In this document: positions 1-64,000 of the stretch, piece by piece
Layout: each line of letters begins with the position of its first letter
Numbering within the stretch: position 1 is the first letter of the stretch
DNA from: Agreia sp. Leaf283
Lineage (GTDB): Bacteria > Actinomycetota > Actinomycetes > Actinomycetales > Microbacteriaceae
NCBI RefSeq assembly: GCF_001422485.1
Contig: NZ_LMNF01000001.1
Coordinates: 1,215,050-1,279,049, forward strand
Direction of reading: 5' to 3'
Length of the DNA stretch: 64,000 bases
Notes under the pieces: model-generated
What the model was told of the DNA's origin: nothing
Databases searched by the model: none
What the model saw: the letters and a program-made list of their open reading frames with translations, nothing else
Made by a program: the position numbers and the translations under genes

Positions 1-377
1 GCGCCCGTGATGGGCGCCAGCAGCAGCGAACTGAACACGAGTTGAACGCTGATGAAGCCGAGCCAGGTCACGAAGAGGCGGGTGATCCCCGCTCCCCAGA
101 TGCGGGCGGCGAAGATGAGCGCGAGTCCGGTGACCAGGCTCGTGACCGCGGCGGCCGTCGACGTGAGGATGAGCGTCTGCGTCTGGGTGATGTCGAATTC
201 GATGTAGCTCGGGTAGAGCGTCGCCCGCGACTGCAGTGCGATCGCCGTCAGGAACCGGGCGAGCTCGTGCAGGGTGATGGCGACGATGCCCGCGAGAACG
301 AACGCGACCGCACCGTTGAACCAGAGCGTCGTGGAGGGCGCCTGAGCATCGTCGGCCGCCGCTCGCGGGGTGCTCAC
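1..377 (-). CDS. Multi-pass membrane protein, C-terminus outside the window
   Basis: The gene runs off the left edge, and about 125 residues are visible. The GTG start at 377 overlaps the stop of the upstream LON-domain gene by 4 bp (GTGA), so the two are probably co-translated. At least three hydrophobic segments are seen, at about residues 19-40, 70-90 and 103-122, which indicates an integral membrane protein. A His-Glu pair lies in the first segment (LHELARF), but it lacks the second His of an HExxH zinc protease site, so I do not call a peptidase. I do not recognise the family. The link to the LON-domain protein is positional only. Confidence 0.7.
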   Translation of the reverse strand, partial: MSTPRAAADDAQAPSTTLWFNGAVAFVLAGIVAITLHELARFLTAIALQSRATLYPSYIEFDITQTQTLILTSTAAAVTSLVTGLALIFAARIWGAGITRLFVTWLGFISVQLVFSSLLLAPITG

Positions 378-1045
378 CGATCGCCCTCGAGGTCGTCTCC
401 GGGGAACGTGTCCGTGCTGTTCGGACCGGGGCCGGCCGACCAGGCCGATGCGAACGACTCGGCCGCATCCGTCGCCCGTTCGAGAACGGTGGTGAGCAGT
501 TCCTCCATCGAGATCGCGCCGAGGAACGCGAGCTGGTCGAGCTCGCCGACGGGCGCGATGCCCGCGAGCTGCCAGCAGGCCTCGAGCGGGTCGGCCGAGA
601 GCTCGACGACGGATGCCCACCGCTGCTCGGTGAATTCGCTCGCCACCGCGAGGGCACGGCGTACGGCCTGTTCGGTGTCGTCGCGCAGCGCGCTCAGTGA
701 TTCATCCCACTCGAGCGGCTCGAGGAAGCGGATCTGCGCCTGTGGGTACGGGTCGTCGTCGAGCCAGCCGACCACCTCGAAGCGTGAGCCGCCCTCCGCG
801 TTCACGGCCACGAAGCCCTCGCCGCCGGCCATCTCGGTGATGAGCGCGAGCGTTCCCAGCTGAAAGCGGTGCTCTCCGCCGCCCACCTCCTGCCCCCGCT
901 CGATCAGCACGACACCGAACTGGGGCTGCTCGACCTCGAGCATCTTCGCGAGCATCACGAGGTAGCGCTCCTCGAAGAGACGCAGCGACACCGGCATGTA
1001 GGGAAAGAGAACGGTGCCGAGGGGGAACATGGGAATCTCGGGCAT
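374..1045 (-). CDS. LON substrate-binding-domain protein
   Basis: This 223-residue protein is almost entirely a Lon N-terminal substrate-binding domain (PF02190 type). It opens with the typical FPLGTVLFPYMPVSLRLFEE stretch at about residues 6-25. No AAA+ or Ser-Lys protease domain follows, so it is a stand-alone domain and not Lon itself. Such proteins are common in actinobacteria, and their biochemical role is not settled; peptide or protein binding is presumed. It overlaps the downstream membrane protein by 4 bp. The start at 1045 is the first ATG in frame with the conserved N-terminus. Confidence 0.88.
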   Translation of the reverse strand: MPEIPMFPLGTVLFPYMPVSLRLFEERYLVMLAKMLEVEQPQFGVVLIERGQEVGGGEHRFQLGTLALITEMAGGEGFVAVNAEGGSRFEVVGWLDDDPYPQAQIRFLEPLEWDESLSALRDDTEQAVRRALAVASEFTEQRWASVVELSADPLEACWQLAGIAPVGELDQLAFLGAISMEELLTTVLERATDAAESFASAWSAGPGPNSTDTFPGDDLEGDR

Positions 1046-1110
1046 GGCTCAAGACAAGCACGGCGCGCCTGGGTTGCCAATGGGGGTGCGCCGGTTCGAC
1101 GGCGACCGGT

Positions 1111-1836
1111 TCAGCCTCGGCGCGATGCGGTGGTTCGTGCTCCGGAGGAATATGGCGCGAGCACCTCGTCGAGCGACCGCTCGACCGTGTCGTCGGGAAT
1201 GAGCGCCCGGCCCTCGACCGATTGGATGTGACGGTCGACGATGCCCTCGGCCCGCGCGGCGTCGCCCGCCGCCATCGCCTCGAGCAGCTCCTCGTGCTCG
1301 CGCAGGCTGTCGGCCTGGGGATGCGCGGCCCCGTACACGGCGAGGATGAGGGTGCTGCGGCCCACGATCTCGTTGATGTGGCGCAGCAGCAGCCGGTTTC
1401 CTGTGAGCTCGGCGAGCAGGATGTGGAACTCGGCGCCCAGCCTGACCGACAGCTTGTGGTCGGCGTCGGCGGATGCGCGGGCCTCGGCCTCGATGTGGGC
1501 CCGGATGGGCTCGGCGTACGACGGCGACCAGCCGTCGGCCAGTAGCGCGACGGTCGCCCGTTCGAGGGCGCGGCGCACGGTGAACACCTCGCGGGCCTCG
1601 TCTCGGCCGGGATGCGCCACGCGCGCCGACTTGGTCTTGCCCACCTCGACGAGCCCCTCGGCCGCGAGCCGCGCGAGGGCTGCTCGCACGATGGTTCTAC
1701 TCGCGCCGAAGCTCTTGCCGAGGGCGTCTTCGGGCAGCTTCGTCTCGGGCGCGAGTGCGCTCTCCATGATCGCTTCGCGGAGGGCGAGGTAGATGCCGTC
1801 GCCGCGGGAGACCGGTGCGGCGGGGGAGTCGCTCAT
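1111..1836 (-). CDS. GntR family transcriptional regulator, FCD (FadR) subfamily
   Basis: The protein has 241 residues: an N-terminal winged helix of GntR type (about residues 15-80, with SFGASRTIVRAALARLAAEG as recognition region) and a C-terminal all-helical FCD ligand domain (about 90-220). The frame is open further upstream, but the ATG at 1836 gives the expected length and a normal GntR N-terminus. It is transcribed away from the DUF1989 / flavin reductase operon. A perfect 14-bp palindrome in the shared intergenic region has the GTATAC core common in sites of this subfamily. I infer that it controls the divergent operon and itself in response to an organic acid or amide. The ligand is unknown. 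Confidence 0.92.
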   Translation of the reverse strand: MSDSPAAPVSRGDGIYLALREAIMESALAPETKLPEDALGKSFGASRTIVRAALARLAAEGLVEVGKTKSARVAHPGRDEAREVFTVRRALERATVALLADGWSPSYAEPIRAHIEAEARASADADHKLSVRLGAEFHILLAELTGNRLLLRHINEIVGRSTLILAVYGAAHPQADSLREHEELLEAMAAGDAARAEGIVDRHIQSVEGRALIPDDTVERSLDEVLAPYSSGARTTASRRG

Positions 1837-1864
1837 GGGTCCATCGTAGCCGCCTGATCGGAGT

Positions 1865-1878
1865 TTACGTACTCGTAA
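1865..1878. promoter_or_regulatory. Small inverted repeat TTACG-tact-CGTAA
   Basis: Perfect 5-bp arms with a 4-bp spacer sit between the GntR gene and the DUF1989 operon, 8 bp before a longer palindrome. It could be a second half of the regulator target or part of the promoter. Confidence 0.35.
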
Positions 1879-1886
1879 CATCATTG

Positions 1887-1900
1887 TTCGGTATACCGAA
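1887..1900. promoter_or_regulatory. Candidate GntR/FCD operator TTCGGTATACCGAA
   Basis: This is a perfect 14-bp palindrome (TTCGGTA / TACCGAA) centred 52 bp before the DUF1989 start and 58 bp before the GntR start. FCD-type GntR proteins commonly bind short palindromes with a GTATAC-like core. The position between the divergent genes supports autoregulation, which is inference only. Confidence 0.65.
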
Positions 1901-1951
1901 ACATAGCGATGTGCATACTTAACCATTCGAACCGCCCGAGCAGGAGACGAC

Positions 1952-3082
1952 ATGACCACCACGACGACCGCGACCGCGATGCGTCTCACCCGCCAGCAGC
2001 GAGAGCTCATCGCCCGGTCGGTCGCCGACGGGGAGGCGGCCGACCCGTCGGCTCTCCTGCGACGTGCCGTGCTCGAGACGGCGACGGGCTCGATCACCCG
2101 CCTGCCGATGCCGGCCACCAGCCGTCGGGAGAGCTCATGGCGTGAGGCGCTGCTCGACGGGCCGCCGGCCGCCCCGGGTGCCGAGCGCGTTCTGCTCGAG
2201 GAGTTCGTGCTCGAGCCCGGCACCGGAAAGGCGATCGAGCTGCGCGCCGGCGAGATCCTGCGCCTCGAGCAGATCGCGGGATCGCAGTGCCTCGACTTCA
2301 ATGCCTTCAGCCTCGACGACTACCGCGAGGCCTTCCACTGCGGACGAACGAGAACGCTTCACGGGATCAACCCCACCACCGGCGACTTCCTCTGGTCGGC
2401 GCCGCCGCGCGAGCGAGCGATGCTCTTCATCCTGAGCGACAGCGTGCACTGCAACGACGTGCTCTTCCCCCGGTGCAGCGCGAACATGTACGAGTCGGTG
2501 CACGGCTTCCGTGAGCACACCAACTGCGCAGACATCCAGGCGGAGGCGCAGCGCGAGTACGGGCTCACTCCCGACGACGTGCACGACTCGTTCAACATCT
2601 TCATGGCGACCGAGGTGGTCGACGGGCAGCAGCGCATCCGCAGGCAGGACACCGCCCCCGGCGACCATATCGAGCTGCTCGCGGTCATGGATGTGCTGGC
2701 CGTGCCGAACATCTGCGGCTCCGACGTGCAGCCCACCAGCAACTTCTCGCTGAAACCGGTGCGAGTGCAGAGGTTCCGCGCGTCGATCGCCGACCTCGAC
2801 GCCGTGCCGACCATCTACGAATACGACTCGCAGCGCACACCGGCACAGTTCGCGCAGCCCGCCATCCGAACCGAGCGGCGCCTGACCCGCGACCCTCAGT
2901 ACCGGCCCGCCTTCGCGGGGCTGCCGATCGGCGTCGAGGCGGTGCAGATCGAGCTCGACGACGAGACGGCCGCGGCCTTCGACGAGCTGTGGCGAGGCGG
3001 GCTCACGACCCGCTACGCAGAGCGGGGCGACGGCCTGCGCGACGTGCTGTTCTCGTGGTGGATGGCCTCCCATGAGCGCTGA
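1952..3082 (+). CDS. DUF1989 (urea carboxylase-associated) family protein
   Basis: The protein has 376 residues. The DUF1989 domain occupies about residues 85-320, with the family landmarks of an Asp-Phe-Asn near GSQCLDFNAF, the paired acidic/His region ILSDSVHCNDVLFP, and a Cys plus DVHDSFNIF stretch. DUF1989 proteins include the two subunits of carboxyguanidine deiminase and other urea-carboxylase-associated proteins, so C-N hydrolysis of a guanidine- or urea-like compound is plausible. No urea carboxylase, allophanate hydrolase or second DUF1989 subunit is nearby, and the protein has an extra N-terminal region of about 80 residues. The start has a good ribosome site (AGGAGA at about 1941). 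Its last bases overlap the flavin reductase start by 11 bp, so they are translationally coupled. Confidence 0.85.
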   Translation: MTTTTTATAMRLTRQQRELIARSVADGEAADPSALLRRAVLETATGSITRLPMPATSRRESSWREALLDGPPAAPGAERVLLEEFVLEPGTGKAIELRAGEILRLEQIAGSQCLDFNAFSLDDYREAFHCGRTRTLHGINPTTGDFLWSAPPRERAMLFILSDSVHCNDVLFPRCSANMYESVHGFREHTNCADIQAEAQREYGLTPDDVHDSFNIFMATEVVDGQQRIRRQDTAPGDHIELLAVMDVLAVPNICGSDVQPTSNFSLKPVRVQRFRASIADLDAVPTIYEYDSQRTPAQFAQPAIRTERRLTRDPQYRPAFAGLPIGVEAVQIELDDETAAAFDELWRGGLTTRYAERGDGLRDVLFSWWMASHER

Positions 3083-3749
3083 TCTGACGAACAGCGCCGA
3101 TCTGGAGAATGCCGTGGCCGGCAGCGCGCAGGACATCGACTTCGAGACGCTCGGCGAATACGAGCGCTACAAGCTGATGGCGAGCCTGATCGTGCCCCGG
3201 CCGATCGCGCTCGTGACCACGCTCGACGAGGGCGGGGTCGTGAACGCCGCGCCCTTCAGCATGTTCTGCATGCTCGGCGAGGAGCCCCCGCTGCTGCTCG
3301 TCAGCCTCAACAGGCTCGCCGGGGGAGCGCAGAAGGACACCGCCCGCAACATCGATCGCACGGGCGAGTTCGTGGTGCACATGGTCGACGAGCCGCTCGC
3401 CGAGGCCGCCGATCGTTGTGGCGAGCGCCTGCCCGCCGGCGTCAGCGAGCTCGACGCCGTCGGCCTGGCCGGCATGCCGTCGCGCCTCGTCGGCCCGCCC
3501 ACCATCGCCGCGGCGCCCGTCGCCTTCGAATGCGTGCTGCACGAGAAGCTCGACACCGCGAGCCGCGAGATCTTCATCGGCCGCATCGTGTCACTGCACA
3601 CCCGCGATCAGCTGATCGACACGGATTCCTGGCGGGTGCACCTGCACGATTACGCGCCGGTCGCCCGATTCGGCGCCAGTTTCTACACCACCACCCGTGA
3701 CCGTTTCGCGATCGGAGCCAGCGAGACCGCGATCGACACCCTCGCCTGA
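3072..3749 (+). CDS. Flavin reductase-like FMN-binding protein
   Basis: This 225-residue protein has a flavin reductase / FMN-binding split barrel. The region ERYKLMASLIVPRPIALVTT (about residues 31-50) is the typical entry into the domain, followed by NAAPFSMFCMLGEEPPLLLVS. Proteins of this group reduce FMN with NAD(P)H for partner monooxygenases or bind FMN for other redox work. It starts inside the end of the DUF1989 gene and is followed after 49 bp by an ABC lipoprotein gene, so the three form one operon under the divergent GntR gene. No flavin-dependent monooxygenase is present here, so the electron acceptor is unknown. Confidence 0.87.
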   Translation: MSADLTNSADLENAVAGSAQDIDFETLGEYERYKLMASLIVPRPIALVTTLDEGGVVNAAPFSMFCMLGEEPPLLLVSLNRLAGGAQKDTARNIDRTGEFVVHMVDEPLAEAADRCGERLPAGVSELDAVGLAGMPSRLVGPPTIAAAPVAFECVLHEKLDTASREIFIGRIVSLHTRDQLIDTDSWRVHLHDYAPVARFGASFYTTTRDRFAIGASETAIDTLA

Positions 3750-3798
3750 CTGTTCCACCCGACCACAGCACCCCACACCATCCACCCAGAGGAGAACC

Positions 3799-4998
3799 AT
3801 GTCCAGCACGCTCCGCTCCACCCGCTCCCGGCGGCTCGGCCGCACGGTCGCCACGTCGGCCTCGGCGCTCGCGCTCGTCGCCACCCTGGCCGCCTGCTCG
3901 ACCGGCGCATCCGCCGATTCCGAGCCCACGGCATCCGCCGACCTGCCCATCGGCGCCGTCGACCTGGCCGCGGCCGGCTGCCCGGCGAACGTCGTGATCC
4001 AAACCGACTGGAACCCTGAGGCCGAGCAGGGCAACCTGTATCAGCTGATCGGGCCGGATGCCACGATCGACGCCGCGAAGAAGGCGGTCTCCGGGCCCCT
4101 GTTCGCGAGCGGCGAGTACACCGGAGTGAACGTCGAGGTGCGCTCGGGCGGGCCTGCGATCGGTTTCCAGACGGTGACCAGCCAGCAGTACACCGACACG
4201 GACATCACGCTCGGCTACGCCAATACCGACGAGGCCGTGCAGCTGAGCGACGAGATGCCCACCACCGCCGTGTTCGCCCCGTTCGAGGTGGGGCCGCAGA
4301 TCATCATGTGGGACCCCGCGACCTACCCCGATGTGAAGACGATCGAAGACCTCGGCAAGACCGACGCGTTCGTGCGCTACTTCGGCGGTGCCGCTTACAT
4401 GGAGTACCTGATGGGCAGCGGAATCCTGCCCGCCTCGCACGTCGACGGCGGCTACGACGGCACGCCCGCGAGCTTCATCGCGGCCGGCGGAAAAGATGCC
4501 CAGCAGGGCTTCGCGACCGTCGAGCCCTACGTCTACGAGAACGAGATCGCCGACTGGGGCAAGCCGGTCGCGTTCCAGCTCATCCACGACGCGGGCTACC
4601 CGATCTACGCCTCGGCGCTGTCGGTGCGCACCGGTGACCTCGAGGAGCTCTCGCCCTGCCTCACCGCGCTGGTGCCCGTGATCCAGCAGGCCACGGTCGA
4701 CTACTACGCCGACCCGTCCGCCACCAACGAGCTCATCCTGAACGCCGTCGACGAGTTCGACAACGGCTGGGTCTACACGCCCGGTGTCGCCGACTACTCG
4801 GTGAAGGCGCAGGTCGAGTTGGGACTCGTGGGCAACGGATCCGACGACGCCGTGGGCAACTTCGACGTCGATCGCGTGCAGAAGATCATCGACATCACGA
4901 CGCCGCTGTTCGAGAAGCTCGGAACGCCTCCGGCCGACGGACTCACGCCCGACCAGATCGTGACGAACGAGTTCATCGATCCCTCGATCGGCTTCTGA
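3799..4998 (+). CDS. ABC transporter substrate-binding lipoprotein, SsuA/TauA/NMT1-like
   Basis: The protein has 399 residues with a Tat/Sec-like N-terminus (RRLGRTVATSASALALVATL) ending in the lipobox LAAC, Cys33. The mature part has the periplasmic-binding fold of the nitrate/sulfonate/pyrimidine-precursor family. The ATG at 3799 follows a strong GGAG site; the frame stays open further upstream but that part has no signal sequence. It closes the DUF1989 / flavin reductase operon. No cognate permease or ATPase is adjacent, so it is an orphan binding protein. A permease of the matching class is seen only at the far right end of the window, too distant to link on position alone. Confidence 0.86.
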   Translation: MSSTLRSTRSRRLGRTVATSASALALVATLAACSTGASADSEPTASADLPIGAVDLAAAGCPANVVIQTDWNPEAEQGNLYQLIGPDATIDAAKKAVSGPLFASGEYTGVNVEVRSGGPAIGFQTVTSQQYTDTDITLGYANTDEAVQLSDEMPTTAVFAPFEVGPQIIMWDPATYPDVKTIEDLGKTDAFVRYFGGAAYMEYLMGSGILPASHVDGGYDGTPASFIAAGGKDAQQGFATVEPYVYENEIADWGKPVAFQLIHDAGYPIYASALSVRTGDLEELSPCLTALVPVIQQATVDYYADPSATNELILNAVDEFDNGWVYTPGVADYSVKAQVELGLVGNGSDDAVGNFDVDRVQKIIDITTPLFEKLGTPPADGLTPDQIVTNEFIDPSIGF

Positions 4999-5018
4999 GC
5001 CCGGTCGTGCTGTAACCA

Positions 5019-5077
5019 ATTCAGGAGGAGCGCGCGGCCGCCGCCACTATCCACACGGTGGAGCGCTCCTCCTGAAT
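5019..5077. repeat. 59-bp palindromic intergenic repeat, copy A
   Basis: Terminal arms ATTCAGGAGGAGCGC and GCGCTCCTCCTGAAT (5019-5033 and 5063-5077) are perfect 15-bp inverted repeats around a core that contains GCCACTATCCAC. A second copy of the same length lies at 25313-25371. It sits between the convergent ABC lipoprotein and copper ATPase genes, so it may also act as a bidirectional terminator. The conserved, non-palindromic core speaks for a repeat family and not a simple hairpin. Confidence 0.85.
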
Positions 5078-5097
5078 AGGTCGCGCGGTCCGCTGCG

Positions 5098-7242
5098 TCA
5101 GCGCCCCGGGCGCAGGTCGATGCGGCGCAGCAGCTGCGCGTTCAGCGCCACCACGATGGTCGAGAGCGACATCAGCAGGGCGCCGATCTCCATGGGCAGA
5201 ACGAAGCCGATCGGCGCGAGCACCCCGGCCGCGAGCGGCACCGACAGCAGGTTGTAGCCCGCCGCCCACCACAGGTTCTGCGTCATCTTGCGGTAGCTGG
5301 CCTTCGACAGGTCGATCACCGAGACGACCGAACGCGGGTCGTCTCCGGCCAGGATGACGCCGGCCGCGGCGATGGCCACGTCGGTTCCGGCGCCGATCGC
5401 GATTCCCACATCGGCCTGGGCCAGGGCAGGGGCGTCGTTCACGCCGTCTCCGACCATGGCGACCTTGCGGCCCTCCTGCTGCAGCTCGCGGACCGTCGAC
5501 GACTTGTCTTCGGGGCGCACTCCGGCGTAGACCCGCTCGATGCCCAGCTCTGCCGCCACCGAGTGCGCCACCGCCTCCGCATCTCCCGTGATCATGACGA
5601 CCTGAACCCCTCGGGCCGCGAGGTCGGCGACGGCCTGCTTCGACTCGGGGCGCACGGCGTCGGCGAGTCCGATGGCTCCGATCGGCACGCCGTCTGCGAG
5701 CACGTGCAGCACGATCGCGCCGTTCGCGGACCAGCCGCGCGTTGCATCCAGTGCCTCGGCATTCGACTGCTCGAGCAGGCGCGGCCCGCCCACGGCGATG
5801 ACGCGGCCGTCGACCGTGGCCTCGACGCCCACCGCGGTGGAGGCGCGGAAGTCCGTGGCCTGCGGCACCGTCAGGCCGCGTTCGGCGGCGGCCGCCACGA
5901 TCGCGCGGGCTACCGGATGCTCGGAGTCGGCCTCCGCAGACGCGGCGAGTGCCAGCAGCTCGTCGTCGCCCGGCCGGTCGCCGCCGGCCGAGCCGCTGGT
6001 CGCGAGCACGTGGGTGACGGTCGGCGATCCCGTCGTGAGCGTTCCGGTCTTGTCGAACAGCACGGTGTCGACGGTACGCATGCTCTCGAGCGCCAGGCGG
6101 TCCTTCACGAGCACGCCGGCCTTCGCCGCGCGCTCGGTCGCGATCGAGACGACCAGCGGGATCGCAAGGCCGAGCGCGTGCGGGCAGGCGATGACGAGCA
6201 CGGTGATGGTGCGGATGATCGCGTCGTTCGGGCTGCCCACGAGCGACCACACGATCGAGGTGATCACGGCCGCGCCGAGGGCGAACCAGAACAGCCAGGC
6301 CGCGGCACGGTCGGCGATGCGCTGGGCGCGACTCGACGAGTTCTGCGCGTCGGTCACCAGCTTTCGGATTCCGGCCAGCGCGGTGTCGTCGCCGGTCGCG
6401 GTGACCCGGATGCGCAGGGCCGAGTCGGTCGCGACCGTTCCGGCGACGACGGCGTCGCCCCTGCTGCGGGAGACGGGAACGGACTCGCCGGTGATCATGG
6501 ATTCGTCGACGTCGGCCGTGCCGTCGATCACCTCGCCGTCGGCGGGCAGGCGTCCGCCGGGGCGCACGATCACCGTGTCGCCGAGGCGCAGCTCGGCCGG
6601 GGCCACGGTGACGACCGAGCCATCGGCATCCACCCGCTCTGCCTCGTCGGGCAGCAGGGCGGCGAGGCTGTCGAGGGCGCTCGACGCCTGGGCGAGGGAG
6701 CGCATCTCGATCCAGTGGCCGAGCAGCATGATCACGATCAGCAGGGCGAGCTCCCACCAGAAGTCGAGCTGGTGGTCGAGCAGGCCGAGGGTCGCGCCCC
6801 AGCTCGACACGAAGGCGACGCTGATGGCCAGGGCGATGAGGAGCATCATTCCCGGCTGGCGGGCCTTGATCTCGCCGAGCCCTCCGGTGAGGAAGGGGGC
6901 GCCCCCCCAGACGAACATCACCGTTCCGAGCACGGGGGAGATGGCGCTGACGACGAGGTTGTCGGGCAGCTCGTAGCCGAGGAGCATCGCGAACATCGGC
7001 GAGAACCCGACGACGGGCACGGCGATCACGAGCATGATCCAGAACAGGCGGCGGAAGTGCGCGGCGTGGCCGCCGTGGCCGCCATGGCCCGAGTGGTCGT
7101 GGCCGGAGTGGCCCGAGTGGTCGTGAGCAGTGTGGTCGTGGGCCTCGTGGCCGCCGTGTTCGTGACCTGCGTGGTCGTGCTCGTGGCTCGTGTGGTCGTG
7201 CTCGTGATGCGCGTGCTCGAGGTGCTCATGCGTGTTGCTCAT
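5098..7242 (-). CDS. copB: Copper-translocating P-type ATPase, CopB-like (P1B-3)
   Basis: The protein has 714 residues. The first 60 are a His-rich cytoplasmic tail (repeated HEHDH / HDHSGH) in place of the CxxC domains of CopA. The catalytic motifs are all present: TGES, the membrane metal motif CPH (VIACPHALGLAIP), the phosphorylation site DKTGTLT, the SEHPVA HP motif, and GDGVNDAP. The CPH motif with a His-rich N-terminus is the mark of the CopB group, which exports Cu(I) or Cu(II). The frame is open another 30 codons upstream, but the ATG at 7242 begins the His-rich tail and lies 6 bases after a TATGGT box, fitting a leaderless transcript. A CsoR-like palindrome lies directly upstream. 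No csoR or copper chaperone gene is in the window. Confidence 0.93.
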   Translation of the reverse strand: MSNTHEHLEHAHHEHDHTSHEHDHAGHEHGGHEAHDHTAHDHSGHSGHDHSGHGGHGGHAAHFRRLFWIMLVIAVPVVGFSPMFAMLLGYELPDNLVVSAISPVLGTVMFVWGGAPFLTGGLGEIKARQPGMMLLIALAISVAFVSSWGATLGLLDHQLDFWWELALLIVIMLLGHWIEMRSLAQASSALDSLAALLPDEAERVDADGSVVTVAPAELRLGDTVIVRPGGRLPADGEVIDGTADVDESMITGESVPVSRSRGDAVVAGTVATDSALRIRVTATGDDTALAGIRKLVTDAQNSSSRAQRIADRAAAWLFWFALGAAVITSIVWSLVGSPNDAIIRTITVLVIACPHALGLAIPLVVSIATERAAKAGVLVKDRLALESMRTVDTVLFDKTGTLTTGSPTVTHVLATSGSAGGDRPGDDELLALAASAEADSEHPVARAIVAAAAERGLTVPQATDFRASTAVGVEATVDGRVIAVGGPRLLEQSNAEALDATRGWSANGAIVLHVLADGVPIGAIGLADAVRPESKQAVADLAARGVQVVMITGDAEAVAHSVAAELGIERVYAGVRPEDKSSTVRELQQEGRKVAMVGDGVNDAPALAQADVGIAIGAGTDVAIAAAGVILAGDDPRSVVSVIDLSKASYRKMTQNLWWAAGYNLLSVPLAAGVLAPIGFVLPMEIGALLMSLSTIVVALNAQLLRRIDLRPGR

Positions 7243-7253
7243 ACGACGACCAT

Positions 7254-7270
7254 ATACCCCTAGGGGGTAT
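7254..7270 (-). promoter_or_regulatory. CsoR-like operator overlapping the copB promoter
   Basis: ATACCCCTAGGGGGTAT is a near-perfect palindrome of the GTATACCCC-n-GGGGTATAC type bound by the copper repressor CsoR in actinobacteria. It ends only 12 bases before the copB start and abuts or overlaps the probable -10 box TATGGT on the minus strand, so bound repressor would block polymerase. Confidence 0.8.
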
Positions 7271-7373
7271 ACGACAACCGATCGAACGCGACAGAAAAGC
7301 GTCATATTCCCACAAAAGGGGCCGATTTTCATTCCCCTGCGACGAAAGTGCGCCGAGGGTCGATACTGAGGGA

Positions 7374-7712
7374 ATGAGCCACAGTGATGACGACAACGCC
7401 GACGTCTGGACGGACTTCACCCACTCGGTGAACCTCACTCCGAAGGCGCTCGAGAAGTGGCTGACGACCGACGAGTCGCGCAGCGTGGGCCAGAGCGCGG
7501 GAGGAGAGGCGATCGGGCACCGCAGCGGTCGGCACATCCTCTCGATCCTCGAGAAGAAGAAATCCGAACTCACCGAGGCGGACTACGAGCACATGCGCAC
7601 GGTGCTGGGCTACATCAAGCGGCACTCGGCGCAGCGACCTTCGGGCGAGGTCGCTGACACGCCGTGGCGCTACTCACTCATGAACTGGGGCCACGACCCC
7701 CTCAAGAAGTAA
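7374..7712 (+). CDS. DUF3140 family protein
   Basis: This small 112-residue charged protein matches the DUF3140 pattern (WTDFTHSVNLTPKALEKWL, HRSGRHILSILEKKKSELT, WRYSLMNWGHDP). The family is widespread in actinobacteria and soil bacteria and is usually linked with DUF2945 genes, as here 10 bp downstream. The function is unknown. The start codon lies exactly 6 bases after a GATACT box, typical of a leaderless transcript. Confidence 0.88.
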   Translation: MSHSDDDNADVWTDFTHSVNLTPKALEKWLTTDESRSVGQSAGGEAIGHRSGRHILSILEKKKSELTEADYEHMRTVLGYIKRHSAQRPSGEVADTPWRYSLMNWGHDPLKK

Positions 7713-7722
7713 GGGGCGAGAC

Positions 7723-7926
7723 ATGACGTTCTCGAAGGGCGACAAAGTCAGCTGGAACACGCCGCAGGGCGAGACTCACGGAACGATCGTCGAGAAGAAG
7801 ACGAAGGATTTCCAGTTCGACGGCCAGAAGTTCACTGCGTCGACCGACGATCCCGCCTACCTCGTCGAGAGCGACAAGTCGGGCAAGCAGGCGGCACACA
7901 AGGAGTCGGCGCTCACGAAGGCCTGA
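7723..7926 (+). CDS. DUF2945 (hypervirulence-associated, TUDOR-like) protein
   Basis: This 67-residue protein has the DUF2945 pattern FSKGDKVSWNTPQGETHGTI followed by a short beta-barrel-like sequence (VEKKTKDFQFDGQKFTASTD). It forms a two-gene operon with the DUF3140 gene. The family is a small SH3/TUDOR-like barrel; its role in bacteria is not known. Its 3' end overlaps the convergent aztA gene by 14 bp. Confidence 0.88.
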   Translation: MTFSKGDKVSWNTPQGETHGTIVEKKTKDFQFDGQKFTASTDDPAYLVESDKSGKQAAHKESALTKA

Positions 7927-8563
7927 CCGTTCGGCCGCGCTCCAGGCGCAGAATCGTGTCGGCCTCGTTCAGCACGCTCTCCTCGTGCGTGGCGTGCACG
8001 ACGATCGCCCCGCGTCGCGCTTCCGCTCGCAGTACGGCGACGATGAGCTGCTGTGCGTCGGCGTCGACGCCTGCCGTCGGTTCGTCGAGCAGCAGAACGT
8101 CGGCCCGTCGGGCCAGCCCCTGGGCCACGAGGGCACGCTGGCGCTGGCCGCCTGACAGCGACCCGAGCGGGCGGTCCGCCAGATTCTGGATGCCGAGGGC
8201 CCGCATGCACGACCGCACCGTCTCGCGATCCCCGGCATCCAATCGCCGCCACATGCCCCGGTGTGCCCAGCGGCCCATGCTCACCACCTCGAGAACGCTG
8301 AGCGGCAGCGTGTCGCTCGCCGCGCTGCGCTGAACCACGAGGGCCGGCCGTCGCGTCGGGCCGCGCACGCGCCCTGACTGCGGCTCGATAGTGCCCGCCA
8401 GCACCCCGAGCAGCGTCGACTTTCCCGAGCCGTTGCCGCCGCAGAGTGCCGTCACGGTGCCCGCGACGAAGTCCGCCGACACGCCCGACAGCGCCGTCGT
8501 TCGGTCGAACCGCACGTGGATTTCGTGCGCTTCAAGGGAAGAGATGTCTCGAGGCGGCTGCAT
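7913..8563 (-). CDS. aztA: Zinc ABC transporter ATP-binding protein AztA
   Basis: This single ABC ATPase domain has 216 residues: Walker A GGNGSGKS (42-49), signature LSGGQ (136-140), Walker B LLLDE (157-161). It is divergent from the permease gene aztB across one Zur-like box, and the rest of the cluster encodes a ZnuA-class binding protein and two AztD-like chaperones. This gives zinc as substrate. It would energise import through AztB at the inner membrane face. The ATG at 8563 lies 6 bases after TAAGGT, so the mRNA may be leaderless. Confidence 0.9.
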   Translation of the reverse strand: MQPPRDISSLEAHEIHVRFDRTTALSGVSADFVAGTVTALCGGNGSGKSTLLGVLAGTIEPQSGRVRGPTRRPALVVQRSAASDTLPLSVLEVVSMGRWAHRGMWRRLDAGDRETVRSCMRALGIQNLADRPLGSLSGGQRQRALVAQGLARRADVLLLDEPTAGVDADAQQLIVAVLRAEARRGAIVVHATHEESVLNEADTILRLERGRTVRPS

Positions 8564-8581
8564 ACGACGACCTTATCGTTA

Positions 8582-8598
8582 ATGACAATCATTCTCAT
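8582..8598. promoter_or_regulatory. Zur box between aztA and aztB
   Basis: ATGACAATCATTCTCAT is an AT-rich near-palindrome in a GC-rich setting and closely resembles Fur-superfamily Zur sites (ATGAnAATnATTnTCAT). It lies 18 bp before the aztA start and 15 bp before the aztB start, so one bound repressor could shut both directions in zinc-replete cells. Confidence 0.85.
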
Positions 8599-8613
8599 GT
8601 AGGGTCGCTTCTC

Positions 8614-9474
8614 GTGTCCTGGTTCGTCGATCCCCTCTCCTCCGAGTTCATGCTGCGCGCCCTCGTCGGAGGCGTTCTGGTGGCCTCGATGAGCGCGATC
8701 GTCGGCACCTGGGTCGTCATTCGCGGCATGGCCTTCCTCGGCGAGGCGATGGCCCACGGCATGCTCCCGGGTGTCGCGATCGCAACGCTCGTCGGCCTGC
8801 CCGTGGTGCTCGGCGCGGCCGTGAGCGCACTGGTCATGAGCGCCGGCGTCGGCATCGTCTCGCGCCGGGGTCGGCTCTCGAACGACACCACCATCGGCCT
8901 GCTGTTCGTGGGCATGCTGGCACTCGGCGTGATCATCGTGTCGCGTTCCCGCTCGTTCGCCGTCGACCTCACGGCGATCCTGTTCGGCGACGTGCTCGCC
9001 ATCGGCTGGAGCGACGTGCTGCTGCTCGCCGCCGCCCTCCTCGTGACCCTCGCGGTGGCGACCCTGTTCCATCGCCCTTTCGTGGCGTTGGCCTTCGACC
9101 CGCGGGTCGCCCGCACGCTCGGCATGCGACCCCGCCTCGCGCAGACCGTGCTCACCGGCCTCGTGACCCTCGCTGTCGTTGCCTCGTACAGCGCGGTCGG
9201 CACGCTGCTCGTCGTCGGGCTGCTGCTGGCCCCCGCGGTGGCCGCGGGCCAATGGATGCGCGGAATCCCCGCGACCATGACGCTCGCGGCGGCGATCGGC
9301 TCCCTCGCCGTGCTCGCCGGCCTGCTCGTCTCGTGGCACGCGTCCACGGCGGCCGGCGCATCCATCGCCCTCACCGCCATCGTTCTCGCCGCGCTCTCGG
9401 CCGGAGCCCGTGCTGTCGTCACCCGCCTCCCCTCCGTCTCGACCCAGAAAGGCCCGCGTGCCCACACCGCCTAG
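8614..9474 (+). CDS. aztB: Zinc ABC transporter permease AztB
   Basis: This 286-residue integral membrane protein belongs to the ABC-3 (ZnuB/MntB) family with about eight hydrophobic spans. The N-terminal region FMLRALVGGVLVASMSAIVG and the internal GMAFLGEAMAHGMLPGVAIA are family landmarks. I place the start at GTG 8614, because the frame upstream would cross the Zur box and overlap aztA. The aztD1 gene begins 17 bp before its stop, so the operon is translationally coupled. Confidence 0.9.
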   Translation: MSWFVDPLSSEFMLRALVGGVLVASMSAIVGTWVVIRGMAFLGEAMAHGMLPGVAIATLVGLPVVLGAAVSALVMSAGVGIVSRRGRLSNDTTIGLLFVGMLALGVIIVSRSRSFAVDLTAILFGDVLAIGWSDVLLLAAALLVTLAVATLFHRPFVALAFDPRVARTLGMRPRLAQTVLTGLVTLAVVASYSAVGTLLVVGLLLAPAVAAGQWMRGIPATMTLAAAIGSLAVLAGLLVSWHASTAAGASIALTAIVLAALSAGARAVVTRLPSVSTQKGPRAHTA

Positions 9475-10726
9475 ATTCCGCCGAGCACCTCTCGCTCCCG
9501 CCGCCGTTCTCCTGGCCGCCCTGGCCCTGCCGGCCTGCGCCACGGCATCCACCGGGGCCCCGGGCACGGAGGCCGACGAGTCCTCCGGCCGGCCCCACGG
9601 CTACGTCGAGGGAGCGTCCGAGATGCCCGAGGCGCAACTGCAGCTCACCACGATCGATCGCGACGGCTCCGCGACCCTGTTCGACCTTCTCGACGAGCAG
9701 AGCGCTCAACTCGCGACGCTCGACGTGGCCCCCTCGGCGGTCTCGACAGACGGACGATTCGTCTTCGCGTCGTCGGCCGAGGCGGGAACGCTCACGATCC
9801 TCGATTCGGGCGCTTGGACCGTCGACCACGAGGACCACGTGCACTACTACGCCGCAGAGCCTCGCGTCGTCGGCTCGATCGCCGAGCGGGGCGAGGCCGT
9901 CGTCGTCGGCGGGCCGTCGCTCACCGGAGTCTGGTTCGGCGACGCCGGGGTCGGCCTGCTGCTCGACACCGAGGCTCTGGGCCAGGGCGAGATCGTCGAG
10001 ACGGCCCGCCTCGAGTCGCCGCCGCACAAGGGCGCGGTGGTGCCCTTCGGAGACGGCGCGCTCGCCACGGTCGCGGGCGCCGACGGCCGGGCCGCGGGCG
10101 TTCGGCTGATCGAGGGCGATGGCGACGCCGTCGCGGCTTCCGACGCCGCGTGCGCGGAGCTCGGCGGCTCGATCACCACCAACGTGGGCGTGGTCTTCGG
10201 ATGCGCGGACGGCGCGCTGCTGGCAACGCGCGACGGCGACGGCGGCGTCGACTTCGAGAGCATCCCGTATCCGCAGGAGGTCTCCGCGGCCGACAGGGCA
10301 TCCGGCTTCGACAACCGTCGCGGCCGGCCGGTCGTCGCCGCCGTTGCGGGTGGCAGAGGAGCCTGGCTGCTCGACACCCGCGCTCGCCAGTGGACCTTCC
10401 TGCCCACCGAGGCTCCGCTCGTTCACGTCACGGCGGCATCCGACACCGACGACAGCGTCGTCGCGCTGGCCGAGGACGGCCGCGTGCTGCTGCTCGACCC
10501 GATGACGGGGGCGACGCTCGCGGCCACCGAGCCTCTCGCCGCGTCGAGCCTCGCCGACCCGGCCCTCGCACCCGGCGTCACCCTGCAGCTCGACGCCGAT
10601 CGCGTCTACCTCAACGCTCCCGCCGACGGGCTGGTCTACGAGATCGACTACCGAGACGGACTGCGCGTCGCCCGCACGCTCACCGTCGGGGCCGAACCCG
10701 CCTTCGTCGCGGAGACCGGGCGATGA
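9458..10726 (+). CDS. aztD: AztD-like zinc metallochaperone lipoprotein, paralogue 1
   Basis: The protein has 422 residues from GTG 9458, with an N-terminal signal and lipobox LPAC (Cys27). The mature part is a propeller-like repeat protein of the AztD type (HGYVEGASE at 47-55). A dense histidine motif, DHEDHVHYY, is at 123-131 with His124, 127 and 129. It retains FGCADG further on but lacks the CPxxHGE motif seen in paralogue 2. AztD proteins deliver zinc to the binding protein AztC outside the membrane. It sits between permease and binding-protein genes and overlaps both neighbours (17 and 4 bp). Confidence 0.82.
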   Translation: MPTPPRFRRAPLAPAAVLLAALALPACATASTGAPGTEADESSGRPHGYVEGASEMPEAQLQLTTIDRDGSATLFDLLDEQSAQLATLDVAPSAVSTDGRFVFASSAEAGTLTILDSGAWTVDHEDHVHYYAAEPRVVGSIAERGEAVVVGGPSLTGVWFGDAGVGLLLDTEALGQGEIVETARLESPPHKGAVVPFGDGALATVAGADGRAAGVRLIEGDGDAVAASDAACAELGGSITTNVGVVFGCADGALLATRDGDGGVDFESIPYPQEVSAADRASGFDNRRGRPVVAAVAGGRGAWLLDTRARQWTFLPTEAPLVHVTAASDTDDSVVALAEDGRVLLLDPMTGATLAATEPLAASSLADPALAPGVTLQLDADRVYLNAPADGLVYEIDYRDGLRVARTLTVGAEPAFVAETGR

Positions 10727-11661
10727 GCGCGCGTCGATCCGTGCGGGCCGCCGTGGGCCTGGCCCTCTCGGTGACGTTCCTGGCATTGACGGGCTGCGCA
10801 TCCGAGGGCGCCGACGGCGACGGCGCAGACCGGCCCCTCGTGGTCGTCTCGACGAACATCCTGGGCGATGTCGTCGGCGAGATCGTCGGCGACGAGGCCG
10901 AGGTCGTCGTGCTCATGCAGCGCGATGCAGACCCGCACTCGTTCCAGATCTCGGCCAGGGAGGCCGCGCGTATCCTCGACGCCGACCTCATCGTGTCGAA
11001 CGGCCTCGGGCTCGAAGAGGGCCTGCAGCAGAACCTGGATGCGGCGACGACCGACGGGGTGCGATCGATCACGGCCGGCGAGCTGATCGACCCGCTCGAG
11101 TACTCCGCGGGCGACGCGGCGGGAGCGCCCGATCCGCACTTCTGGACCGACCCGGCGCGCATGATCGACGTCGTCGAGGGTGTCGCCCGGGAGCTCGAGG
11201 ACACCGACGGCATCGATGGCGCGGCCATCGCCGACAATGCGGCCGCCTACCTCACGCAGCTCGAGGCGCTCGACGCGGAGATGACCGCGGCGTTCTCGGC
11301 CATCCCGGCCGAGCGGCGACAGCTGGTCACCAACCATCACGTGTTCGGCTACCTCGCGGCGCGATTCGACTTCACCGTGATCGGCGCCGTCATTCCGGGA
11401 GGAACGACCCTGGCGGCTCCCAGCGCATCCGACCTCGACGACCTGGTGTCGGCCATCGAAAAGGCTGGCGTGACGACGATCTTCGCCGACTCGTCGCAGC
11501 CCGACCGGCTCGTGCAGGTTCTCGCCGACGAGGCATCCATCGACGTCGATGTCGTCGCGCTGTTCACCGAATCGCTCGGCGAGCCCGGCGGGGGAGCCGG
11601 CACCTACCTGCAGATGATGCGCTCGAACACCGAGCTCATCGCCACCGGGCTGTCTCCGTGA
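10723..11661 (+). CDS. aztC: Zinc ABC transporter substrate-binding lipoprotein AztC
   Basis: This 312-residue ZnuA-class cluster A-I protein has the lipobox LTGC (Cys25). The expected metal ligands are visible: His72 (DADPHSF), His139 (DPHFW), His205 (NHHVFGY) and an Asp in IFADSSQPD. It lacks the long His-rich loop of classic ZnuA, which is typical of AztC, whose loading depends on AztD. Its ATGA start overlaps the aztD1 stop. Confidence 0.9.
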   Translation: MSARRSVRAAVGLALSVTFLALTGCASEGADGDGADRPLVVVSTNILGDVVGEIVGDEAEVVVLMQRDADPHSFQISAREAARILDADLIVSNGLGLEEGLQQNLDAATTDGVRSITAGELIDPLEYSAGDAAGAPDPHFWTDPARMIDVVEGVARELEDTDGIDGAAIADNAAAYLTQLEALDAEMTAAFSAIPAERRQLVTNHHVFGYLAARFDFTVIGAVIPGGTTLAAPSASDLDDLVSAIEKAGVTTIFADSSQPDRLVQVLADEASIDVDVVALFTESLGEPGGGAGTYLQMMRSNTELIATGLSP

Positions 11662-11693
11662 GAGACGCCCACCCCACCACAGAAAAGGAAACA

Positions 11694-12920
11694 ATGAAGA
11701 AACAGCTCCACTCCCGGCGGATCGCGCTCGTCGCCGTCACCGCGTCGGCCCTCCTGCTGACCGCGTGCGCGACCGATACCGCTCCCGCTCAGACCGCCGG
11801 CGCAGCCGCATCCGCAACAGACCCCGCCCCGCGGGTGTCGCTCACCTACGACGGCGGCCTCCTCGTGCTCGACGGCGCGACCCTCGAGCTCGAGGCGGAC
11901 ATCGCACTGCCGGGCTTCAACCGGATCAACGCGGCCGGCGACGGGCGTCACGTGCTCGTCTCGACCACCGACGGCTTCCAGGTGCTCGACACCGGAACCT
12001 GGACGGCCGACGGCGCGTCTCGGACGGCCGAGCCCGAACTGACCGACCTGGTCTTCGACGCGCCGACCCCGGGACACGTGGTGCGGCACGGCGACAAGAC
12101 CATCCTCTTCGCCGACGGAACCGGCGACACCACGATCTTCGACACCGACGCGCTGCTGACGGCGGCGGATGACGGGCTCCCCGAGACCGAGGTCGTGTCG
12201 GCGCCCGCCGCGCACCACGGGGTGTCGATCGAACTCGAAGACGGAACGTTGTTGACGACCATCGGAACGTCGGAGGGGCGCAGCGGCGTGCGCGTGCTCG
12301 ACGCCTCGCGCACCGAGATCGCCCGCAACGAGGAGTGCCCCTCGGTGCACGGCGAGGGCGCGGCGAAGAACGAGGTCGCGGTCTTCGGATGCTCCGACGG
12401 CGTGCTGGTCTACGACGACGGCGAGTTCACCAAGATCCAGGCTCCGGATGCCTACGGCCGCACGGGAAACCAGTACGTGACCGAGACCTCGTCGATCGCG
12501 GTCGGCGACTACAACTCCGATCCCGACCGTGAGGGCGTGCTGCTCGAGCAGTTGACCCTCGTCGACACGGTCGCCAAGACGATGAAGATCGTCACGCTGC
12601 CCGACGGAGCCGGCTACACCTGGCGCGACGTGGCCCGCGGGCCGAGCGACGAGGCGATCGTCCTGGGCTCCGACGGCGCGTTGCATGTACTCGATCCCGA
12701 GACCGGCGAGTTCGGTGCCAGCTACCCGGTGATCGGCGCGTGGGAGGGGCCAGCCGAGTGGCAGGACGCCCATCCGGCGCTCGTGGTTCTCGGAGGCATC
12801 GCTTACGTGACCGAGCCGGCGACCGACTCCCTCTTCGCCGTCGACGTGGCGACCGGCGAGGTCGTCACGAGTGCCGAGCTGCCGGCGACGCCGAACGAGA
12901 TCGCGGTGGTCACCGGCTGA
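11694..12920 (+). CDS. aztD: AztD-like zinc metallochaperone lipoprotein, paralogue 2
   Basis: The protein has 408 residues from ATG 11694, which follows an AAAAGGA site. The signal ends in lipobox LTAC (Cys25). It has the same propeller-like organisation as paralogue 1, but its histidines sit elsewhere: GHVVRHGDK, AAHHGVSIE and CPSVHGEG followed by FGCSDGVLVY. The region corresponding to the DHEDHVHYY motif reads TWTADGASRTAEP, with no histidine. It is the last gene of the azt operon, 32 bp after aztC. I infer the two copies have divided roles. A perfect 16-bp hairpin follows its stop. Confidence 0.82.
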   Translation: MKKQLHSRRIALVAVTASALLLTACATDTAPAQTAGAAASATDPAPRVSLTYDGGLLVLDGATLELEADIALPGFNRINAAGDGRHVLVSTTDGFQVLDTGTWTADGASRTAEPELTDLVFDAPTPGHVVRHGDKTILFADGTGDTTIFDTDALLTAADDGLPETEVVSAPAAHHGVSIELEDGTLLTTIGTSEGRSGVRVLDASRTEIARNEECPSVHGEGAAKNEVAVFGCSDGVLVYDDGEFTKIQAPDAYGRTGNQYVTETSSIAVGDYNSDPDREGVLLEQLTLVDTVAKTMKIVTLPDGAGYTWRDVARGPSDEAIVLGSDGALHVLDPETGEFGASYPVIGAWEGPAEWQDAHPALVVLGGIAYVTEPATDSLFAVDVATGEVVTSAELPATPNEIAVVTG

Positions 12921-12927
12921 GTGCCGT

Positions 12928-12966
12928 GCGTGTTGCCGGTTCGGGTCGATCGAACCGGCAACACGC
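12928..12966. terminator. Perfect 16-bp hairpin after the azt operon
   Basis: The arms GCGTGTTGCCGGTTCG (12928-12943) and CGAACCGGCAACACGC (12951-12966) pair perfectly around a 7-base loop. The hairpin lies 7 bp after the aztD2 stop, facing the convergent VOC gene. There is no T-run, as is usual in high-GC actinobacteria. A small second hairpin (GCGTTG-gtca-CAACGC) follows directly. Confidence 0.8.
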
Positions 12967-12988
12967 GTTGGTCACAACGCGCGAAGCG

Positions 12989-13336
12989 TCACCTCGCGGA
13001 GAGCACGCAGAACTCGTTGCCCTCCGGATCGGCGAGCACCACCCAGCTCTGTTCTCCCTGGCCGATGTCGACCCGGGTGGCGCCCATGGAAATGAGGCGA
13101 TCCACCTCGGCCGCCTGGTCATCGGGAACGAAGTCGAGGTGCAGCCGGTTCTTCACGGTCTTGGCCTCGGGAACGGCCAGCACCAGGATCGTCGGATGGC
13201 TTCCGTCGGGGTTCTGGATCTCGATTCCGTCGTCGGCTTCGTCGATGATCTGCCAGCCCAGAGCGTCTGCCCACCAATGGCCCTGCGAAATCACGTCCTC
13301 GGAGTCGATGACGACCTGTTCCCATGCGAGTGTCAT
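12989..13336 (-). CDS. VOC superfamily (glyoxalase-like) protein
   Basis: This single 115-residue vicinal-oxygen-chelate module has paired beta-alpha-beta-beta-beta halves and ends in the typical VLADPEGNEFCVLS. The family includes glyoxalases, dioxygenases and antibiotic-binding proteins. The first half here (HWWADALGWQIID) resembles the large group of uncharacterised single-domain VOC proteins of actinobacteria. No substrate can be named. It is convergent with the azt operon. Confidence 0.87.
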   Translation of the reverse strand: MTLAWEQVVIDSEDVISQGHWWADALGWQIIDEADDGIEIQNPDGSHPTILVLAVPEAKTVKNRLHLDFVPDDQAAEVDRLISMGATRVDIGQGEQSWVVLADPEGNEFCVLSAR

Positions 13337-13413
13337 GATCCGACGATACGACGACGTGGTTCGTCATCGGTAGTCCCCGCAGACCGTGGAGGTCGCGCGG
13401 CTAGGCTGCGGTC

Positions 13414-14265
13414 ATGACTGAGTTCGTGACATCGGCAGACGGAACGCGCATCGCCTACGACCGGCTGGGCAGCGGCGCGCACGCCATCGTGCTCGTGGGC
13501 AGCGCTATGAACTACAGGGCCTTCGACCCCACGACCGCGCACATCGCGACGCTGCTCGCCGATCAGGGGTTCTCCGTCATCAACTACGATCGTCGGGGCC
13601 GAGGTGAGAGTGGCGACACCCTTCCGTACGCGGTCGAGCGAGAGGTCGACGACATCGCAGCCCTGCTCGATGTGCTGGGCGGATCCGCGGCCCTGTACGG
13701 CAACTCCTCTGGCGGGGCGCTCGCGCTCTGGGCTGCGGCCACGCCCGGCGTCGGCGAACGCATCACGAAGCTCGCCCTGTTCGAGGTTCCGCTCACTCTC
13801 GAGGGTCAAGGCGACGACGGGCTCGAGCTGCGCACCATCACCGAGCTCGTCGAGTCCGGAGATCGGGGCGCCGTCGTCGAGTACTTCATGCGGAACATGC
13901 CGCCTCAGTGGCTCGAAGGGGCGAAGAACTCGCCGGCGTGGCCCGACATGCTCGTGATCGCGCACACTCTCGCCTACGACGTTGCCGTTCTCGACAAGGC
14001 CGACCGTGCCCCGTGGGCCGAGCAGTGGGCATCCGTCACGCAGCCCGTGATCGCCATGGTCGGCGCAGAGACCCAGCCCATCTTCCCTCCGGCCGCGGCC
14101 GCGCTGGCCGAGGCGCTGCCTGACGCGCGCAGCATCGAGATCGACGCGGCGAACCACAGCGTGCGTCCTGAGGTGATGGCCGCGATCCTGGGCGGCTTCA
14201 TCAGCGGCCACGAAGAGTTGGCGACCTTCCCCGAATACCCCGACGAGCCGGAACAGCAGGTGTAG
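13414..14265 (+). CDS. Alpha/beta hydrolase
   Basis: This 283-residue alpha/beta-hydrolase has a nucleophile elbow GNSSG (LYGNSSGGALALWAA, about residues 93-97), the upstream INYDRRGRGESGDT strand-turn, and a C-terminal catalytic His candidate in DAANHSV. It is like the many small esterase-type proteins annotated only as alpha/beta hydrolase. The ATG lies exactly 6 bases after TAGGCT, which fits a leaderless transcript. It is monocistronic. Confidence 0.88.
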   Translation: MTEFVTSADGTRIAYDRLGSGAHAIVLVGSAMNYRAFDPTTAHIATLLADQGFSVINYDRRGRGESGDTLPYAVEREVDDIAALLDVLGGSAALYGNSSGGALALWAAATPGVGERITKLALFEVPLTLEGQGDDGLELRTITELVESGDRGAVVEYFMRNMPPQWLEGAKNSPAWPDMLVIAHTLAYDVAVLDKADRAPWAEQWASVTQPVIAMVGAETQPIFPPAAAALAEALPDARSIEIDAANHSVRPEVMAAILGGFISGHEELATFPEYPDEPEQQV

Positions 14266-14350
14266 CGCAGCGCCGGCGGGTATCCGCGCCCCAGAGGTGC
14301 ATCGGCTACCGGCCGTCCGGGCGCGGATGTACCGAACGGGCGCGGATGCG

Positions 14351-14464
14351 TCAGCGCTGACCGCGGAAGAGACGCAGCAGCACGATCACCGAGATCCCCG
14401 CGATCGCCAGCCCCGCGAGTCCGAGCAGGCCCAGATAGAAGGCTTCGAGCCAGAAGTAGTCCAT
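14351..14464 (-). CDS. 37-residue single-span membrane peptide
   Basis: A short frame reads MDYFWLEAFYLGLLGLAGLA and continues with a hydrophobic stretch to a basic end (LLRLFRGQR). This gives one transmembrane helix (about residues 9-30) with a positive C-terminal tail. A good ribosome site (AAAGGGG) lies about 8 bases before the ATG. It sits alone between a hydrolase gene and the lrp-type regulator. Small membrane peptides of this design often modulate larger membrane complexes, but no partner is evident here. Confidence 0.55.
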   Translation of the reverse strand: MDYFWLEAFYLGLLGLAGLAIAGISVIVLLRLFRGQR

Positions 14465-14559
14465 CAGGTGTGCCCCTTTGCGTCGGCGTCTTTGCTTCTA
14501 CGGCGAGAGTAGTTCGGGCACGAGCGCGGTTCGACCCGTTGACAAGTCGGCTCCCGGCG

Positions 14560-15072
14560 TCAGGGCGCTATCGACACGCCGCTGTAGTCGTGGTCGAAGA
14601 CCAGGCTCGTGCGGGTCGATGCGACGGCCGGATGCGCCGAGAGGTTGTCGAGCACGAAATCGCGCACGGCGGCGCTGTCGCGCACGGCGACGTGGATGAT
14701 GAAGTCCTCCGCGCCTCCGAGGAAGTACAGCTGCACCACCTCGGGGAACTGCCGGATCTCCTGTCCGAGCTCGACCATGAGGTTGCGCGCACCCGCCCTG
14801 ATCGTGACGCTGATCAGCGCCTGCAGGCTCAGCCCGACGGATGACGGGTCGACGTTGGCCGTGAAGCCCGTGATCACCCCGCGGGTGACGAGGGACCTGA
14901 CCCTGGCCACGCAGGTCGACGGCGCGATGCCGACGCGCTCGGCCAGCTGGTTGTTCGGTATGCGCGCGTTGGCCCGCAGGATGCGCAGGATCGACCGGTC
15001 GATCTCGTCGAGTTCGGCGGGTGCCTGAGAGGGGCGGCGATCGTTCGCCGCAGCGCTCGTTGGGTCGGTCAT
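14560..15072 (-). CDS. Lrp/AsnC family transcriptional regulator
   Basis: The protein has 170 residues. An N-terminal AsnC-type helix-turn-helix ([20 protein letters not shown], about 21-40, then [19 protein letters not shown]) is followed by a RAM effector domain (about 88-160) with the expected beta-alpha-beta-beta-alpha-beta pattern. It is divergent from alanine dehydrogenase, a frequent partner (AldR/BkdR type). I infer it senses alanine or another amino acid and controls ald. Confidence 0.92.
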
Positions 15073-15127
15073 GACCGAACTATTTCACAGATTCTGGTCG
15101 GAGTATCGCTCATACTACGGTTTCCGT

Positions 15128-15150
15128 TTGCCAGAAACGAATTTTGGCAA
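15128..15150. promoter_or_regulatory. Candidate Lrp-type operator between lrp and ald
   Basis: TTGCCA and TGGCAA form perfect 6-bp arms 11 bp apart in the 132-bp divergent region. The surrounding sequence is locally AT-rich, as usual for Lrp/AldR sites. Assignment to the adjacent regulator is inference. Confidence 0.55.
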
Positions 15151-15204
15151 GAATCGACCCAGAACTTTCGGCACCTCCAGGTGCCGCAGACGGACGGAGT
15201 CATC

Positions 15205-16329
15205 ATGCACATCGGAGTGCCTAAAGAAGTCAAGAACAACGAGAACCGGGTAGCGGCGACGCCGGCCGGAGTCTTCGAACTGGTGCGCCGCGGCCACTCT
15301 GTCGTCGTCGAGCAAGACGCCGGAGTCGGCTCCCGCATCAGCGACGAGCAGTACATCGAGGCCGGGGCAACGATCGCCACGACAGCCGACGAGGTCTGGG
15401 CGAGCGCCGAGCTCGTGCTCAAGGTGAAGGAGCCCGTCGCCGAGGAGTTCCCGCGCATGCGTGCCGGCCAGACGCTCTTCACCTATCTGCATCTGGCCGC
15501 ATCCAGAGCCTGTGCCGATGCGCTTCTTGCCGCCGGGACCACAGGCATCGCCTACGAGACCGTGCAGCTCGCCGACCGCTCGCTGCCCTTGTTGCAGCCC
15601 ATGAGCGAGGTCGCGGGCCGGCTGTCGACCCAGGTCGGCGCCTTCCACCTGATGAGCGCGGCCGGCGGTCGCGGAATCCTGCTGGGCGGAGTCCCCGGAA
15701 CGCCCAAGGCCAAGGTCGTGGTGATCGGCGGCGGCGTGGCCGGAGAGCACGCCGCCGCGAACGCGCTCGGCATGGGAGCGGACGTCACCATCATCGACCT
15801 CTCCCTTCCCCGCCTCCGCGAGCTCGAGATCCGCTTCGGCGGCGCGATCCAGACGCGCAGTTCGTCGGCCTATGAGATCGCCGCGCAGCTGAAGGAGGCC
15901 GACCTCGTGATCGGCTCCGTGCTCATTCCGGGAGCGCAGGCGCCCAAGCTCGTCACCGATGCGATGGTCGCCACGATGAAGCCGGGCAGTGTTCTCGTCG
16001 ACATCGCGATCGATCAGGGCGGATGCTTCGAGGGCTCGCACCCCACCACCCACGACGACCCCGTGTTCGCGGTGCACGACACCGTCTATTACTGCGTGGC
16101 GAACATGCCCGGGGCCGTACCCGAGACATCCACCCGGGCTCTGACCAACGCGACGCTGCCGTATGTCGTGGCGCTCGCCGACAAGGGCTGGGCCCGCGCC
16201 CTGGCCGACGACCCGGCGCTCGCGAAGGGCCTGAACACGCACGACGGTCGCGTCTACAACGCGGGCGTCGCCACGGCTCTGGATGTCGTGGGTCACGACA
16301 CCGCGGAACTCCTGGCCCGCACGGCCTAG
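15205..16329 (+). CDS. ald: Alanine dehydrogenase
   Basis: This 374-residue protein begins [20 protein letters not shown], the signature N-terminus of NAD-dependent alanine dehydrogenase (normal length about 371). The Rossmann fingerprint [14 protein letters not shown] is at about residues 174-187. It interconverts L-alanine and pyruvate plus ammonia in the cytoplasm. The frame extends 8 codons upstream, but the ATG at 15205 gives the family N-terminus and follows a GGAG site. It is divergent from and probably controlled by the Lrp-type regulator. Confidence 0.95.
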
Positions 16330-16337
16330 GCCTTGTC

Positions 16338-16365
16338 GATCGGGCCCGGTCGGCCGGGCCCGATC
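16338..16365. terminator. Perfect 12-bp GC hairpin after ald
   Basis: GATCGGGCCCGG and CCGGGCCCGATC pair perfectly around a 4-base loop, starting 8 bp after the ald stop. The gene on the other side is convergent, so the hairpin may serve both. Confidence 0.8.
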
Positions 16366-16385
16366 GCCGGGCCCGTCGGCCGGGC

Positions 16386-16724
16386 TCAGTCGACCAGGCT
16401 CGTGGCGGGCACCCAGCCCTGCCGGCCGTCGAGCGATCGGCACCACAGCCATCCGCTCGCCCGGTCTTCGCGCACGACCTCGATCACGTCGCCCTCGCGG
16501 GTGGGCAGCTCGCTCGTGTCGTAAGGGGTGTTGACCACGGCGACAGGACGCGCGCGCGAGAGGTAGCGCAGGGGAACGCGGCCGCTGCCGGCATCGCCCG
16601 TGACGAAGACGAACGCGGGCCAGTCGGCGTCGCGCTCGCCCACGACGACCCTGTCTCCGATGTCGACGCGCATCGGGTGGGGCTGCGAAATCTCGTGCGA
16701 CACGAGGGCGGTGGTGATGCGCAT
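16386..16724 (-). CDS. SH3-like domain protein
   Basis: The protein has 112 residues. The second half is an SH3-type barrel (about 45-112), with GDVIEVVREDRASGWLWCRS followed by GRQGWVPATSLVD, the classic ending of SH3 folds. The first half has a similar barrel pattern (MRVDIGDRVVVGERDADWP), so it may hold two degenerate SH3 modules. No signal peptide is seen, so it is cytoplasmic. I prefer the ATG at 16724 over the TTG two codons earlier. The function is unknown. Confidence 0.75.
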   Translation of the reverse strand: MRITTALVSHEISQPHPMRVDIGDRVVVGERDADWPAFVFVTGDAGSGRVPLRYLSRARPVAVVNTPYDTSELPTREGDVIEVVREDRASGWLWCRSLDGRQGWVPATSLVD

Positions 16725-16804
16725 GGTCAATTCTGAGGAGGTCGCCGAGGCACGCGCAATGGGTCGCGGCGATCGATGTCGGCGGGCGGCTATAGCGTTG
16801 GCTC

Positions 16805-18019
16805 ATGCGAATCCTGCACACGTCCGACTGGCACATCGGTCGAACGTTCCACGGTCACTCCACGCTCGCCAACCTCGGCACGGTGCTCGACGCGCTGGCC
16901 GACATCGTGCGCGCGAAGTCGGTCGACGTCGTCGTCGTGTCGGGCGACATCTTCGACTCGGCCACGCCCGCGCGCGAGGCCTTCGACGTGCTCAGCAGGG
17001 CCATCCGGCAGATCCGCGACGCGGGCGCATCCGTGGTCATCACCAGCGGCAACCACGATTCGGCCACGCGGCTCGGGTTCCAGAGCGAGTGGGCGGGGCT
17101 GGCGGGCATCCACGTCATCACCCGCCCCGAGCAGTTCGACGAGCCCGTCGTCATCGACGACGAATACGGGCCGGTGCTGTTCTACGGCATCCCCTACCTC
17201 GAGCCCGCGCTGGTCAGGCACCTCTTTCCCGAGGTCGAGATGAGGCGGCACTCCCAGGTTCTGGGCTACGCGATGCAGCGCATCCGCGACGACATCGCGC
17301 GGCGAGACGGCGCGAGGTCGGTGGTGCTGTCGCACGCCTTCGTCGTCAACGTCCCGGGTGCTGATGGTGGTGCGGGCGCTGATGGTGATGCGGCTGCCGA
17401 CGCGTCCGCATCCGAGGCCAGCGACGTCGAGCGCGACATCACGGCCGGCGGCCTCGACCTGGTCTCCGTCGACGTCTTCGATGGCCCCGACTACGTGGCG
17501 CTCGGGCACATCCACGGCCGATCCACCCTCACCCCGGCCATCCGCTATTCGGGCGCGCCGCTGCACTACTCGTTCGGCGAGGCAGCCAAGCCCCGCGGCG
17601 CCTGGCTGGTCGACCTCGATGCGGCCGGTCTCGATACGGTCGAGTGGGTCGACCTTCCCGTGCCCCGGCCGCTCAGCATCCTCACCGGCGAGCTCCACGA
17701 GCTGCTCGCCGACCCCGCGCTGTCGACTGCCGAGGGCGATTTCGTCTCCGTCGTGCTCACCGACCAGGCGCGACCCATCGACGGCATGCGTCGCATCCAG
17801 TCGCGGTTTCCCTACGCCGTGGCCCTCACCCATCAGCCCACGATCGTGGCAGAGCATGCCGCGGCGAGCTACGCCGAACGACTGCACGCGCGATCCGACA
17901 ACGAGGTGATCGCCGGGTTCCTCGAGTTCGTACGCAACGGGGTGGGTCCGAGCGACGACGAGGCCGAACTGATCGTCGAGATCATCGCCGAGCAGGCCGG
18001 CCGGGAGTCGACCGCGTGA
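16805..18019 (+). CDS. sbcD: SbcD nuclease subunit
   Basis: This 404-residue Mre11-type metallophosphoesterase has the motifs SDWHIGRTFHG (metal Asp/His), SGDIFDS, and TSGNHDS, plus VLSHAFV and ALGHIHG. With SbcC it forms the SbcCD complex, which cleaves DNA hairpins and blocked ends. A low-complexity Ala/Asp/Gly/Ser insert (about residues 183-205) interrupts the domain in this strain. Its stop overlaps the sbcC GTG by 4 bp. The ATG at 16805 lies 6 bases after TAGCGT. Confidence 0.95.
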   Translation: MRILHTSDWHIGRTFHGHSTLANLGTVLDALADIVRAKSVDVVVVSGDIFDSATPAREAFDVLSRAIRQIRDAGASVVITSGNHDSATRLGFQSEWAGLAGIHVITRPEQFDEPVVIDDEYGPVLFYGIPYLEPALVRHLFPEVEMRRHSQVLGYAMQRIRDDIARRDGARSVVLSHAFVVNVPGADGGAGADGDAAADASASEASDVERDITAGGLDLVSVDVFDGPDYVALGHIHGRSTLTPAIRYSGAPLHYSFGEAAKPRGAWLVDLDAAGLDTVEWVDLPVPRPLSILTGELHELLADPALSTAEGDFVSVVLTDQARPIDGMRRIQSRFPYAVALTHQPTIVAEHAAASYAERLHARSDNEVIAGFLEFVRNGVGPSDDEAELIVEIIAEQAGRESTA

Positions 18020-21000
18020 GAATCAACCGCCTCACGATCGCCGGATTCGGCCCGTACAAGACGGCACAGCACATCGATTTCGACGCCTTCTCAGACGATG
18101 GCATCTTTCTGATCACCGGCAACACCGGCGCGGGCAAGTCGAGCATCCTCGATGCCATCTGCTTCGCGCTCTACGCGGGCGTGCCGCGCTACGAGGGCAC
18201 GCAGCAGCAGTTGCGCAGCGACTACTGCGAACCGGGCGACCCCACCTACGTCGAACTCTGGTTCAGCACGGGCGGGCAGCAGTACAGGGTGCGGCGCTCG
18301 CCCGACTACGAGCGGCCGAAGAAGAACGGCGTGGGCACGACCAAGAGCCCGGCGGCCGCGCAGCTCTTCGTGCGGGTCGGCGAGGCCTCGGGGGCGTCGA
18401 TGTCATCTGGCGCGTCTGGTGCGCCGGCCGAACTGTTGCCGCATGCCTCCGGCGACGAGGACGAGTGGCAGGGTGTGGCCGCGATTCCCCGAGAGGTGGG
18501 CATCGCCCTCGACGGCATCCTCGGGCTCAGCAAAGACCAGTTCCTGCAGGTCATCCTGCTGGCACAGAACCGCTTCCAGAAGTTCCTCCACGCCAAGAAC
18601 GACGAACGCCAGTCCGTGCTGCAGAGCCTGTTCGGCACGCGCCGCTTCGCCGACATCGAGCGTGCCCTCGTCGAGAGGCGCAAGGCCCTCGAGGTGCGGC
18701 AGCGCGAATCCGCCGAGCGCATCGCCGAGCTCGGCAGCCAGGTGGCGGCGATCGTGGCGGTCGGTGCTGCGGAGGGTGGGGGCTCTGCCGAAGATCGCGA
18801 CGCTGTTGAAGACGACGGCGTCGAGCCTGAGGCTCCCGGCGATTCCGGGGTGCTCGTCGAGCCTGAGGCTCCCGCGGTACCCGAATCCTCCGCCGCGGGG
18901 CGTCCCATCGACCGCGCCTACTTCGAGCACGCCCTCGCCGACCTCGACCGTCAACTCGATTCCGCCCGGCAGCACGTGGCTGTGGCCGACGAGCGGTTCA
19001 GCGCCGCCGAGGCGGAGCTGCGCGAGCGCGAGAACCTTCGTCGACTCCAGACTCGCCGCGATGAGGCGGCCGCTCAGCTGGCCGAGCTCGTTCGACTCGA
19101 CGAGTCCGTCGACGACGACAGGCGCCGGCTCGAGGCGGCGACCCGAGCCGAGATCGTCTGGGCCCATGTGGGCGCTCAGGAGACCGCGGAGTCGGCACTC
19201 GATCGAGCTGCCCTCGCCGAGAGGGCCGCGCGGGTCGCCTACGCCGAGGCCACAACGCTGTCGGGTCTCGGAGAGGCGTCCTCCGCAGCGGGCGCGTCTG
19301 CGCAGCGCGCCGCAGAGTCCGACTCACCCCCCACACCCGACTCCCTCGCGGCCGACGCCGACGAGCTCTCTCGTCTTATGGGCGGGCTCGACGTGGTTCT
19401 CGCCGACGAGAAGCGCATTCCCCGCCTCACCGCTCGCGTCGCCGAATACGATGCCGCCGAAAAGGCGCAGCAGGCCGATGTCGACGAGGCCACTGAGCGC
19501 GCGAAGACACTTCCCGGCCTCATCGACGAGGTCGTCGAGCAGCGCAACGCCCGCCTCGTCGAGGCCTCCGGCCGCTCCGACGCCGAAGACCGCGTCACGC
19601 GCCTGGCCACGGCGCGCGAGTCGGCCGTGCTCGCCGCCGAGTTGAAACTCGACCTCGACGCCGCGCGCGTGGTCGAGAAGACCGCGAGCACGGCCAACAA
19701 GGCGGCCGGCGGCCGATACGACGACCTGCTCACCCGTCGACTCGACGGGCACGCGGCCGAGCTCGCGTCGAGACTCGTCGACGGCGAACCGTGCGCCGTC
19801 TGCGGAGCCACCGAGCACCCGAACCCCACCGCCTGGACCAGCGAGCTGGGCGAACCGATCACCGACGCCGAGATCGCTGAGCAGCGAACCCTGCTCGCGG
19901 CGGCAGGCGACGCCCTGGCCGAGGCGGGCGTCGCGGTTCAAGACCTGGCCGCCCGGCACGCGTCGGCGACCTCGGCGAGCGAAGGGCGGTCGCCCGCTGA
20001 GATCGACGCCGACCTCGAGTCGGCCAGGGCCACGCTGGCGTCGGCCGTCGATGCCGACGGTGCCGCGCAGGCCCTCGAGTCGCGAGTGACCGAACTGCGG
20101 GCAGAACTCGAGTCGATCACCGCCACCGTCGACGTGCTGACGTCGGCCCTGCAGACCACGCAGAACGCGCGGGCCTCGCTCGTCTCCCAGATCGAATCGA
20201 TCACCGAGCTCGTCGAGCAGCACCGCGGCGACCACTCCTCGGTCGCCGAGAGGGTGCTCGACCTGCAGCACCTGCTCACGGTCACTCGCGAGTTCGAGGC
20301 GGCCCTGCTGGCGCACGCCGACAAGAGGCTCGCGCTCGAGCACGCCCGGCAGACGCTGCGCGAGCACCTCGACGAGCAGCTGTTCTCCGACTCGGACGAG
20401 GTCACAGAGGCCCGACTCACGGCTCCGCAGCGCGACGACCTCTCCGGCCGCATCAGCGCCCACGAGGTGGCCCGCGCCACGGCCGCGGCGATCCTCGCCG
20501 AACCCGAATTGCAGGAGCTGCCCGAGGCATCCATCGAGATCGAGCCGGCCGCCGAGGCACGCCGCGCGGCCGGTGCCGACCGCGACGAGGCCCGAGTCGC
20601 CGCGGGCTCCGTGGCAGATCGCCTCGGCCGACTCCGCAGTCTCGTGGGCGACGCGCTCGAGCGGCTCGACGCATCCGAGACCCTGCTCGCCGAATACGAG
20701 ACCATGCGTTCGCTGGCGAACTCGGTCGAGGGCGCTGAGCCCAACACCATGCGCATGCGGCTCGAGTCGTATGTTCTCGCGGCCCAGCTCGAAGAGATCA
20801 TCAGGGCGGCGAACGCACGGCTCGCGGTGATGACCGGTGGCCGCTACTCGCTCGAGCACGACGACTCGGTGCAGTACCGCAACACGAGGTCCGGACTCGG
20901 CATCGCGATCCTCGACCAGCACACCGGCAGGGCGCGAGCCACGCATTCGCTGTCGGGCGGCGAGACCTTCCTCGCGTCGCTCGCCCTCGCCCTCGGTCTC

Positions 21001-21243
21001 GCCGAGGTCGTGTCGAACCAGGCGGGTGGCATCACGCTCGACACGCTCTTCATCGACGAGGGCTTCGGTTCGCTCGACTCCGACACGCTGGCCATCGCCA
21101 TGTCCACCCTCGACAGCCTGCGATCGGGAGGCCGAACGATCGGTCTGATCAGCCACGTCGAAGCGATGAAGGAGCAGATCCCGTCGAGGCTGCGCATCAC
21201 GGTCGTGCCGCAGGGATACTCCGAGATCGACCAGAGAGCGTAG
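18016..21243 (+). CDS. sbcC: SbcC, SMC-like ATPase subunit of SbcCD
   Basis: The protein has 1075 residues with the Rad50/SbcC layout: N-terminal Walker A GNTGAGKSS (about residues 36-44), long coiled coils (about 220-520 and 640-900), the zinc hook CAVC at Cys593/Cys596, signature SLSGGETFLASLAL and Walker B FIDEGFGSLD near the C-terminus. The start is GTG 18016, overlapping sbcD; longer frames upstream lie within sbcD and are not real. Confidence 0.94.
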   Translation: MRINRLTIAGFGPYKTAQHIDFDAFSDDGIFLITGNTGAGKSSILDAICFALYAGVPRYEGTQQQLRSDYCEPGDPTYVELWFSTGGQQYRVRRSPDYERPKKNGVGTTKSPAAAQLFVRVGEASGASMSSGASGAPAELLPHASGDEDEWQGVAAIPREVGIALDGILGLSKDQFLQVILLAQNRFQKFLHAKNDERQSVLQSLFGTRRFADIERALVERRKALEVRQRESAERIAELGSQVAAIVAVGAAEGGGSAEDRDAVEDDGVEPEAPGDSGVLVEPEAPAVPESSAAGRPIDRAYFEHALADLDRQLDSARQHVAVADERFSAAEAELRERENLRRLQTRRDEAAAQLAELVRLDESVDDDRRRLEAATRAEIVWAHVGAQETAESALDRAALAERAARVAYAEATTLSGLGEASSAAGASAQRAAESDSPPTPDSLAADADELSRLMGGLDVVLADEKRIPRLTARVAEYDAAEKAQQADVDEATERAKTLPGLIDEVVEQRNARLVEASGRSDAEDRVTRLATARESAVLAAELKLDLDAARVVEKTASTANKAAGGRYDDLLTRRLDGHAAELASRLVDGEPCAVCGATEHPNPTAWTSELGEPITDAEIAEQRTLLAAAGDALAEAGVAVQDLAARHASATSASEGRSPAEIDADLESARATLASAVDADGAAQALESRVTELRAELESITATVDVLTSALQTTQNARASLVSQIESITELVEQHRGDHSSVAERVLDLQHLLTVTREFEAALLAHADKRLALEHARQTLREHLDEQLFSDSDEVTEARLTAPQRDDLSGRISAHEVARATAAAILAEPELQELPEASIEIEPAAEARRAAGADRDEARVAAGSVADRLGRLRSLVGDALERLDASETLLAEYETMRSLANSVEGAEPNTMRMRLESYVLAAQLEEIIRAANARLAVMTGGRYSLEHDDSVQYRNTRSGLGIAILDQHTGRARATHSLSGGETFLASLALALGLAEVVSNQAGGITLDTLFIDEGFGSLDSDTLAIAMSTLDSLRSGGRTIGLISHVEAMKEQIPSRLRITVVPQGYSEIDQRA

Positions 21244-21278
21244 GGGCCGGGGCGGCGTGCATCTGCCAGCATGGACGT

Positions 21279-22136
21279 ATGACCGATGCGAGCACCGCCC
21301 TCCGCTACACAGCCTTCTCCGACGCACCCGGCGGCGGCAACCCGGCGGGCATCGTGCTCGACGCCTCGACGCTCACCGACGCCGAGATGCAGGCCATCGC
21401 GGCCGAGATCGGGTTCGCCGAGACCGCATTCATCACCGAGAGCAGCATCGACGGCGACAGCCGTCACCTTCGTGTGCGCTACTTCTCACCGCTGGCCGAG
21501 GTTCCGTTCTGCGGCCACGCGACCGTCGCCACGGCGGTGGCGCTCGCCCTCCGAGGCGGCGAGGGGGTCTTCGTGTTCGAGACGCCGGTCGGTCCGGTGA
21601 CGATCACGACCACGGCCGACGGTGACGCCATCACCGCGTCATTCACGAGCGTCGAGCCGTCGGTCGATCCTCTCGACGAGGGCGTGCTCGAGACTCTGCT
21701 CGGGCTTCTCTCGGTGTCGACCGACCGCCTCGACCCTGCCTTCCCTCCGCGTGTCTCGTTCGCCGGCAACAGGCATCCGGTCATCGTCTTCGCCGATCGC
21801 GACGACTTCGACTCCTTCACCTTCGACCCCGACGCGATGAGCGAGCTGATGGACGCGCAGGGGTGGACGGGCACCGTCACGACGATCTTCCCGACGGGCG
21901 CGGCCGAGTTCGACAGCCGCAACCTCTTTCCGGTGGGGGAGATCACGGAGGACCCCGCCACGGGTTCGGCGGCCGCCGCGTTCGGCGCCTACCTGCGGGC
22001 GCTCGGCCTCGTGGATGCCCCGGCCGACATCGAGATCACCCAGGGTTCGCATGTGGGCAGGCCCAGCAGGCTGCTGGTGCACATCCCGGCCGCGGGCGGC
22101 ATCGTCGTGACGGGAACGGCGACGCCGATCGCCTGA
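21279..22136 (+). CDS. PhzF family epimerase/isomerase-like protein
   Basis: This 285-residue protein has a PhzF/DapF-type fold. The N-terminal FSDAPGGGNPAGIVLDA and the C-terminal EDPATGSAAAAFGAYL are the most conserved family stretches. The usual active-site acidic residue lies in IGFAETAFI. PhzF itself isomerises a phenazine precursor, but most actinobacterial members have unknown substrates, and no phenazine genes are near. It starts 36 bp after sbcC and is convergent with the next gene across 11 bp. Confidence 0.9.
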   Translation: MTDASTALRYTAFSDAPGGGNPAGIVLDASTLTDAEMQAIAAEIGFAETAFITESSIDGDSRHLRVRYFSPLAEVPFCGHATVATAVALALRGGEGVFVFETPVGPVTITTTADGDAITASFTSVEPSVDPLDEGVLETLLGLLSVSTDRLDPAFPPRVSFAGNRHPVIVFADRDDFDSFTFDPDAMSELMDAQGWTGTVTTIFPTGAAEFDSRNLFPVGEITEDPATGSAAAAFGAYLRALGLVDAPADIEITQGSHVGRPSRLLVHIPAAGGIVVTGTATPIA

Positions 22137-22147
22137 GAGACCTCGCG

Positions 22148-23569
22148 CTACTCGTCGGCGAGCAGCGTCGCCGCGTCGGTCACGTTTCCGAAGATGAGTG
22201 CCGTGTCGGTGACGTCGGCCGGGTCGAGCGACGAGGCCTGCAGGGTGATCACGAAGCGTTCGCCGTCGGCGCGCTCGAGCAGCCAGCTGCCGGCCAGCAC
22301 TCCGGGAGCGCTGCCGCCCTTGAACGCCACGTAGGGGAAGACCTCCTCGTCGAATTGCAGCCCCGGGTTCGCAGACAGGATGCCGCGTACCGGCTCGCCG
22401 GCGGGCGTCGCCGCCTTCTGCTGCAGGGCCAGGTGAGCCGCCACGAGGTCGGCCGGATTCGCGAACCAGTCGATGCCCTTCTGCCAGGCCGTCTTCGACA
22501 GGTCGAGCGATGCCGCGTCGAGGACTCCGCCGGGCATCCCCGCGAGAACGGCGAGGCGCTCGTCGACCGAGCTGTCCGCCCATGACGCCTGGGCGTCAGC
22601 GAAGTCGGCGCTCCAGCCGAGCTGGAAGAACTCCCTGGTCTTAGGGAAGGGCGTGTTCAGTGACGGGTCGTGGTGGCCCATGATCGTCAGCTGCGCCTCG
22701 ACGGCCTCCCGCCCGACCCTGTCGATGAGCAGGTCGGTGGCGGTGTTGTCGCTGATCTGGATCATCTTCGTCGCCGCATCCCGAACCGTCACCAGCGTGC
22801 CGCTCGGCAGGTCCTGAAGCTCACCCGACGGAAGACTGCGGGTGTCGTCGGAGATGATCAGGGTGTCGTCCCACGACAGGGTGCCCGCGGCAACCGCGTC
22901 GGCCACGGCGCCCAGAATGTAGAGCTTGAACACCGAACCGAGCGGCTTGGTCGCATCGCCCGCGATGTCGACGATGCGCTCGCCCGAGCCGGCGGCAGCC
23001 GCACCGACGCGCGTCACGGTCATGCTCGTGTCGGCGTCGAGCGCACCCACGTTCTTCTCGAGCTCCTGCCACGAGGCGGCAGGGGTGCGATCGGCGGGAG
23101 GCTCCTGGAAGAGGAGCCCGTTGATGAGCTGCTGCTCGTCGACCGAGATCGACATCTGCAGTTCGGCCGCGTCGCTGTGCAGCAGAACCACGAGGCCGTT
23201 CGATTCCTCGCTCACCTCTGCGGCGATCCACGGCTTCGCATCGCCCATCTGGGCGAACACGGTGACCAGCTGGCCGGCGGGCACCTGCTCGAGCATCTCC
23301 GCCCCGACGTTCGCTTCGACCTCGGCCTCGGTCGTCTCGGCGTCGGAGTTGACGGCGTCGAGCACCCACTGCGCCTTCTCGCCGACGGGAGTGTCGGGCA
23401 GCGCGACCGCGGTGGGCGGGGCGGATGCCTCGGGGCTGCTCGTCGCGCAGGCCGACACGGCGAGGGCGACGGCGGCGGCGAGGGCGGCGAAGACCGAGCG
23501 GCGCCGGAGGCGGCGGGAGCGCTCCGCGGCCGGTGTTCTGAGCGGGGCGGAAGTGCGGTTCGTCGTCAT
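22148..23569 (-). CDS. Class A beta-lactamase-like serine hydrolase lipoprotein
   Basis: The protein has 473 residues. An N-terminal signal ends in lipobox VSAC. After a region of about 130 residues of LpqF-like type comes a penicillin-binding/beta-lactamase fold with the active-site SVFK (SxxK), SDN (ISDNTATDLL) and KGG (FKGGSAPG) motifs all intact. Mycobacterial homologues (LpqF type) are extracytoplasmic esterases or hydrolases, and resistance activity cannot be assumed. The start at 23569 follows GAGGG; the frame is open 11 codons further. Confidence 0.87.
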   Translation of the reverse strand: MTTNRTSAPLRTPAAERSRRLRRRSVFAALAAAVALAVSACATSSPEASAPPTAVALPDTPVGEKAQWVLDAVNSDAETTEAEVEANVGAEMLEQVPAGQLVTVFAQMGDAKPWIAAEVSEESNGLVVLLHSDAAELQMSISVDEQQLINGLLFQEPPADRTPAASWQELEKNVGALDADTSMTVTRVGAAAAGSGERIVDIAGDATKPLGSVFKLYILGAVADAVAAGTLSWDDTLIISDDTRSLPSGELQDLPSGTLVTVRDAATKMIQISDNTATDLLIDRVGREAVEAQLTIMGHHDPSLNTPFPKTREFFQLGWSADFADAQASWADSSVDERLAVLAGMPGGVLDAASLDLSKTAWQKGIDWFANPADLVAAHLALQQKAATPAGEPVRGILSANPGLQFDEEVFPYVAFKGGSAPGVLAGSWLLERADGERFVITLQASSLDPADVTDTALIFGNVTDAATLLADE

Positions 23570-23647
23570 GCCCTCAGTCTGGCCAGCGGCCGAGCGGCAC
23601 ACATCCCCCGCGAGAACGAGCTTCGTGCGGGGCCTCCGCCGAGAGGA

Positions 23648-24016
23648 CTACCTGAGTTCGTCGAAGTACGAGATGTTCGCGTCGTTGCGCTCGCGGGCGG
23701 CCGCGGCGCGCTCCTCGCGCATGCGCTCCTGCTTCTCCTGCCGACGGGCCAGCTCCTCCTGGTCGACCTCGACGCGGCGCACGGTGACGCCGCCCTTGGT
23801 GGGCGGGCTGGTGCGCTTGGCCGCGGTGCTGCTGCGCGGTGTGCCGGATGCCGGCGCCTTACGTGGCGCCGCGGCCGGTCGGCCGGCGCCGGGGCTGGTG
23901 CCTGATCCGGCACAGCGGAAGCCGGTCTTGTCTTCGTGCTGAACAAGGGTCTGCGAGACGATGCCCACGGCGACGGTGCGCGAGCAGACGGGGCATTTGG
24001 ATCCAGCGTTGGCCAT
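23648..24016 (-). CDS. Small CxxC protein with charged coiled-coil C-terminus
   Basis: This 122-residue protein starts at ATG 24016, behind a good GAGGAGA site. It begins with a CPVC pair (SKCPVCSRTVAVGI) and a third Cys in FRCAGSG, suggestive of a short zinc-binding knuckle. The middle is Pro/Ala/Lys-rich. The last 40 residues (DQEELARRQEKQERMREERA) are a charged helix likely to form a coiled coil. I do not recognise a named family. The frame is open 56 codons upstream without a plausible start signal. Confidence 0.72.
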   Translation of the reverse strand: MANAGSKCPVCSRTVAVGIVSQTLVQHEDKTGFRCAGSGTSPGAGRPAAAPRKAPASGTPRSSTAAKRTSPPTKGGVTVRRVEVDQEELARRQEKQERMREERAAAARERNDANISYFDELR

Positions 24017-24150
24017 GGGGTGTGTGGTCTCCTCGATTTTCAACCCATCGTGTGGGTTCGACCTTCTATTTTCGCACGGAACGACATCAAAGCTACGCCT
24101 CTGAAGCAACCCCCGCCACGGCTTCGTCGCCCCGGACGTAGGCTGATGCG

Positions 24151-24435
24151 ATGACGCACGACGAGACTTCGCACGAGAGCTCAAGACCGAGCGACGAGAC
24201 GCGCGACCGGCAAGCCGCCGCAGACTGGATCACCGAGCGCGCCGAGGGCGAGAACATCGCCACCGACATCGACGGAACGGTCACGGTCGACGAGGCCGAG
24301 ACCCCGCCCGATCCGGATGCATACGGCCGCCCCGAGAGCGACACGCTCGCCGTCGAAGACCACGAGCCGGCGTCGCGCGAGTACCCGCGCCCCGACCACC
24401 ACGGCGGTATCACCCAGGCTGACCGCCGGGGCTGA
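24151..24435 (+). CDS. Acidic hypothetical protein
   Basis: This 94-residue protein is very acidic (many Asp/Glu) and poor in hydrophobic residues, probably intrinsically disordered. The central part ENIATDIDGTVTVDEAE repeats Asp-Thr-Val patterns. It begins exactly 6 bases after a TAGGCT box, which supports it as a real leaderless gene. No family is recognised. It is divergent from the CxxC protein. Confidence 0.65.
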   Translation: MTHDETSHESSRPSDETRDRQAAADWITERAEGENIATDIDGTVTVDEAETPPDPDAYGRPESDTLAVEDHEPASREYPRPDHHGGITQADRRG

Positions 24436-24524
24436 CCGCCGGGGATGACCGGCCCATCCGGAGCCGTGTCAATGGCCCGCCGCCACACCGCGTTCTAGCA
24501 GGCGGCCGCACTACCGTTGTTCGC

Positions 24525-25301
24525 ATGACGCGGCGCTCCAGCGAACCCATCTACTCCACTGCCATCGGCATCGGTCGAACCATGTTCGCCGGGCTGCGCA
24601 CGACGCACTCGGCCACCGGCCTCGAGAACATCCCTTCCTCCGGCGGCGCCGTCTTCGCCATGACGCACTTCGGCTACCTCGAGTTCGCGCTCGTCGAGTG
24701 GCAGACGTGGCTGCACAACCGCCGCCGCATCCGCTTCATGGCCACCAAGCGGGCCTTCGACAAACCCGCGGTGGGGTGGCTACTGCGCGGAATGCATCAC
24801 ATCTCCGTCGACATGAAGGCGGGCGCCGCGGCCTTCGGCAACGCTGTCGCCGCCCTGAAGTCGGGCGAGCTCGTCGGGGTCTTTCCCGAGGCCGGTGTGA
24901 GTTCGTCGTTCACCGTTCGCGAGCTCAAGTCGGGTGCCGCGCGCCTGGCACGCGACGCGGGAGTGCCGATCATCCCCGTGGCCGTCTGGGGTGGGCAGCG
25001 GCTGCTCACGAAGAACCGGTCGATTCCGCTGAGGCAGCGATTCGGCGTTCCCGTGCACTTCGCCTTCGGCAGGCCGATCGTGGTCGGCGAGCAGGATGAC
25101 ATCACGCAGGTGACAGAGTCCTTGCGCGTCACGATGCAGACGATGGTCGACGAGCTCCAGGCGAGCTACCCCGTCGATGGAACGGGCCAGTGGTGGCAGC
25201 CGCGCTCGCTCGGGGGGACCGCCCCGACCGTGGCCGAGGCCGCCGAGGCAGACGCCGCGCGCGAGCGGCGCCGCGAGGCCGAGCGGGCTGCGAAGGGCTA
25301 G
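24525..25301 (+). CDS. PlsC-like 1-acylglycerol-3-phosphate acyltransferase
   Basis: The protein has 258 residues of the PlsC/AGPAT family, which adds the second acyl chain to lysophosphatidic acid at the membrane. The family blocks are present in order: the HX4 block (MTHFGYLEFALVE, about 46-58), FPEAGVSSSFTVRELKSGAA (block III) and VPIIPVAVWG (block IV). In block I the usual HX4D reads H-FGYL-E, so the catalytic Asp is replaced by Glu. The C-terminus is a charged Ala/Arg/Glu tail. The start is 7 bases after TACCGT. Confidence 0.88.
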   Translation: MTRRSSEPIYSTAIGIGRTMFAGLRTTHSATGLENIPSSGGAVFAMTHFGYLEFALVEWQTWLHNRRRIRFMATKRAFDKPAVGWLLRGMHHISVDMKAGAAAFGNAVAALKSGELVGVFPEAGVSSSFTVRELKSGAARLARDAGVPIIPVAVWGGQRLLTKNRSIPLRQRFGVPVHFAFGRPIVVGEQDDITQVTESLRVTMQTMVDELQASYPVDGTGQWWQPRSLGGTAPTVAEAAEADAARERRREAERAAKG

Positions 25302-25312
25302 CGACGCTGCGT

Positions 25313-25371
25313 ATTCAGGAGGAGCGCTTCGCCGAGGCCACTATCCACGCGGCTCACGTCTCCTCCCGAAT
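25313..25371. repeat. 59-bp palindromic intergenic repeat, copy B
   Basis: It has the same length and termini as the repeat at 5019-5077 (ATTCAGGAGGAGCGC... to ...CGAAT) and the same core GCCACTATCCAC. The right arm differs by several bases (CACGTCTCCTCCCGAAT), so pairing is imperfect. It lies between two convergent genes, like copy A. Confidence 0.82.
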
Positions 25372-25374
25372 TCG

Positions 25375-26502
25375 TTACACGCTGCCGAGCATACGCGCCG
25401 CGGTTCGCACGGCGTCGTCGGTGGTCGTCGCATGAACGGCGAAGCGGATGCGATCGGTCCCGTGCAGCGTGGCCGTCACGCCCGCGTCGGTGAGGGCCGC
25501 GTGCGCCCGCGCGGCGGTGCCGTCGGCGAAGCCCGCCACCACGATGCCGGCGCGCAGGCTGTGCTCGCGCGGCGACAGAACCGGAACGCCCGCGGCGTCG
25601 AGCTCCTCGATCAGCACATCGGCGGTGCCGGCGATGAGCTGCTCGACACGGGCGATGCCTACTGACGACACCAGTTCGAGCGCGCTGGCCAGCGAGCCCA
25701 TGGCCATGGGCGACAGGTTGGTGATGGAGTGGCGCCGGGCATCCGGCAGGATCGCGTGCTCGAGCCCGTCGTAGAGTCCGGTGTTCTCGGCACCGGTCCA
25801 GCTGCCGAGAACCGGGCGGATCGCATCCAGGCCCCGCTCGCTGAACGCGACGAACCCGCCGCCCCAGCCGGCCCGCAGCCACTTCTGCCCGCCTACGGCG
25901 ACGGCGTCGGCGATGGTCCAGTCGGCGTCGATCACGCCGAAGCCCTGAATGCCGTCGACGATCAGCAGGCGGTCGCCGATGACCTCGCGGATGCCGGCCA
26001 GATCGGCGCGGAACCCGGTGCGGAAGTCGACGGCGCTCACGGCGACCGCGTTGATCGACGGGATGAGCGCGTCGCGAACAAGCTCGGGCGTCACGCGGGT
26101 GGGGGCGGAGGGGCCTCCGCCCGGCAGCGTGCGCACGGTGAGCAGCCCCGCGTCCTCCGCCCGGCGCCACGCGTAGACGTTCGCGGGGAACTCGTCGGGG
26201 CTCACGAGAACCTCGCCGCTCACGCCGAAGGCGATCTGCATGAGCCCGAGCGAGGTGCTCGTGGTCAGCGCGATGCGCTCGGAGGGTGTTCCCGTGAGCG
26301 CCGAGACCGCCGCCCGCGCCCGCGCGTCTTCGGAGTGCAGCGTTGCGGAGGCGCTCAAGCCCCCGGCCATCGCGAGGTTCTGCAGTCGCTCGGTGGTCGC
26401 TGCCACCTGACGCGACGGCGGCCCGTAGCTGGCGTGGTTGAGGTAGAGGTGGTCTTCGGCGAAGCTCTCGAGGTACTCGACCTCGTTCAGCGCCGCGCTC
26501 AT
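25375..26502 (-). CDS. Class V aminotransferase-fold PLP enzyme
   Basis: The protein has 375 residues from ATG 26502. The fold-type I class V pattern is clear: N-terminal LYLNHASYGPPSRQ, the Asp of GIQGFGVIDADW, and the PLP lysine in VGGQKWLRAGWGGGFVAF (about residue 195). Relatives include cysteine desulfurase-like and kynureninase-like enzymes, isopenicillin-N epimerase-like proteins and several orphan groups; the substrate is not evident. The start overlaps the stop of the methyltransferase gene (ATGA). A long in-frame extension lies inside that gene and is rejected. Confidence 0.86.
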   Translation of the reverse strand: MSAALNEVEYLESFAEDHLYLNHASYGPPSRQVAATTERLQNLAMAGGLSASATLHSEDARARAAVSALTGTPSERIALTTSTSLGLMQIAFGVSGEVLVSPDEFPANVYAWRRAEDAGLLTVRTLPGGGPSAPTRVTPELVRDALIPSINAVAVSAVDFRTGFRADLAGIREVIGDRLLIVDGIQGFGVIDADWTIADAVAVGGQKWLRAGWGGGFVAFSERGLDAIRPVLGSWTGAENTGLYDGLEHAILPDARRHSITNLSPMAMGSLASALELVSSVGIARVEQLIAGTADVLIEELDAAGVPVLSPREHSLRAGIVVAGFADGTAARAHAALTDAGVTATLHGTDRIRFAVHATTTDDAVRTAARMLGSV

Positions 26503-27272
26503 GCCGTGACCCGCGCGATCGTGACCCGGGTCACGTAGGGCATGGGGTAGCTCGTGCGGCCGGCGAGATCCGGATGCTCGTCGAGCAGCTCCCCGAGGCG
26601 GGCGAGCATCGCGTCGCGCTCGGCGTCGGCCATCGTGATCACGTAGCTTCGCGAGGTGACCATGGCGAAGAACTGCTCCCGGGTCACCTCGTTCACCCAG
26701 CGGAACTCGCGGTAGGCCTGTCGTTCGAGCGGCGCACCGACGGGCGGGGTCACGCTGTCGTACTTCTCGGCCTCGGACGCCCCCATCACCTCGCCGAGTC
26801 GGGCGACCCAGTCGACGTCGGCGTCGCGGATGTTCCACACGAGAGCGAGGGCGCCTCCCGGCTCGAGCACGCGGGCGACCTCGCGCGACGTGGCGTCGAC
26901 GTCGACCCAGTGCCAGGCCTGGGCCACGGTGATGAGCGCGGCGCTCGCGTCGTCGAGCGGAAGGTGCTCGCCGCTGCCCTCGAGCGCGGTGACCGTCGGC
27001 AGGTTCGCGGAGAGCCGCTCACGCATCAGAGCGTCGGGCTCGACCGCCACCACCCGCAGGCCGCGGCCGACGAGCGCCGCCGTGAACTTGCCGGTTCCCG
27101 CGCCGAGGTCGACCAGCGCAGAGTCGGCCGGATGCGCCTGGTCCGCCGGCTGGGCCGGCCCGGCCTGTTCGAGGATCCAGTCGACGGCCTCGGCCGGGTA
27201 GCTCGGACGGCCCCGGTCGTAGTCGCCGACGTTGCGGCCGAAGGACAGGGCATGGTCGGTGGAGCGGGGCAT
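26499..27272 (-). CDS. Class I SAM-dependent methyltransferase
   Basis: This 257-residue protein (start ATG 27272; GTG 27296 is possible) is a UbiE/Methyltransf_11-type enzyme. Motif I is VDLGAGTGKFTAALV (about 44-58). Next come the acidic end of strand 2 (VVAVEPDALM) and the motif II/III region AQAWHWVDVDA. The sequence FGRNVGDYDRGRPSYPAEAV at the start is common to a group of small actinobacterial methyltransferases. It is co-transcribed with the PLP enzyme. The substrate is unknown. Confidence 0.88.
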   Translation of the reverse strand: MPRSTDHALSFGRNVGDYDRGRPSYPAEAVDWILEQAGPAQPADQAHPADSALVDLGAGTGKFTAALVGRGLRVVAVEPDALMRERLSANLPTVTALEGSGEHLPLDDASAALITVAQAWHWVDVDATSREVARVLEPGGALALVWNIRDADVDWVARLGEVMGASEAEKYDSVTPPVGAPLERQAYREFRWVNEVTREQFFAMVTSRSYVITMADAERDAMLARLGELLDEHPDLAGRTSYPMPYVTRVTIARVTA

Positions 27273-27323
27273 GCTGTCGATTCTAGGTTCGACCACCGGG
27301 GCGAGCAGTACTCTTTAAGTCTC

Positions 27324-28211
27324 ATGGAACTCCGCCAACTCGAGCATTTCGTCGCCGTCGCCGAGCACCAGCATTTCACCCGTGCCGCCGAGTCCCTGCA
27401 GATCTCGCAGTCGGGGCTGTCCGCGTCGATCCGGGCCCTCGAGACCGAGCTCGGCACCACGCTGTTCACCCGCAGCACCCGGCGCGTGCAGCTGACTCCC
27501 GCGGGAACCGCGATGCTGGAGGAATCCCAGCGGGCCGTCGCCAGCGCATCCGCCGCCCGCGACGCCGTGCTCGCCGTGCGGGGCGTTCTGCGCGGGGCCC
27601 TGCGCATCGGAACCGAGCAGTGTCTCGGGGGAGTGCACCTGCCTCGGGAGCTCGCCGACTTCCGGCGCTCGCACCCGGCCGTGTCGGTGCGGCTCGGATT
27701 CGCCGGATCGACGCAGCTGATCGACCAGGTCGCCGGCGGGCTGCTCGACCTCGCGCTGGTCGCCGACTGCGGTGTCGTTCCGGCGACGGTCGAGCTGCTT
27801 CCTATCGCGTCGGAGGGCTTCGTGGTGCTGTGCCACCCGGATCACCCGCTCGCCGGTCGGGGCCGGGTCGAGATCGGCGACCTCGCAGACGAGACGTTCG
27901 TCGGATTCGCAGACGGGTGGGCGGCCCGGGTGCTCGCCGACCGCGCGTTCGCCGACGAGGGGCTGACGCACTCGGTCGAGCTCGAGGTCGGAGACGTGGG
28001 GTCGTTGCTCGATCTTGTGGGCTACGGGCTCGGCGTGGCCGTGGTTCCCGCTCACTTCGCGTTCAAGAGGCCGGAACTGCTGAGCGCCGTTCCCGTGACG
28101 CACGAGGCGCTGGTCTGGACGACCGCGATAGCCGTTCCGCGCCAGGCCGCACCGGCCGCCGCCGCCCTCGTGGGGCGCCTGCGGCAGCCGGCGCTGAAGC
28201 CCGCCGCGTAG
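27324..28211 (+). CDS. LysR family transcriptional regulator
   Basis: The protein has 295 residues with a classic LysR winged helix at 1-60 (MELRQLEHFVAVAEHQHFTR, then LQISQSGLSASIRALE) and a two-lobed LysR substrate-binding domain (about 88-290). It is divergent from the methyltransferase/PLP operon across 51 bp, so that operon is the likely target. It is convergent with the first aldo/keto reductase. A longer in-frame extension is antisense to the methyltransferase gene and is rejected. Confidence 0.92.
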   Translation: MELRQLEHFVAVAEHQHFTRAAESLQISQSGLSASIRALETELGTTLFTRSTRRVQLTPAGTAMLEESQRAVASASAARDAVLAVRGVLRGALRIGTEQCLGGVHLPRELADFRRSHPAVSVRLGFAGSTQLIDQVAGGLLDLALVADCGVVPATVELLPIASEGFVVLCHPDHPLAGRGRVEIGDLADETFVGFADGWAARVLADRAFADEGLTHSVELEVGDVGSLLDLVGYGLGVAVVPAHFAFKRPELLSAVPVTHEALVWTTAIAVPRQAAPAAAALVGRLRQPALKPAA

Positions 28212-28213
28212 CG

Positions 28214-29074
28214 CTACGCGTCGAGGGCCGCGAACTCCTCGGCGGTCAGCTCGAAGTCGGCCGCGAGGGCCGAGTTCGTGATCGACTCGGGGCGGGATGC
28301 ACCCGGAATCGGGATGACCTGCGGCGACTTCGCGAGCTCCCAGGCGAGGCAGACGATCTGCGGCGTCACTCCGCGGTCGCGGGCGATGCGACCGAAGGCC
28401 TCGTAGCTCTCGCCCAGCGACGCGGCATTCGTGATGCCGCCGAGAGGGCTCCAGGGAAGGAACGCGATGCGCAGCTCGTCGGCGAGAACGAGCTCCTTCT
28501 CGCTCGACCGGAACTTCGGCGAGAACTGGTTCTGCACCGACACGAGGCGACCGCCCAGGATCTCGTTCGCCTGACGGATCTGATCGGGGTCGGCGTTCGA
28601 GATGCCGGCCATGCGGATCGTGCCCGCATCCAGAAGCTCGCGCAGCGCGCCGATCGAGTCTGCGTACGGAACCGACGGGTCCGGCCGGTGGTACTGGTAG
28701 AGGCCGATCGCGTCGACGCCCAGGCGCTTGGCCGAGGCCTCGGCGGCCTGCTTGAGGTAGTCCGGATGCCCGTTCTGCGCCCACGGTCCGGACGCGGGCC
28801 GCAGGTGGCCGCCCTTGGTCGCGACCAGAACGCCGGACGTGTCGCCGCCGTAGCTCTTCAGCGCCCTGGCGATGAGCAGTTCGTTGTGGCCGACCTCGTC
28901 TTCGGCGGCGAGGTGATAGGCGTCCGCCGTGTCGATGAAGGTGACATCCGCGTCGAGGGCGGCGTGGATGGTGGAGATGGAGCGCTCCTCGTCAGGGCGT
29001 CCTTCGATCGACATGGGCATGCCGCCCAGTCCGATGGCGCTGACGGAGATGTCGCCGATGGTGCGTTGCTTCAT
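28214..29074 (-). CDS. Aldo/keto reductase
   Basis: The protein has 286 residues and a complete (beta/alpha)8 aldo/keto reductase. The catalytic Asp and Tyr are in FIDTADAYHLA, the Lys in VLVATKGGH, and the His in YQYHRPDPSVP. The C-terminal NADPH-binding IPIPGASRPESI is present. It is the last of two collinear reductase genes; a 72-bp gap with an intergenic repeat lies between them. The substrate is unknown. Confidence 0.92.
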   Translation of the reverse strand: MKQRTIGDISVSAIGLGGMPMSIEGRPDEERSISTIHAALDADVTFIDTADAYHLAAEDEVGHNELLIARALKSYGGDTSGVLVATKGGHLRPASGPWAQNGHPDYLKQAAEASAKRLGVDAIGLYQYHRPDPSVPYADSIGALRELLDAGTIRMAGISNADPDQIRQANEILGGRLVSVQNQFSPKFRSSEKELVLADELRIAFLPWSPLGGITNAASLGESYEAFGRIARDRGVTPQIVCLAWELAKSPQVIPIPGASRPESITNSALAADFELTAEEFAALDA

Positions 29075-29118
29075 GGGGTTCCTTTCAGATGGTGAGAGTG
29101 CGCGGGGTGAGCATGCTG

Positions 29119-29138
29119 CCCTTCGACAGGCTCAGGGA
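29119..29138. repeat. Single CCCTTCGACAGGCTCAGGGA element
   Basis: This 20-bp element lies between two aldo/keto reductase genes. It is the reverse complement of the CCCTGAGCCTGTCGAAGG unit that forms arrays at 47.8 kb and is related to the elements at 49.7-49.85 kb. Such elements are scattered in intergenic regions of many actinobacteria. Confidence 0.8.
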
Positions 29139-29146
29139 ACGGCGCA

Positions 29147-30115
29147 CTACCAGGCGTAGTCCTCGGGGGAGGTCTTGTGGCCGGGGAAGATCTCGTCGAG
29201 CCGACCCAGGGCATCCTCGTCGAGGGTGATGTCGACCGATGCGATGGCCGTGTCGAGCTGATTCATCGTGCGCGGCCCGGTGATCGGAGCCGTCACCGCG
29301 GGCTGGTGCAGCAGCCAGGCGAGGGCCAGCTCGGCGGGCGAGTGCCCGAGCTCGGCGGCGAACGCCTCGTACTTCTCGAGCTGCGGGCGCAGCTTCTCGA
29401 GTTCGTCGTCGGAACGCGAGCGGCGACGCGACCCGTCGGCCTCTTTGTCGAGCACGCCGGCGAGCAGCCCGCCCTGCAGTGGCGACCAGGGGATGACGCC
29501 GAGTCCGTAGGCCTGGGCCGCCGGAAGCACCTCGCGCTCGACGTCGCGCACGATGAGGTTGTAGATCGACTGCTCGCTCACGAGGCCGGTGAAGTGGCGT
29601 GCCTTGGCGGCCTCCTGGGCCTGGGCGATGTGCCAGCCGGCGAAGTTGCTGCTGCCGGCGTAGAGGATCTTGCCCTGCTGCACGGCGACCTCGATCGCCT
29701 GCCAGATCTCCTCCCATGGCGTCGCGCGGTCGACGTGGTGGAACTGGTACAGGTCGATGTAGTCGGTCTGCAGCCGGGTGAGGCTCGCGTCGAGCGCGCG
29801 CCGGATGTTGAGCGCCGAGAGCTTGCCGTCGTTGGGGTAGGCGCTCATGTCGCCGTAGAGCTTCGTCGCGAGCACGGTCTTCTCGCGGCGTCCGCCGCCC
29901 TGTGCGAAGAAGCGGCCCACGATCTCCTCCGTCGCGCCGCGGCCGAGGTCCTGGCCGTAGACGTTGGCCGTGTCGAAGAAGTTGACGCCCTGCGCGTGCG
30001 CGGCATCCATGATCGCGTGCGAATCGGGCTCGCTGGTCTGCGGGCCGAAATTCATCGTGCCGAGCACGACGCGCGAGACGCGAAGGCCCGTTCGTCCGAG
30101 GTGTGTGTATTCCAT
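29147..30115 (-). CDS. Aldo/keto reductase, second copy
   Basis: The protein has 322 residues. FFDTANVYGQDLGRG holds the Asp/Tyr pair, ATKLYGDM the Lys and YQFHHVDRATP the His of the tetrad, with PITGPRTMNQLD as cofactor region. The N-terminus (MEYTHLGRTGLRVSRVVLGT) is that of the large AKR12/YhdN-like group. It is distinct in sequence from the downstream gene, so this is not a recent duplication. Confidence 0.92.
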   Translation of the reverse strand: MEYTHLGRTGLRVSRVVLGTMNFGPQTSEPDSHAIMDAAHAQGVNFFDTANVYGQDLGRGATEEIVGRFFAQGGGRREKTVLATKLYGDMSAYPNDGKLSALNIRRALDASLTRLQTDYIDLYQFHHVDRATPWEEIWQAIEVAVQQGKILYAGSSNFAGWHIAQAQEAAKARHFTGLVSEQSIYNLIVRDVEREVLPAAQAYGLGVIPWSPLQGGLLAGVLDKEADGSRRRSRSDDELEKLRPQLEKYEAFAAELGHSPAELALAWLLHQPAVTAPITGPRTMNQLDTAIASVDITLDEDALGRLDEIFPGHKTSPEDYAW

Positions 30116-30288
30116 GGCTCCAGCCTGCGCGCCGTCGCCCCGGCCTGTCCAACAGGGAACCCCGATCGTATTGACGCCTCGCCCTTCTCAATCGTGCAGG
30201 CTCTCCATCGCACGGCCTTGGGGGGTAACGCTGTCAGGGGTTGAGGCAGTGCCTCCCTCGCGAGGAGCGCGCGGCGTAGCGTCGAGCC

Positions 30289-31176
30289 ATGACCACTGAA
30301 CTGACCCTCAACAACGGCGTCACCCTTCCCTCCCTGGGCCTCGGCGTCTTCCAGAGCTCGCCCGAAGACACGGCGAACGCCGTCGAGACCGCCCTGAACG
30401 TCGGCTACCGGCACATCGACACCGCTGCGGCCTACGGCAACGAACGCCAGGTCGGCGAGGGCCTGCGCCGCTCGGGAGTCGATCGCTCACACGTGTTCAT
30501 CGAGACCAAGGTCTGGGTCACCGACTACGGCTACGACGAGACCCTGCACGCCTTCGAGAAGGCGACCCGCAAGCTCGGCGTCGACCAGCTCGACCTGCTG
30601 ATCCTCCACCAGCCGATCCCCTCACGCTTCGACGCCACGATCGCCGCCTACAAGGCCCTCGAGACGCTGTATGCCGACGGGCGCGTGCGGGCGATCGGGG
30701 TCAGCAACTTCACGCCGGCGCACCTCGACCGGCTGTTCGAGGCCACGACTGTCGTTCCGGCCGTGAACCAGGTCGAGCTGCACCCCTACTTCGCCCAGCC
30801 CGACGTGCAGCGCGCCGACGCCGAACACGGCATCCTCACGCAGGCGTGGTCTCCGATCGGGGGAATCACGTTCTACCCGGGCTGGGGCGACGAGCGCCGC
30901 AGCGTGATGGACGACCAGACCATCGCATCCATCGCCGAAGGCCACGGCAAGAGCCCGGCCCAGGTCATGCTGCGCTGGCACATCCAGGAGGGCCGCTCGG
31001 CGATCCCGAAGTCGACGAACCCCGTTCGCATCGCCGAGAACTTCGAGGTCTTCGACTTCGAGCTCAGCGACGACGAGATCGCCCGGATCGACGCCCTCGA
31101 CACGGGCGTGCGCAGCGGGCCCGATCCGGATGTCTTCCGCCCGGCCCTCTTCGACAGGTCCATTTCCGAAGACTGA
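30289..31176 (+). CDS. Aldo/keto reductase of the 2,5-diketo-D-gluconate reductase group
   Basis: The protein has 295 residues. It has GYRHIDTAAAYGNERQVGEG (Asp/Tyr), IETKVWVTDYGYDE (Lys), LLILHQPIPSRF (His) and the C-terminal IPKSTNPVRIAENFEVFDFE typical of AKR5-type enzymes. It is divergent from the other two reductases, across 174 bp in which I see no strong palindrome. The ATG is 6 bases after TAGCGT, so it may be leaderless. NADPH-dependent reduction of a small aldehyde or ketone is assumed. Confidence 0.92.
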   Translation: MTTELTLNNGVTLPSLGLGVFQSSPEDTANAVETALNVGYRHIDTAAAYGNERQVGEGLRRSGVDRSHVFIETKVWVTDYGYDETLHAFEKATRKLGVDQLDLLILHQPIPSRFDATIAAYKALETLYADGRVRAIGVSNFTPAHLDRLFEATTVVPAVNQVELHPYFAQPDVQRADAEHGILTQAWSPIGGITFYPGWGDERRSVMDDQTIASIAEGHGKSPAQVMLRWHIQEGRSAIPKSTNPVRIAENFEVFDFELSDDEIARIDALDTGVRSGPDPDVFRPALFDRSISED

Positions 31177-31245
31177 GGCTCGGGGCGGGGAGGGACCCGT
31201 TTGACTGTGGGGGTTCTCCGAGGTGCGATCCCTATGCTCGTGGGC

Positions 31246-31341
31246 ATGACATCGTCTGCGAGTAAATCCGACCATCACCGATCCGGCGCCCGGGTGACCC
31301 CGGGCGTGCACCCTGATCAGGCGGCGGAGGTCCGTCGATGA
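31246..31341 (+). CDS. Possible 31-residue leader peptide ahead of the CNNM/HlyC gene
   Basis: A short frame starts at ATG 31246, 7 bases after TATGCT (31233-31238), the arrangement expected of a leaderless mRNA. It reads MTSSASKSDHHRSGARVTPG and ends with a TGA that overlaps the ATG of the next gene as ATGA. The arrangement suggests translational coupling of the transporter-like gene to a leader. The peptide itself has no recognised family. Confidence 0.4.
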   Translation: MTSSASKSDHHRSGARVTPGVHPDQAAEVRR

Positions 31342-32639
31342 ACGGCGAACTCGTCGTCAGCATCGTTCTCGTCATCGTCTTCGTTCTCGTGGGCGGCGTC
31401 TTCGCCGCCACCGAGATGGCGCTGGTGACCCTGCGCGAGAGTCAGATCAACGCGATAGCCCAGCGAGGCAGGCGTGGAAAAACCGTTGCAGGGCTGGCCC
31501 GCAATCCGAACACCTTCCTCTCGGCCGTGCAGATCGGCGTGACCGTCGCCGGCTTCGCGTCGGCGGCCTACGGGGCGTCGTCGATCGCTCCGTCGGTCAC
31601 GCCGCTGCTCGAGAACCTCGGCCTCTCGGCCGCGGCCGCCTCGACCACCGCCACGATCATCCTGACCCTGCTCATCGCGTACCTGTCGCTGGTGCTCGGG
31701 GAGCTCGTGCCCAAGCGGCTCGCCATCCAGCACAACGCCCGGTTCTCGTACGCCGTCGCGCCCGTGCTCGGCGGTTTCGCCACCCTGATGCGGCCGGTGA
31801 TCTGGCTGCTGTCGGTGTCGACGAACGCTGTCGTGCGGCTGCTCGGCGGCGACCCCAACAAGACGGGCGACAAGCTCTCCGACGAGGAGCTGCGCGAGAT
31901 CGTGACCAGCCACGAGGGCCTGCCCGACGACGAGCGGCGCATGCTCGACGACGTGCTCTCGCTGCGCGACCGGCAGGTGAGTGAGATCATGCGGCCCCGC
32001 CCCGAGGTCGTGGCGCTGACCGTCGACGATTCGATCGCCGACGCGCTCGAGTCGGTGCGCGCGCTGCCGTACTCGCGGTTTCCGGTCGTCGACGCATCGA
32101 TCGACGACATCGTCGGCTTCGTGCACGTGCGCGACCTGTACGAGGCGTCGAGTTCGTCGACCGGGCTGCGCGAGCTGATGCGACCGATTCCCTACATTCC
32201 GTCGACCGCCGGCGTGCTGCCGACCCTCACGGGCCTGCGCGCATCCGGCGACCAGATCGCGGTCGTCTTCGACGAGTACGGCGGAACAGACGGCATCGTC
32301 ACCCTCGAAGACCTCGTCGAGGAGATCGTGGGCGAGATCTTCGACGAGTACGACACCGAGACCGCGGCCGCGGCCATGATGGAGCAGGGCGGCTCGGTCG
32401 ACGGGCGCCTGAACTTCCAGGACTTCGAGGAGGCGACGGGCGTGACCCTGCCGCCCGCGGCATCCGACACCGTGGCGGGCTTCGTCGTCGAGAGGCTCGG
32501 CCGTCTCGCGGTGGTGGGAGACAGCGTGGAGGTCGACGGCGGCACGCTGCAGGTGGCGGCGATGGACCGCCGCCGCATCTCCGAACTGCTCTACACCCCG
32601 ACCCTGACGACGCCCACACGGGCGGCGGAGGCGGAGTAG
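31338..32639 (+). CDS. CNNM/CorC-HlyC family membrane protein (DUF21-CBS)
   Basis: The protein has 433 residues: a DUF21/CNNM membrane domain with about four spans (1-190), a pair of CBS domains (about 205-330, [20 protein letters not shown] and the second repeat), and a C-terminal CorC_HlyC domain (about 350-425). The family is often called hemolysin, but members are linked to Mg2+/Co2+ efflux or tolerance. The ATG overlaps a short upstream reading frame by 4 bp. The C-terminal Pro/Thr/Ala tail is short. Confidence 0.9.
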
Positions 32640-32655
32640 CGGCGGCGAGCCGAGG

Positions 32656-33633
32656 CTACGGGCGCAGCAGCACCTTGCCGGCGCGGCCCGCGACGAAGTT
32701 CGCGGCAGCCGCCTCGCGGGCCTCGTCGAAGGAGTAGATCTTCTCGACGGGAAGCGTCAGCGAGCCGTCTCCGATGCGCGTGACGAGTTCGCCGAGCAGG
32801 GCGGCGCGCTTCGCGCCGTCCATGCCGCCCATGACCTTCGAGCCCCAGAATCCCGAGACCGAGATGCTCTTGAAGATGACGGGGCCGGAGGGGATCTCCA
32901 TGACGGGGGAGTTCATCGCCCCGAAGACCACGAGTCGGCCGTTCTCGGCGAGCAGCGACACGATGTCGCCGGCGGCCGATCCTCCGACCGAGTCGACGCC
33001 GACCGTGATCGCGGCACCCGAGGTGATCTCGGCGACCGTGTCGCGCCATCCCTCGGTGTCGGTGGCGACGACGTTGCCGATGCCCTGGGCCTTCAGCTCG
33101 TCGACTCCGGCCGCGCGGCGCACGAGGCCGAGCACGTTGATGCCCCGGGCCGCGGCGAGCTGGGCGACGAGTCGACCGACCGCACCGTTGGCGGCGTTCT
33201 GAACGAGCCAGTCGCCCTCGGCCAGGTCGAGAGTGTCGAGCAGGCTGATGGCGCTGAACGGCATCGACACGAGCTGCGCGGCGACCTCGTCGGAGATCGC
33301 GTCGCCGACGGGGATGAGCCCGGCGGCCTTGGCGACGAAGTACTCGGCCCACACGCCGAAGGTGCCGCCGGTGGCCACGCGCTGGCCGATCTCGAGGCCG
33401 GTCACGCCCTCGCCCAGAGCGTCGATGACGCCCACGGCCTCTGTTCCGGCCCGGGCAGGCAGCTCGGGCTTGAACCCGTAGGTGCCGCGGATCGTCCACA
33501 GGTCGTGGTTGTGGATGGGGCTCAGAAGGGTGCGCACGCGCACCTCGCCGGCACCGGGCTCCGGGGTGGCGACGGTCTCGACGGTGAGGACCTCTGCGGG
33601 GTCTCCGAATTCGTTGTGGATGAGGGCGCGCAT
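32656..33633 (-). CDS. Zinc-less MDR oxidoreductase (quinone reductase-like)
   Basis: This 325-residue medium-chain dehydrogenase/reductase has an N-terminal GroES-like part (to about 130) and an NADPH-binding Rossmann part with NAANGAVGRLVAQLAAARG. The conserved GxxGVD-type run is GVDSVGGSAAG. Structural zinc cysteines are absent, as in the quinone oxidoreductase and enoyl reductase subgroups. It is the second gene of a TetR-controlled operon, 79 bp behind the DUF1304 gene. Confidence 0.9.
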   Translation of the reverse strand: MRALIHNEFGDPAEVLTVETVATPEPGAGEVRVRTLLSPIHNHDLWTIRGTYGFKPELPARAGTEAVGVIDALGEGVTGLEIGQRVATGGTFGVWAEYFVAKAAGLIPVGDAISDEVAAQLVSMPFSAISLLDTLDLAEGDWLVQNAANGAVGRLVAQLAAARGINVLGLVRRAAGVDELKAQGIGNVVATDTEGWRDTVAEITSGAAITVGVDSVGGSAAGDIVSLLAENGRLVVFGAMNSPVMEIPSGPVIFKSISVSGFWGSKVMGGMDGAKRAALLGELVTRIGDGSLTLPVEKIYSFDEAREAAAANFVAGRAGKVLLRP

Positions 33634-33712
33634 GATGATCTCGACTTTCTGTGGTTCTGGCGCTGGCGATGCAGGGCCGGTGTTGATGGAGTGCGGGTGG
33701 TGATGGATGCCG

Positions 33713-34102
33713 TCAGACGGCGAGCGCGATGATCGTTGCGATCACCGCGAGAAGGGGGATTCCGCCCTGCCGGATCGCGGCGGACCGCTTCGACGGCGTA
33801 GAGAGGAACAGCACGGCCGCCGCCGCGAGCATCGAGCCGGTGCCGACCAGCATGAGCGCGGGGCCGACCGGCGAGGTGCTCACGAGAACGAACACGATGC
33901 CGATGACCGTGACGATCGCGAGGAAGAGGTTGTAGAAGCCCTGGTTGTAGGCGAGCGAGCGGGTCGCCTCGACCTCTGCGGTGGATGCCGGTCCGAACGT
34001 CTTGCGGGCGGCCGGGCCATCCCACGCCAGAGACTCCATGAAGAAGATGTAGACGTGCAGGGCGGCGGCGAGTGCGGCGAGCACGACGGCGGCGATGATC
34101 AT
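33713..34102 (-). CDS. DUF1304 family membrane protein
   Basis: The protein has 129 residues and four transmembrane segments. The N-terminal LHVYIFFMESLAWDGPAARK and AYNQGFYNLFLA are diagnostic for DUF1304. The function is unknown. The start follows AAAAAAGGACC. Its promoter is unusually clear: minus-strand -35 CTGACA (34159-34164), 18-bp spacer, -10 TATAGT (34135-34140), with a palindrome inside the spacer. Confidence 0.9.
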   Translation of the reverse strand: MIIAAVVLAALAAALHVYIFFMESLAWDGPAARKTFGPASTAEVEATRSLAYNQGFYNLFLAIVTVIGIVFVLVSTSPVGPALMLVGTGSMLAAAAVLFLSTPSKRSAAIRQGGIPLLAVIATIIALAV

Positions 34103-34134
34103 GATTAAGGTCCTTTTTTTGAACTGACCGTTTC

Positions 34135-34164
34135 ACTATAGACTCAATCGACCGCGATTGTCAG
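34135..34164 (-). promoter_or_regulatory. Sigma-70-type promoter of the DUF1304/MDR operon with operator in the spacer
   Basis: Minus strand: -35 CTGACA, 18-bp spacer, -10 TATAGT, each one mismatch from consensus. The perfect inverted repeat CAATCG-accg-CGATTG (34145-34160) fills the spacer. The divergent TetR gene starts 36 bp away. I infer repression by that TetR protein through steric block of polymerase. Confidence 0.75.
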
Positions 34165-34199
34165 GTCGTAGCCATCGTCAGGTCGGAAGGAGCCGGGTC

Positions 34200-34787
34200 A
34201 TGGGAAGAACGCGTTCGTTCGCAGAGGTCGATGTGGCGCGCGCCGCGCGCGGTGTCTTCTGGAGCCGCGGCTACGAGGACACCTCCCTGCCCGACCTCGA
34301 GGAGGCGACCGGCCTCAACAGGTCGAGCATCTATCACTCGTTCACCAGCAAGCGGGGTCTCTTCGACGCCGCCGTGGAGTCGTATCTCGACGACGTGGTG
34401 CGCCCCCGCCTGGCGCCGCTGCGTGCGCCCGATGTCGCGCCCGACGCGCTCGAGACCTACCTGCGGGGTCTTCGGCAGGCGATGGTCGACCACGAGACGG
34501 CCCTGGCGAGGAACGGATGCCTGCTGCTCAACGCCACGGGCTCGTCGCTGGGGCACGAGGCCGCGCTGCTGACGGTCGTCACGCGTTACTGCGACGACCT
34601 TCGCACGGCCGTCGCATCCGGTGTCGCGGCCCGCCGGCCCGAGCTCGCACGTGGGGCCGCCGACATGCTGACGACGACCGTGACGGGGCTGGTCTTCGCG
34701 TCGATGGCCATCGTGCGGGTCGACTCCTCGAGTGCCGCAGCGATGCTCGACGCGGCGCTCGCCGCGGTCGTCGCGGGATCGAGCTGA
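34200..34787 (+). CDS. TetR family transcriptional regulator
   Basis: The protein has 195 residues. The N-terminal HTH (about 10-55) includes ARGVFWSRGYEDTSLPDLEE and LNRSSIYHSFTSKRGLFDAA. The C-terminal ligand domain is of the TetR_C type found in repressors of oxidoreductase genes. It is divergent from the DUF1304/MDR operon with a palindrome between them. The ATG at 34200 gives the normal N-terminus; the 14 upstream codons in frame are not conserved-looking. Confidence 0.92.
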   Translation: MGRTRSFAEVDVARAARGVFWSRGYEDTSLPDLEEATGLNRSSIYHSFTSKRGLFDAAVESYLDDVVRPRLAPLRAPDVAPDALETYLRGLRQAMVDHETALARNGCLLLNATGSSLGHEAALLTVVTRYCDDLRTAVASGVAARRPELARGAADMLTTTVTGLVFASMAIVRVDSSSAAAMLDAALAAVVAGSS

Positions 34788-34955
34788 CGCCGCCTACTAC
34801 TAGTCACAACGCCGCTTCAAGCCCCGATCACCACCGCTCCGAGAGTGATAGACATGGGCAAATCGGTTCGACGGCTCTGATCCACACCCGGATCGAGCGC
34901 TGTGCCGTGCGCTGATGCGGACACCTCGCGCCAGCGCAGATCGAAAGGAATACCC

Positions 34956-35213
34956 ATGGGTATCGGAAGCGGAATCGCACTGGTCGTCATCGGAGCCGTG
35001 CTGGCGTTCGCGGTGAACATCGACCTCGGTGGCGTCGTCAACCTCAGCCTGATCGGGTACATCCTGATGGGCGCCGGCGTCGTCGTGTTCCTGATCAGCC
35101 TCATCTTCATGCTGCGCCGCCGCCAGACGACGTCGACGACCCGCTCGGCCGTCGATCCTGCAAGCGGCGAACAGGTCACCCGCAGCACGCGCGACAGCGA
35201 CCCGCTGGTCTGA
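34956..35213 (+). CDS. DUF6458 family two-span membrane protein
   Basis: This 85-residue protein starts MGIGSGIALVVIGAVLAFAV, has two hydrophobic helices (about 5-25 and 33-54), and a polar Arg/Thr/Ser tail. This is the actinobacterial DUF6458 family of unknown function. The ATG at 34956 follows GAAAGGA. The frame extends 18 codons upstream without support. It ends 11 bp before the kinase gene, so they may share a transcript. Confidence 0.85.
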   Translation: MGIGSGIALVVIGAVLAFAVNIDLGGVVNLSLIGYILMGAGVVVFLISLIFMLRRRQTTSTTRSAVDPASGEQVTRSTRDSDPLV

Positions 35214-35224
35214 GCGCACCCGAT

Positions 35225-36700
35225 ATGGCAGACGGTTCGAGCGACGGCCGGCTTCCGTCGAATCCTCTGCTCGGCGGCCGCTACCGCCTCGAGTCGCGCG
35301 TGGGGTCCGGCGGCATGGGCGTCGTCTACCGGGCGACCGACGAGACCCTGGGGCGCACGGTCGCGGTCAAGCTCTTCCGCGACTCCGAAGCTGCCGATCT
35401 CGGCCGCAAGACGTCGGAGACCCGCCTCCTCGCCGCGCTGAACCACCCCTCGCTCGTCACGCTGTACGACGCGCGCATCGACGGCGACGGAGACGCGTAC
35501 CTCGTGATGGAGTACGTCGACGGCCCGACGCTGCGAACGCGCATCGCGGATGGCCCCGTCTCAGCGGTGGATGCGGCACGAATGGCCCGCGACCTGGGCG
35601 AGGCCCTGCACGTGGTGCACAGCGCGGGCGTCGTGCACCGCGACATCAAGCCGGCGAACGTGCTGCTGCGGCGGTCGCTGACGCCGGGAGAAGAGTTCAC
35701 GGCCACTCTGGCCGACTTCGGCATCGCTCATCTGGTCGGGTCGTCGCGCCTGACCACTCCGGGAACCCTGCTCGGCACGGCTGCCTACCTCAGCCCGGAA
35801 CAGGTGAGGGGCTCCGAACCCGCGCCGCCGTCCGACATCTACTCGCTCGGCCTGGTGCTGCTGGAGGCTCTCACGGGCGAGCGCGTCTTCGGTCAGCCGG
35901 TCGTGCACGAAGCCGCGCTCGCCAGGCTGACGCAGGACCCCGACATTCCCGGTTCGCTCGGGTACGGGTGGAAGTCGCTCCTGACGGCGATGACCGCGCG
36001 CGACCCGCAGGAGCGCCCGACCGCGCTCGAGGTGGTGGCCGCCTCGCATGACCTTCGGTCCGAAGGGGCGGCCGCCGTCGAGTCGACGGCGTCGACCCAT
36101 GCGATGACGATGTCGGACGTGCCTGCCGTCGAAGCCACGCCGACCAGGGTGATGACGGCGTCTGGCCTGCCCATGGCGTCCGACCTGCCCACGGTCGCTT
36201 TCCCCACGGCGTCCGACCTGCCCACGGTCGCTTTCGGAGCGACGGCGTCGTCGGGTCCGCCACCCCGTTCTCCCCGTCCACCCCGATCGCGCCGATGGGG
36301 ACTGCTTCTGGCCGGCCTCGGTGCTGCGGCGATCGTCGGGGCCGTTCTGGTCCTGACGTCGCTCATGGGTGCCGACTCGTCGCCGATTCCGGCGACGACC
36401 CCATCCACCTCCGAGGCGCCCGCCGCGCCCGAAGAGGATTCGACCACGGGCGACGACCCCTCCAGCGAGGAGCCGGTGAGCGTCACGGATCCGGCCGAGC
36501 AGGAGCCGGTCGAAACGACCCCCGTGCAGCCCGAGCCATCGGCGCCCGAGCCCGGCGTCACATCCGAGCCCGGCGTCACATCCGAACCCGTCACCCCGCC
36601 GGGACCCGGCGACAACGGCACGGGCAACGGCACTGGCAACAACGGCAATGGCAACGAGAACCCGGGCAAGGGTGGCAACGGCAAGGACAAGGCCAAGTAG
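35225..36700 (+). CDS. PknB-type Ser/Thr protein kinase, single transmembrane anchor
   Basis: The protein has 491 residues. The Hanks-type kinase domain is complete: Gly loop GSGGMG (28-32), VK at 48-49, HRDIKPAN (138-145), DFG (164-166) and SPEQV. A linker of about 90 residues holds an 11-residue tandem repeat (ASDLPTVAF twice, DNA period 33 bp at about 36178-36238). One transmembrane helix (about 360-380) and an extracellular Pro/Glu/Ser then Gly/Asn-rich tail follow. No PASTA repeats are present, so it is not the cell-wall-sensing PknB itself. It lies directly before the MprF-like gene, and a functional link to lipid aminoacylation is only a guess. Confidence 0.93.
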   Translation: MADGSSDGRLPSNPLLGGRYRLESRVGSGGMGVVYRATDETLGRTVAVKLFRDSEAADLGRKTSETRLLAALNHPSLVTLYDARIDGDGDAYLVMEYVDGPTLRTRIADGPVSAVDAARMARDLGEALHVVHSAGVVHRDIKPANVLLRRSLTPGEEFTATLADFGIAHLVGSSRLTTPGTLLGTAAYLSPEQVRGSEPAPPSDIYSLGLVLLEALTGERVFGQPVVHEAALARLTQDPDIPGSLGYGWKSLLTAMTARDPQERPTALEVVAASHDLRSEGAAAVESTASTHAMTMSDVPAVEATPTRVMTASGLPMASDLPTVAFPTASDLPTVAFGATASSGPPPRSPRPPRSRRWGLLLAGLGAAAIVGAVLVLTSLMGADSSPIPATTPSTSEAPAAPEEDSTTGDDPSSEEPVSVTDPAEQEPVETTPVQPEPSAPEPGVTSEPGVTSEPVTPPGPGDNGTGNGTGNNGNGNENPGKGGNGKDKAK

Positions 36701-36842
36701 CCGATCCTGACAGATCGCAGAGCGCGAGCCGAGCCTTCGCTTCGGGTTTCTCATGCATTGCGCCAGAGAGGGTTTTTCCTCACTTCGCCTCGATACTCTT
36801 CAGCGGCGCTGTCGATGCGCGTGCCCGTGATCTGAGGTAGTC

Positions 36843-39302
36843 GTGCTTGTTGTTCGTTGGATGCTCCGTCGGCCCGTGACGGTGCTGTGCTGCATCGCCG
36901 TGATCGTGCTGAGCATCGTCGGATTCGCCTCCAGCACCTACGACTGGGGCTGGCAGCTGCTGGCCACCGGCCAGGACGACGTCTTCCGGCACCACCGCTG
37001 GTGGGGCCTGATCACCGCCTTCCTCGCCGTCGATGGCGGCGGCGCGCTGATCTTCGTCGTTCCGTTCATCGTGGCGGTCGTGGGCGCCGCCGAGCGCCTC
37101 ATGGGCAGCTGGCGCACGGTCGTCGCCTACGTCGCGGGCAGCGCCGCATCCGGTCTCATCGGCTTCGCCCTCAGCTGGGTCGAGAGCACCTACCTGGGGT
37201 TCCTGCCGCTCAACGCCCCCTCCATCGACGCGCTGTCTCCCGCGACGGGCGTCATCTGCACGGCCATGGCCGCCAGCTCGTTCGCCTCGGCCCTCTGGCG
37301 TCGCCGGATGCGGCTGGGCGCGTCGTTCTTCGCCGTCACGTTCTTCCTGTACTCCGGCGGGGCGGGAGACTTCTACTCGCTCGTCGCCGTGCCCGTCGGG
37401 CTCGTGCTCGGCTTCATGCTCGGCGGTTCGCGCTCGAGGTTCCGGCTGGTGCGCAGCTCGCACCATGAGATCCGCACCCTGCTGGCGACGGTGGTCGCCG
37501 TCGGCGCGATCGGCCCGGTCGTGGCGGCACTGATCGGCTCGGGCAGCGGGCTGCTGTCGATCTACGGGCTCCTCGCGATCGACGAGCACCACCCCCGCGG
37601 CGCCCTCATCGCCCTTCTCCCCGTCGCGGTGGGGGTCATCGCCGCGTGGGGAATTCTGCGGGGCCGGCGGGCAGCCCTGTGGCTGGCGGTGGGCATCCAC
37701 CTCATGATGTCTGCGGTGATGGTGGCGGTCTTCGTGGTGATCCAGCCCGAGACGATGACGATGATCGCCGAGGAGTCGAACCAGGAGGTCGACCCCTACA
37801 TCTGGCAGACCCTCACGGGGAGCGCGCTCTGCGCGATCCTGCCGCTTGCGAGCGCCCTGCTGCTGATTCTGCTGCGCAGGCATGTCGACGTGCGAACCTC
37901 CCCCTCGAGCGTCAGGCGGTTCTTCGTGATCACGGGGAGCGCGCTCGTCGGCGCCGCCCTGCTGTCCGTCCTCGGATCGCTGGCCATCAGGGACCAGTTC
38001 ACGCCGACGGTGGATGTGCTCGACCTTCTCCGCGCGCTCCCGCTGCGCCTCGTGCCTCCGACCTTCGTGGCCTCCGACGGACTCGCTTTCGTTCCGTCGA
38101 CGCGCGGGGCGATCGCGCTGTGGCACCTGCCGTCGACTCTGTTCTGGGCGGCGGTCGTCGTCGCATCCTGTCTGCTCGTCTTCAGCAGCACCTCCGTGGC
38201 CGGCGATGACGACCGAGTGCGCGCCCGAGCGATTCTGACCAGGGGCGGCGGGCACACCATGTCGTTCATGTCGACCTGGTCGGGCAATTCCTACTGGTTC
38301 GATCCCGAGGTCGATGCCGCCGTGGCCTACAGGGTGCAGGGCTTCGTCGCGGTGGCGGTCGGCGGTCCGTTCGGCCCCGCCTTCGCCGACCCGCGCGTCG
38401 TCGAGAGGTTCGTGCGCTTCTGCGGGGACCACGGCTGGACCGCGACGTTCTACGGGGTCGACGACGACGCACTCGACACCTTCGCGGCCCTGCGCTGGCA
38501 GCGACTGAAGGTGGCGGAGGAGGCCGTGCTGCGCCCCCGCGACTGGAACCCGACCGGCAAGAAATGGCAGGACATCCGCACGGCCGTGAACAAGGCGGCG
38601 CGCGCCGGCGTGCAAGCACAGTGGACGTCGTGGAAGGACCTGTCGCTGCTGCAGAGGTCTCAGCTGCAGGCCATCTCCGAGGCCTGGGTCGCCGAGAAGA
38701 ACCTGCCCGAGATGGGCTTCACGCTCGGCGGCATCGATGAACTCGCCGATCCGGCCGTGCGCCTGATGCTCGCGGTCGACGCAGACGGCACGATCGTCGC
38801 CGTCACGAGCTGGCTGCCGCTGTACGCCACCCAGGACGGGGCGCAGGGGCCGCGGGTCTGCGGTTACACCCTCGACTTCATGCGGCGCCGCCCTGATGCG
38901 GCCAACGGAACGATGGAGTTCGTGATCGCCGCGGCCGTCGAGCAGGCGAAGAGCGACGGGATGGACCTGCTGAGCCTGTCGGGTGCACCGCTCGCGAACG
39001 CCGCCCCGGAGTCGTCGCAGCTCGAGGTGCGTGCGAGCGTCGTGGCCCAGCTGCTCGACTACGTCGGCCGGTCGCTCGAACCCGCCTACGGGTTCCGCTC
39101 GCTGCTGAACTTCAAGAAGAAGTTCCAGCCGCAGTTCGTTCCCCTCTGGCTGATCTACCCCGACACCACCGACCTCCCGGCGGTAGGAGCGGCCATCGGC
39201 CGGTGCTACCTTCCGCAGCTGTCGGTGTTGCAGGTGAGCAGGCTGTTGAGGGATCTGAGACCGAAGGCGACACAGGAGGTGCATCGTGAACCGGCTTCTT
39301 GA
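36843..39302 (+). CDS. MprF-like aminoacyl-phosphatidylglycerol synthase with rhomboid-like membrane domain
   Basis: The protein has 819 residues from GTG 36843. The N-terminal 200 residues are a rhomboid-like membrane bundle (TYDWGWQLLATGQDDVFRHH region). More spans follow to about residue 455, giving the flippase-like half. The C-terminal 350 residues are a DUF2156/LPG_synthase_C double-GNAT domain (GGHTMSFMSTWSGNSYWFDP, then FMRRRPDAANGTMEFVIAAA). Such enzymes transfer Lys, Ala or another amino acid from tRNA to phosphatidylglycerol, raising resistance to cationic peptides. The rhomboid-like N-terminus is typical of actinobacteria. It overlaps the following esterase gene by 17 bp. Confidence 0.88.
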   Translation: MLVVRWMLRRPVTVLCCIAVIVLSIVGFASSTYDWGWQLLATGQDDVFRHHRWWGLITAFLAVDGGGALIFVVPFIVAVVGAAERLMGSWRTVVAYVAGSAASGLIGFALSWVESTYLGFLPLNAPSIDALSPATGVICTAMAASSFASALWRRRMRLGASFFAVTFFLYSGGAGDFYSLVAVPVGLVLGFMLGGSRSRFRLVRSSHHEIRTLLATVVAVGAIGPVVAALIGSGSGLLSIYGLLAIDEHHPRGALIALLPVAVGVIAAWGILRGRRAALWLAVGIHLMMSAVMVAVFVVIQPETMTMIAEESNQEVDPYIWQTLTGSALCAILPLASALLLILLRRHVDVRTSPSSVRRFFVITGSALVGAALLSVLGSLAIRDQFTPTVDVLDLLRALPLRLVPPTFVASDGLAFVPSTRGAIALWHLPSTLFWAAVVVASCLLVFSSTSVAGDDDRVRARAILTRGGGHTMSFMSTWSGNSYWFDPEVDAAVAYRVQGFVAVAVGGPFGPAFADPRVVERFVRFCGDHGWTATFYGVDDDALDTFAALRWQRLKVAEEAVLRPRDWNPTGKKWQDIRTAVNKAARAGVQAQWTSWKDLSLLQRSQLQAISEAWVAEKNLPEMGFTLGGIDELADPAVRLMLAVDADGTIVAVTSWLPLYATQDGAQGPRVCGYTLDFMRRRPDAANGTMEFVIAAAVEQAKSDGMDLLSLSGAPLANAAPESSQLEVRASVVAQLLDYVGRSLEPAYGFRSLLNFKKKFQPQFVPLWLIYPDTTDLPAVGAAIGRCYLPQLSVLQVSRLLRDLRPKATQEVHREPAS

Positions 39303-40623
39303 TCTGGGCATCACTCAGGGTCCGGTGCTCGTCGCCGTCTACGCGCTCGCGCTCGCGGCGGTCGTGCTGCTCGTGGCCCGTCGGCCCGGCCGCCGGTGGA
39401 CGCGGCGTCGCTGGCTCACGGCGGTCGGGGTCTCCGCAGCGGCGGGCGCGCTCCTCGGACTCGGGCTGACCTGGCTCCTCTCCGACCGTCTCGATCTCTT
39501 CGGGGCCGACCTGACCCCCGTCGTGCGTGTCTGGATCGCCGCGGGGTTCGCCGCCTTCGGTGTGGCGATCGTCTCGATGCGACGCGCATCCTGGATGCGC
39601 GTGGTCGCGTCGGCGCTCGCGCTCGTTCTGTTCGTGCTCACCACGGCGATGGCCGTGAACGTCGACTTCGGCCAGTACCCCACGGTGCGCAGCGCGCTCG
39701 GCATCAGTGCGATCGAGGACGAGTCCGCGCAGCCCCTGCCCGCGACCACGCCCTCGGCGTCGTCATCGTCGCTCGACGCGTGGGTGGCGCCGGCGACCAT
39801 GCCGAAGACCGGAACCCTGACGACCGTGACGATCCCGGCATCCGAATCGGGCTTTCCGGCACGGCCGGCCATCGTCTATCTTCCCCCCGCGGCACTCACC
39901 ACCGATCCGCCGAAGCTGCCGGTGCTCATCATGATGTCGGGCCAGCCGGGCAGCCCCCAGGATCCGCTCATCACCGACAAGCTGGAGGCGAGTCTCGACG
40001 CCTACGCGGCGGCTCACAACGGCCTCGCACCGATCGTGGTCTCGCCCGATCAGCTCGGCGACCCCACGGAGAACCCGATGTGCGTCGACTCGCCGCTCGG
40101 CAACTCGCAGAGCTACCTCACGGTCGACGTGCCCACCTGGATCAAGACGAACCTCAACGTCATCGACGATCCCCACTATTGGGGAGTGGGCGGGCTCTCG
40201 CAGGGAGGAACGTGCTCCATCCAGCTCGGAGCCGCCTTCCCGAATCTCTTCGGCGTGATCCTCGACGCGTCGGGAGAGGAGTATCCGCGCATCGGCGACC
40301 CGCAGAAGACGGCCGACGCCGCGTTCGGAGGCAGCCTCGCCCGCTACCAGGCCGCCTATCCCGCGGCGATCATGCAGAAGCACGGACCCTACGACGACAC
40401 GTTCGCGGTCTTCGGCGTGGGCTCGAACGACGAGGCGTTCCTGCCGCAGGTGAAGGCGATCTATGCCGATGCGCAGGCCGCCGGCATGACCTCGACCTAC
40501 ATCGAGGCGCAGGGCAGCGCGCACGACGCCACGACGTGGGCGTACGTCTTCGAGCAGGGGCTGCAGCTCATCGCCGACCATTGGGGACTGGGCGGCGCCT
40601 CGACGGCAAGCGCGACGGGCTAG
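39286..40623 (+). CDS. Membrane-anchored alpha/beta esterase paired with the MprF-like enzyme
   Basis: The protein has 445 residues from GTG 39286, behind a perfect AGGAGGT. Four hydrophobic helices (to about residue 125) anchor an extracytoplasmic esterase-D-like alpha/beta hydrolase. The nucleophile elbow is GLSQGG and a late His is seen in QGSAHDATTW. A partner hydrolase that removes amino acids from phosphatidylglycerol is known to be encoded beside such synthases in corynebacteria and enterococci. The 17-bp overlap with the synthase gene supports that role here. Cell-wall mycolyl/antigen-85-type esterases share the fold and are the alternative. Confidence 0.8.
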   Translation: MNRLLDLGITQGPVLVAVYALALAAVVLLVARRPGRRWTRRRWLTAVGVSAAAGALLGLGLTWLLSDRLDLFGADLTPVVRVWIAAGFAAFGVAIVSMRRASWMRVVASALALVLFVLTTAMAVNVDFGQYPTVRSALGISAIEDESAQPLPATTPSASSSSLDAWVAPATMPKTGTLTTVTIPASESGFPARPAIVYLPPAALTTDPPKLPVLIMMSGQPGSPQDPLITDKLEASLDAYAAAHNGLAPIVVSPDQLGDPTENPMCVDSPLGNSQSYLTVDVPTWIKTNLNVIDDPHYWGVGGLSQGGTCSIQLGAAFPNLFGVILDASGEEYPRIGDPQKTADAAFGGSLARYQAAYPAAIMQKHGPYDDTFAVFGVGSNDEAFLPQVKAIYADAQAAGMTSTYIEAQGSAHDATTWAYVFEQGLQLIADHWGLGGASTASATG

Positions 40624-40632
40624 CGGGCCGGC

Positions 40633-41898
40633 TCAGTACCGGATGGCGTCGATCACCTTCACCCGCACGGCCACCAGGGCGGGCAGCAGGCCGGCGAGGG
40701 CGCCCACCACGGTGGCCGCCAGGAGGCCGAGCAGCGCGGCCTCGGCAGGGAACGGAGGGAAGTCGCTGACGAGTCCCTGGCCCACGAGGTCCATGGTGAA
40801 CGGGTTCTGCACGATCAGGATGGCCGCGATCACGCCGACGGCTCCGGCGGCGATGGTCGCCACCACGCTCTCCATCATCACGGCGAAGAACACGCGCCCG
40901 GCCGTCGCGCCGAAACTGCGCCGGATGCCGATCTCCCGCACGCGCTGCTTGACCGTGACGAGCGCGATGTTCACGAGTCCGAGCGCGCCGAGCAGCAGCA
41001 CGAGCACGGCGATTCCGCCCACGACCAGTTTGGTCACGAGAAAGGGGTCGTCGCCGTACTGGGCATAGTCCTGGCGGTAGACGTCGACCTGGATGCCGCC
41101 GGTTCCGCCACCGGGGGTCGCGAGCGCAGACGAGAAGTCACGTTTCACGATCTCCATGAGCTGATCGGAGATCGCCGGGGGAACCCACATCTCGTACTGG
41201 GTCGAGCCGGCATACGGATCCTCGACAGTCACCGTGGAGCTGGCGGCCTCCATCGCAGCGAGGTGGTCGACCAGCATGAACATCGCCGGTTCGGTCTCGT
41301 AACTGGCCACCGGGTAGACGCCCACGATCACGGCCGTGGTGCCCGGACTGCCGCCCTGGGCGCCGAGCTCGACGGTCGGGTGGGTGAGCAGGTCGGGACT
41401 GCCGAGCCGCTCCCAGAAGATCTGGTTCACCACGAGGGTCGGGGCGAGCAGGGCGTCGTCGTCGGGACCGAACCAGGCGCCCTCGGTGAGGCGCACCCGA
41501 TGCATCTCACCGTAGGGCTGGTCGACGGCCTGCGTCTGCACCTGCACGACGCCGGTGGTGAAGGGGACCGCCTGGGTGGTCTGCAGCACCCGGCTGCCGT
41601 AGTCGATGTCGTACCGGGCCAGCGTCTCGGTCCACGTCGCATCCATCGTGCTCGAATCGACCGGGGCCCCGTCGTTGCTGTAGGCCGAGACGTAGAGGGA
41701 GGCGGGCCGCCCGCTCTGCCTCTCGCTGAGCTCCTCGCTCGCCTGTTGCACGATGTCGCCGAGCGCGACGACGGTGGTCAGCGAGCACACGGCGACGGCG
41801 ACTCCGATGAGCGACAGCAGCACACGGGTGCGGTGCACGCGCAGCTCCTGCCACGCCTCGATGACCGCCCCGACCAGGCTGGTGAACGCGCGCCTCAC
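40633..41898 (-). CDS. MacB-like ABC transporter permease
   Basis: This 421-residue FtsX/MacB-type permease has one N-terminal span, a large extracytoplasmic MacB_PCD-like domain (about 45-260), and three C-terminal spans with VKQRVREIGIRRSFGATAGR before the last two, which is the FtsX signature. Its ATG overlaps the ATPase stop by 4 bp. With the ATPase and adaptor genes it forms an efflux system of MacAB layout. The substrate (peptide, drug or lipid) is unknown. Confidence 0.92.
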   Translation of the reverse strand: MRRAFTSLVGAVIEAWQELRVHRTRVLLSLIGVAVAVCSLTTVVALGDIVQQASEELSERQSGRPASLYVSAYSNDGAPVDSSTMDATWTETLARYDIDYGSRVLQTTQAVPFTTGVVQVQTQAVDQPYGEMHRVRLTEGAWFGPDDDALLAPTLVVNQIFWERLGSPDLLTHPTVELGAQGGSPGTTAVIVGVYPVASYETEPAMFMLVDHLAAMEAASSTVTVEDPYAGSTQYEMWVPPAISDQLMEIVKRDFSSALATPGGGTGGIQVDVYRQDYAQYGDDPFLVTKLVVGGIAVLVLLLGALGLVNIALVTVKQRVREIGIRRSFGATAGRVFFAVMMESVVATIAAGAVGVIAAILIVQNPFTMDLVGQGLVSDFPPFPAEAALLGLLAATVVGALAGLLPALVAVRVKVIDAIRY

Positions 41899-42614
41899 GA
41901 GAGGGCCTCGGATGCCGTGGCGAGCTCGACCTCGTCGACGCGCGTGAGCACACCCCGGTCGAGTCGGAAGTGGTCGCGGGCCCGGCTCGCGATGGCCGGG
42001 TCGTGGGTGATCGTGACGAGGGCGGCGCCCGTTCGGGTGGCGACGTCGTCGATGAGCTGCATCACCGAGCTGCCGGTGTCGAGGTCGAGCGCGCCCGTGG
42101 GCTCGTCTGCCAGGATCAGGCGCGGTCCGCGCACGAGGGAGCGGGCGATGGCGACGCGCTGCTGCTCGCCGCCGGAGAGCCGGTCGGGCATGCTGTCCAT
42201 GCGGTTTCCGAGGCCGACCTCCTCGAGCATGTCGGCCGCGAGCTTCTTTCGGCGCCAGAACGCCTTGCCCTCGGCATAGAGCAGGGGCATGGCCACGTTC
42301 TCGAGTGCGGTTCTGCCCGGGAGCAGGTTGAACTGCTGGAACACGAAGCCGATCTGCGCTCCCCGCACCCGGTCGCGGGCCGCTCCCGAGTAGGACTTGA
42401 CCGGCTTCTCGTCGAAGGTGAGGAGGCCGCTCGTCGGCATGTCGAGCAGACCGAGAAGGTTGAGGAGCGTGGACTTGCCCGAGCCCGAACGGCCCACGAT
42501 CGAGATGCGGTCGCCCGGCTCGACCGTGAGGTCGACGCCGTTCAGGATCGTCAGGGCCGGCTGGTCGGGTGGGATCACCGTGCGCGTGACGTCGCGCAGT
42601 TCGAGCAGGCTCAT
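41895..42614 (-). CDS. MacB/LolD-type ABC transporter ATPase
   Basis: This ABC domain has 239 residues: Walker A GRSGSGKS (about 39-46), LSGGEQQRVAIARSL, Walker B LILADEPTGALD. The ADEPTGxLD form is that of the MacB/LolD/FtsE family, whose partners are FtsX-like permeases as here. The real start is ATG 42614, inside a longer open frame; it overlaps the adaptor stop (ATGA). Confidence 0.93.
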   Translation of the reverse strand: MSLLELRDVTRTVIPPDQPALTILNGVDLTVEPGDRISIVGRSGSGKSTLLNLLGLLDMPTSGLLTFDEKPVKSYSGAARDRVRGAQIGFVFQQFNLLPGRTALENVAMPLLYAEGKAFWRRKKLAADMLEEVGLGNRMDSMPDRLSGGEQQRVAIARSLVRGPRLILADEPTGALDLDTGSSVMQLIDDVATRTGAALVTITHDPAIASRARDHFRLDRGVLTRVDEVELATASEALS

Positions 42615-43651
42615 CTCACCGAGACCGCGCCGCAGTCGACCGCTCCCGGCGGGCAGTTTGCGGGGTCGGCCAACGCGCCGGGCGCGAACTGCAGAATCTG
42701 GTCCCCCTCCACCAGTCCGCCGGTGATCTCGACCTGGCTCCCGTCGTTGAGGCCGAGGCCGACGGCGCGCTCCTCGGTGCTGCCGTCGGCCAGCGAGAGC
42801 CAGACGGTTCCGCTCTGCGCGGCACCGCGCACCGCAGTGGTCGGCACGACGAGAACGTTGTCGGCCTTGCCCCCCGCAATGGTCATCTGGGCTGCGAGCC
42901 CGGAGAAGACGGTGACGTCGCCGGGGATGGGGCAGCTCACCGTGGTGGTCGAGCCGCCGCCTCCGCCGCCGGTTCCGGATGCTCCGGCTGTGCCGGTCGT
43001 GTCGCCGCCGGTCGATCCGTCGCCCTCGCTGCCGGCGAGGGGAGTGGTGATGCGCAGGCCCGTGCAGGTGAAAGCCGCGGGTCCGCCGGTGATGGCGATC
43101 GACGCATCCGTCGGCTGATCGACAAGCCGGTAACGCTGCTCGGGCTGCAGCGAACCCGAGACCGAGAACGTGGGCGGGGCGATCTGCCCGGCCGTCATGC
43201 CGATCGTCACGTCTTGTTTGGAGATGACGCTCAGCGAGCTGAGCACGCCCGCCGCCGGCGCGACGACCTGCTCGTAGCGGTAGATCGGGGGCTTGGTCTT
43301 GCCTTCCTCGTCGATCGTGTCTTCGGGCGCGCGCACGATCTCGACCTTGACGTCGAAGACGACGTCGCCCGCGGCGACCGTCGAGCCCTGGGCGAAGAAG
43401 ATCTCGTCTACGGTGCCGGCGGCGGTCGACTTGAGGGGCGTTGCGGGGTCTGCCGAGACGGTCGCCTGAACGACGACATCGTTCACGATGGTGCCCAGAG
43501 CGACGGGAATGACCGGTTCGACGATCTCCCCTGTGGGAACGGCCGACACGTCTTCTGTCTTGTCGGGGAAGAAGGCGAGCTTGCCCAGAGCCACGGCGAT
43601 CGCTGCGATCAGCAGGATGCGCACTACGGGGAAGACCCATTTTCGAACCAA
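42611..43651 (-). CDS. HlyD/MacA-like membrane-fusion adaptor
   Basis: This protein has 346 residues from GTG 43651, directly after AAGGAGA; ATG 43687 is an alternative with 12 more residues. One N-terminal span (FPVVRILLIAAIAVALGKLA) is followed by barrel-sandwich/biotinyl-lipoyl-like and beta-barrel parts typical of periplasmic adaptors. A Gly/Ser/Thr-rich linker lies near the middle (SEGDGSTGGDTTGTAGASGT). It is the first gene of the three-gene efflux operon. In a Gram-positive it would act at the outer face of the membrane. Confidence 0.85.
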   Translation of the reverse strand: MVRKWVFPVVRILLIAAIAVALGKLAFFPDKTEDVSAVPTGEIVEPVIPVALGTIVNDVVVQATVSADPATPLKSTAAGTVDEIFFAQGSTVAAGDVVFDVKVEIVRAPEDTIDEEGKTKPPIYRYEQVVAPAAGVLSSLSVISKQDVTIGMTAGQIAPPTFSVSGSLQPEQRYRLVDQPTDASIAITGGPAAFTCTGLRITTPLAGSEGDGSTGGDTTGTAGASGTGGGGGGSTTTVSCPIPGDVTVFSGLAAQMTIAGGKADNVLVVPTTAVRGAAQSGTVWLSLADGSTEERAVGLGLNDGSQVEITGGLVEGDQILQFAPGALADPANCPPGAVDCGAVSVR

Positions 43652-43809
43652 GCCCACGCCTTCTCCTTCACTCGCGTATCCCCGCATCAAGGTACCACCC
43701 TGACTATTGCAGGTCTGATCGATCATCATGGAACTCGAGGTTCCAACGCATGCAGCATCGCGCGGGCACCGCATGCGAGATTAGAGTCGGTAGGGAAGGG
43801 GCGGGATCA

Positions 43810-44358
43810 GTGGAACCGGTGAACGATGCTTTGCGCTCCGTCGAAGCGTGGCTGTCGCGTCGCTCGACCGAACTCGGCTGGCGCCCGCTCTTCGGCGACG
43901 ACATCGGAGAATTCGATCTGGGCACCGGCTCACCGCACTCCGCTGTTCTGCAGGTCGTCGACGATGAGTGGCAGCTTCGGCTTCATACGGCGAAGGGACC
44001 CAGCCTTCCGGTTCTCGGGCCGGTCGACTCGTCGCTCGATGTGATCCTCGACGCACTGATGTTCGCCCTGTACATGCGGGCCACGGCAGAACTCGACCGG
44101 CCGGATCGCAGCGCGAGCGCGCAGCTCGCCCTCGTGCTCCACCGCCTGGCCGAGGCCACGGACGATGCGCGCTACGCGGGACGGGCCGCTCTGCTGCTCG
44201 CCGGCCACGCCGTCAAAGACGGTCGAGACACGGAGGCACGCGCCCGCGCAGAGGACGCCGTGCGGCTCTTCGCAGACGCCAGGGACCTGACGGCGGAGGA
44301 CAATGCCCGCGCCGTGCTCGAGAGCCTTGCGCCGTCGATGAATCGACCGGGTGCCTGA
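43810..44358 (+). CDS. Hypothetical protein with TPR-like C-terminus
   Basis: The protein has 182 residues from GTG 43810 (ATG 43750 would add 20). The N-terminal half has alternating hydrophobic strands around WQLRLHTAKGPSLPVLGP. The C-terminal half is Ala/Arg-rich helices (ARYAGRAALLLAGHAVKDGR) with a tetratricopeptide-like look. I do not recognise a family. It is divergent from the efflux operon and convergent with the EAL/DICT gene. Confidence 0.6.
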   Translation: MEPVNDALRSVEAWLSRRSTELGWRPLFGDDIGEFDLGTGSPHSAVLQVVDDEWQLRLHTAKGPSLPVLGPVDSSLDVILDALMFALYMRATAELDRPDRSASAQLALVLHRLAEATDDARYAGRAALLLAGHAVKDGRDTEARARAEDAVRLFADARDLTAEDNARAVLESLAPSMNRPGA

Positions 44359-44379
44359 GGAACCCGAGGAATCGGCTGC

Positions 44380-45648
44380 CTAGAGCCGTGCCACGAGGGT
44401 GCGCGCCGCCTCGATGGTGAGACGACGGTCGTGGGTGAGGATGAACTCGAAATCGTCGTTCGATGCGGACGGCTCGCCCACCTGGCGTGCGGTCAGGGTG
44501 GCGGCGAAGTTCGGCGAGATCACCACCACGTTCCACTCCGCCACGAGGGGATCCTCCTTGTCGAGCTCGACCGCGTACACCGCGTCGCTGAGCGTCAATT
44601 CGTCGAAGCCGTGGCCGAACACTCCGACGAAGGCGGCTGTGTCGGCCAGCGGGTAGTACCGTTCCACGGCCCGCTCGTCGAAGTTCACGCGGTGCTGGAA
44701 CGTTCCGAGGATGACGGCCGACCCGTCCTCCTGCGCGGCTCGCGCCTCGAGGAAGAGGCTGATCTCGAGAAGCAGGTCGCGGTGAGACGGTCGCGTCTCG
44801 CGACGCTCCGCCGCCACGGAGAAGGGAGTGTCCTGTCGAAGCCCTGCGAGGCGACCCGTCGGCGCCGGACGCACTCCCGAGAGCCAGGGCAGAGTATTCG
44901 GCAGCCTGCCCGGGTTTCCGAAGAACGATCCTCGGCCGAGCGTCGCGCCGAGGGCCCGAGCCGTGGTGAGATGACCTTCGTTCTCGACGCCCGTCGCGAG
45001 CACGAGGCATCCGGTCGCCTCGGCGTACGCAGAGATGGCGCTGACGATGGATGCGACGTGCTGGTCGGGCAGGCCGCCGATGAGTCGCAGATCGACGTCG
45101 ATGACGTCGGGCGCGATGATGGGAAGCAGGGCGAGGGCATGGTCATCGACGCAGACCTCGGTGAGAGCGATGGCCCAGCCCTGGTCGCGGATGTCGACAA
45201 TGGACTTCAGGAGGGCGACCAGATCCGCTGCGGCGAGGTTGTGCCCGCGGATCTCGAGGACCATCGGTCGCGCCCGGGCCGTGTCGTCGAGGGACAGCGC
45301 GTGAATCGTCTCCGGTTCGGCGTGGAAGAACAGGCTCCGGGGCAACGACAGGCCGGCCCGCTCCGCGGTCTTCATCGCGGCGATCCGTCCGGCATTGTCG
45401 ACCTCGACCAGCCGGTCGCTGTCGGCCGCCGCCGCCCGCAGCGCAGTGGGTGAGTCGAGCGGAGAGCCGGGAGGGCCCTGGGCCGCAGTTCCGTAGGCGA
45501 TGACCGACATGGAGTCGAGATCGAAGATCGGCTCGAAGCTCGTGCGGAGGAGTCCGGTAGCGAGGAGGCGGTCGAGTTCCACGCTCGCCGCCGAGGGCGT
45601 TTCGGTGCCTGATCGTTTGGACGAATTCACGGGTCTCAAGCATTGCAC
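44380..45648 (-). CDS. Degenerate EAL domain plus DICT sensory domain protein
   Basis: The protein has about 422 residues (GTG 45648; GTG 45630 is also possible). The first 240 residues follow the EAL phosphodiesterase fold, but the ExL signature reads FEPIFDLDS and the ETGV motif ATGVENEGHL, and other metal ligands are missing. It is therefore unlikely to cleave c-di-GMP. The C-terminal part (about 280-420) matches the DICT domain seen in light-sensing and two-component proteins. I infer a non-catalytic signal receptor, perhaps binding c-di-GMP or a protein partner. No GGDEF protein is near. Confidence 0.78.
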   Translation of the reverse strand: MQCLRPVNSSKRSGTETPSAASVELDRLLATGLLRTSFEPIFDLDSMSVIAYGTAAQGPPGSPLDSPTALRAAAADSDRLVEVDNAGRIAAMKTAERAGLSLPRSLFFHAEPETIHALSLDDTARARPMVLEIRGHNLAAADLVALLKSIVDIRDQGWAIALTEVCVDDHALALLPIIAPDVIDVDLRLIGGLPDQHVASIVSAISAYAEATGCLVLATGVENEGHLTTARALGATLGRGSFFGNPGRLPNTLPWLSGVRPAPTGRLAGLRQDTPFSVAAERRETRPSHRDLLLEISLFLEARAAQEDGSAVILGTFQHRVNFDERAVERYYPLADTAAFVGVFGHGFDELTLSDAVYAVELDKEDPLVAEWNVVVISPNFAATLTARQVGEPSASNDDFEFILTHDRRLTIEAARTLVARL

Positions 45649-45749
45649 CGTTCACCCGGCGATGCACACTCGGCGACATCCCCTGTTCGGGGCACAGACT
45701 CGGATGATCCCGCCCAGCAGAACGATCGGCGCTGTGGCATCGTTGCCCT

Positions 45750-46760
45750 GTGACCACGACACCCCCGGCGGGAGCCTCGGCAGGCGGCTCGGCAGACGTC
45801 TCCGCAGGCGGCTCCGCAGAAAAGAAGCAGGACAGCACCCTCACCGTGCTGATCGCATTCGGCGCCAACGCGCTGGTGGCCGTGGCCAAGACGATCGCGG
45901 CGGTGCTCACGGGCTCCGCGTCGATGGTCGCCGAATCGGCGCACTCCTGGGCCGACACGGGCAACGAGGTGTTCCTCTTCATCGCCGAGCGACGCTCCGA
46001 CCGCGCGCGCGACGAGGACCATCCGCGCGGCTACGGCAAGGAGGCGTACGTCTGGTCGCTCTTCGCGGCATTCGGGCTCTTCACCGTCGGCGCCGTCGTC
46101 TCGGTGATGCACGGCGTGCAGCAGCTCTTCGAGCCCGAACGCGACGCCGACTACACCATCAACTACATCGTTCTGGGTGTCGCCCTGGTTCTCGAGGGGA
46201 TCTCGTTCCTCCAGGCGCTGCGGCAGGCGCGCTCCGCCGCGCTGCGACGGAGGGTCGGAACGCTGCACCATGTGCTCGACACGTCGAACACCACCCTCCG
46301 CGCCGTGTTCTTCGAAGACGCGGCGGCGCTCGCCGGCCTCGTCATCGCCTTCCTCGGCATTCTTCTGCACCAGCTCACCGGCAATGCGGTGTACGACGCG
46401 GTCGGGTCGATCCTGGTCGGGCTGTTGCTCGGTGTGGTCGCGTTGGTTCTGATCGACCGCAACCGCCGTTTTCTCGTGGGCCAGGTCGCCGACGACGAGA
46501 TCGAGAAGATCGTTCTCACGGCGCTGCTCGCGGCCCCCGAGGTGGAGCGGGTCACCTACCTGCACCTCGAGTTCGTCGGCCCCGAGGAGTTCTACCTCGT
46601 GGCCGCCGTCGACCTCGTGGGCAACGACCGGGAGGGGGATGTGGCAGAGGACCTGCGGCTGGCGGCGCTCGAGATCGAGAAGAGTCCGTACATCACCGAG
46701 GCGGTGCTGACCTTGTCGCTGGCGGGCGAGGCGTCATTGCCGGCGCCCGAGCAGGCCTAG
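45750..46760 (+). CDS. Cation diffusion facilitator (CDF) transporter
   Basis: This 336-residue CDF family protein has about six spans. The metal site HxxxD is in VAESAHSWADTGNE, and the basic/His region is DEDHPRGYGKEAYVWSLF. The C-terminal cytoplasmic domain (about 230-310) has VERVTYLHLEFVGPEEFYLV. Members export Zn2+, Co2+, Fe2+ or Mn2+ by proton exchange. An Ala/Gly/Ser-rich N-terminus of about 25 residues follows the GTG start. Together with azt and copB it adds to the metal-handling character of the window. Confidence 0.9.
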   Translation: MTTTPPAGASAGGSADVSAGGSAEKKQDSTLTVLIAFGANALVAVAKTIAAVLTGSASMVAESAHSWADTGNEVFLFIAERRSDRARDEDHPRGYGKEAYVWSLFAAFGLFTVGAVVSVMHGVQQLFEPERDADYTINYIVLGVALVLEGISFLQALRQARSAALRRRVGTLHHVLDTSNTTLRAVFFEDAAALAGLVIAFLGILLHQLTGNAVYDAVGSILVGLLLGVVALVLIDRNRRFLVGQVADDEIEKIVLTALLAAPEVERVTYLHLEFVGPEEFYLVAAVDLVGNDREGDVAEDLRLAALEIEKSPYITEAVLTLSLAGEASLPAPEQA

Positions 46761-46792
46761 CCCAGGCATCCTGGCCCGTCTGTGAGACCGGA

Positions 46793-46886
46793 CCGTGGGC
46801 ATCCTGCTCGCTCGCCGTCTTGCCCGGCCGTGGGCATCCGGATTGCCCGGCCGTGGGCATTCGGCTTTCCCGGCCGTGGGCATCCG
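46793..46886. repeat. Short tandem repeat, 23-bp unit (CCGTGGGCATCCGG core)
   Basis: The core CCGTGGGCATC recurs at 46793, 46828, 46851 (as CATTC) and 46874; the last three are spaced exactly 23 bp. The full unit is close to TTGCCCGGCCGTGGGCATCCGG. It lies between convergent genes, directly abutting the stop of the next gene. The core carries the GCATCC hexamer over-used in this genome. Confidence 0.8.
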
Positions 46887-46888
46887 GC

Positions 46889-47692
46889 TTACTGGCCGAG
46901 CGACTGCTGGCGGAGCCAGACGAGGATCTCGGTGGCGAGCTGGTTCCAGCCGTGGTCGATCGTGAGGGAGTGGCCTCGGTCGGAGAAGGTGATGAGCTCG
47001 GTCACCGCGTTCGAGTTGCGGTACTGCGCGAGGGTCGCGTCGACGAGGGTCTCGGGCACGGTGTGGTCCTTGCCGCCGGCGATGAGAAGCAGGGGTGCGC
47101 GGTCGTCGTTGTCGGTGGCGACCTTCGCCTCGGAGTGCAGCGTGAAGTTGGCGACGGCGGCCTGGAAGAGGGGTCTTGCGGGCGAGGGGATGTTCCAGGC
47201 GTTCCAGAGCGCAGACGACTCCTCCTCGGTGAGGGCGTTGCCGAAGCCGAAGCGCCACTGCTCCTCGGTGAGCGACACGGCCTTGTGCAGGTTGCCCGGA
47301 TTGCCGAGGACGGGGAACGACGACCGCAGCTGATTGAGGGGAAGGGGGAGCACTCCCTTGATCTGCGCCGGGTCGATGGCCACGCCCGCGGCGCCGTAGC
47401 CCTGGCCCAGCAGTTTCTCGACGATGAGCCCGCCGAACGAGTGCCCGATGAGAATGGGCTGCACGTCGAACGAATCGACGATGCTCTGAAAGTGCTCGAC
47501 GACATCGTCGATGCCCTTGTCGGCGGCGTCGTCGGGATGCGCGCGCGAACTCTCGACGGTGTCGTGTTCGCCGGGCCAGAGGGGGGCCACGGCCGTGTAG
47601 CCCTCGTTCTCGAACAGCTCGATCCAGGGCTGCCAACTGGATGCGTGCACCCACAGGCCATGGATGAAGACGACGGGCTGGGGTGACGACAT
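46889..47692 (-). CDS. Alpha/beta hydrolase
   Basis: The protein has 267 residues from ATG 47692 behind AAAGGAAA; the frame is open 16 codons more. It starts VVFIHGLWVHASSWQPWIEL, has the elbow GHSFGG (ILIGHSFGGLIVEKLL, Ser at about 99) and a terminal His in FSDRGHSLTIDHGW. The group is often annotated as alpha/beta hydrolase or non-heme haloperoxidase-like; the substrate is unknown. Its promoter region is separated by four repeats from the DUF222 gene. Confidence 0.88.
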   Translation of the reverse strand: MSSPQPVVFIHGLWVHASSWQPWIELFENEGYTAVAPLWPGEHDTVESSRAHPDDAADKGIDDVVEHFQSIVDSFDVQPILIGHSFGGLIVEKLLGQGYGAAGVAIDPAQIKGVLPLPLNQLRSSFPVLGNPGNLHKAVSLTEEQWRFGFGNALTEEESSALWNAWNIPSPARPLFQAAVANFTLHSEAKVATDNDDRAPLLLIAGGKDHTVPETLVDATLAQYRNSNAVTELITFSDRGHSLTIDHGWNQLATEILVWLRQQSLGQ

Positions 47693-47799
47693 GAGAGATT
47701 TCCTTTCGATGGATCGGAAAAACACTGTGTGCACCACCATAGAACCGCACCCGTGGCCGTGTCGCGCTTTCGGGCGCGATGGGTGACGAAGGGGCCGTG

Positions 47800-47903
47800 C
47801 CCTGAGCCTGTCGAAGGGGCCGCTCCCTGATCCCGCCGAAGGGGCCGCCGTTCCCTGAGCCTGTCGAAGGGGCCGCCGTTCCCTGAGCCTGTCGAAGGGC
47901 CGC
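47800..47903. repeat. Array of four CCCTGAGCCTGTCGAAGGGGCCG units
   Basis: Units start at 47800, 47825 (degenerate), 47853 and 47881, and the last three are 28 bp apart. They lie upstream of the DUF222/HNH gene, between two divergent genes. The unit is the same element as the single copy at 29119 and related to the elements on the other side of the DUF222 gene. Confidence 0.88.
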
Positions 47904-48030
47904 CCGAGCTCGCCGCGCTCCTCTCCTCCACAGCCCCCGTTCCGGCCAAGTTATCCACACCCATATCCCCTGATCAAGCATCGAATGCCACCGTCGACCC
48001 AATGTCGGTGGCTACTGTTTGACTTCTCGT

Positions 48031-49668
48031 ATGGACCTCCTCGACGCATCCCTCGGCGATATCGCCGAGCGCCTTCGTGAGCTCCTCGACGAGAACCGCG
48101 CAGCCGTGAACACCGGTGCCGGGTCGGGTGCCGATTCCGGTGACGCGCTGCTCGAGGCAGCCCACGCCTGGGAGGCGATCGGTCGTGCCGGCGATGCAGC
48201 CCGAACCTGGGTCGCTGCCGAAGTCGCGCACGACTCCCGCCGCGAACTCGACACCGCCGGTCTCGCCTACCGTCACGGGTTCGCGTCAGCGAAGAAGCTC
48301 CTTGCCGCGACCACGAACATCTCGGAGCGCACCGCGGCGACCCGCATCAGTCTTGGCCAGCGGCTGCGGTCATCGATCTCGATCTCGGGAACCCCGAATC
48401 CGAGTTTCTTCCCGGTCGTGGAGGCGGCGTTCTTCGCAGGTCAGGTCGGTGTGGATACGGCGGCGGTGATCTGCCGCACCCTGTCCGAGGTGGTGAACCG
48501 TACCGGCTGGTCGGATGCCACCGACCGGGCCGAACGACACCTGGTCGCCGCCGCGATCGCCACCGTCGCAGATGCCGCCATCGATGCCGACGCCGATTCC
48601 GACGCGGATACGGGCGTCGAAGAGAGCGACGGCACAGACGGCGCGGACGCGTTCTGGAGGGTACCGAGGCGGTACACGGTCGAGGAGATCGGCCGGCTCG
48701 CGATCCGGATCCGGGAACACCTCGACCCCGACGGAGCCGAACCCCGCGACGCCGCAAAACAGTCGCTTCGTGGGTTCAGCTACCCGAAAGTCGGCGCAGA
48801 CGGTATGGCCCGAGGCAGATACGCACTCCCACCGCTGCAACTGGGCGTGTTCCTGGCCGCGGTCGACTCCGTCCTCAGCCCGCGCACGCCCGACACATCG
48901 AATCCTTCACCTCACACGGCAAGCCAGGACGCGACCGATCTCGGTCACACAGGTGCAGGCATCACCGAAAATCAGGGCATCGCCGGAGGCGAGGAAAACG
49001 GCCCGCTGACGAACGACCCGTCGCAACAGACGTCAGGAGCGAAGAGCGGCACCCCAGACGACCACACCATTGTCGACTCGCGCACGGCGGAGCAGAAGCT
49101 TCTCGACGCGGTCATGACCCTCCTCGAGCTGGCCGCTACCTCACCGTCCGTGTCGCTGCTGAACGGTGCGGCACCGACCGTGAACGTGCACGTCACCCTC
49201 GACGACCTCGAATCCGGGCGCGGTGCCGCGTGGATCGACGGCAGCACCGAACCGATCCCCATCAGCACCATCGACCAGCTTCGCTGCCATGGCGACACCA
49301 TCACCACCCTCTTCGGCCAGCACGGCGAGATCCTGCATCACGGCAAGACGAAACGTCTGGCCACCCGAAGGCAACGCAGAGCACTCGCCGCCCGCGACGG
49401 AGGATGCGTCATCCCCGGCTGCACCGCGCCACCGTCACGGTGTCAGGCGCACCACGTGACCCCGTGGGTGAGCGAGGACTATCCGCCCGGACGGACAGAC
49501 ATCGACAACCTCGCGTTGTTGTGTCCGTTCCACCACTCCACCATCCACACCTCGGCATGGCAACTCGTCATGATCCACGGCAAGCCGCATGTCAGACCAC
49601 CGAGCTGGCAAGATCCGAATCGAACACCCCGGCCCGCCGCGCACCAACGAACAGGCAGGCCATGGTGA
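48031..49668 (+). CDS. DUF222 / HNH endonuclease-motif protein (13E12 repeat family)
   Basis: The protein has 545 residues from ATG 48031. The N-terminal and middle parts are the DUF222 domain common in actinobacterial 13E12 proteins. The C-terminus has an HNH nuclease motif with zinc cysteines: GGCVIPGCTAPPSRCQAHHV, then the NLALLCPFHHSTIH ending (about residues 456-510). A variable low-complexity linker rich in Asp/Ser/Thr separates them. These genes are multi-copy in Microbacteriaceae and mycobacteria, and their function is not settled; mobile nuclease behaviour has been suggested. The gene is enclosed by short repeats on both sides. Confidence 0.9.
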   Translation: MDLLDASLGDIAERLRELLDENRAAVNTGAGSGADSGDALLEAAHAWEAIGRAGDAARTWVAAEVAHDSRRELDTAGLAYRHGFASAKKLLAATTNISERTAATRISLGQRLRSSISISGTPNPSFFPVVEAAFFAGQVGVDTAAVICRTLSEVVNRTGWSDATDRAERHLVAAAIATVADAAIDADADSDADTGVEESDGTDGADAFWRVPRRYTVEEIGRLAIRIREHLDPDGAEPRDAAKQSLRGFSYPKVGADGMARGRYALPPLQLGVFLAAVDSVLSPRTPDTSNPSPHTASQDATDLGHTGAGITENQGIAGGEENGPLTNDPSQQTSGAKSGTPDDHTIVDSRTAEQKLLDAVMTLLELAATSPSVSLLNGAAPTVNVHVTLDDLESGRGAAWIDGSTEPIPISTIDQLRCHGDTITTLFGQHGEILHHGKTKRLATRRQRRALAARDGGCVIPGCTAPPSRCQAHHVTPWVSEDYPPGRTDIDNLALLCPFHHSTIHTSAWQLVMIHGKPHVRPPSWQDPNRTPRPAAHQRTGRPW

Positions 49669-49683
49669 CCCCGGTAACCCTGT

Positions 49684-49853
49684 TCGGCGAGCTTGTCGAG
49701 ACTCTATGCCCTTCGATACCCCGTTCGTCGAGCCCGTCGAGAAGGGAGTCAGTTCGACACCTCGTGCGTCGGGCTTGTCGAGACGCGAGTCAGTCCGACA
49801 CACAGTTCGTCGAGCCTGTCGAGACGCTGTTCGACAGGCTCAGGAAACGAGCT
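49684..49853. repeat. Cluster of GAGCCTGTCGAGA-type elements with terminal hairpin
   Basis: At least four related elements (cores GAGCTTGTCGAGAC, GAGCCCGTCGAGAA, GGGCTTGTCGAGAC, GAGCCTGTCGAGAC) fill the gap after the DUF222/HNH gene. The last one forms a perfect 11-bp hairpin GAGCCTGTCGA / TCGACAGGCTC (49812-49841), followed by AGGAAACG. They resemble the array upstream of the same gene, with GAGACG in place of GAAGGG. The hairpin may end transcription from both convergent genes. Confidence 0.82.
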
Positions 49854-49854
49854 G

Positions 49855-51261
49855 CTACTGAGCCTCGAAGTAGAACTTCGTTCCGTCGAGGCTCGATACG
49901 ACCCACAGGCCCTGCTCGACCCCGGTGGTCGGGATCGCGACCGCGATGTTGCCCGATGCGGATGCGCCGGGAGCGAGCTCCGTGACCGCATCGATGCCGC
50001 CGGGTGCGATGGCAATGGCGTCGTACTGGTTGTACATGGTGCCATCGGCCGCCTCGAAGCCCACCTGCACGTAGGCGGGGTAGCCGGTCTCCGATCCGAC
50101 GTACGTCGTGGTGATGGGCAGCAGTGCGAAAGACGTTCCTGCAGGAGCCGTGTCGCTGAAGGAGTTCTCGGCGGCGACTGCGGCATCGGCGTTCAGAGTG
50201 GGGGCATTGACCGTGACCTGCCAGGTCGGCTCGCCCAACTGCGAGAGCTCGACGCTCGAACCGAGAGGAGCCGGGTTCTCGCGCGATCCGACGTCGCCCG
50301 CCACGGGGGCGCCCTGCTCGCCGGTGGACGTGTCGTCGCCTGGTTCGACGGGCTCCGAGGTGACGGAAGGGGAGTTGCTCTGGATGGCCTCATCGACGCT
50401 GTCGAAGAAGAGGCCGGTGTAGGCGATCGACAGAACAATCGAGAGGATCAGCGCGAGCAACGACACGGCGCTTCCCACGATGGCGAGCGTCTTCTTGCGT
50501 CCCTTGAGGAAGATCGCAATCACTCCGAGAACAAGGCCGACGAACGCGAAGAACCCGGTGATGTAGTTGATGAACGGAATGAACGACCCGAGGAGCGCGA
50601 CACTGCCGATGATCACCGCCGTGAGAGCGAGGCCGCCCGGACCCTTCTTCGGGCTGATCGTTCCCGGAGCATACGGCGCGGCCGGGTACTGGGCCGACGC
50701 ATTTTGTCCGGACGGGTACTGCCCGGACGAGTACTGGCTCGTCGGGGGATAGCTCTGCGGCTCAGGGGGCGGCGTTCCATAGTCGCTGACCGGAGGAGTG
50801 CTGCCGTATGAGAAAGGGTTTGACTGAGTGCTGCCGTAGGACGGCGGTGCGGGTGGAGCGCTCGGGGCACTGCTGTAGGAGGGCGGTGCAGGCGGCGAGG
50901 GCGATGCAGACGGCGAGGGCGGTGCAGGTGGTGCGGGCGGTGCAGGAGGCGTCGGCGCACTCGGCGGAACGGGAGGTGACGGCGGTGGAGGAGTAGACGA
51001 GAACTGCGGTTCAGACGCACCTGCCGGTGCCGACGGCGGGATCGGGGCGGACGGCTCGGGCGAGTGTGGAGGGGCAGAGGAGAACTGCGGGGTCGTCGGA
51101 ACGGGCGGCGTGCTCGAAGCCTCTGTCGAGGCAACAGCCTCTGTTGGTGCAACAGCCTCTGTTGGTGCAACAAGCTCTGTTGACGTAACAGCCTCGGGCG
51201 ACGCGGGAGTCTTCGGATCGTCAGGTACACCGGGGAACGCAGGAGGCTGTGAGTCTGGCAT
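49855..51261 (-). CDS. Proline-rich membrane protein with DUF4190/DUF4352-like parts
   Basis: The protein has 468 residues from ATG 51261. The first 210 are low complexity, Pro/Ser/Ala-rich with Tyr, including the repeat VAPTEAVAPTEAVASTEA (visible as DNA repeats near 51120-51190). Two to three spans follow (GLALTAVIIGSVALLGSFIP, then FVGLVLGVIAIFL and SLLALILSIVLSIAYTGL). The extracytoplasmic C-terminus (about 330-468) is a DUF4352-like immunoglobulin-type domain. Function unknown; such proteins are common at the actinobacterial cell surface. Confidence 0.8.
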   Translation of the reverse strand: MPDSQPPAFPGVPDDPKTPASPEAVTSTELVAPTEAVAPTEAVASTEASSTPPVPTTPQFSSAPPHSPEPSAPIPPSAPAGASEPQFSSTPPPPSPPVPPSAPTPPAPPAPPAPPSPSASPSPPAPPSYSSAPSAPPAPPSYGSTQSNPFSYGSTPPVSDYGTPPPEPQSYPPTSQYSSGQYPSGQNASAQYPAAPYAPGTISPKKGPGGLALTAVIIGSVALLGSFIPFINYITGFFAFVGLVLGVIAIFLKGRKKTLAIVGSAVSLLALILSIVLSIAYTGLFFDSVDEAIQSNSPSVTSEPVEPGDDTSTGEQGAPVAGDVGSRENPAPLGSSVELSQLGEPTWQVTVNAPTLNADAAVAAENSFSDTAPAGTSFALLPITTTYVGSETGYPAYVQVGFEAADGTMYNQYDAIAIAPGGIDAVTELAPGASASGNIAVAIPTTGVEQGLWVVSSLDGTKFYFEAQ

Positions 51262-51363
51262 GTTCCGAGTGTGGCAGACGGCCTTCTCAGGCAACACCCT
51301 CTCCGAAGGGCACGAGTTCCTCGAGAGGGCACGACATCGCGCGAGATGCTCGCGATCGACGAG

Positions 51364-52578
51364 TCAGCGCGGCAGCTCTCCCGATACGACCTCGCCCTTC
51401 GAGACCACGGCCACGATGTTCGCGGTGTCGAGATCCGACAGGTTCTGCCAGGGCCGACCGCGCATCACGACGAAGTCGGCGAGCTGGCCGGCAGCGATCC
51501 GTCCGAGCTTCTGCTCGAGCCCCAACGCGCGACTCGCCCGCGACGTGGCCGCCTGCAGGGCCCGCTCCGGAGTCCAGCCGAAGACGCGCGCCATCAACCG
51601 CACCTCCGCCATCTGATCGCCGAACTTCACGTGGTGCCCATTGGCATCCGTGCCCAGCACGAAGTCGACCCCGAGATCGGCGGCCGCCCGCATGCCGGCA
51701 TCCCGCTTCTCGACCAGCTGCGCCGCTTTGTCGGCCTGCTCGGATGACACGCCGTTCTCGCCGGCGGCGATGCGGTCGTTGATGAGCAGGGTGGGCGCCA
51801 CGGTGATGCCGGCGGCGGCGATCCGGGACGCCTGCGCCTCGGTCAGCAGAGTGCCGTGCTCGATCGAGTCGACGCCCTCGTCGATGGCGACCTCGATGCC
51901 GTCAGCGGTATGTGCATGGGCCGCGACGCGCATTCCGAGCGCGTGGGCCTCGTCGACGATCACGGCGATCTCCGCCCGCGTGTAGTTGCGCCACGAACTC
52001 TTGTCGCCCACCGAGAGAACCCCGCCGCTCGTCGCGATCTTCACCCCGTCGGCACCGGCCCTGGCGAAGTGCCGCACAAGCTGGCGGCACTGATCGGGGC
52101 CGTCGGCCAGGGGCTTGCGCTGCGTGAAGGCGGGCGGAATGAACAGGTCGCCGTGGCCGGCGGTCATGCTCACCATGCCGTGGGCCTGCATGCGGGGCCC
52201 GGTCACGACGCCCGCGTCGATCGCGCGACGCATCGAGAACTGGATGTCGTCGGCCGACAGATCGCGGATCGTCGTGACGCCGCCGCGCATCGCCGTGAGG
52301 GCGTTCGACAGGCCGTGCAGCGTCTGTTCCTCGACCCGCGTCATCAGTGGCCAGGTGAGGAAGTCGGCGGTGCCCGGCCCGGCATAGCCGACGATGTGCA
52401 CATGAGTGTCGATGAGCCCGGGGATCACGCTGAACTCGGGGGTCTCCTCACCGGCGGCGGCCGGGCGCGAGGGTTCTTCGAAGACGGCGTCGGCGCCCGA
52501 TCGGGACCAGCTCAGAGAGCGGATGCCCGCATCGGTGGTGCCGTCCCAGAGGGCCACGGCGGGAAGGTGCTGGTTCAT
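51364..52578 (-). CDS. Amidohydrolase family protein (imidazolonepropionase/prolidase-like group)
   Basis: This 404-residue metal-dependent hydrolase of the amidohydrolase superfamily has the metal HxH in LIDTHVHIVGY, a Lys in GADGVKIATSGG (carbamylated ligand position), His ligands in AAHAHT and IEHGTLL, and the final Asp in LGTDANGHH. Relatives hydrolyse dipeptides, imidazolones and cyclic amides. It is the last gene of the nucleoside-type importer operon, 45 bp after the permease, so it likely acts on the imported compound or a metabolite of it. Confidence 0.88.
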   Translation of the reverse strand: MNQHLPAVALWDGTTDAGIRSLSWSRSGADAVFEEPSRPAAAGEETPEFSVIPGLIDTHVHIVGYAGPGTADFLTWPLMTRVEEQTLHGLSNALTAMRGGVTTIRDLSADDIQFSMRRAIDAGVVTGPRMQAHGMVSMTAGHGDLFIPPAFTQRKPLADGPDQCRQLVRHFARAGADGVKIATSGGVLSVGDKSSWRNYTRAEIAVIVDEAHALGMRVAAHAHTADGIEVAIDEGVDSIEHGTLLTEAQASRIAAAGITVAPTLLINDRIAAGENGVSSEQADKAAQLVEKRDAGMRAAADLGVDFVLGTDANGHHVKFGDQMAEVRLMARVFGWTPERALQAATSRASRALGLEQKLGRIAAGQLADFVVMRGRPWQNLSDLDTANIVAVVSKGEVVSGELPR

Positions 52579-52623
52579 GGTGCTCTTTCTGGCGCGGGGG
52601 AGGGTTCGGGTGGGCGCGCGGGA

Positions 52624-53934
52624 TCAGCCGCGCGAGTTTTTACGCGGGAACAGGTGGCCGAGCGCGGCCGGCGGTCGCATCGTTGTTCCCGCGACCACGA
52701 GCACGGCCAGGGTCACGAGGTAGGGCGCGGCGGTCGGCAGCTCGCTGGGAAGCGGCACGAACACGAAAACGAGCACGAGGGCGATGCCGAGCAGGAGCGG
52801 CGCGAGTCCTCCCCGGCGCTTGCCCGCGAACATCCGGCTGAGACCGATCGCCACGAAGACGATCGCCAGGATGAAGAGCAGCGCCTTGAACGTCTCCGGC
52901 CTTCCGAGCCCGACGGCGTCGCTGAAGCCGAACAGGCTCGACCCCAGGAAGACGCCCGACGGCATCCAGTTGCCGAAAATGAGCGTCGCGAGGCCGATGA
53001 ATCCTCTGCCGGCCGTCTGGTTCTCGACGTACGCCTGCGAGATGAGGGCGAGATAGCCGCCCGCGAATCCGGCGAGGCCGCTGCCCACGAGAACCGCCAC
53101 CCAGCGGGTTCGGTGAACGCTGCCTCCGAGGGCCTGCAGTGCGGCGGGCTGCTCGCCCGCAGCCCGCCAGCGCAGCCCGAACGGAGTGCGCCACAGGATG
53201 TATGCCGTCGCGGGAATGAGGAGCAGACCGATGATCGCGGCGAGTGAGACGTCGCGCGTGAGTCCACCCACGATGCCGCCCAGCTGGGTGATCACGGGGA
53301 TGCCCGACGCCTCCATGGCGCGAGTCGCATCAGGGGTGCCGAATCCTCCTGAGAGGAAGGGGATGCCGATGTTCGGCAACGAGCCGTCGATGCGCGGTGA
53401 CCGCGAGATCGTGCCGCCGTCGACCCCGTTGAACACGATGTCCGACATGAAACGGGCGAGCGCCGCGGCGACGACGTTGATGGAGACACCGACGATGAGC
53501 TGGTTGAGTCCCATCTCGATGCAGAGCACGGCCATCAGCAGGCCGAAGACGAGACCGCCCACGATTCCTCCGCCGAGCGCCGCCCACGGCCCCCAGAACC
53601 AGCCGAAGATGCCGGCCATCCAGGTGCCGCCGATCATCATGCCCTCGAGGCCGACGTTGATGATGCCCGCCCGTTCGGAGTACAGGCCGCCGATGGCGAC
53701 GACCGCGATCGGCACGGTCAGGCGCAGGGCCGAACCCCAGGTGGATGACGCCGAGATCCCGGGGGCGTCGGCCACGTACTGCGCCACGACGATCAGCGCG
53801 AAACCGAGAAGGCTCCAGCGCAGGGCCATGCGGAGGGTGCGCCGACTGGGCGCGAGCGAGCGCGGAGCGGCGGCGACGGTCTTCGTCGCGCCGTCGACGG
53901 TCAGGCCGGCGGCGGCCCCACTGCTGTCGGTCAT
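52624..53934 (-). CDS. Nucleoside-type ABC transporter permease, NupQ-like
   Basis: The protein has 436 residues from ATG 53934, with many spans, belonging to the BPD_transp_2 family. The motif LYSERAGIINVGLEGMMIGG is diagnostic of the permeases that pair with BMP-type nucleoside binding proteins. The C-terminus has two additional hydrophobic segments after the usual end. Its ATG overlaps the stop of the first permease gene by 4 bp. Confidence 0.92.
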   Translation of the reverse strand: MTDSSGAAAGLTVDGATKTVAAAPRSLAPSRRTLRMALRWSLLGFALIVVAQYVADAPGISASSTWGSALRLTVPIAVVAIGGLYSERAGIINVGLEGMMIGGTWMAGIFGWFWGPWAALGGGIVGGLVFGLLMAVLCIEMGLNQLIVGVSINVVAAALARFMSDIVFNGVDGGTISRSPRIDGSLPNIGIPFLSGGFGTPDATRAMEASGIPVITQLGGIVGGLTRDVSLAAIIGLLLIPATAYILWRTPFGLRWRAAGEQPAALQALGGSVHRTRWVAVLVGSGLAGFAGGYLALISQAYVENQTAGRGFIGLATLIFGNWMPSGVFLGSSLFGFSDAVGLGRPETFKALLFILAIVFVAIGLSRMFAGKRRGGLAPLLLGIALVLVFVFVPLPSELPTAAPYLVTLAVLVVAGTTMRPPAALGHLFPRKNSRG

Positions 53935-55028
53935 GAGGATGCCTCCACGGTCTGTGCGCCTGCCCTGCGTCGGCTGCGGATCGCGTTCCACAGAGCGAGC
54001 CGGCGATCGGCCTTGTCGGTGAACCAGTAGCCGATGGCGCTCGAGAGCAGGATCACGGCCATGAACACGGAGCCGACCTCGGTGGGAAGCTGAACGAGGC
54101 CGAGCACCTGCGAGCTGCGCTCGACGAACGCGAGCACGAAGGCGCCCACAGCGACGCCTATCGGATGCGATCGGCCGAGCAGGGCGGCGGCGAGACCGGT
54201 GAACATCAGGTCGGTCGGCAGGGTGCCGTCGAAGCGGAAGGCGACGCCGAGCACATGCGGAAGACCGACCAGCCCGGCGATCGCACCGGATCCGAGCATC
54301 GCCCAGATGATGCGCCGGTTCACCTTGATGCCGGCCGATTCCGCCGCCTCAGGAGACTTCGACGCCACCTGCAGGGTGAACCCGAACGTCGTGCGGTACT
54401 GGATCAGGTAGAAGACGATGCCCACGACGATGGCCAGAACGAGGAAGCCCGAGATCGACGTGCGGTTGCCGATGCCCAGGTCGACGAGCGCGGGCATCGC
54501 CCCGTCGGCGCCGATGATGGCCGTGCCCGTGTTCTGCCCTCCGCCCGAGCGGAAGACGTTGGCGAGCAGAATGGCGACGACCGTGGTCGCGATGGCGTTC
54601 ATGAGGATCGAGGTGATGACCTCGCTGACCCCGCGGTACACGCGGAGCAGCGCCGGAACCAGGGCCCAGAGAGCGCCGACCAGGCAGCACACCAGCAGGG
54701 TGATCGGCAGTCGCAGATAGAGCGGAAGGGGCAGATTGGCCGCGACCACCGCGCCGGCCAGCGCGGCGACCCGGTACTGGCCGTCGACACCGATGTTGAA
54801 CAGACCCATGCGCAGGGCGAAGGCCGCCGCGATGCCGGCGAGGTAGAGCGGCACCGCATTGTTGAGGGCCGATACGAGCGAGGCCGGCTCGATGCCGTAG
54901 TTCCACATGACCTCGTAGGCGCTGGCGGCCGAGTAGCCGCCGAAGGTGAGGAAGAGCGTGGTCACGAGCAGTGCCAGCAGCACCGATACGACGGGGCCGG
55001 CAATCGTGAGCAGGATGCGCCGCGTCAT
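53931..55028 (-). CDS. Nucleoside-type ABC transporter permease, NupP-like
   Basis: This 365-residue BPD_transp_2 permease has about ten spans. It has the AFALRMGLFNIGVDGQYRVA motif corresponding to the ERAGIINVGLEG motif of its partner. Later it has GFTLQVASKSPEAAESAGIK and a LAAALLGRSHPIGVAVGAF stretch, all typical. Overlaps at both ends (4 bp) bind it into the importer operon. Confidence 0.92.
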   Translation of the reverse strand: MTRRILLTIAGPVVSVLLALLVTTLFLTFGGYSAASAYEVMWNYGIEPASLVSALNNAVPLYLAGIAAAFALRMGLFNIGVDGQYRVAALAGAVVAANLPLPLYLRLPITLLVCCLVGALWALVPALLRVYRGVSEVITSILMNAIATTVVAILLANVFRSGGGQNTGTAIIGADGAMPALVDLGIGNRTSISGFLVLAIVVGIVFYLIQYRTTFGFTLQVASKSPEAAESAGIKVNRRIIWAMLGSGAIAGLVGLPHVLGVAFRFDGTLPTDLMFTGLAAALLGRSHPIGVAVGAFVLAFVERSSQVLGLVQLPTEVGSVFMAVILLSSAIGYWFTDKADRRLALWNAIRSRRRAGAQTVEASS

Positions 55029-56557
55029 GCCGCCGCCTCTCCCTGGCGCCGCACGCCGGTCATGTATTCGCCCAGCTCCTGCGCATCCACGTCTGAGGGC
55101 AGGAGTTCGGCCACGATGCGGCCCTTGTAGAAGACGAGCAGGCGATCGGAGAGCGAGAGCAATTCGTCGAGGTCAGCCGAGATGAGAAGCATGCCGAGTC
55201 CGCGATCGCGGGCCGCGGTCAGTTCGGTCCAGACGGCCGACTGGGCGCCGATATCGACGCCGCGCGTGGGGTGGGCGGCGATGAGCACGTCGGGGGATGA
55301 GCCCAGTTCGCGCCCCACGATGAATTTCTGCTGGTTGCCGCCCGAGAGCGACGAGGCGAGGCTCGCGACGGAGCCGCCGCGCACGTCGAACTTCTCGATG
55401 ATCGAGGCGGCGGCCGCTGCGGCGCCGGAGCGGCTGAACCATGGGCCGCGTTTGATCGGAGCCCTCGAGTGGTAGCCGAGGGCGGCGTTCTCTCGTAGGG
55501 CCATCGACAGCACGAGACCGTCCTTGTGCCTGTCTTCGGGAATGTAGGCCATGCCGCGGGCGCGGCGCTGCTCGGTGGTGAGGGCGCTGATGTCGTGCCC
55601 GCCCAGCGACACGGTGCCGGTGCTGGCGGCACGGCCGAGAAGGGCGAGCAGCAGTTCGGACTGCCCATTGCCCTCGACACCGGCGATTCCGACGATCTCG
55701 CCGCTGTGCACGGCGAACGACACGTCGTCGAGCGCGGCGACCTCGCCGTCGAGGCCGACGCTGAGGTTGTCGGCGGAGAGCACGACGTCGTCGCCGGGCG
55801 GCAGGGAGCGGGGGCTCACCGACGGCATGGCGACCTTCACCATCAGCGAGGCGAGTTCGGCGGCGCTGGTCTCCGACGCGATGCGGTGCCCCACCACCTC
55901 GCCCGCCCGGATGACGGTGATCTCGTCGGCGAAGTCGAGCACCTCGTCGAGCTTGTGCGAGATGAAGATCACGGCGGCACCCTCGGCGGTGAACGCGCGC
56001 ATCGCCGCGAACAGCGACTGCGCCTCGCTCGGAACGAGCACCGCGGTCGGCTCATCGAGGATGATGATGCGGGCGTCGCGATAGAGCACCTTGAGGATCT
56101 CGACGCGCTGTCGGCCTCCCACGCCGAGCTCGCGCACGACGGCGTTCACGTCGACCGGGAAACCGTTCGTCGCGGCGAGTTCCTCGACGCTCCGACGGGC
56201 GGCCCGGCTGTCGAGCCGCAGGGCCGAGCCCGGCTCGTCGGCGAGCACCACGTTCTCCCACACGCTGAGCGCGTCGGCGAGCAGGAAGTGCTGGTGCACG
56301 ATGCCGATGCCGGCGCGCTGGGCGTCGCGGGGCGACGAGAACGTGCGAGGCTCGCCCGCGATCGTGATCGTGCCCTCATCGGGGTGCTCCTCACCGGCGA
56401 GGATCTTCATGAGGGTCGACTTGCCCGCACCGTTCTCTCCGACGATCGCGTGTACCGTGCCCGCTTTCACGGACAGGTCGATGCGGTCGTTGGCGGTGAA
56501 GGCGCCGAACCTCTTGACGATGCCCGTCAGGCGCACCAGCTCTTCCTGCTTCTGCAT
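55025..56557 (-). CDS. Double ABC ATPase of the nucleoside/sugar importer
   Basis: The protein has 510 residues with two fused ABC domains, as in RbsA/NupO. Domain 1 has Walker A GENGAGKST (about 37-45) and the family form of the signature (VGGRQRVEILKVL). In domain 2 the Walker A reads GVEGNGQSE, degenerate as is usual in this family, with signature SLSGGNQQKFIVGREL. It energises both permeases. Its ribosome site lies in an 18-bp tandem duplication. Confidence 0.93.
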   Translation of the reverse strand: MQKQEELVRLTGIVKRFGAFTANDRIDLSVKAGTVHAIVGENGAGKSTLMKILAGEEHPDEGTITIAGEPRTFSSPRDAQRAGIGIVHQHFLLADALSVWENVVLADEPGSALRLDSRAARRSVEELAATNGFPVDVNAVVRELGVGGRQRVEILKVLYRDARIIILDEPTAVLVPSEAQSLFAAMRAFTAEGAAVIFISHKLDEVLDFADEITVIRAGEVVGHRIASETSAAELASLMVKVAMPSVSPRSLPPGDDVVLSADNLSVGLDGEVAALDDVSFAVHSGEIVGIAGVEGNGQSELLLALLGRAASTGTVSLGGHDISALTTEQRRARGMAYIPEDRHKDGLVLSMALRENAALGYHSRAPIKRGPWFSRSGAAAAAASIIEKFDVRGGSVASLASSLSGGNQQKFIVGRELGSSPDVLIAAHPTRGVDIGAQSAVWTELTAARDRGLGMLLISADLDELLSLSDRLLVFYKGRIVAELLPSDVDAQELGEYMTGVRRQGEAAA

Positions 56558-56562
56558 GCCAG

Positions 56563-56598
56563 TCCTTCTCGGCTAGAGCGTCCTTCTCGGCTAGAGCG
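56563..56598. repeat. Exact 18-bp tandem duplication carrying stop codon and ribosome site
   Basis: TCCTTCTCGGCTAGAGCG occurs twice in a row (56563-56580 and 56581-56598). On the coding (minus) strand each copy holds the TAG stop context of the binding-protein gene and a GAGAAGGA ribosome site. Only the downstream copy is close to the ATPase start. It looks like a recent slippage event. Confidence 0.9.
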
Positions 56599-57637
56599 CC
56601 GACGTCACCGTGATCGTTCCGGCGATGATATCCGCCTTGGCCTTCTCGAGCTGCTCGCTGTACTGGTCGACGAAGCCGCCCGAGGTCGAGTAGCCGACGC
56701 CGTCGTTGGACAGGTCGAAGTCCTGCTCGCCCTCTTCGAGGGTTCCATCGAGGAATGCCTTGATCGAGTCCTCGACGGCCACATTCACGTTCTTGATGGC
56801 CGAGGTCAGGATGTACGGCTTGATCGAGTCGTCGACCTGCTCGTAGACGTCGCCGTCGACCCCGATGGCCCAGTTCTTCTGGGCGTCGGTGCTGGATGCG
56901 GCCGCCTGCTCGTAGACGCCCTGGCCCGATCCGCCGGCTGCGGCGTAGATGACGTCGGCTCCGCTGGAGTACATCGATGCGGCGGCCTCCTTGCCCTTGG
57001 TCGGGTCGGAGAATCCGGTGAAGTCACCGAGGGGAGCCAGGTAGGTGGAGTCGACCGTGATGTTCGGGTCGACCGAGGTGGCGCCGGCCTCGAAGCCGAC
57101 GAAGAAGTTCTGGATGCTCGGCTGGTCGACGCCGCCGATGAATCCCACGTGGCCCGTCTTCGACGCGAGTGCCGCCGCCATGCCGACGAGGTAGGAGGAC
57201 TGCTCTGCGGCGAACGAGATGGTGGTGGTGTCGGGGATGACCGTGCCCTTGTCGATGTCGACGGCCACGAACTGCGTGTCGGGGTGGTCGGTCGTCTGCT
57301 CCATCGGGGTCGCGTACTGGAACCCGATGCCGATGGCGAGGCCGGCTCCCTCGGAGATGGCGAGGTCGAGGCGGTCCTGGTAGTCGTCGGTGTTGGGGCT
57401 GGAGAGGTCGATGGGAGTGAAGTCGAGGCTGTCCTGCGCATCGGTGAACCCCTTGTACGCGCTGTCCATGAACGAGAAGTCACCCGTCGTTCCGTAGAGC
57501 ATCGCGACCTTGGGAAGGTCGGGATCGGTGCTGGCGCCCGTGGTGGCCGTCTTGCCGGAGCAGGCCGTGAGCGCGAGCGAGGCGGCGAGCACGAGGCCGC
57601 CGACCGCGAAGAGGCGAGAGCTGTGGATGCGTGACAA
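56591..57637 (-). CDS. BMP-family nucleoside-binding lipoprotein
   Basis: This 348-residue protein begins at TTG 57637, which lies 5 bases after AAGGAGA. No ATG in the extended frame has such a signal. The signal ends in lipobox LTAC (Cys26). The mature protein is of the basic membrane protein (PnrA/BmpA) family, with LPKVAMLYGTTGDFSFMDSA at the start and IGVDGDVYEQVDDSIKPYIL further on. Characterised members bind purine nucleosides. First gene of the importer operon; the promoter overlaps a palindrome at 57712. Confidence 0.9.
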   Translation of the reverse strand: MSRIHSSRLFAVGGLVLAASLALTACSGKTATTGASTDPDLPKVAMLYGTTGDFSFMDSAYKGFTDAQDSLDFTPIDLSSPNTDDYQDRLDLAISEGAGLAIGIGFQYATPMEQTTDHPDTQFVAVDIDKGTVIPDTTTISFAAEQSSYLVGMAAALASKTGHVGFIGGVDQPSIQNFFVGFEAGATSVDPNITVDSTYLAPLGDFTGFSDPTKGKEAAASMYSSGADVIYAAAGGSGQGVYEQAAASSTDAQKNWAIGVDGDVYEQVDDSIKPYILTSAIKNVNVAVEDSIKAFLDGTLEEGEQDFDLSNDGVGYSTSGGFVDQYSEQLEKAKADIIAGTITVTSAL

Positions 57638-57678
57638 AAGGGTCTCCTTCGGACGGTTCGATAGGGCGACGGTACGCC

Positions 57679-57692
57679 GCAAAACGCTTTGC
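57679..57692. promoter_or_regulatory. Inverted repeat GCAAA-acgc-TTTGC in the importer / GATase divergent region
   Basis: Perfect 5-bp arms, 42 bp before the importer start. A related half, GCAAAACG, recurs at 57736-57743 near the other gene. This looks like a regulator site; the centre resembles LacI-family operators. No regulator gene is next to it. Confidence 0.5.
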
Positions 57693-57711
57693 AGTGTTTC
57701 CCGAATGTTTC

Positions 57712-57728
57712 GAGTATAAGAAATACTC
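57712..57728. promoter_or_regulatory. Palindrome GAGTAT-aagaa-ATACTC overlapping the importer -10 region
   Basis: Perfect 6-bp arms with a 5-bp spacer, centred in the 125-bp divergent region. On the minus strand its right part gives TATACT, a good -10 for the importer operon, with TTTGCA as a possible -35 16 bp upstream. Bound protein would cover that promoter. Confidence 0.65.
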
Positions 57729-57762
57729 CGGGGGTGCAAAACGATTGGTATACAGTGCTGCC

Positions 57763-58518
57763 ATGTCACGCGTCCTGCTCCTCGGAGAATCCTGGTTCGT
57801 CTATTCGGTTCACCAGAAGGGCTTCGACTCCTTTCACACCTCCGAGTTCACTCTGGGCGGGCAGGAGTTCGTCGCCGCCCTGCGCTCGGCGGGTCACGAC
57901 GTCACCCACATTCCGGCGCACGAGATCTCGACGCGCCTGCCCGCCGATGCCGAGGGCATCGCGGCGGTCGCCGATGTCGTCGTGATCTCCGACGTCGGAG
58001 CCAACACGTTCCAGCTCCCCCCGGCCACCTTCACCCGGTCCGAGGCACAGCCCGACCGCACGGAAGCCCTGCGCGAGTTCGTGCAGCTCGGCGGCGGCCT
58101 CCTCATGGTCGGCGGCTATCTCACGTTCTCCGGCATCGATGCGAAGGCGCGATGGGGGCGCACGCCGCTCGCCGAGGCGCTTCCCGTCGAGATCCTCGAT
58201 CGCGACGACCGGGTGGAGCTCCCGGCCGGCGCCGCGCCGCAGCTCGCCTACGCGCATCCCATCACCGACGGGCTCGACGAGCAGTGGCCCGAGCTGCTCG
58301 GCCTCAACGAGGTGACCACCCGGCCGGGCGCGGCGACGCTCGCGAGCTGCGCCGGGCATCCGTTGCTGGCCGTGGGAGGCTATGGCGCGGGTCGAAACGC
58401 CGCGTTCACCTCCGACCTCGCGCCGCACTGGGCGCCGCCCGCATTCCTGGGCTGGGCGGGCTATGCCCCGCTCTTCGACCGCACGATACGGTGGCTCGCG
58501 GGGGAGGAGATCGAATGA
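57763..58518 (+). CDS. GATase1-like (DUF1355, COG5426) protein
   Basis: The protein has 251 residues from ATG 57763, 8 bases after TATACA. It has the class I glutamine amidotransferase-like fold of PF07090: MSRVLLLGESWFVYSVHQKG, the AEGIAAVADVVVISDVGANT stretch and C-terminal APHWAPPAFLGWAGYAPLF. The nucleophilic Cys of true GATases is not in its usual place (GGGLLMVGGY), so glutaminase activity is doubtful. It is the first gene of a three-gene operon with an amidohydrolase and a creatininase-like protein (4-bp overlaps). Confidence 0.85.
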   Translation: MSRVLLLGESWFVYSVHQKGFDSFHTSEFTLGGQEFVAALRSAGHDVTHIPAHEISTRLPADAEGIAAVADVVVISDVGANTFQLPPATFTRSEAQPDRTEALREFVQLGGGLLMVGGYLTFSGIDAKARWGRTPLAEALPVEILDRDDRVELPAGAAPQLAYAHPITDGLDEQWPELLGLNEVTTRPGAATLASCAGHPLLAVGGYGAGRNAAFTSDLAPHWAPPAFLGWAGYAPLFDRTIRWLAGEEIE

Positions 58519-59960
58519 CGAACGAGCAGACGACCCAGGAAGCAGGGCGGGCACACGAGCAGCCCGTGCACACCATCATCACCGGGGCGACGGTTCTCAG
58601 TCGCACGACCCGGCCCGCCCCGAACTACACCGCGCTGCCGCGCACCGATGTCGCGGCGCGCGGAACGGCGACGTTCCTCGACGACCATGCCATCGGCATC
58701 CGGGGCAACACGATCGCGTGGGTGAAACCCAGCGTCGAGGTGACCCTGGCCGAGCGTGACGCGGCGACGACGCTCATCGACGGCCGAGGACACGTGGCCA
58801 TTCCCGGGCTCATGAACTCTCACACGCACTCGCCGATGACCATGTTCCGAGGCTCGGCCGAAGACGTGCCCACCAGCGAGTGGTTCAACGCCCACATCTG
58901 GCCGATGGAGGTCAACCTCACCGAGCGCGACGTGACCTTGGGCGCGCAGCTCGCCGTGGGGGAGATGCTGCTCGCCGGTGTCACGAGCTTCGCCGATCAC
59001 TACTTCTCGACAGACCGCATCGCCGAGGTCGTGGCCGAAAGCGGCGCGCGGGCACTTCTCGCCTCGACCTTCTTCTCGTCGCAGGGGGAGGAGGGGATCG
59101 AGCGGTCCGCGGCGTTCGCCGAGCGCTGGAACGGCGCCGCAGACGGCCGAATCACCACCGCGATGGGACCGCACGCGACCTACACGGTGAACGACGCCGA
59201 CCTCGAGAAGACGGCCGAGCACGCCCGCCGTCTCGGAGTGCGCACCCACATCCACGCGTCCGAGAGCCCCTCGCAGACCCGCTCGAGTCTCGACCGGCTC
59301 GGGGTCACGCCCATCCAGGTGCTGCACGACACCGGCATCCTCGAGACCGGGGCCATCATCGCGCACGGCGCGGGCATCATCGAAGACGACCTGCGCTGGC
59401 TCAGACCCTGGGCAGACCGGGTCGCGGTCGCCTCGTGCAGCAAGGTGTACCTGAAGCACGCGCAGTCAGGCGGCACGCCCGTGAAGACGCTGCACGATGC
59501 CGGCATCACCGTGGGGGTCGGCACCGATGGACCCGCCTCGCACAACACCCTCGACGTGCTCGAGAGCGTGCGTTTCCTCTCGATGGTGCAGAAGAACGTG
59601 CACAGCGACGCCACCTGGTTGACCTCGCAGCACGCCCTCGACCTGGCCACCCGGCAGAGCGCGCACGCGTTCGGGCTCGGCGACTCGCTGGGCGCGCTCC
59701 TGCCCGGCTACACGGCCGACATCGTGCTGATCGACACCTTGGTTCCGCACATGCAGCCCATGCACGACCTGGCCGCGGCGCTGGTGCTGAGCGTCAAGTC
59801 CTCCGACGTGCGCACGGTGCTCGTCGACGGCCGCGTCGTCGTGTCGGGTGGGCGGCTCACCACCATCGACGTCGCGAGCGTGGCCGACGAGCTGCAGCGC
59901 CGGGTGCCCGCCCTGCGCGACACCTCGCACGGCCGTTCGATCCAGGATTACGCGCCGTGA
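58515..59960 (+). CDS. Amidohydrolase, aromatic deaminase group (SAH/MTA deaminase or guanine-deaminase-like)
   Basis: This 481-residue protein of the TRZ/ATZ/SsnA-type cytosine-deaminase-like branch of the amidohydrolases has metal ligands in LMNSHTHSPMTMFRG (HxH), THIHASES, IAHGAGII and VGTDGPASHN. It has an N-terminal extension of about 25 residues. The C-terminus (SHGRSIQDYAP) is nearly the same as that of the amidohydrolase at 60808, so the two are paralogues. Likely reaction: hydrolytic deamination of a purine-like ring. The ATGA start overlaps the GATase stop. Confidence 0.87.
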   Translation: MTNEQTTQEAGRAHEQPVHTIITGATVLSRTTRPAPNYTALPRTDVAARGTATFLDDHAIGIRGNTIAWVKPSVEVTLAERDAATTLIDGRGHVAIPGLMNSHTHSPMTMFRGSAEDVPTSEWFNAHIWPMEVNLTERDVTLGAQLAVGEMLLAGVTSFADHYFSTDRIAEVVAESGARALLASTFFSSQGEEGIERSAAFAERWNGAADGRITTAMGPHATYTVNDADLEKTAEHARRLGVRTHIHASESPSQTRSSLDRLGVTPIQVLHDTGILETGAIIAHGAGIIEDDLRWLRPWADRVAVASCSKVYLKHAQSGGTPVKTLHDAGITVGVGTDGPASHNTLDVLESVRFLSMVQKNVHSDATWLTSQHALDLATRQSAHAFGLGDSLGALLPGYTADIVLIDTLVPHMQPMHDLAAALVLSVKSSDVRTVLVDGRVVVSGGRLTTIDVASVADELQRRVPALRDTSHGRSIQDYAP

Positions 59961-60700
59961 TCGAGGCGGCTCGCTCGACCTGGCCCGAGGTGGCCGCGCA
60001 TGTCTCCGCCACGTCGGGCGTCGCCATCCTGCCGTTCGGCGCGCTCGAGCAGCACGGCCCTCAGCTGCCCCTGTCGACCGACACCGCGACCGCCGAGGAG
60101 GTCGCACGGCGGCTGGCGACCCTGCTCGACGCCGTACTGCTGCCGCCGGTGCACTACGGCGAGACCTGGAACAACGCGGGCTACCCCGGAACCGTCTCGC
60201 TGTCGCCGGGAACCGTGACCGCGATCGCGAAGGACATCGGGGGCTCGCTCGTTCTCTCAGGGGTGCGCGCGCTCGTGATCGTGAACGGCGACTGGGGCAA
60301 CCGGGCGCCGCTCACACTCGCCGCCCGCGAACTCGTCGACGAGGGGGTCATCCCCGCCCTCGTTCTCGATTATCCCGGCATGGATGCCGCCATCGACGAG
60401 GTGCGCGAGTCGCGTCCGGCTGCTCCAGGGCTGAACCACGCCGAGGAGGTCGAGACCTCGATCATGCTGGCGATCGACCCGTCGACCGTGCATCCCGAGC
60501 GCTATGTCGCCGAGTACCCGGTGTTTCCGCCGGAGTTCGGAACCGTGCCGATGCAGCTGCACCCCTTCTCGCCGAGCGGCGTGTTCGGCGACCCGTCGGT
60601 TGCCACGGCCGCCAAGGGGGAGTACATCCTCGCCCGAACGGTCGAGGCCTCCCTCGAGGTGCTCGAGACTTTCCTGAGCACCCTCCCCCCGCGCCCCTAG
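59957..60700 (+). CDS. Creatininase-like protein with altered metal motif
   Basis: The protein has 247 residues from GTG 59957. It has the creatininase fold: LPFGALEQHGPQLPLSTDTA (Glu, His and Asp ligands present) and NHAEEVETSIML (Glu). The otherwise near-invariant NGHGGN reads NGDWGN, so a metal-binding His is replaced by Asp. Family members hydrolyse cyclic or linear amides (creatinine, formamidopyrimidine, mycofactocin precursor). Third gene of the operon, overlapping the amidohydrolase by 4 bp (GTGA). Confidence 0.87.
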   Translation: MIEAARSTWPEVAAHVSATSGVAILPFGALEQHGPQLPLSTDTATAEEVARRLATLLDAVLLPPVHYGETWNNAGYPGTVSLSPGTVTAIAKDIGGSLVLSGVRALVIVNGDWGNRAPLTLAARELVDEGVIPALVLDYPGMDAAIDEVRESRPAAPGLNHAEEVETSIMLAIDPSTVHPERYVAEYPVFPPEFGTVPMQLHPFSPSGVFGDPSVATAAKGEYILARTVEASLEVLETFLSTLPPRP

Positions 60701-60717
60701 CCGCAGCGCTCCGGCGC

Positions 60718-60779
60718 ATGTTGCTCGCGGCGACGGATGTTGCCGGTCGCCCGGGCACATCCGTCGCGCTCGGCAACAT
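60718..60779. terminator. Long imperfect hairpin between convergent operons
   Basis: Arms of 23 bp (60718-60740 and 60757-60779) pair with a mismatched middle; the outer ATGTTGC/GCAACAT and inner GACGGATGT/ACATCCGTC blocks are perfect. The loop is 16 bases. It starts 18 bp after the creatininase-like stop and ends 29 bp before the facing gene end. Confidence 0.75.
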
Positions 60780-60807
60780 TCGCGGCCGGGGCAGGGGGGC
60801 AGAAGGG

Positions 60808-62172
60808 TCAGGCGTCGTAGTTCTGGATACTCCTGCCGTGGCTTCTGTCGGTCAGGCGGGCCAGGCGCGGCTGGAGTTCGGCGACCACTGCCGGGATGTC
60901 GATGGTCAGCACCTTCCTGCCCCTCATCAGAACGCGACCGGCGACGATCGTGGTGTCGATGTCGTTAGAGCGGGCGCTGTACACGAGCATGTTGGCGTAG
61001 TCGTGGATCGGCTGGTTGCGCGGCTCCGACAGATCGACGAGCACGAGGTCGGCCTGGCACCCGGGGGCGAGGCGTCCGATGCTGTCGCCGAGCTGCACGG
61101 CCTTGGCGCTCTTGACCGTGGCATGTCCCAGCACCTGGCGCGAGGTCAGGTAGGTCTGGTCCCGTTCGAGCGCCTTCTGAGTAAGCGCCATGAACGTCAT
61201 GCTCTCCCACACGTCGAGCGTGTTGTTCGAGGCGGCCCCGTCGGTGGCGAGCCCAACGGGGATGCCGGCCGACTCGAGCAGGCGCACGGGTGTGGTGTCG
61301 GGCCCGTGCTTCAGGTAGCCCTTGGGCGCGCTGCCGATTCCGATGCTTCCGGTGGCAGCGAGGAACAGCGGCAGGTCCTCCGCCACGATGCCGATGCCGT
61401 GCGCGATGAGCAGCTTTCCGTCGAGCAGCCCCGCACGGCGGAGCGTCTCGATGGGGGTGTGGCCGAAGCGCTCGCGGCTGTGCTTCATCTGGTACCGCGC
61501 CTCCGAGGCGTGGATGTGCACGAGGAGGTCGTTGTCGCGGGCCGCCTCGGCGGTCTTCGCGAGATCGTCGTCGGTCACCGTGTAGGGAGCATGCGGCGCG
61601 AGGGCGGTGGTGATGCGGCCACCGGCGGCTCCACGGTAATCGAGCGCGAATTGCAGCGATCGCTCCAGCCCGGCCTCGCCGTCGGATGAGAAGTAGGTGG
61701 AGCCGAGCACCCCGCGCAGCCCGCTCTCATCGGTGACCCGGGCGATGGCATCCATGTTGAAGTAATGGTCGGCGAACGTGGTGACGCCGCTGCGGATCAT
61801 CTCGGCGGCCGCCAGCCTCGTGGCCAGCTCGACGTCGTCATCGGTGAGGTTGACCTCCATAGGCCAGATGAAGTCGTTGAACCACGTGTCTTCGGGAACG
61901 TCCTCGGCGGCTCCCCGGAACATCACCATGGGCGAGTGCGTGTGGCAGTTGATGAAGCCGGGCATCGCGAGCATTCCGGATGCGTCGATCGTCTCGAGCG
62001 CAGGGATGGGTCGCTCCGAGGGCGGCCGGGATTCGGAGATCGATTCGATGAGGCCGTCGCGCACGACGATGGTCTGGTTCTCGGCGAAGTCGACCTCGCC
62101 GAGATCGTTGTGCACGAGCACGACCGCGTTGGTGATGACGAGGTCGGCGGGGGCAGGCTGCGGATCGGTCAT
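60808..62172 (-). CDS. Amidohydrolase, aromatic deaminase group, second paralogue
   Basis: The protein has 454 residues from ATG 62172 (AAGGAG site 7 bases before). The metal ligands are in FINCHTHSPMVMFRG, LVHIHASEA, IAHGIGIV and LATDGAASNN. The pattern WFNDFIWPMEVNLT is shared with the paralogue at 58515. This group includes 5'-methylthioadenosine/S-adenosylhomocysteine deaminase and guanine deaminase-like enzymes. It follows deoD by 29 bp in one operon, which favours a purine substrate. Confidence 0.88.
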   Translation of the reverse strand: MTDPQPAPADLVITNAVVLVHNDLGEVDFAENQTIVVRDGLIESISESRPPSERPIPALETIDASGMLAMPGFINCHTHSPMVMFRGAAEDVPEDTWFNDFIWPMEVNLTDDDVELATRLAAAEMIRSGVTTFADHYFNMDAIARVTDESGLRGVLGSTYFSSDGEAGLERSLQFALDYRGAAGGRITTALAPHAPYTVTDDDLAKTAEAARDNDLLVHIHASEARYQMKHSRERFGHTPIETLRRAGLLDGKLLIAHGIGIVAEDLPLFLAATGSIGIGSAPKGYLKHGPDTTPVRLLESAGIPVGLATDGAASNNTLDVWESMTFMALTQKALERDQTYLTSRQVLGHATVKSAKAVQLGDSIGRLAPGCQADLVLVDLSEPRNQPIHDYANMLVYSARSNDIDTTIVAGRVLMRGRKVLTIDIPAVVAELQPRLARLTDRSHGRSIQNYDA

Positions 62173-62201
62173 GATCATGCTCCTTCGGTGCGCGGGCGGG
62201 G

Positions 62202-62900
62202 CTACTGGAGCGCGGCCAGCGCGAACGACACCATGTCGGCGAAGGTGGCCTCGCGTTCGGCAGCGGTCATCTCGGAGCCCGGCAGGTCGCTGATCGTGCC
62301 GACCATCAGGGCGTCGAACTTCTCTTTGATCGCCACAGCGTAGAGCCCCGCCGCCTCCATGTCGATGCCGATCGTGCCATAGGCGAGCAGCCTGTCGACG
62401 AGCTCGGCGTCGGGGTTGTAGAAGCTGTCGGTGGTGAACAGCGGGCCCACGTGGATGGTCTTGCCCGTCGCCTCGCCGTGCTCGACGGCTTTGCGCAGCA
62501 GCGGGAACGAGGGCGCGTGACTGAGCGTGACGCCGGGCACCCACTCCGCGGTCATGTTCGAGTTCGTGTGCGCGGCCGAGGCGGCGACCACATCGCCGAG
62601 CTTCAGATACGGGGCGATACCGCCGATGGTGCCGACCCGGATGATGCGGGTCACGTCGTAGAAGCGGGCCAGCTCGGTCGCATAGATCGCCATCGAGGGC
62701 ATGCCCATGCCCGAGGCGAGTACCGAGATCGGCTTTCCGTTGAAGGTCCCCGTGTAGCCGAGGATGCCGCGCACCTCGGTGACGAGCTGCGGATCGTCGA
62801 AGAAGGTCTCGGCGATGAGCTTGGCGCGGCGCGGATCGCCGGGCATCAGAACGTCAGGGGCGAAGGCTCCGGAGTCGGCGCCGATGTGGGGAGTGGCCAT
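62202..62900 (-). CDS. deoD: Purine nucleoside phosphorylase, DeoD type
   Basis: This 232-residue protein has the hexameric PNP layout: MATPHIGADSGAFAPDVLMP, GDPRRAKLIAETFF (phosphate-binding Arg), ASGMGMPSMAIYATEL, and GIDMEAAGLYAVA followed by ISDLPG with the catalytic Asp. It splits purine nucleosides to base and ribose-1-phosphate in the cytoplasm. It lies between the second ABC permease and an aromatic deaminase gene, which ties the island to purines. The ATG at 62900 gives the exact family N-terminus. Confidence 0.94.
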   Translation of the reverse strand: MATPHIGADSGAFAPDVLMPGDPRRAKLIAETFFDDPQLVTEVRGILGYTGTFNGKPISVLASGMGMPSMAIYATELARFYDVTRIIRVGTIGGIAPYLKLGDVVAASAAHTNSNMTAEWVPGVTLSHAPSFPLLRKAVEHGEATGKTIHVGPLFTTDSFYNPDAELVDRLLAYGTIGIDMEAAGLYAVAIKEKFDALMVGTISDLPGSEMTAAEREATFADMVSFALAALQ

Positions 62901-62977
62901 GATGTGTCGTCTTTCTGTGTTGCGCTGATCGAGCAGGTCGCTCAGCGACCGTATCGAGATCGTCGGGGCGGGCGGGG

Positions 62978-64000
62978 TCAGCCGAGCTGGGATGGTGCGT
63001 AACGCGACAGCACGGCGCGCTCGGCGGCGCTGACCAGGCTGTAGAAGACGAGAGAGACGGCGGTGAGGATCGCGGCCGCCGCCCACAGGCCCGTGTAGTC
63101 GGAGTGCGCGCGCGAACTCACGATCTCATGGCCGAGGCCGTCGCCGGTCGCGAGCCACTCCGCGAGCGTGGCGGCCAGCACCGCCGTGGGGGCCGCGATG
63201 CGCGCGGAGGCGAAGATCGCGGGCAGCGTGTAGGGCAGCTGCAGGCGCCACAGCGTGCTCCAGACCGAGGAGTCGTAGCTGCGCAGCAGGGTGAACGCGT
63301 CGGCGGGAACGCGCTTCAGCCCTCCCTGCGTGTTGGCCAGCGTGGGAAAGAAGGTGACGATGGCGGTGATGGCGACGACACCTCCTAGCCCGCGGCCCAG
63401 TGCGAGAATCAGCACCGGTGTGAGCACGATGATCGGAACCGAGCGCAGGGCGACGGCCACGGGTGTGAGCACACGCTCCACGATGGGAAAGAGCACGAAC
63501 GACACGGCAGCGGCAATGCCGATCACGAGCCCGGCGATGTAGCCGACCCCCGCGTGCACCAGGGTCACGCCGAGCGCGTCGAGCATCACGGCGCGGTTCT
63601 CGCCCGCGTCTTCGGCGGTGAACAGGTAGGTGTACACGTCGATGGGCGACTTGCCCACGAACGGCGACATGTCGAACACGATCAGATACGCCCACCACGC
63701 GGCAAGGATCACGAGGATCGATCCGACCGTCCAGGCCGCGGCGCGCAGGGCCCGGGTTCCGAGCGACCCGCGCACGGCCGGCGCCGCCTGCTGGGCGTTC
63801 GAGATCGTGGCCGACCACGGGGTGAGCCAGCGGCGCAGCAGGCCGAAGAGGCCGTAGGGCACGGCCGCCATCAGGGTCGCGATCACGGCGACCGACCACA
63901 CGCGGGCCAGATCGAGCGACATCAGGCCGTTGATGAGCAGCACGCCCAGACCGGCCTTCGCGCCGATGAACTCGCCGAAGATGGCGCCGAGCACGGCCGC
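62978..64000 (-). CDS. SsuC/TauC-like ABC permease with two fused permease domains, partial
   Basis: The gene continues beyond the right edge. The visible 341 codons hold the end of one BPD_transp_1 domain (GAIFGEFIGAKAGLGVLLIN near the edge) and a full second one (about the last 250 residues, with IVTFFPTLANTQGGLKRVPA in the EAA loop). Fused double permeases of this class occur in importers of sulfonates, pyrimidine precursors and riboflavin. It is upstream of deoD in the same direction (77-bp gap). Its binding protein and ATPase must lie outside the window. Confidence 0.9.
   Translation of the reverse strand, partial: AAVLGAIFGEFIGAKAGLGVLLINGLMSLDLARVWSVAVIATLMAAVPYGLFGLLRRWLTPWSATISNAQQAAPAVRGSLGTRALRAAAWTVGSILVILAAWWAYLIVFDMSPFVGKSPIDVYTYLFTAEDAGENRAVMLDALGVTLVHAGVGYIAGLVIGIAAAVSFVLFPIVERVLTPVAVALRSVPIIVLTPVLILALGRGLGGVVAITAIVTFFPTLANTQGGLKRVPADAFTLLRSYDSSVWSTLWRLQLPYTLPAIFASARIAAPTAVLAATLAEWLATGDGLGHEIVSSRAHSDYTGLWAAAAILTAVSLVFYSLVSAAERAVLSRYAPSQLG

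Follow-up and report, generated by a model that had tools for sequence, protein, structure and literature searches.

A hairpin-bounded DUF222/HNH nuclease gene in Agreia as a candidate enzyme for the spread of palindromic repeats in Microbacteriaceae

The stretch of the Agreia sp. Leaf283 genome considered here, called the window below, comprises 64,000 nucleotides (1215050-1279049 of contig 1, in a genome of 3.98 Mb) and contains a DUF222/HNH nuclease gene that lies between clusters of short hairpin repeats. The gene and its repeats form a discrete, multi-copy unit of mobile type, in which one or more hairpins are followed by a conserved leader, by the DUF222/HNH gene that is the sole gene inside the unit, and by one or more further hairpins, often with an inverted terminal copy. 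A preliminary description of this DNA had suggested that gene and repeats behave as one unit, and that suggestion is upheld by the density of the repeats around such genes, by the recurrence of the arrangement in other genera with other hairpins, and by the way in which similarity between copies stops at the hairpins.

Limits of the unit

The boundaries are visible when paralogues are compared. Between the window copy (L031) and a dispersed paralogue in the same genome (L038), similarity runs from -189 to +182 of the ORF limits, that is, from just outside the outermost 5' R1 hairpin to just outside the inverted R1 hairpin at the 3' end (Table 1). Across the whole paralogue set of the window's genome, 60% of the 5' ends fall at a hairpin (7% at random); few of the 3' ends do so, because the subfamilies differ behind the gene. 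In genome G141, paralogue alignments stop no more than 5 bp from the edge of a hairpin in 69% of cases on the 5' side and 83% on the 3' side (median 2 bp; random 3%), and the sequence outside these units is unrelated between paralogues. In both genomes the pairwise comparisons have members in common and are not independent. The G141 units carry ACGGTCSCTGAGCYTGTCGAAGSGAC at both ends in inverted orientation, and so have terminal inverted repeats of the kind that characterizes insertion sequences. No target-site duplication was seen by eye in their flanks.

Structure of the unit and its repeats

The preliminary description had counted four related units ahead of the gene, which is right for three exact copies of CCCTGAGCCTGTCGAAGGG (R1), while the fourth is a degraded copy, CCCTGATCCCGCCGAAGGG; all four are on the + strand. 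Behind the gene it had seen at least four related units and a perfect hairpin, and these are accounted for by four R3 units (49685-49702, 49726-49743, 49767-49784 and 49808-49825, at a spacing of 41 bp), the last of which pairs perfectly over 11 bp with an inverted partner at 49831-49841, and by the inverted R1, which is 95% complementary to 47849-47868. The one further element that it had noticed, near 29119, proved to be an exact dispersed copy. When up to one mismatch is allowed, the window contains 18 copies of the 11-nt core where 2.96 would be expected. We infer that the tandem multiplication of the terminal hairpins was a later step in the window's lineage.

Table 1. Features of the hairpin-bounded unit and its repeats (positions in the window)
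Feature	Positions	Strand	Basis or remark
Whole unit, approximate ends	47785-49850	+	similarity to dispersed paralogue L038 in the same genome
R1 copy 1, 5' hairpin repeat, CCCT-GAG-CCTGT-CGA-AGGG	47800-47818	+	exact CCCTGAGCCTGTCGAAGGG
R1 copy 2, 5'	47825-47843	+	degenerate, CCCTGATCCCGCCGAAGGG
R1 copy 3, 5'	47853-47871	+	exact CCCTGAGCCTGTCGAAGGG
R1 copy 4, 5'	47881-47899	+	exact CCCTGAGCCTGTCGAAGGG; about 22-24 nt ahead of the conserved leader
Conserved leader	47924-48011	+	TCCTCCACA 47924-47932; DnaA-box-like TTATCCACA 47951-47959; CCTGATCA; TGTCGGTGG 48003-48011
DUF222/HNH nuclease gene, 545 aa	48031-49668	+	Pfam DUF222 E=3.7e-31, HNH E=1e-4; alignments; model
R3 tandem array, four hairpin repeats, CGTC-GAG-CYTGT-CGA-GAC type (CGTCGAGCCTGTCGAGAC type)	49685-49825	+	3' of the gene
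3' terminal R1, inverted; pairs with the 5' R1 copies as terminal inverted repeat	49830-49849	-	complementarity
Lone dispersed R1 hairpin, same repeat family, outside the unit	29120-29136	-	sole other exact copy in the window

As we read their sequences, R1, R3 and a further type, R2 (GTCGAGTAG...TATCGAGAC), appear to follow a common plan, with a complementary outer stem, GAG, a loop or inner stem, CGA, and the other side of the outer stem. Of 181 cores sampled in the window's genome, 148 have outer 4-mers that pair completely, and the stem occurs as CCCT/AGGG (128), CGTC/GACG (9), CGCT/AGCG (7) and CGTT/AACG (2). R2 has an inner stem whose sequence changes while its pairing is kept (a mean of 2.7 bp, against 0.6 when shuffled). 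These compensatory changes indicate that folding is of importance. Covariation is the basis of the structural claim because the thermodynamic folding of single R1 and R3 copies is weak, and no better than that of shuffles. Comparison with Rfam yielded only sub-threshold chance matches, and identity with an Rfam RNA was rejected on that ground.

The 5' end of the unit has a fixed anatomy. The leader consists of TCCTCCACA, about 20 nt, TTATCCACA or a similar sequence, CTGATCA or similar, TGTCGGTGG and the start codon, and it is present, with variation, in Agreia, Leifsonia, Salinibacterium and Agromyces. The short distance between the last R1 and TCCTCCACA is kept, with unrelated sequence between the two, across subfamilies whose proteins are 22-26% identical, and Agromyces loci have R2 in place of R1 at the same position before the leader. 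In a survey of 118 DUF222 genes from 12 genomes, the nearest upstream hairpin was in + orientation in all 40 of 40 cases, which came from nine genomes. The first downstream repeats were inverted in 20 cases and direct in 20; inversion is typical of G141 and G038, and the window unit also ends in an inverted R1. A plain artefact of gene duplication was rejected, since subfamilies A and B (25% identical) share both the leader and the repeat position, and other hairpins are used in other genera.

Several smaller features of the leader deserve mention. Its DnaA-box-like site is perfect in the window, and TTRTCCACA is found in 11 of 18 DUF222 leaders, while 800 kb of control DNA from the same genome contain it just two times; control coupled to replication is a possibility. 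A 7-bp inverted repeat (GCCACCG...CGGTGGC, 47987-48012) lies just ahead of the start codon, and TGTCGGTGG is kept before DUF222 genes across many genera.

Dispersal of the repeats in the genome

Exact copies of CCTGAGCYTGTCGAAGG (R1) number 371 in the genome and those of the reversed control 0, so that R1 is a genome-wide repeat family; for GAGCCTGTCGA the counts are 351 and 6. Within 350 bp upstream of the 18 DUF222 genes, R1 reaches 4.8/kb, whereas control stretches totalling 800 kb have 0.07/kb; the repeats are 60-70 times denser there than in control DNA. Gene by gene, R1 occurs within 350 bp upstream of 11 of the 18 DUF222 genes and 9 of 350 control genes (Fisher p=1e-11), where the control genes were called crudely as long ORFs with biased third positions. 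R2, counted as half-sites, shows the same tendency, at 2.4/kb near DUF222 genes and 0.011/kb elsewhere. The co-location of repeats and DUF222/HNH genes, which had been put forward earlier as a check, thus holds as a concentration at these genes, but not as a confinement to them. Chance clustering was rejected in view of the core excess in the window together with the density and the gene-by-gene enrichment at DUF222 genes.

Away from DUF222 loci, R1 often takes the form of inward-facing pairs with short unrelated spacers, which is the form of REPINs, and these paired hairpins resemble non-autonomous derivatives. Paired inverted hairpins were found in 14 of 18 genomes tested and in neither G061 nor G124, both of which are without DUF222. 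Like the repeats of REPtrons, R1 is a high-copy and mainly extragenic palindrome, with 53 of 69 sampled elements outside crudely called genes. In the control stretches (L046-L085), 25 of the 48 intergenic R1 copies lie in convergent gaps, which make up 18% of the intergenic length; this preference would fit either a secondary role in termination or tolerance of the repeats there.

Units in related genera

The arrangement is frequent around DUF222 genes and not universal. All 12 DUF222 genes examined in G141 have an upstream (+) hairpin of the ACGGTCCCTGAGCCTGTCGAAGGGACG type, and most have an inverted hairpin of the ACGGTCGCTGAGCTTGTCGAAGCGACG type 28-36 nt past the stop codon; the exact core does not recur in the outer flanks of these loci, which span 10 kb. 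The DUF222 genes of G136 have another hairpin family, R4, on their flanks, at 3.2/kb near them against 0.09/kb far away. A de novo test asked whether different DUF222 loci have inverted repeats in common between their 5' and 3' flanks, and it was positive in six of 12 genomes (G000, G141, G084, G038, G060 and G136, with four loci each for G084 and G038). It did not exceed the control in the other six (G123, G139, G041, G082, G072 and G037), and it is because of these that the association cannot be called universal.

DUF222 is present in 92 of 150 Microbacteriaceae genomes sampled, many of which have ten or more matches. It accompanies R2 in 34 of 37 R2-positive genomes and occurs in 58 of 113 R2-negative ones (p=4e-6), a comparison that is confounded by phylogeny and has exceptions. 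Genome G148 has 14 R2 copies and no DUF222 match; G061 and G124 have the GAGCYTGTCGA core in excess, with no DUF222 and no inverted pairs. The repeats in these three genomes are possibly relics or other repeat families. A search for the RAYT/Y1 transposase (PF01797) gave no match in the window's genome and a match in one of the 150 family genomes, and a RAYT elsewhere in the genome was accordingly rejected as the source of the repeats.

Variation at the locus among Agreia strains

A comparison of strains, which had been put forward earlier as a way to detect presence or absence of the gene, reveals that the locus is polymorphic. In Agreia sp. PsM10 the gene occurs together with the repeats; an orthologue at the same site but free of hairpins is present in A. 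pratensis and A. bicolorata; and Agreia sp. Leaf210 has an empty allele, from which exactly 47767-49854 is absent. In a tree of the neighbouring hydrolase, Leaf210 groups with A. pratensis, nested among carriers (support 93/91), which argues that its empty site is more likely a loss. Together with the hairpin-free orthologues, this tree means that the hairpins at this locus were either gained in, or lost outside, the lineage of the window and PsM10. Polymorphism of the locus and enrichment of the repeats at DUF222 genes are the opposite of what the preliminary description had named as contrary to its view, namely repeats equally common far from such genes and no insertion polymorphism. The right-hand neighbour gene of Leaf210 (L100) is about 490 bp shorter inside, against window 49897-50389.

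The encoded protein

The window gene is, by its sequence, a member of the DUF222/HNH (13E12 repeat) family: the protein scores 109 bits for DUF222 (curated Pfam cut-off 24.4) and 22.8 bits for HNH (cut-off 21.4), and its HNH residues are intact and conserved in alignments. AlphaFold2 models were obtained for the whole protein (mean pLDDT 73.9) and for the N-terminal part (81.4), and in both models residues ~50-234 are closest to ParB/Noc DNA-binding domains. In the structure comparison, ParB/Noc/Spo0J domains take all of the first ten rows with the whole model (Z 7.6-9.0) and all of the first eight with the N-domain model (Z 7.5-8.2). The best superposition of the whole model has Z 9.0 and rmsd 2.4 over 103 residues, and that of the N-domain model has Z 8.2 and rmsd 2.4 over 105 residues. 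Both Z values are moderate for helical folds and of a size that chance can produce in a helical protein. Foldseek found no significant match for the DUF222/HNH models in the PDB, and searching the PDB with a sequence profile of the DUF222 domain was uninformative. The HNH part is, in its predicted structure, like McrA, TagI, IscB and Cap5. The models thus suggest a ParB/Noc-like helix-turn-helix DNA-binding domain joined to an HNH nuclease. ParB/Noc proteins bind short inverted-repeat sites.

Assignment to a known defence system was rejected, PADLOC giving no convincing match, as was an origin as plasmid or phage cargo, for which matches were distant only. Some DUF222 copies in the window's genome are rearranged or broken (L038, L039 and L044), and include a 677-codon form, an in-frame stop with an N nearby, and a frameshifted copy.

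Models for the spread of the unit

We infer that the DUF222/HNH protein mobilizes the hairpins and acts in their recognition, cleavage and copying. The model that we think probable is that it binds and nicks or cuts the hairpin ends, with the unit copied to new sites and short hairpin pairs spread in trans. The predicted ParB/Noc-like part would recognize the palindromic ends, the HNH domain would nick or cut there, and the unit would thereby be copied; short hairpin pairs would spread in trans as proposed for RAYTs (PMC2817692), by means of an unrelated catalytic domain. A bolder version, which is possible and which we hold tentatively, would make DUF222/HNH a new class of transposase that recognizes hairpin ends, moves its own gene and makes REPIN-like populations in actinobacteria free of RAYTs. 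Mobilization by DUF222/HNH has to contend with the half of the surveyed genomes that lack a shared flank repeat, with the hairpin-free orthologues in Agreia and the lack of a visible target-site duplication, with R2 in G148 and the core excess in G061 and G124, all without DUF222, and with the placing of dispersed R1 in convergent gaps, as for terminators.

The main rival, which we regard as rather unlikely, treats the hairpins as host REP-like elements moved by another enzyme or by recombination, and the DUF222 gene as copied through recombination or gene conversion between flanking repeats, which would set the apparent boundaries. The REP13E12 (DUF222) loci of M. tuberculosis are indeed gene-conversion hotspots (PMC13061034), direct-repeat arrays flank the window gene, repeats also occur far from DUF222, and the same locus is known with and without them. 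However, recombination would not be expected to yield a constant orientation and a near-constant distance to the leader, it normally needs longer homology than the single short hairpins on which the boundaries fall at unrelated sites, and it does not predict different hairpins at the same place in different genomes. In another model the hairpins are bidirectional terminators, which selection would have kept near a nuclease gene that is potentially harmful and, in other places, between convergent genes. This would account for the enrichment in convergent gaps and for the long hairpins that inverted pairs can form, but leaves unexplained the uniform 5' orientation and leader spacing, the arrays of up to 13 copies and the ending of paralogue similarity at hairpins; single repeats also fold weakly, and we judge this explanation improbable. 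The preliminary description had given homing as an example, in which the nuclease would cut a dispersed repeat and the gene would be copied into the cut repeat. HNH is a common domain of homing nucleases, there are repeats on both sides of the gene, and an empty allele exists; yet that allele is not itself a repeat and is nested among carriers, in two Agreia species the orthologue occupies the same site although repeats are absent, and the units end in complete hairpins and do not split one. Homing into pre-existing repeats is therefore very improbable, and no evidence was found for homing of the DUF222/HNH unit into a cognate site.

Relation to known elements and implications

The closest functional parallel to a unit mobilized by DUF222/HNH is the REPtron, in which a RAYT gene has flanking REPs, and of which REPINs and BIMEs are non-autonomous derivatives (PMC2817692; PMC3116915). 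As in REPtrons, a single gene is flanked by short imperfect-palindrome repeats, often inverted, and the repeats have more than 100 genomic copies, occur as singles, inverted pairs and tandem arrays, and differ between lineages. Unlike in REPtrons, the gene is DUF222/HNH and there is no Y1/HUH (IS200/IS605-like) transposase, the 3' repeats are not always inverted, and no GTAG-tagged palindrome has been established. The unit would work like a REPtron and yet is none, because the defining Y1 transposase is absent.

The REP13E12/13E12 (DUF222/HNH) elements of Mycobacterium belong to the same protein family and are likewise multi-copy, repeat-like and recombination-prone (PMC10589994, PMC13061034), but the hairpin termini and dispersed hairpins described here have not been linked to REP13E12 in the papers found. 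CGTC-type REPs (PMC3733652) are also dispersed palindromes, without a known dedicated transposase; they differ in sequence and taxa, whereas the present repeats have been linked to a candidate enzyme. Free-standing HNH homing endonucleases and nucleases of the McrA/TagI/IscB type share the HNH catalytic domain, but not the DUF222 N-domain with its predicted ParB-like fold or the hairpin-bounded unit. No paper connecting the DUF222 family with hairpin repeats was found in the open-access library that was searched.

Many families of bacterial palindromic repeats have no known mobilizer. For Microbacteriaceae, a family of bacteria from soil and plants, the little-studied DUF222/HNH nuclease is a candidate for the enzyme, so far missing, by which hairpin repeats are spread, because the gene is copied as a hairpin-ended unit and the same hairpins are scattered genome-wide. 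DUF222/HNH genes are numerous, multi-copy and unexplained in actinobacteria, and also include the REP13E12 repeats of M. tuberculosis. Linking them to the hairpins would give both a testable function, and would place an HNH enzyme in the role that a RAYT has elsewhere.

Follow-up and report, generated by a model that had tools for sequence, protein, structure and literature searches.

The gene CRN of Agreia sp. Leaf283, a creatininase-family protein encoded at positions 59957-60700 (forward strand, GTG start, 247 amino acids) of the 64,000-nucleotide stretch that we analysed (the window), carries Asp112 where all sampled relatives have a metal-ligand histidine, and this substitution is fixed in a clade in which it arose a single time. 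The genes of the clade lie in a nucleoside-catabolic context, and in the Microbacteriaceae searched they occur only in genomes that also encode one particular amidohydrolase, here called AH0. Found among nucleoside-breakdown genes and with Asp in place of His, CRN probably acts as an enzyme on a nucleoside-derived compound, by means of a rebuilt active site. The PF02633 family is already known; what is new is the Asp variant. From these observations we infer that Asp112 binds a metal, and we propose a reaction, a class of substrate and an order of steps below.

The CRN protein and its metal-site residues

CRN is a full-length match to PF02633 Creatininase (E 2.6e-62; 210.8 bits against a Pfam gathering cut-off of 31.3). 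Its AlphaFold2 model, built from 31 clade sequences, has a pLDDT of 94.8, and in a Foldseek search its best PDB matches are creatininase chains (TMq 0.78-0.85), which identifies the creatininase fold. The creatininase of Pseudomonas putida (PDB 1q3k, 1j2t, 3a6 series; TIGR04448) thus has the same fold, and it shares with CRN the Glu/His/Asp of the first motif, an aromatic residue after the His/Asp position, and the H...ETS motif; CRN differs from it by Asp for His and by Gly for Glu two residues on. Three more specific assignments were rejected on score: creatininase itself (TIGR04448, 122.9 bits, cut-off 235); MftE, the mycofactocin peptidase of the same Pfam family (TIGR03964, 118 bits, cut-off 172); and IolN, the 3-dehydro-scyllo-inosose hydrolase, likewise a family member (NF041098, 54.8 bits, far under the cut-off of 245). 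The window neighbours that were scanned include no mycofactocin genes.

The altered motif, NGDWGN, spans residues 110-115 (60284-60301, forward strand), with GAC as the codon of Asp112 (60290-60292). A phmmer alignment with creatininase 1q3k places NGDWGN over NGHYEN, and Asp112 therefore stands at the position of the creatininase His, which in that enzyme is a metal ligand and is followed by a Tyr that touches the substrate. CRN lacks the metal-binding His of NGHxxN, a feature that lies outside Pfam's definition of PF02633. The preliminary description of this DNA, made from the sequence alone, had read the motif as NGDWGN in place of NGHGGN, with Asp replacing a metal-binding His, and this is confirmed: position 112 is Asp in 33 of 33 rows of the clade (D-type), while all 80 other family members that we collected (H-type) have His there; the H-type set consists of relatives picked up through their similarity to the D clade (genome-search loci, plasmid matches from 4 of 411 records, and control stretches) and does not represent the family evenly.

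The bulky Trp to which the same description drew attention is present in CRN and in 25 of the 33 D-type rows, but it is not invariant (Phe in 4, Tyr in 4), and true creatininase also has an aromatic residue, Tyr, at this site. What distinguishes the clade at position 113 is an aromatic residue in all rows, against mostly Gly (71/80) in the H-type rows; such a residue would suit a flat heterocycle. A second change had escaped the preliminary description. In the loop ETWNNAGYPGTV (residues 69-80; 60161-60196, forward strand), residue 73 is Asn, and throughout the clade this position is Asn, Thr or Met, whereas 74 of 80 H-type rows have His; His73 is thus missing clade-wide. Position 70 is Thr in every D-type row compared to Ser in 65/80 H-type rows, and Phe210 and Gly114 are both invariant in the clade (33/33 each), the latter where creatininase has the Glu of its HYE motif, second after the His.

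Glu31, His33, Asp42, His161, Glu166, Thr167 and Ser168 are invariant in D-type and H-type rows alike, and the first metal motif, Glu-x-His plus Asp, is complete in 33/33 and 80/80 (Glu31, His33, Asp42). The expectation that the remaining ligands are retained thus holds for these three; the second Glu that had been listed with them, if it is Glu164, is present in 33/33 of the clade but in only 48/80 H-type rows, which makes its role as a general ligand uncertain. Judged from the aligned sequences, the net change of the site in the clade is the loss of two conserved histidines and the gain of one carboxylate and one aromatic residue. Asp often serves as a metal ligand, and the earlier suggestion that CRN differs in its metal preference or its reaction is a fair prediction. 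The exchange of a metal ligand throughout the clade, at a position where every sampled relative keeps it, together with the loss of a second conserved His, likely marks a change of function, in a family with few tested members.

Distribution, single origin and selection

D-type genes were found in 26 of 398 searched Microbacteriaceae genomes (29 genes in total), counted as matches above 180 bits with the motif read in each; a few candidates were scored per genome, so that misses are possible, and weaker matches were read in part (the one in genome G379 is H-type). Two metagenome bins labelled Actinomycetes (L061 and L062) also have a D-type gene; they came from a second search, whose loci lie partly in genomes already covered by the Microbacteriaceae search. 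Besides the window's own locus, all 29 loci fetched in a phylum-wide search of 396 genomes and all 24 fetched in a class-wide search of 394 genomes have His, three of the 24 being already counted in the phylum set. Among the genomes searched, the D clade is thus found mainly in the Microbacteriaceae, which are soil- and plant-associated bacteria. The source genome has four creatininase-family members, and the other three keep His.

We built a tree of 113 rows in which the D-type rows, 33 in number, group as one clade (support 100/98), and the change from His to Asp is a single event in 100% of 200 bootstrap trees. The tree leaves out matches of 175 or fewer query residues, those with stops or with gaps at position 112, repeats, and the D-type gene of genome G396 (L074, 7810-8530), which is split over two frames after approximately residue 175, by a frameshift or an assembly error. 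The closest rows outside the clade are four of H-type, whose motif reads SAHLGN or SGHLGN (joint branch 82/93).

Among orthologues from named organisms, the best match to CRN comes from Agreia sp. PsM10 (93%); the nearest orthologue (genome G004) is 93% identical, with dN 0.037, dS 0.296 and dN/dS ~0.13. The preliminary description had allowed that CRN might be a decayed single copy, in which case homologues in the same operon should all have NGHGGN; all homologues in the same gene context instead carry NGD[WFY]GN, so that the motif is kept with the operon and the changed metal site is a feature of the clade. As Asp is fixed clade-wide and the gene is under purifying selection, we reject decay: Asp112 is a fixed, selected clade feature.

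Nucleoside genes and the AH0 partner

Upstream of CRN and on the same strand are GAT1, a putative glutamine amidotransferase (PF07090; 57763-58518), and AH1, an amidohydrolase of the MTA/SAH/5'-deoxyadenosine deaminase group (COG0402 type; 58515-59960); GAT1 overlaps AH1, and the stop of AH1 overlaps the start of the CRN reading frame by 4 bases. A PF07090 gene of the GAT1 type is often seen just upstream of AH1 and CRN. Divergent from these three genes, on the reverse strand, is a complete BMP-type ABC transporter, consisting of a PnrA-like substrate-binding protein (PF02608; 56591-57634), an ATPase with two ABC domains (55025-56557) and two PF02653 permeases (53931-55028 and 52624-53991). 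AH0 (51364-52578, reverse strand), the constant partner of CRN, comes after the transporter; its nearest solved structures are the L-arginine carboxypeptidase Cc2672, another arginine carboxypeptidase and an Xaa-Pro dipeptidase. Downstream of CRN, also on the reverse strand, are AH2, a second amidohydrolase of the MTA/SAH deaminase group (60808-62178), a DeoD-type purine-nucleoside phosphorylase (62202-62900; PRK05819, 261.3 bits, cut-off 230) and the permease of a nitrate/taurine-type ABC transporter (62978-64000), which runs off the window; the ATPase of this transporter and an NMT1/THI5-like binding protein lie beyond it. Farther from CRN, the end of a reading frame at 48019-49668 looks HNH-like by eye, as in DUF222 proteins, and a DUF222/HNH protein adjoins the D-type gene of locus L075.

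A BMP transporter or a nucleoside enzyme (adenosine deaminase, purine-nucleoside or thymidine phosphorylase, nucleoside hydrolase, or a cytidine-deaminase-like protein) lies within 7.5 kb at 26 of 30 D-type loci (the 29 Microbacteriaceae genes and L061) and at none of 25 H-type control loci; 26 controls had been planned, and one, L176, was dropped as it holds no family member. Four D-type loci (L071, L068, L181 and L182) have no nucleoside gene within this distance. AH0 lies within 7.5 kb at 17/30 D-type and 0/25 H-type loci, the window's own AH0 being just beyond this radius, and it is present in 26/26 D-type genomes compared to 46/398 overall. The p-values for the nucleoside context (Fisher, 1e-11) and for the presence of AH0 (hypergeometric, 1.3e-28) overstate the evidence, as related genomes are not independent. 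Nucleoside catabolism is the best-supported context for CRN, and what had been described as an operon of unknown substrate is narrowed accordingly.

AH0 is also encoded in a further 20 genomes, in which there is no D-type gene. CRN thus occurs only where AH0 does, while AH0 also works without CRN, and the simplest order of action would be CRN first and AH0 second. We also fetched 13 stretches with AH0 and without a nearby CRN, 11 from genomes without a D-type gene and 2 from D-type genomes; near AH0 they contain an adenosine-deaminase-like gene (6 stretches), an NMT1-type transporter (5), and peptide-transporter-type ATPases or binding protein (8). At loci such as L128 and L129, AH0 adjoins both an NMT1-type ABC transporter and an adenosine-deaminase-like gene, and L128 additionally has an acyl-CoA-dehydrogenase-like protein and an FMN monooxygenase near AH0; we regard loci of this type as a putative related heterocycle cluster. 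Together, the AH0 pairing and the nucleoside context take an uncharacterised creatininase-family protein to a short list of testable substrates.

Candidate reactions

The reading that we favour, tentatively, is that CRN is a working metal-dependent hydrolase whose rebuilt site opens a cyclic amide or ureide in nucleoside catabolism, upstream of AH0; among the reactions considered, this ring opening appears the most likely. The metal site would have been rebuilt once, in the clade ancestor, by exchange of the metal-ligand His for Asp, with loss of the second, nearby conserved His and fixation of an aromatic residue where creatininase has Tyr, leaving a site that is presumably carboxylate-rich and metal-bound. 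The nucleoside-type ABC transporter would import a purine-nucleoside-derived compound, possibly a modified nucleoside, on which CRN would open a cyclic amide or ureide; AH0 would then hydrolyse the open-chain product, and the ordinary nucleoside enzymes, deaminases and phosphorylase, would complete the breakdown. If the substrate is indeed a modified nucleoside, this would allow direct tests of RNA-modification catabolism, of which little is known. There is precedent in the family: cyclic amides are the substrates of creatininases, and a purine nucleotide with an opened ring is that of BrbF (PMC9478397). Among the literature matches listed, mostly covering open-access literature, there is no paper on the NGD clade.

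The strongest competitor, less probable but to be taken seriously, is that CRN acts on the sugar part, on a lactone or keto-sugar from nucleoside ribose or a related sugar acid. This view draws on the four-row SAHLGN/SGHLGN sister group (82/93) and on IolN, which reportedly acts on an inositol-derived ketone. The four sisters, L114 (Alicyclobacillus), L116 (Listeria), L134 (genome G901) and L043 (genome G379), are the nearest H-type rows in the tree and 36-43% identical to CRN; three of them, L116 being the one that differs, also have its EYPxYP and xGVFGD stretches, but unlike CRN they all keep His112. The neighbours of L114, L116 and L134 are sugar genes (a phosphotriesterase-related protein and a KDGP aldolase in Alicyclobacillus and Listeria, a sugar-type ABC transporter and an FGGY kinase in G901), and those of L043 were identified in part. 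Because these nearest relatives are in sugar operons, a compound derived from a sugar may have been the ancestral substrate. Pfam scans of selected D-type neighbours, however, gave none of those sugar genes, and AH0, with which CRN is constantly paired, belongs with the amidohydrolases of carboxypeptidase/dipeptidase type.

It is also conceivable, though we consider it unlikely, that CRN deformylates a formamidopyrimidine-type (ring-opened purine) nucleoside. The model here is BrbF (SMc02977), a creatininase homologue that releases formate from a formylamino-pyrimidine ribonucleotide in riboflavin synthesis (PMC9478397), and the location of CRN in purine nucleoside clusters would fit such a role. 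BrbF is likened to CRN by description, and the gene neighbours reported for it, MarR and CobW (PMC9478397), are different and absent among the neighbours scanned; moreover, a deformylase would leave the dependence on AH0 unexplained.

A more specific proposal, which we consider a long shot, starts from cyclic t6A (ct6A), a tRNA-derived modified adenosine; the creatinine ring is similar to a hydantoin. By analogy, CRN might open the ct6A hydantoin to give t6A, from which AH0 could free threonine and carbon dioxide, leaving adenosine, which the deaminases and the phosphorylase encoded nearby could process. Consistent with this are the similarity to creatinine ring chemistry, the aromatic residue of the motif, the fact that genomes with CRN are a subset of those with AH0, and the carboxypeptidase-like relatives of AH0. 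Natural ct6A is described as a hydantoin in two sources (PMC13139853, PMC13244150), one of which also describes opening of its ring as a known chemical instability (PMC13244150). Possible support for the threonine step from genes after CRN, an aldolase-like gene directly behind it at L073 and an amidase at L067, L069 and L074, was set aside as insufficient (1 and 3 of 30 loci, respectively); at L126, an aldolase-like match lies ~9 kb from AH0. If true, the proposal would amount to a salvage pathway for threonylcarbamoyl nucleosides of decaying RNA.

A route by which CRN and AH0 would together open the ring of xanthine or a different purine, bypassing xanthine dehydrogenase, is improbable. Purine-fermenting clostridia do open such rings without that enzyme, the context of CRN is purine-related, and it would be plausible chemistry for a cyclic-amide hydrolase to act first and a ureido-acid hydrolase second; but a xanthine-dehydrogenase-family protein is encoded elsewhere in 24/26 D-type genomes, which argues against a replacement of the usual purine route, and AH0 occurs in 20 genomes that lack a D-type gene. 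Equally improbable is that the change of a His universal among sampled relatives has left CRN catalytically dead, and possibly regulatory, given the invariance of Asp and of the other conserved site residues, the purifying selection and the frequent use of Asp as a metal ligand.

On another contig of the source genome (C3, locus L157, approximately 2952-3740), a creatininase-family paralogue with NAHGGQ is accompanied by a xanthine-dehydrogenase-family protein, XdhC and amidohydrolases; judging by this cluster, purine breakdown may also involve a creatininase-like protein other than CRN.
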